Both the position numbers and the translations under genes were made by a program. From an uncultured Bacilli bacterium (GTDB lineage: Bacteria; Bacillota_I; Bacilli_A; RF39; UBA660), in NCBI GenBank assembly GCA_944363655.1, contig CALVUU010000070.1, positions 1 to 12,115 on the forward strand: a DNA stretch of 12,115 nucleotides. The letters run 5' to 3'. The notes under the pieces were generated by a model. The model worked only from the letters and a program-made list of their open reading frames with translations, ran no database searches and was not told the origin of the DNA. Shown here in pieces: positions 1-12,115 of the stretch; within the stretch, counting starts at the first letter, position 1, and every line of letters begins with the position of its first letter.

Positions 1-702
1 TTATTCCAAGAAGTATAGTAGGATTAGATTTAGGGATAAAAGATATAATAATAACTAGTTACAATGAAAAAATAGAAAATAGTTTATCTTCATTAGAGGT
101 AAAGAATAAAATTAAAGGATTACAAAAGTGGCTTTCTAGATGTAAGTCAGGAAGCAAAAATAGATATAAAGTAAAATTAAAACTACAAAGAGCATATATG
201 AAACTTAAAAACATTCGTAAACATTTAATACATGATGTAACCAATAAACTAGTCAAAGAAAATGATATCATAGTAATGGAAGATTTAAACATAAAAGGAA
301 TGTACCAACTACATTCTATAGCCAAATCCTTAACTAATATTCCACTGGCAGAGATAAAACGAGTCTTGGAGTATAAATGCAAGTGGCAAAATAAGAAATT
401 ACTTACCATAAATAGATATTATCCAAGTAGCCAAGAATGCTCAGTATGTGGATATCAAAATAAGGAAGTAAAGGATTTAAGTATAAGAAGTTGGGAATGT
501 CCAGAATGTGGTTCATTACATGATCGTGATATAAATGCTAGTATAAATATAATGTTTGAGGGTTTAAAAATGTATGTAAATAGTTTATAATATAAATAGA
601 TGAACAAATTTAGTAGGGTGGCGACCATCCGAAATTGGTCTATGGAGAGTCCGATGGACTCTGTGAAGTAGAAACGCCTTGTAGTGATACAAGGATAGTC
701 AA
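1..702 (+). mobile_element. IS200/IS605-type element, 3' part only (tnpB plus right end)
   Basis: The window opens inside an IS605-group element. Visible parts are the catalytic half of tnpB and about 110 bases of non-coding right end. The right end has three consecutive hairpins (623-640, 646-662, 677-694) and finishes in TCAA at 699-702, the tetranucleotide used as right-end cleavage site by IS608-type HUH elements. I therefore place the element end at 702, with an uncertainty of a few bases. The left end, any tnpA, and the TAM/target tetranucleotide lie outside the window. Elements of this group carry no terminal inverted repeats and make no target duplication, so none is expected. Confidence 0.8.
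3..590 (+). CDS. tnpB: RNA-guided endonuclease TnpB, C-terminal part (5' end off window)
   Basis: TnpB is the omegaRNA-guided DNA nuclease of IS200/IS605 elements and the ancestor of Cas12. The frame is open to the left edge; 195 residues are visible, roughly half of a usual TnpB. All three RuvC motifs are present: GLDLGIKD near the edge (Asp codon 27-29), VMEDLN (Glu codon 279-281) and DRDINAS (Asp codon 528-530). A zinc ribbon, CxxC at 441-452 (CSVC) and CPEC at 498-509, lies between the last two. Nothing in the visible part is broken, so the nuclease may be active. The first in-frame ATG, at 198, lies downstream of the RuvC-I motif and cannot be the true start. The gene ends at TAA, directly followed by the structured right end. 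Confidence 0.93.
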   Translation: MPRSIVGLDLGIKDIIITSYNEKIENSLSSLEVKNKIKGLQKWLSRCKSGSKNRYKVKLKLQRAYMKLKNIRKHLIHDVTNKLVKENDIIVMEDLNIKGMYQLHSIAKSLTNIPLAEIKRVLEYKCKWQNKKLLTINRYYPSSQECSVCGYQNKEVKDLSIRSWECPECGSLHDRDINASINIMFEGLKMYVNSL

Positions 703-718
703 ACTTGTTTGACTTTTT
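591..718 (+). ncRNA. Candidate omegaRNA 3' part with guide segment at 703-718
   Basis: TnpB omegaRNAs come from the tnpB 3' end and right end of the element, with the guide just beyond the element boundary. Here the scaffold shows GACCA/TGGTC (623-627, 636-640), a 7-bp perfect hairpin AGAGTCC/GGACTCT with 3-nt loop (646-662) and a 7-bp hairpin CCTTGTA/TACAAGG with a GTGA (GNRA) tetraloop (677-694). TCAA at 699-702 ends the element, so the guide would begin at 703 in the ackA leader. The 5' boundary probably reaches back into tnpB and cannot be set from sequence. That an RNA is made is inferred from the family. Confidence 0.6.
697..718 (+). terminator. Terminator-like hairpin across the element/ackA-leader junction
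   Basis: AGTCAAAC (697-704) and GTTTGACT (707-714) are perfect 8-bp arms, realistically a 7-bp stem with a CTTG loop, followed by TTTTT at 714-718. The stem is AT-rich, so it would be weak. The left arm is mostly element sequence and the right arm host sequence. It could end the omegaRNA and shield ackA from transposon readthrough. Confidence 0.5.
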
Positions 719-722
719 GTTC

Positions 723-742
723 TATAATAGAAAGCGAGGTGG
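723..742 (+). promoter_or_regulatory. ackA -10 box and ribosome binding site
   Basis: TATAAT lies at 723-728 and GAGGTGG at 736-742, 5 nt before the ATG at 748. No good -35 sits 16-18 bp upstream (the interval falls on TCAAACTT at the element end), and TTGACT at 709-714 is only 8 bp away. Either the transposon displaced the original -35, or transcription enters from elsewhere. A start near 735 would leave a 5' leader of only about a dozen bases. Confidence 0.4.
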
Positions 743-747
743 AAGAA

Positions 748-1935
748 ATGAAAATATTATCAGTAAATGCTGGTTCTTCATCACTTAAATTTACGTTGAT
801 TGAAATGCCAGAAAAAGTAACAATAGCAAGTGGGCTATTTGAGAAAATTGGAATAGAGGGTAGTTTTTATACTGTAAAATATAATGGGGAAAAGATAACT
901 AAGGAAGTACCTATGAAAGACCATTCTATTGCCGTTAAAAAACTAATGGATGAATTAATTGAATTAAATATTATTAATTCATTTGATGAAATTGAAGGAG
1001 TAGGTCATAGACTTGTACATGGAGGACCTGATTTTACAAAGACAGTTATATTAACTGATGAAGTAATTGCTAAGTTAGAAGAAAATATAGATTTAGCACC
1101 ATTACATAATCCTGGTAGTATTACAGGAATGAAAGCTTTTATGAAAGTGTTACCGAATGTTGTACAAACTGTTGTATTTGATACAGCATTTCACTCAACT
1201 ATGAAAGAAACGGAATATTTATATCCAGTACCGTATGAGTGGTATGAAAAGTATAAAGTACGTAAGTATGGATTTCATGGAACTAGTCATAGGTTTATAA
1301 ATAAGACTATTAGTGAATACTTTGAAAGAAATGATTTAAAAATAATATCATGTCATATTGGTAATGGTGGTAGTGTTACTGCAATAGCTTCTGGTAAAGT
1401 TGTTGATACATCAATGGGCTTTACTCCTCTTGCGGGCATTATGATGGGTACACGTAGTGGGGACATCGATCCAAGTATTTTAGAATATGTTAGTAAGAAG
1501 ACTGGTGAATCTTTATCAGAATTAACTAATGATTTAAATAAGAAAAGTGGTTTACTTGGAGTAAGTGGTGTTAGTAGTGATTCAAGAGATGTAGAAGTAG
1601 CTGCTGAAAACGGTAATAAAAGAGCTATTTTAGCTCAACAAATATATGCTAGTAAGATTGCTAATTATATTGCTATGTATAATAATTTACTTAATGGAGC
1701 TGATGTTATTTGCTTAACCGCAGGTGTTGGGGAAAATAGCAAAAACATGCGAAAGATGATTATTGAAAGAATTCAATCATTAGGGGTAAAAATTGATGAT
1801 GAAAAGAATGATTTTCGTGGAGAATTTAGATGTATTTCTAGTGTTGATTCTAAAATACCAGTATATGTTGTTCCAACTAATGAAGAATTGATGATTGCTA
1901 TTGATACAATGGAACTTGCAAATAAAAAGAATTAG
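748..1935 (+). CDS. ackA: Acetate kinase
   Basis: AckA interconverts acetyl phosphate + ADP and acetate + ATP. It is a cytosolic enzyme that gives fermenters their last ATP, together with phosphotransacetylase, which is not in this window. The 395-residue length is typical of the ASKHA-fold family. Visible signatures are VNAGSSSLKF (N7, phosphate loop), GHRLVHGG (R88, H91), FDTAFH (catalytic D145), FHGTSH (H177), GTRSGDIDP (R236) and TNEELMIA (E379) near the C-terminus. These match the known active-site Asn, Arg, Asp, His, Arg and Glu of archaeal and bacterial enzymes. I chose ATG 748 because GAGGTGG lies 5 nt upstream; an in-frame TTG at 709 would start within the terminator-like hairpin. 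It is first of three tightly packed genes, with 3 bp to the next. Confidence 0.98.
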   Translation: MKILSVNAGSSSLKFTLIEMPEKVTIASGLFEKIGIEGSFYTVKYNGEKITKEVPMKDHSIAVKKLMDELIELNIINSFDEIEGVGHRLVHGGPDFTKTVILTDEVIAKLEENIDLAPLHNPGSITGMKAFMKVLPNVVQTVVFDTAFHSTMKETEYLYPVPYEWYEKYKVRKYGFHGTSHRFINKTISEYFERNDLKIISCHIGNGGSVTAIASGKVVDTSMGFTPLAGIMMGTRSGDIDPSILEYVSKKTGESLSELTNDLNKKSGLLGVSGVSSDSRDVEVAAENGNKRAILAQQIYASKIANYIAMYNNLLNGADVICLTAGVGENSKNMRKMIIERIQSLGVKIDDEKNDFRGEFRCISSVDSKIPVYVVPTNEELMIAIDTMELANKKN

Positions 1936-1938
1936 AAA

Positions 1939-2919
1939 GTGGTGAGTATAATTAAAAGAGAATTATACAAAAAAATATTTAAGATTATTAAAGATTATGA
2001 TGAAATAGTAATAGCTAGACATATTGGACCTGATCCTGATGCTATTGCTAGTCAAATTGCCTTAAGAGATTCAATAAAACTTACTTTCCCAAATAAAAAA
2101 GTATATGCTATTGGAGCAGGAGTATCTAAATTTAAATACTTGGGTAATTTAGATAAACCGGATTTAACAGAACTCAGTAATCCCTTATTAATCGTTTTAG
2201 ATGTTCCCAATTTCTTTAGAGTAGATGGATTAGATGGCTTAGAATATCAAGCAATATTAAAAATTGATCATCATCCAGCAGAAGATATCATCGGAGATGT
2301 CGATTGGACAGATGAGGCAATGAGTAGTACATGTGAAATGATTACTAATTTAATTATGGGAACTAAATTAGTAATGGATCAAAAAATAGCAGAAAATTTA
2401 TATATAGGAATGGTATTTGATAGTGATAGATTTTTACTTCAAAATACAAGTATAGAAACTTTTAAAACTGTTTATGATTTATTAAAGGTAAGTAAAATAG
2501 ATTTTATACCTTTATATGATAATTTATATGAAAGAAGTATTACGGAAGAAAAATTTAGAGCTTTTTTAATAAATCATATTAAAATAAGTGATAATCATTT
2601 TGGTTTTATTTATGTATCTAGTGAAGATTTAAAAAAATATAATGTTGAAGCAACTATTGTTTCAAATCAAGTAAATGATTTTTACTTTATTAAAGAATTA
2701 TTATGTTGGATGTTTGTAGTATATGATGAGAGAAATGAAATATATAAAGCAAATATTAGAAGTAGAGGACCAATAATTAATGAAATTGCTAGTAAATATA
2801 ATGGCGGAGGACATAGGTTTGCATCAGGATGTCGATCTAAAGATTATAAAGTAATGGAAGATTTAGCTAAAGATTTGGATGATGCATGTAAGGATTATAT
2901 AACGAAAGAAAATAACTAA
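1939..2919 (+). CDS. DHH/DHHA1 phosphoesterase, NrnA-like (nanoRNase / pAp phosphatase)
   Basis: The DHH domain is N-terminal and a DHHA1 RNA/nucleotide-binding domain is C-terminal, as in NrnA, which degrades nanoRNA and dephosphorylates pAp with Mn2+. Visible motifs are ARHIGPDPDA (H28, D32, D34), VLDVP (D88), KIDHHP (D110-H111-H112), GMVFDSDRF (D161) and GGGHRFASG (289-297). The metal ligands are therefore intact. Family members usually have DTG in the fourth motif; here it reads DSD. Length (326 aa) is normal for NrnA and far short of cyclic-di-AMP phosphodiesterase GdpP. The start is unclear: GTG at 1939 or 1942 overlaps the only SD-like run (GGTGAG, 1941-1946), which would better serve ATT at 1951. 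It follows ackA by 3 bp and overlaps recX by one base, so co-transcription is likely. The exact substrate is inferred. Confidence 0.9.
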   Translation: MVSIIKRELYKKIFKIIKDYDEIVIARHIGPDPDAIASQIALRDSIKLTFPNKKVYAIGAGVSKFKYLGNLDKPDLTELSNPLLIVLDVPNFFRVDGLDGLEYQAILKIDHHPAEDIIGDVDWTDEAMSSTCEMITNLIMGTKLVMDQKIAENLYIGMVFDSDRFLLQNTSIETFKTVYDLLKVSKIDFIPLYDNLYERSITEEKFRAFLINHIKISDNHFGFIYVSSEDLKKYNVEATIVSNQVNDFYFIKELLCWMFVVYDERNEIYKANIRSRGPIINEIASKYNGGGHRFASGCRSKDYKVMEDLAKDLDDACKDYITKENN

Positions 2920-3683
2920 TGGAAATAAGAAAGATAAGTAAGAAAAAAAATAATTTATATCAAATATTACTTAGTGATAATACTTCACTAAGTTTTTATG
3001 ATGATACTATAATTAAATATAATTTATTAGGTAATAAAAATATTGATGATAAATTATTAAAAGAAATACTAGCATATAATAATGAAATAAGTGCGTATTA
3101 TAAAGCAATAGATTATATTAAAGTAAAACTTAGAACTAAAAAAGAAATAGAAGATAAATTAAAAAAATATGGATATACAAGTAATATTATAGAGAATACG
3201 ATAAAAAAATTAGTTAATCAAAAATATATAAATGATGATTTTTATATAAATGCTTATATAAATGATCAAATTAATTTAACTTTAAAAGGTCCTAATAAAA
3301 TTAATCAAGAATTAATTTTATTAGGATTTAAAGAAGAAGTAATAAAATCATGTTTAGATAAATATAATGGTAGTTTATGGGAAGAAAAAATAAAAAAAAT
3401 AATAAACAAGAAAATAAAAAATAATCATACTTTATCTAAGAAAATGTTAATTAATAAAATAAGAAATGATTTAATCAAATTAGGATATGAAATAGAAATA
3501 ATTAATAAATTACTTAGTAATATTGATTATCAAGATGATGAATTAATAATAAATAAAGAAATAAGTAAAGCAATAAAAAAATATAGTAAAAAATATCAAG
3601 GAAAATGTTTAGAAGCAAAAATTAAAATGTATCTTTATAGTAAAGGAATTGATTACAATATAGATATAAATAATTATTTATAG
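2919..3683 (+). CDS. recX: RecX-family regulatory protein
   Basis: RecX binds RecA filaments and modulates strand exchange. The 254-residue protein is built of repeated three-helix units. The signature segments are LRTKKEIEDKLKKYGY (71-86), YINDDFYINAYI (103-114) and KGPNKINQELILLGF (123-137), matching the RecX pattern of 'S..EL...L...G', 'ND..FA..Y' and 'G...I..EL...G'. It starts in a TAATG overlap with the preceding phosphoesterase stop codon, with no clear SD, so it probably depends on translational coupling. The protein is extremely rich in Lys, Asn and Ile, in line with the AT-rich genome. Residues 1-55 do not show a motif I recognise. No recA is nearby. Confidence 0.88.
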   Translation: MEIRKISKKKNNLYQILLSDNTSLSFYDDTIIKYNLLGNKNIDDKLLKEILAYNNEISAYYKAIDYIKVKLRTKKEIEDKLKKYGYTSNIIENTIKKLVNQKYINDDFYINAYINDQINLTLKGPNKINQELILLGFKEEVIKSCLDKYNGSLWEEKIKKIINKKIKNNHTLSKKMLINKIRNDLIKLGYEIEIINKLLSNIDYQDDELIINKEISKAIKKYSKKYQGKCLEAKIKMYLYSKGIDYNIDINNYL

Positions 3684-3710
3684 ACTTGTTTATAATGAGT
3701 ATGTTATAAT
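3681..3710 (+). promoter_or_regulatory. Extended -10 promoter of the lipoprotein gene
   Basis: TGTTATAAT (TG at 3702-3703, TATAAT at 3705-3710) forms an extended -10. TAGACT at 3681-3686, 18 bp upstream, is a weak -35 that overlaps the recX stop codon. The expected start near 3717 precedes the SD-like AGAGTG (3721-3726) and the ATG at 3734. Confidence 0.6.
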
Positions 3711-3733
3711 TTAGAAAAAGAGAGTGAAATGAA

Positions 3734-4993
3734 ATGAAAATAAAAGTAATTGTGTTATTTGTTTTTATGTTTATGTTATGTGGTTGTGAAAATTGGGATG
3801 ATATATATTCCGAATATAAAGATATATTGGATGATGGAATTAATTGTTCTTATTCTTTAATTAGTGAATCTATTCCTAGTAATTATGTAACATCTATAAC
3901 TTTTTCAGGTAGTAGTAATGGAATATATGCTTATTATAATAATGGGGGAAGAAATTTAATAGTAAATAGTAATAGTTATGAAAGTTTTCATGAAGTTAAT
4001 GGATTTAGGCTTTATTATAATAATTTTGATTATATGGCATTTTTAGATAATTATTCGGTTACTAATACTTGTCCAAGTAATATTTATATGTATTCAAGTG
4101 GGGATTATTTTATTGATGATACTTGTCCTGCTAATCAATCTTGTTATACTTATTCTACTAGAGCTTCATCTGGTAATAATGAAAGTTCTAGTGGTTCGCA
4201 AGATGATGAGGATTCAGGAAAGTGTCATATAGAAAGTGCTATATATTGTAAAACGTTTGATAAAGATATTTTAGGTAATAATGTAAAATTAGAATTAGGA
4301 TTTGAAACTTTAGGTAATAATAATGTTGGGAGATATTTTGTAGTAACTGATCAAGACTCTATGTATGGAGGAAGTAGTGTTGCTAGAGATAGTAATGGAC
4401 TTACAACTAAATTTGGAAGTAATACATATATAATATTAAATCCTGAAAGAATTTATAGTAATAATAATGGAGATTATTCTATTAAAAATATTAAAGTGAA
4501 TTATGATTCTACTGTTGTTTATCTTGCGGCTTATGACGATGATGATGCTCAAGGGAGTATTGAAATGGGTGAGGCAGAGGAATATGATCCTGATCGTCCA
4601 ATAGTTGATGATGGGGGAAGTAATCAATCCAATTTGCCGGTTGAAGAGATAAGATTTTGTGAACGAAATGAAGTTAGAAAAACTTTTCAAATAATTGGTT
4701 ATGTTTTATATGTTGCTAAGATATTAATTCCTTTATTGTTAATTATATTAGGTACAATAGATTTTGCTAAGGCTACTATATCAAGTGATGATAAAGCTCC
4801 GAAGGATGCTTTAATGGCTTTAGGTAAAAGAATTATTATAGCTATAATAATATTTTTAATACCAACAGTACTTAATTTCTTGTTAGGACTTGTTAATGGG
4901 GCAAGAGAAGCATTTACTGATGGGGATTTTACAGATTGTACTGATTGTTTACTAGATCCATTTGGTACTTGTAAGGCAGATGACGTTTGGTAG
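3734..4993 (+). CDS. Lipoprotein with two C-terminal membrane helices, function unknown
   Basis: I do not recognise a named family. The protein (419 aa) begins with a lipoprotein signal peptide: K2/K4, a hydrophobic run, then LCGC with Cys18 as lipidation site. Residues 19-300 form a Ser/Asn/Tyr/Asp-rich extracellular part with scattered cysteines, including TCPSN, TCPANQSC and KCHIESAIYC, followed by an acidic linker. Two hydrophobic helices follow, about 319-341 and 366-387, separated by a short charged loop (SSDDKAPKDALMALGKR). The tail after the second helix has three cysteines (DCTDC...TC). The paired-helix segment recalls TrbC/VirB2-type two-TM proteins, but no other T4SS gene is present, so I call this resemblance only. 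It has its own promoter and ends in a strong bidirectional terminator. Cysteine richness fits disulphide or thiol chemistry at the surface, next to a foldase gene. Confidence 0.8.
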   Translation: MKIKVIVLFVFMFMLCGCENWDDIYSEYKDILDDGINCSYSLISESIPSNYVTSITFSGSSNGIYAYYNNGGRNLIVNSNSYESFHEVNGFRLYYNNFDYMAFLDNYSVTNTCPSNIYMYSSGDYFIDDTCPANQSCYTYSTRASSGNNESSSGSQDDEDSGKCHIESAIYCKTFDKDILGNNVKLELGFETLGNNNVGRYFVVTDQDSMYGGSSVARDSNGLTTKFGSNTYIILNPERIYSNNNGDYSIKNIKVNYDSTVVYLAAYDDDDAQGSIEMGEAEEYDPDRPIVDDGGSNQSNLPVEEIRFCERNEVRKTFQIIGYVLYVAKILIPLLLIILGTIDFAKATISSDDKAPKDALMALGKRIIIAIIIFLIPTVLNFLLGLVNGAREAFTDGDFTDCTDCLLDPFGTCKADDVW

Positions 4994-5030
4994 CAAATTA
5001 AAAAAGCGAATAATTCGCTTTTTTAATTTG
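4994..5030. terminator. Bidirectional terminator between convergent genes
   Basis: Arms 4994-5010 and 5014-5030 are 17-bp perfect complements around a 3-nt TAA loop. The GCGAA/TTCGC core lies in the stem, with A-tract before and T-tract after on both strands. It starts one base after the lipoprotein stop, and the stop codon of the opposing foldase gene (5023-5025) lies inside it. Confidence 0.93.
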
Positions 5031-6054
5031 TGTTACTTTCTGCTTGTTCTATTTGTAATAATAGATTTTGAATATAGTTTCTATATTGTCTATTTATTTC
5101 ATCATCTTGAATTTCCATACTATATTCTTTACGATAATGTTGTAGAGCACTTATTCCAGCATCGGCATTATTTTTTATATATTCTTCTGCTAGAGTTTCA
5201 ATTATTTCATCTTTAACATCATCTAATGCTTCTTTTTCGTAACTTTTAACTTTTAATATTACATGATATCCTAGTTCAGTAGTAATAACTTTTGTCGAAT
5301 ATTCACCATCTTCTAAATTGGTTGCAGCATTAATTAATTCATCATAGTCACTACTTAAATCACCATAGTTGATTCTTCCAAGTGAACCGCCATCATCTTT
5401 GGTTGATTCATCTTCAGAATATTCTTTAGCTAGTTCTTCAAATCTTTCTTCAATATCTTCGCCATTTTCTTTAGCCTCATTAAGTAGATTGATTATTTCT
5501 TCAACAGTTGCTTGTGCTTCTTCTTCAGAGGCATCAGTTTCTTCTTCTGTTGCATCTTCATCAATATTTGGGGTAACTAAAATATGACTTACTTCCATAT
5601 CGCCGATGACATCATTGTTATAATATTCTTCAACTTGTTCATCAGTTATTTGATCTTTAGCATATTCTTCTATAGCATGACTTTGTAACATAGTTAGATA
5701 CCAATAGTCGCGATAAGCATCAATTGTTTGATATCCTATTTGTTGAAGTTGTGATAGTAAAGCACTTTCACCACCAGCATTTTCAATCATGGCATCTACA
5801 TAACCATCGCCTTGCTTTTTAGCGGTATCCTTAAAGTCTGAAAATTCATTTTCTAATATATAAGTATCAGTCATGGTAATTAAGGCTTGTAGTCCGAAAT
5901 CATCTTTGATCATTTCATAAAAATCATTGACACTAATCATATCCCCATTTTCAAAAGTTACAATTGCTTCTTCACCATTTTCTAGAGTTGGAACTTTACC
6001 ACAACCACTAGCAAGAAGTAAAATAGCACATAATCCAATTATTTTTTTCTTCAT
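5023..6054 (-). CDS. prsA: PrsA-type peptidyl-prolyl isomerase lipoprotein (foldase)
   Basis: PrsA is a membrane-anchored parvulin isomerase that helps exported proteins fold outside Gram-positive cells. The 343-residue protein has a signal peptide ending LLLASGC (Cys18 lipidated), an alpha-helical N-terminal chaperone region (about 25-150), a parvulin/PPIC domain (about 153-272) and a helical C-terminal arm. PPIC landmarks are MEVSHILV (H157), DDGGSLGRI and GYHVILKV (H264). An acidic insertion (about 163-182, nearly all D/E/A/T) lies within the PPIC domain after strand 1. I chose ATG 6054 because AAAGGAG lies 6 nt upstream; an upstream in-frame ATG at 6105 lies within the -35 box. Likely clients are the secreted proteins encoded on both sides. 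The symbol follows family resemblance; SurA-like foldases of other names are possible. Confidence 0.9.
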   Translation of the reverse strand: MKKKIIGLCAILLLASGCGKVPTLENGEEAIVTFENGDMISVNDFYEMIKDDFGLQALITMTDTYILENEFSDFKDTAKKQGDGYVDAMIENAGGESALLSQLQQIGYQTIDAYRDYWYLTMLQSHAIEEYAKDQITDEQVEEYYNNDVIGDMEVSHILVTPNIDEDATEEETDASEEEAQATVEEIINLLNEAKENGEDIEERFEELAKEYSEDESTKDDGGSLGRINYGDLSSDYDELINAATNLEDGEYSTKVITTELGYHVILKVKSYEKEALDDVKDEIIETLAEEYIKNNADAGISALQHYRKEYSMEIQDDEINRQYRNYIQNLLLQIEQAESNTN

Positions 6055-6076
6055 ATATATCTCCTTTTCCAGGAAT

Positions 6077-6105
6077 ATTATAGCAAGAAATATAATTAAA
6101 TACAA
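6077..6105 (-). promoter_or_regulatory. Promoter of the foldase gene
   Basis: On the minus strand TTGTAT (6100-6105) and TATAAT (6077-6082) are separated by exactly 17 bp, with TG one base before the -10 (extended -10). The predicted start lies near 6070, followed by AAAGGAG at 6061-6067 and the ATG at 6054. Confidence 0.8.
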
Positions 6106-6142
6106 GAAAATATAGTATTTATAATTAGAGATATAAAAAAAA

Positions 6143-6355
6143 TTATTTTTGACGAATAATTATTTCAATATTACATTTTTTTGCTAGTTCTAATAAATCT
6201 TTAAAATAATAGTTTGTTTTACCTGATTCATTGGCTTTAACCCATTCTGATGATTTATTTACTAATTTACCAAATTCTTTTTGAGTCATATTAGTTGCAT
6301 CACGCATTATTTTAATAATATCTTTGGCTTCATATTTATTTGCATTTATCTCCAT
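6143..6355 (-). CDS. Small XRE-family HTH regulator (unit 1)
   Basis: This 70-residue protein is essentially one helix-turn-helix of the XRE/Cro-CI class: DIIKIMRDATNMTQKEFG, then KLVNKSSEWVKANESGKT and a C-terminal LLELAKKCNIEIIIRQK strand-like tail. No effector or dimerisation domain follows. AGGTG (6361-6365) sits 5 nt before the ATG. It faces away from the surface-protein gene starting at 6498, and the 142-bp gap between them holds two near-identical palindromes. The natural reading is that it represses that gene, and perhaps itself, through those sites. A second XRE-surface protein pair with the same orientation lies at 9353-11736. TATAAT at 6375-6380 on the minus strand is a candidate -10, but I see no good -35. 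The same domain is used by HigA-type antitoxins, but the neighbour does not look like a toxin. Confidence 0.82.
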   Translation of the reverse strand: MEINANKYEAKDIIKIMRDATNMTQKEFGKLVNKSSEWVKANESGKTNYYFKDLLELAKKCNIEIIIRQK

Positions 6356-6408
6356 GTTTTCACCTGCTAGGATAATTATAAAGTAATTGCTAAATCAAAA
6401 AACCAAAA

Positions 6409-6474
6409 TAGGTATTGACAATACCTAAGATAAATAATAAAATTGATATAAGCATAGGTATTGTTAATACCTAT
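6409..6474. promoter_or_regulatory. Twin palindromic operators with an overlapping promoter
   Basis: Site 1 (6409-6427) has perfect 9-bp arms TAGGTATTG and CAATACCTA around one base. Site 2 (6454-6474) has perfect arms ATAGGTATT and AATACCTAT around 3 bases. Both share AGGTATTG and AATACCT, and their centres are 46 bp apart. On the plus strand a consensus TTGACA (6415-6420) lies inside site 1, with TAAAAT (6438-6443) 17 bp on; site 2 falls just downstream of the expected start near 6450. A bound dimer at either site would block transcription of the 6498 gene. The divergent XRE protein is the likely ligand (inference). Confidence 0.82.
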
Positions 6475-6497
6475 TGTGTGTATTTTAGGAGTATTTT

Positions 6498-6811
6498 ATG
6501 AAGAAAAAGATTATATTTAGTATATTAATTTTATTAGTTTTATCATTAAGTATATATTTTTTTGGTAATAAGAAAAATTATCAAATAATAAGTAATGAAA
6601 AGACAAAACAAATAGTTAATTCTAATACTTTAACTATGATGTATGAAACAGAAGCTGGAAGTGGAGAATATCAAGTAGTTAGTGGCACGGCATGGCCTCA
6701 AGAAGGCTACATTTTTAATGAAAGATTATCAGGTTGTGAAAATGGGGGAATGTTATCGTGGAATAGTGATACTAAAAGAGTAGTGATGCAAACTAATAGC
6801 AGTGATAAGTG
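6498..6811 (+). pseudogene. Surface protein gene (unit 1), 5' fragment cut by IS110
   Basis: This fragment codes for 104 residues: a positively charged start, an uncleaved-looking membrane anchor (about 5-22), then a beta-rich module with TMMYETEAGSGEYQV, WPQEGYIFN, SGCENGGMLSW and MQTNSSDK. Such modules normally go on with 'DKCYxYFD'. Here the frame hits TGA (6810-6812) made by the insertion joint, while the missing CYIYFDKE reads in frame from 8411. AGGAG (6487-6491) lies 6 nt before the ATG. A short membrane-anchored peptide may still be made from the intact promoter. The rest of the gene is annotated at 8411-9280. Confidence 0.9.
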
Positions 6812-6824
6812 ACATTCTAAGATT

Positions 6825-6830
6825 TGTCAA
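6825..6830 (-). promoter_or_regulatory. Right-end half (-35) of the IS110 circle-junction promoter
   Basis: The minus strand reads TTGACA 13 bases from the element's right end. When the ends are joined with one 2-bp core, it falls 17 bp from TATAAT at 8403-8408. In the inserted form it points out of the element towards 6811 and has no partner there. Confidence 0.75.
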
Positions 6831-6846
6831 GAGTAAATTTTTATGG

Positions 6847-6926
6847 TATTATATACATGCCAAAAAGACACAAAATTTAACTTTTTTTTAAAAAATTAAC
6901 ATTTGTGTTTTATTTGGTATATAATA
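6847..6926. repeat. Imperfect 80-bp inverted repeat in the IS110 right end
   Basis: Outer arms TATTATATAC (6847-6856) and GTATATAATA (6917-6926) are perfect complements. An inner pair around ACACAAA (6868-6874) and TTTGTGT (6902-6908) continues the stem, and the centre is T8 followed by A6. It sits just downstream of the recombinase stop and may end its transcript or fold at the element's end. Confidence 0.6.
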
Positions 6927-6949
6927 TTAATGTAGTTATGTGGTGATAA

Positions 6950-8131
6950 CTATTTATTAATTTGTTTGCAAACTGCAAAAATTTTTCTGAGTAATTTTGT
7001 AGTTGTAGCAATTGTAGCAACGTAATGATGTTTACCTTCGTTACGTTTTTTTCTGTAATAAATTTCAATGTCGTTTTCTTTTTTACTTAGTGATGTAATT
7101 CTTACGATATTCAAAGCTGATAAAAATAGTATATGTCTCATATATTTGTTTCCCGATTTAGAAATTGGTCCATGAGTATTAATGGTTTTTCCAGATTGTT
7201 TAATTGTTGGATCTAATCCACAATAAGCAGTTAGTTCTTTTATATTATTAAAACGATTAATATCTCCTAGTTCTGCAATGATTATTGCTGTTGTAAATTC
7301 ACCAATACCATTTATAGAATTAATAGGAGTGAAATAAGGCGTGCATTTTGCAAAATTTATAAGTTTTTCTTTTACAATATTTATATTATTTTGCTGATTA
7401 TTTATAATTTTTGCAATCTGAGATAGATTAGCAACAATTTCATCATTATAATTAACTGATGGATAAGAAGTGTTTGCAATCTCTTTTATTTTCGTTGTTT
7501 TGGATTTCCAATATCTAAATTTTTTTCTTTTAAAGAAAGTTTGTAAAAAGCACAGTCTTGTTTTCGAAATTATTTCAGGATGTGGATATTGCGAAATAAA
7601 TGATAAGGCAATATCAGAATAAACCATATTTCCAACAAATATTTTTTCATATTCAGGAAAACATAAATATAAAAGATTTTTGTACCTATTTTTCAAATCA
7701 ATAGTTGATTCACTTAAAGCAAAATATTGTCTCGAAAGAGCATTCATATTAAGGTATAATTCTGAAGGCTTAACGACTTCTCTGAAAGTATGTGTAAAAA
7801 ACAATTCAGCTAAGGAAAGACAGTCTAATTTATCAGTTTTAGTTTTTCTTAAAGAATTTTTATGATTTTTTGAATATAATGGATTAATCACATAAACTTT
7901 AAAATGATTTTCCAAGAAAAACCTTTCTACAGGTCTATGATAAATTCCTGTAGATTCCATTATTACAGAAACATCTTTAATATTTAATTTTTTAATTCTA
8001 ACAAGTAAAGATGAAAAATCTTGTTTAGAATGATTAAATTCATATGGGTCGATTAGAACTTCACCACAAGAACTAATTAAAGTTCCCATACTTTTTTCTT
8101 TGGCTACGTCGATAGCCAGTACATAATGCAT
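6950..8131 (-). CDS. IS110-family DEDD recombinase (transposase)
   Basis: IS110 enzymes are bridge-RNA-guided recombinases with an N-terminal RuvC-like DEDD domain and a C-terminal Tnp domain bearing a catalytic serine. The 393-residue product shows AIDVAK (D8), VIMESTGIY (E59) and KTDKLD (D100, D103) for the DEDD set. The Tnp domain has INGIGEFTTAIIIAELGD, LTAYCGLDP, KQSGK (conserved serine about 313) and KSGNKYMRHILF. A coiled helical stretch joins the two domains. Everything needed appears intact, and the length is normal. I chose ATG 8131 because AAAGGAG lies 7 nt upstream; an ATG at 8137 is only one base from that SD. It is antisense to the gene it interrupts. Confidence 0.95.
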   Translation of the reverse strand: MHYVLAIDVAKEKSMGTLISSCGEVLIDPYEFNHSKQDFSSLLVRIKKLNIKDVSVIMESTGIYHRPVERFFLENHFKVYVINPLYSKNHKNSLRKTKTDKLDCLSLAELFFTHTFREVVKPSELYLNMNALSRQYFALSESTIDLKNRYKNLLYLCFPEYEKIFVGNMVYSDIALSFISQYPHPEIISKTRLCFLQTFFKRKKFRYWKSKTTKIKEIANTSYPSVNYNDEIVANLSQIAKIINNQQNNINIVKEKLINFAKCTPYFTPINSINGIGEFTTAIIIAELGDINRFNNIKELTAYCGLDPTIKQSGKTINTHGPISKSGNKYMRHILFLSALNIVRITSLSKKENDIEIYYRKKRNEGKHHYVATIATTTKLLRKIFAVCKQINK

Positions 8132-8304
8132 AAGCATTCTCCTTTCCATGCGATTGGGCTCTAAAACTTAATACTCCTCATCACGCTTGTTATATAAGAA
8201 TAAATCCTCACATTCTTAAACTAGGAAAATAAAAAGAAAAGAGCTAGGCCGTCATTCGATTTGGATACAAGACCCCTGTTACGCATTGCCTGAACTCAAT
8301 CGCG

Positions 8305-8342
8305 ATTTTTTACTTATTTCTTATAAGAAATAAGTAAAAAAT
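8305..8342. repeat. Perfect 38-bp palindrome in the IS110 leader
   Basis: Bases 8305-8323 and 8324-8342 are exact reverse complements with no spacer, centred on TTATAA. T-runs come first and A-runs last on both strands, the reverse of an intrinsic terminator. It begins immediately downstream of the minus-strand TATAAT at 8343-8348, so it could be a hairpin at the 5' part of the leader RNA or a protein site over the start of transcription. Confidence 0.85.
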
Positions 8343-8370
8343 ATTATACAGTAAATTGTAAAAGTTTCAA
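8343..8370 (-). promoter_or_regulatory. Internal promoter of the IS110 recombinase leader
   Basis: On the minus strand TTGAAA (8365-8370) and TATAAT (8343-8348) are 16 bp apart. It would allow leader and recombinase transcription from the integrated copy, independent of the circle junction. The start would lie within the 38-bp palindrome. Confidence 0.6.
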
Positions 8371-8402
8371 TATATTTCCACTTCCTTCATTTACTACTCG
8401 GT

Positions 8403-8408
8403 ATTATA
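8403..8408 (-). promoter_or_regulatory. Left-end half (-10) of the IS110 circle-junction promoter
   Basis: TATAAT on the minus strand lies 2 bases inside the element's left end and reads into the leader. In the integrated copy the sequence 17 bp upstream (8426-8431, host gene) is not -35-like, so the promoter should be strong only after circularisation. Confidence 0.75.
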
Positions 8409-8410
8409 CG

Positions 8411-9280
8411 TGTTATATTTATTTTGATAAAGAATCTGATATAATTTATCTAGCAGATTATATTATAAATAATGTTTATACAGGGGTAGATGGAGATAAT
8501 GGATTATATTATCATGATGGAGTAGGAAGTTATACCAATGCTAATCAAGAAGCGGGAGATAATAGCTACCGTTATAGTGGAGCAAACCCAAATAACTATG
8601 TTTGTTTTGGATCGGATGCTGCAAGTTGTCCCAATGATAACCTATATAGAATAATAGGAGTGTTTGATAATCAAGTAAAGTTAATTAAGAGTACAAGCAT
8701 AAGCAATTACTCTTGGAGTGGTTCTAGTTCAAATAATAGCAATAATTGGAGTGCAAGTACATTAAATACTGAAACATTAAATAAAACATATTTAAATGGA
8801 TTAGGAAACGCATGGAGTAGTAAAATAGCAATAACAAATTGGAAAGTAGGAGGAAATTCATTAAATAATATAAGAGATGTTCCGGTAAAAACAGCATATC
8901 AAAATGAAATAGAAAGTCCAGCAGATTCAACAACATATAGTGCAAAAATAGGATTAATGTATGTCAGTGATTATGGCTATGCAACAAGTCCCCAAAATTG
9001 GGATATGGATTTGTATGATTATAATGATATTACCAGCAACAATAACTGGTTAGTCACAGGGGCATATGGAGAATGGTCAATAACTCGCAATTCAGGCGAG
9101 TCTGGTTCTGCATTCATGATTTATAACGAAGGTAATGTGGTTCTTAATTTTGTTATCAGCCCTGCCGTCGTTCGTCCTTCATTTTATTTAGAACCTAATG
9201 TAGTACTAAATGGGAGTAGCGGTAGTTCTGTCGATCCGTATCACTTATCTATCGCGACAGATAATATCGCCTATCAGTAA
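8411..9280 (+). pseudogene. Surface protein gene (unit 1), 3' fragment
   Basis: The frame is open from the IS110 edge and gives 289 residues up to TAA; joined to 6498-6811 it makes 393 aa. It begins CYIYFDKE, then LADYIINNVY, LYYHDG and NSYRYSG (also in the 9721 protein), a two-cysteine CFGSDAASCPNDNLYRIIG segment, LKLIKS-like VKLIKS, and a C-terminal block with KIGLMYVSDYGYA, NNWLVTGAYGEW and AVVRPSFYL...DPYHL. The last block resembles DUF6273-like surface domains (from memory, moderate confidence). There is no SD or natural start in this fragment, so it is probably not translated. Bases from about 9080 on are visibly richer in G+C, with codons such as CGC, GCC and GTC, than the first part. 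Confidence 0.88.
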
Positions 9281-9310
9281 ATTAATATTATCAGTGATTA
9301 TATCTCTTAA

Positions 9311-9360
9311 CTGAACAAAAAAATTAACAATTCATTAGCAAAGTTAATTTTTTTATTCAG
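9311..9360. terminator. Bidirectional terminator between unit 1 and the unit 2 regulator
   Basis: Arms 9311-9328 and 9343-9360 (CTGAA...ATTAAC against GTTAAT...TTCAG) pair over 18 bp with a single mismatch around a 14-nt loop, with A7 and T7 runs in the stem. It contains the stop codon of the opposing XRE gene (9353-9355). Confidence 0.85.
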
Positions 9361-9607
9361 TAAATTTATCAGTGTTTACATCATCGAATAACTGTCTTAT
9401 ATCAATTTCCAAAGCATCAGCAAATTTTCCAACGGTTTCAAGCGTTGGAGTTTTATTAATTGTTAAACATTCCAAATCTCTTACATAGCCATGAGTAAGT
9501 CCAGTTAAATCAGCCAGTTCTTGTAATGTATATCCGCGCATTTTTCTATATTTTCTTATGTTTTTCCTTACTTGAATTGATAATTTTTCTTTTGAATATC
9601 TTTCCAT
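9353..9607 (-). CDS. Small XRE-family HTH regulator (unit 2)
   Basis: The 84-residue protein has one XRE helix-turn-helix: VRKNIRKYRKMRGYTLQELADLTGLTHGYVRDLEC, then PTLETVGKFADALEIDIRQLF, the usual fourth and fifth helices. It belongs to a different XRE subgroup from the unit 1 regulator; sequence identity is low outside the fold's landmarks. GGGGTG (9618-9623) precedes the ATG by 10 nt. It diverges from the 671-aa surface protein gene, and the 113-bp gap contains a 10-bp inverted repeat placed over the latter's promoter region. Likely role: local repressor of that gene and itself (inference). An acidic tail (DDVNTDKFTE) follows the domain. Confidence 0.87.
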   Translation of the reverse strand: MERYSKEKLSIQVRKNIRKYRKMRGYTLQELADLTGLTHGYVRDLECLTINKTPTLETVGKFADALEIDIRQLFDDVNTDKFTE

Positions 9608-9633
9608 AGAAGATTATCACCCCGTTTATTTAT

Positions 9634-9667
9634 GACATTATTTCATAAAAAATATAAAAATAATGTC
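9634..9667. promoter_or_regulatory. Operator-like inverted repeat of unit 2
   Basis: GACATTATTT (9634-9643) and AAATAATGTC (9658-9667) are perfect 10-bp arms 14 bp apart, so half-site centres are 24 bp apart, suited to a dimer on one DNA face. The right arm reaches the -35 region of the promoter at 9686-9694. The sequence is unrelated to the unit 1 operators. Confidence 0.7.
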
Positions 9668-9685
9668 GTCTAGCAGAAGTTTTTA

Positions 9686-9694
9686 TGCTATAAT
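9686..9694 (+). promoter_or_regulatory. Extended -10 promoter of the unit 2 surface gene
   Basis: TGCTATAAT at 9686-9694 is a consensus extended -10; the -35 position (TCGTCT, 9666-9671) is poor and touches the operator arm. AAGGAG (9704-9709) follows, 11 nt before the ATG at 9721. Confidence 0.7.
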
Positions 9695-9720
9695 TAAGAA
9701 AATAAGGAGTGGATAGTTTT

Positions 9721-11736
9721 ATGAATCAAACAAAATTAAATGATAAGAAAAAAAGATTAATTATAATTATTAGTGTTTTAGTAGTATTTATCGGAATAAC
9801 TCCTGCATATGTTGTAGGACAAATATCAACTGGTACCATAGGTAATGCAAATGTAACAGCTGATACAACAGATAATTTAGATTTTAGTATTGATAAAGAT
9901 ATTAATTTAAATCCAACTCAGTTTAATGTAGTTGAAGGTGGTGGAGGACTAAGTGATACAGCAGTTGGTACAGCAACATTACTTGCTAATTCAACTAATG
10001 ATACAGCAACATTTAATTACTATGTATATTTTAATATAAGAACTAATAATTATACTTATACAACAGAAGATTATAAACCAGAGATAGTACTTACTATAAC
10101 AGATCCAATAGGTCAACCAGTTACAGAAGTAAGTGGGCTTAGTTATGTAACAGTACAAAATGCTGATGGAAGTGAAGTAAGTGGTTTTGATATAACAACT
10201 AAAAGTGGTTTAATTAATATAGCAAGTAATTATGAAATAACATCTAATTCAAGTACAGATGCAACAGAACAAAACTGGATATTTACAGTAACATTTATTA
10301 ATCTTACAACTAATCAATCAGCAAATGGTGGAAGTACATTAGATGCAGAAATAATATTAAGTAAAAATGAAAAAATTAATTTTGCAAATTATATAGTAAA
10401 TAATGTATATGTTGAAGATGGGGTAAATAATTTATACTATCATGATGGTCAGGGAGATTATACTAATGCAGAGTTAGAAGCAGGGGATAATTCCTATAGA
10501 TATAGTGGTGGTAATTATGAAATTGCTGATGCATATAAGAGCAGTTATAATGATATTAGTTCCATGATTGATTCATTAACTTTTATTGGCATTTATATTA
10601 ATGGTGTGGTTGTTAATATGGCAGGAGAAAGTGGAGAATACAATATGCTTTTAGAAATTGCAAAAGAATATTGTACCACTGTTAGCAATTGCAAACCTGA
10701 AGAAATTGTTGCTGATGCTATAAATGATTCGGAAAATTTACAAGTTAATGAATTTATTGATTTTTATGAAAAAGGCGTAATGTCAGGAAAATATTTTAAT
10801 GTTTATGGATTTTCTTTTAGTGACAAATTATATGTGCCAGTTTATGACGAGTATAACTCTGAAAGCAATATTTATACGTATAATAATAATTATACAGATG
10901 ATATAAGTAGAGTTTTGGCACAATCGGGATATTTAAATGAAATTGTGAAAAATTATGTATGTTTTGGAAGTGATGAAGAAACATGTCCAGCTGATAATCT
11001 ATATAGAATAATTGGAGTTTTTGATAATGAAAATAACGGAATATACCGTTTAAAGTTAGTAAAAAATGATTATGCTGATAATAATTTATTAGGCACAGAT
11101 GGTGATTATGCCGGAAAATATTCCAATTTTTTTAGTGATTCAACTAATTATAAAGGCGAGAAAAAATTGAATGAAATTTCAGTATATTATTGGAATTTTA
11201 GTAATGGAATTAATAATTCATCTAATAATTGGACTGAAAGTAGATTAAATACAATCAATTTAAATACAAATTTTATTAATTATTTGGGAACAGAATGGTC
11301 TGAAAAGATTTATGATAATGAATGGAATCTTTCCAGCATTTCTCTAAACACTGGGAACTCTAAAAATTTATTTGATGAAGAATTTGATAATGTAGTAGGT
11401 ACATATAAATCTAAGGTTGCTTTGATGTATCTTTCGGATTTTTTATATTCATTTGGTAATATATATTGGACTGATAGTTTTTTGGATACCAATAAAGGTG
11501 ATTATGCTAGTGCTTTAAGTAACAATTGGATGTTCATGGGATTAGCAGAGTATTTATTAACTACCGATAATTATGAATATAGTGAAAATGCAATTTATCT
11601 TCATTGGGAAGGTGCATGGATTAATGTGCCTGTAAGTCATTGTGTAGCTGTTCGACCTGTATTTTATTTAAATTCTGATGTCGAACTAGCTGGAGGAACA
11701 GGCTCTTTAAATGATCCGTATCGTCTCATGGTATAA
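9721..11736 (+). CDS. Modular surface protein: TasA/camelysin-like N-domain, inserted block, shared C-domain
   Basis: The 671-residue protein is exported: NDKKKR, then a hydrophobic helix (13-33). Residues 36-214 look like the TasA/camelysin-type beta-sandwich of Gram-positive surface fibres (GTIGNANVTADTTDNLDF, ATLLAN, VTFINLT); this is pattern recognition, not proof. Residues 218-263 (NYIVNNVY, LYYHDG, NSYRYSG) and 411-671 (NYVCFGSDEETCPADNLYRIIGVFD ..., VALMYLSDF, NNWMF, VAVRPVFYL, DPYRL) match the broken unit 1 protein in order. Between them lie about 146 extra residues (264-409) with two cysteines. I chose ATG 9721; an in-frame GTG at 9709 overlaps the SD. No LPXTG or other wall-sorting signal ends the protein. 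Probable role: surface or matrix protein under control of the divergent XRE regulator. Confidence 0.85.
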   Translation: MNQTKLNDKKKRLIIIISVLVVFIGITPAYVVGQISTGTIGNANVTADTTDNLDFSIDKDINLNPTQFNVVEGGGGLSDTAVGTATLLANSTNDTATFNYYVYFNIRTNNYTYTTEDYKPEIVLTITDPIGQPVTEVSGLSYVTVQNADGSEVSGFDITTKSGLINIASNYEITSNSSTDATEQNWIFTVTFINLTTNQSANGGSTLDAEIILSKNEKINFANYIVNNVYVEDGVNNLYYHDGQGDYTNAELEAGDNSYRYSGGNYEIADAYKSSYNDISSMIDSLTFIGIYINGVVVNMAGESGEYNMLLEIAKEYCTTVSNCKPEEIVADAINDSENLQVNEFIDFYEKGVMSGKYFNVYGFSFSDKLYVPVYDEYNSESNIYTYNNNYTDDISRVLAQSGYLNEIVKNYVCFGSDEETCPADNLYRIIGVFDNENNGIYRLKLVKNDYADNNLLGTDGDYAGKYSNFFSDSTNYKGEKKLNEISVYYWNFSNGINNSSNNWTESRLNTINLNTNFINYLGTEWSEKIYDNEWNLSSISLNTGNSKNLFDEEFDNVVGTYKSKVALMYLSDFLYSFGNIYWTDSFLDTNKGDYASALSNNWMFMGLAEYLLTTDNYEYSENAIYLHWEGAWINVPVSHCVAVRPVFYLNSDVELAGGTGSLNDPYRLMV

Positions 11737-11809
11737 TACTTAACTTATATAAAATTAAACCTGTTTGAAACGATAATTTTGTTCTTTTTCTTATAGTTAT
11801 CAGAAATAA

Positions 11810-11926
11810 ATAGAAAATAAGAAAGTAGAATATGTAACAAAAGCTTCTAATGATATTCACATTTGTTTTGCTACATCAAGATTAGCAAAAGAAGGTTATA
11901 TTTCTTATAAAACAAAATTTATATAG
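11810..11926 (+). pseudogene. Possible gene remnant, 38 codons without a start
   Basis: Between two stop codons this frame reads a protein-like stretch, including KKVEYVTKASNDIHICFATS and RLAKEGYISYKTKFI. It has no SD and no start codon. The mixed, soluble-looking composition differs from random AT-rich translation, but 38 codons prove little. I cannot name a family. Confidence 0.25.
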
Positions 11927-11948
11927 ATAATTGCTTTTTAAAAAAATG

Positions 11949-11981
11949 TTGCTTATTATAACCAAATAGGTTATAATAAGC
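11949..11981 (+). promoter_or_regulatory. Promoter overlapped by a 13-bp perfect palindrome
   Basis: GCTTATTATAACC (11951-11963) and GGTTATAATAAGC (11969-11981) are perfect arms with a 5-nt loop. TATAAT (11972-11977) lies in the right arm, and TTGCTT (11949-11954) 17 bp upstream overlaps the left arm. No T-run follows on the plus strand, so an autoregulatory operator fits better than a terminator; on the minus strand a T7 run 4 nt beyond the stem leaves terminator use possible. Confidence 0.6.
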
Positions 11982-11999
11982 ATAAATCAAGGGGGATAT

Positions 12000-12115
12000 A
12001 TGATTATAATAAAAAGCAAAGGTTATCTAAAAGACTATGACAAATTAATAAAAAGAAAACATCTTGTAAAAGAAGAAAATAGAATAAAAGATATTGAAAA
12101 AATAATAAATGCTTT
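12000..12115 (+). CDS. RelE/YafQ-like toxin, N-terminal part (3' end off window)
   Basis: Only 38 codons are visible: MIIIKSKGYLKDYDKLIKRK, then HLVKEENRIKDIEKIINA. The pattern of a short basic strand, a 'K.F.KDYkkL.k' helix and a second helix ending in 'IEKIINa' is that of RelE/YafQ-family mRNA interferases, which cut mRNA in the ribosome and are held by a partner antitoxin. GGGGG (11991-11995) lies 4 nt before the ATG. No antitoxin-like frame is upstream, so it would have to follow the toxin, as in higBA-type order. The palindrome over its promoter agrees with autoregulation by a toxin-antitoxin complex. The catalytic C-terminal residues lie outside the window, so the call rests on the N-terminus alone. 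Confidence 0.5.
   Translation, partial: MIIIKSKGYLKDYDKLIKRKHLVKEENRIKDIEKIINA

Follow-up and report, generated by a model that had tools for sequence, protein, structure and literature searches.

The window, that is, the whole stretch of 12,115 nucleotides analysed here, contained an insertion sequence that, judged by its recombinase and its ends, is a member of the IS110 group. The element was read on the minus strand and interrupted a host gene on the plus strand. The features of the locus were located as follows:

6498..6812, plus: interrupted host gene, 5' part (paralogous family, motif S-D-K-C-Y-V-Y-F-D)
6810..8412, minus: IS110-group element including both copies of the core dinucleotide, ends set by relatives and uninterrupted sites
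6812..6820, minus: right end of the element (RE, left donor), TTAGAATGT
6950..8149, minus: recombinase of up to 399 amino acids (Pfam, NCBIfam and solved-structure sequence matches)
8150..8338, minus: predicted bridge RNA body with putative ends, comprising 5' hairpin, closing stem, target stem-loop and donor stem-loop
8177..8195, minus: 3' strand of the donor-binding loop, assigned from its recurrence in leaders with differing flanks; contains the two segments of the original prediction
8182..8185, minus: right donor guide (RDG) CGTG, complementary to core plus left end (CACG); overlaps the second of those segments
8210..8216, minus: left donor guide (LDG) AGAATGT, assigned from agreement with the element's own right end
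8252..8261, minus: right target guide (RTG), AAATCGAATG in the window and usually NNNNNATG in relatives; follows the right flank
8277..8287, minus: left target guide (LTG), AATGCGTAACA in the window and ATTATANCA in most relatives; follows the left flank
8297..8303, minus: 5' arm of the closing stem (helix 2), GCGATTG, pairing with CAATCGC at 8150-8156
8309..8338, minus: 5' hairpin of the bridge RNA, from the fold of the window strand
8343..8370, minus: candidate internal promoter TTGAAA-16-TATAAT, by direct reading
8403..8410, minus: left end of the element (LE, right donor), CGTATAAT
8413..9280, plus: interrupted host gene, 3' part (CYIYFDKE...)

The interrupted gene and its neighbour at 9709-11736 (plus) had no Pfam or NCBIfam match; the neighbour, read from its protein, appeared to belong to the same family as the interrupted gene. 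At 198-590 (plus), the window also held the C-terminal part of an OrfB_IS605/TnpB-like protein with a Cas12f1-like TNB domain.

The original prediction, which was made from the letters of the window, had assigned the element to the IS110 group, and three kinds of match agreed with it. The recombinase matched the Pfam families DEDD_Tnp_IS110 (1.3e-27) and Transposase_20 (8.5e-23), the NCBIfam model of the IS110 family RNA-guided transposase (209.1 bits, cut-off 140) and, by sequence, the solved structures of IS621 (2.7e-14) and ISCro4 (9t56, 2e-12). When the protein was aligned to IS621, the D, E, D and SK-G stretches of the two lined up, and we take these residues to be catalytic. The true start of the recombinase is probably one of the ATG codons just after GGAAAGGAG. 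A weak match to a C-terminal domain shared with TIGR-Tas was also found (NCBIfam NF052498, 38.8 bits, below the cut-off of 100; TIGR-Tas, PMC12045711).

The ends of the element were fixed from relatives that share LE and RE at other places and from uninterrupted sites. On the minus strand, the element ran from CGTATAAT (8410) to TTAGAATGT (6812), with the core CA on either side (8411-8412 and 6810-6811), so that element and one core copy measured 1601 bp. The CA was common to both flank junctions, as expected when an element inserts at a short core and duplicates no longer stretch of its target, and this was supported by the uninterrupted site in the sister genome of relative L102 and by uninterrupted paralogs of the gene in the window. 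The non-coding ends comprised ~260 nt before the open reading frame on the left and ~140 nt after it on the right. When the ends were joined on paper, TTGACA (6825-6830) stood 17 bp from TATAAT (8403-8408), which would then be the -10 of a circle-junction promoter; a junction promoter formed on circularisation has been described for IS110 elements in the available part of Durrant 2024 (PMC11208160). A second promoter may be formed by TTGAAA-16-TATAAT, which directly precedes the 5' hairpin and most of whose -10 columns were invariant or nearly so in the aligned leaders.

Relatives were collected by one scan of genome contigs (26 loci) and by whole-genome DNA searches, which gave matches in 31/59 relatives (many of them short), 10/30 genomes in the genus, 38/386 in the family and 34/385 in the order, the sets overlapping; with a distant member as query, 4/392 phylum genomes and 12/395 class genomes had matches. 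After deduplication, 67 records remained, and 51 leaders were aligned. Seven records were left out by name, namely L062, L063, L064, L065 and L069 (28-34% identity) and L120 and L127 (truncated or rearranged), and nine further records had no leader. The structure alignment comprised 31 of the 49 located leaders, with the seven of the AATTACA clade described below, L139, L140, L013, L130, L134, L092, L100, L059, L136, L102 and L145 excluded. The distant relatives L197, L199, L202, L203 and L204 were read by eye only.

The leader very probably encodes a bridge RNA, as had been predicted, in view of the covarying guides and the structure. In the 31 leaders, 54 pairs in 8 helices were paired in 89.9% of cells, and changes on both sides were seen in 16 pairs (9.7 in shuffled controls) and 62 cells (22.1), whereas only 44-59% of cells paired when the structures were slid by 1-3 columns. 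One of the five structure measures, the number of further pair types, showed no excess over its control (149/500). The closing stem was paired in 93.9% of cells with three pairs changed on both sides; the 5' hairpin was a hairpin-like stretch whose sequence varied among relatives, with only 66.1% of cells pairing in aligned columns. The consensus fold contained the target stem and the donor stem, and the RNA of the window alone folded at a z of -2.75. An Rfam search over 6500-8700 returned no family up to E 0.1.

The two donor guides followed the ends of their own elements. LDG was identical to the own right end in 37 of 41 elements through five variants (AGAATGT, AGATTGT, AGAAAGT, AGATAGT and AGATAAT); the exceptions were L013 (by one letter), L139, and L100 and L118, which had lost leader letters there. 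In L118, a deletion in the leader seems to have fused the donor loop straight onto the left side of the target loop. RDG was complementary to the own core plus LE in 48 of 49 elements (all except L139), and here core and end covaried with the guide in three variants, CACG with CGTG, CATG with CATG, and CAAG with CTTG. The upstream TTATA, a possible extension of RDG, never varied informatively among the leaders and had no covariation support. By this agreement, LDG and RDG are the donor guides of an IS110 bridge RNA. The equality of AGAATGT with the right end of the element had been noticed in the original prediction and stood; its position was shifted by one letter, as the minus-strand AGAATGT lies at 8210-8216 and 8211-8217 reads AAGAATG.

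The target loop was found at 8252-8287 (minus), 60-110 bases nearer the left end than the donor segments, in the form of a stem-loop AGGC...GCCT with an inner hairpin GGGT...ATCC. Its guides stood in the order left then right, which the original prediction had given correctly. Agreement between guides and flanks was compared with shuffled partners over the seven non-core letters of LTG and six letters of RTG, in tests that treat the elements as independent and so overstate the independence of related insertions. In the clade of at least 56% identity, 187/210 letters matched on the left (30 insertions; 172.4 expected) and 91/132 on the right (22 insertions; 63.0 expected), and neither value was reached in 20,000 shuffles; right positions 5 and 6, taken alone in this clade, showed no excess over the shuffles. 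For all elements, the counts were 298/336 on the left (48 insertions; 233.6 expected) and 150/204 on the right (34 insertions; 84.6 expected). LTG equalled the left flank at 9/9 letters in only 26 of 48 insertions, and poor fits between guide and flank were seen in L041, L097 and L131. Elements with near-identical leaders at different places had repeated their target: the right guide CATTTTAA was found at right flanks CATTTTTA (L039) and CATTTTAT (L102), and among further junctions of genome G027 with this guide, the right flank was CATTTTAA in L081 and, fitting less well, CATTAAAA in L089.

One clade with an altered loop had an altered target, AAATTACA|ATTTG. Its members (L112-L116, L118 and L126, ~46% identity) had guides that matched this target closely on both sides. 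Right ends of this kind were also present in L120, L127, L141 and L142, and each of the seven copies of this AATTACA type had one in-frame TAA in the recombinase. No promoter was found at the sites of L112 and its kin, and gene starts lay on the right side in 2/11 cases of the AATTACA clade, hence no promoter claim is made for it. The target of L139 differed again from both the promoter and the L112-type targets. In the distant L203 and L204, the right guide ATAGGTTTG agreed with the right flank CAAACCTA..., and the right ends of these two adjoined tRNA-Ser and tRNA-Leu genes.

The original prediction had placed the target-binding loop at 8177-8195, with its halves pairing with the two flanks of the window copy. 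The sequences that it named were present: TGTTATAT occurred at 8188-8195 and again at 8411-8418, and CTCATCAC lay at 8177-8184 and GTGATAAG at 6802-6809. The two matches, 8/8 exact and 8/8 with wobble, stood in the right order and exceeded chance in a naive test that ignores the freedom to choose strands, offsets and flanks: when the 261-nt leader was shuffled 3000 times with its dinucleotides kept, an exact left match arose in 29 shuffles, a right match with wobble allowed in 62, and both in order within 60 nt in one. The test also ignores two built-in similarities: the donor guide contains the core complement, and a likeness to ATATAACA is usual for left targets in this family (6 or 7 of 8 letters in 43 of the 48 left flanks that could be read). 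Among other junctions of the window lineage, L072 matched on the left (8/8) and L078 on the right (7/8). Against this reading, the segment was almost unchanged in elements with unrelated flanks, an outcome that the original prediction had itself named as refuting. Its 19 letters, ATATAACAAGCGTGATGAG, were present at 19/19 in 26 of 51 leaders and at 17/19 or more in 45, with differing flanks; the latter included all 33 leaders of at least 56% identity, and the lowest were L130 and L134 with 11. Besides the window, none of the 47 readable left flanks matched ATATAACA at 8/8 (10 reached 7), and none of the 34 readable right flanks exceeded 4/8 for the second segment. The segment also covaried with the element's own left end, and folding with covariance put all of the earlier segments on the 3' strand of the donor stem. 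L072 and L078 matched because they are located in paralogous genes with the same codons, and the junctions of L031 and L085 matched less. The assignment of 8177-8195 as the target loop was rejected on these grounds and is very improbable. The three-base spacing and incomplete core pairing, which had been flagged with the prediction, were real warning signs. When a leader is matched to the flanks of a single insertion, the result can be misleading even if just 1 shuffle in 3000 does as well, and guide calls need covariation with flanks and ends. A guide RNA in the right end, as in the IS1111 group, is scarcely conceivable for this element; the DEDD recombinase superfamily is common to that group, but here the right non-coding end is short (only ~140 nt, against ~260 on the left) and the covarying guides sit in the left leader.

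The target of most relatives was a promoter sequence. The reverse complement of ATTATANCA is TGNTATAAT, which we take to be an extended -10 promoter element. Of the 47 distinct insertions, 39 entered the promoter count, which excluded the window, L139 and six members of the AATTACA clade. An exact TGNTATAAT (TGnTATAAT) was found at 32 of the 39 and a form with at most one mismatch at 37, in AT-rich hosts in which TATAAT-like strings are common. A start codon with a ribosome-binding site opening a frame was found downstream in 29/39 (search range 5-60 nt), including two (L145 and L097) with frames of 20 and 32 codons cut by the contig end; among the ten without a start, L004 and L123 had flanks below 150 nt. 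The starts lay 15-55 nt after the -10, with a median of 22. Such a start was found at 415/13600 random positions in the same host DNA (3.05%) and in 0/27 cases on the opposite side of the element. Of eight further TGNTATAAT strings within these flanks, four had a gene start, so the letters themselves largely mark promoters. Ten downstream open reading frames, hand-picked from 25 and some of them chosen for familiar-looking starts, all had Pfam domains, including ribose isomerase (rpiB), ribosomal protein L9, HIT, ABC transporters and RlmN. The rejoined flanks of L102 matched the uninterrupted rpiB promoter of the sister genome G465 at 93% over 162 bases, with TG-C-TATAAT at the site. The distant L013, L130 and L134 (38-41%) had TGATATAAT, and L199, read by eye, had TGTTATACT.

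The promoter sites could in principle arise without RNA guidance, if the recombinase or the circle preferred AT-rich, melted or RNA-polymerase-occupied DNA and so yielded TGnTATAAT. The hosts are AT-rich and promoters are easily melted, but we consider this improbable: the flank base at the free n of TGnTATAAT followed the guide in 17/30 insertions (10.3 expected; 3/4000 shuffles), which a mere AT-rich preference does not explain, the right guide followed the right flank (0/20,000 shuffles), and the clade with the altered loop had the correspondingly altered target AAATTACA|ATTTG. A different question is whether the promoter location benefits the element, as the target loop might follow letters that happen to overlap promoters. 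The gene starts at half of the other TGnTATAAT strings are in line with such letters predicting a promoter by themselves, the left end contains CGTATAAT so that flank and end together form ATTATANCACGTATAAT, and ten of the 39 insertions had no start (two of them with the short flanks mentioned above). However, the aim was kept over 38-74% recombinase identity, which suggests usefulness, and the starts clustered at a narrow distance on one side only (29/39 against 0/27). A location without benefit is thus somewhat doubtful, though it deserves weight. The reading that we hold with high confidence is that of a bridge-RNA-guided IS110 element whose donor loop reads its own ends and whose target loop, in most of the clade, spells an extended -10.

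In the proposed mechanism, the leader would encode a two-stem-loop RNA of ~190 nt. Its first loop, the target loop (8252-8287), would pair with the host site on both sides of the CA core, and the second (donor) loop, which holds the segments of the original prediction, with the joined ends of the element. In most of the clade, the target loop would be programmed on TG-n-TATAAT, read on the opposite strand, so that the element would land in the TG of a promoter just upstream of ordinary genes and leave TGn-TATAAT next to its left end. Comparison of the relatives shows the two loops, their covariation with ends and flanks, the promoter location and one empty promoter site; that the pairing causes the site choice and that the RNA is made, we infer.

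The window copy lacked the traits of the promoter-aimed class. Its site, TGTTATATT, was inside a coding gene, and its guide read TGTTACGCA; the target guide of its lineage read GCGTAACA and GAATG. The readable junctions of the lineage (4 left, 7 right) were all in one paralogous gene family, at (D/E)-K-C-Y codons. The family had DNA matches in 19/30 genomes of the genus, with up to 20 per genome. From the best matches, 30 paralogs were fetched, and the site was readable and uninterrupted in 28 of them (20 TGTTATG, 4 TGCTATG, 3 TGTTATA and 1 TGTTACG). The fit to the window's own flanks was poor. Its right guide was the worst of 34 compared (3/8 letters), followed by that of the sister copy L092 (4/8), and its left guide matched the own flank exactly at TAACA, beyond which came one mismatch and two G-T wobbles, so that this copy alone would not prove the target rule. 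With TGTTATGT as partner, the left guide paired at 8/8, two of the pairs being G-T wobbles, and GAATG paired with AAATG with one wobble; within these guide stretches, the window's own site gave one mismatch on each side. Among the loci compared, no host sequence fitted the window guide letter for letter convincingly, the best reaching 14/18. These data suggest, with moderate confidence, that the window lineage was re-aimed from promoters to a coding motif, whereby an altered target loop would direct insertion to the Cys-Tyr codons of a multicopy gene family.

The left end of the element may have a further role at promoters. At least 4/6 letters of the -35 consensus were present at 16-18 bp in 46/48 leaders, compared with 16.6% of shuffles; the outward hexamer, which stands at 17-18 bp from the -10 of the host, was mostly TTTACA or TTTACT. 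When 26 sites were rejoined, the -35 belonging to the host was no better than shuffled sequence. The -35-like motif varied just as little in the clade that targets something other than a -10 and, by direct reading, sits in an inverted repeat; for these reasons the outward -35 was set aside and is not counted as an established feature. The arrangement suggests that the -35-like hexamer of the left end and the host -10 may form a hybrid promoter that would keep the gene on, and the insertion would presumably be harmless to the host gene. We put forward promoter capture as a tentative proposal, appreciable but short of an even chance: the clade would be programmed on the extended -10 of sigma-A and would swap the upstream half of the promoter for its own -35-like hexamer, so that the gene is kept running, and the window lineage would have given up this aim and turned to codons of a repeated family through changes that largely preserve G-T wobble pairing. 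If true, such capture would be RNA-guided and self-repairing.

Aiming at promoters has a counterpart in the eukaryotic element Ty3, which is directed to tRNA promoters and is guided by protein. Within the IS110 group, the machinery itself is known: bridge RNAs, two loops, guide order, junction promoter and natural re-aiming are described in the available parts of PMC11208160 and PMC11187229. According to the former, IS621 resembles the present element in its DEDD plus serine recombinase, in the RNA in the left end, where a 5' stem-loop is followed by two internal loops, the target loop ahead of the donor loop and left guides ahead of right guides, in a donor guide more conserved than the target guide, and in the junction promoter formed when circularised. 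The core is CA here and CT in IS621, a candidate internal promoter precedes the RNA here, unlike in IS621, and where IS621 targets REP elements, the present clade targets the extended -10, with a coding motif in its place in the window lineage (PMC11208160, available part). ISEc21, an IS110-type element with a seekRNA, is likewise RNA-guided to a conserved coding motif of a repeated gene family, the codons round the second D of IS3-family transposases, and is thus a precedent for the Cys-Tyr codons of the window lineage with a different target; promoter-aimed relatives, as in the present clade, are not mentioned in the available part of that account (PMC11187229). In the open-licence journal papers searched, we found no description of IS110 elements whose guide is programmed on promoters.

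A promoter core is strongly conserved and present in many copies in each bacterial genome, so that a guide spelling it would not exhaust its targets and ought to function in many hosts that share the sigma factor. With such an aim, an insertion is placed and oriented relative to the gene with single-base precision. The clade further provides natural pairs of loop and target, including one re-aimed clade, on which the pairing rules of bridge RNAs, such as wobble and the length of the right guide, can be tested. Spelling a promoter would offer a new solution to the problem of remaining mobile across species while being site-specific.
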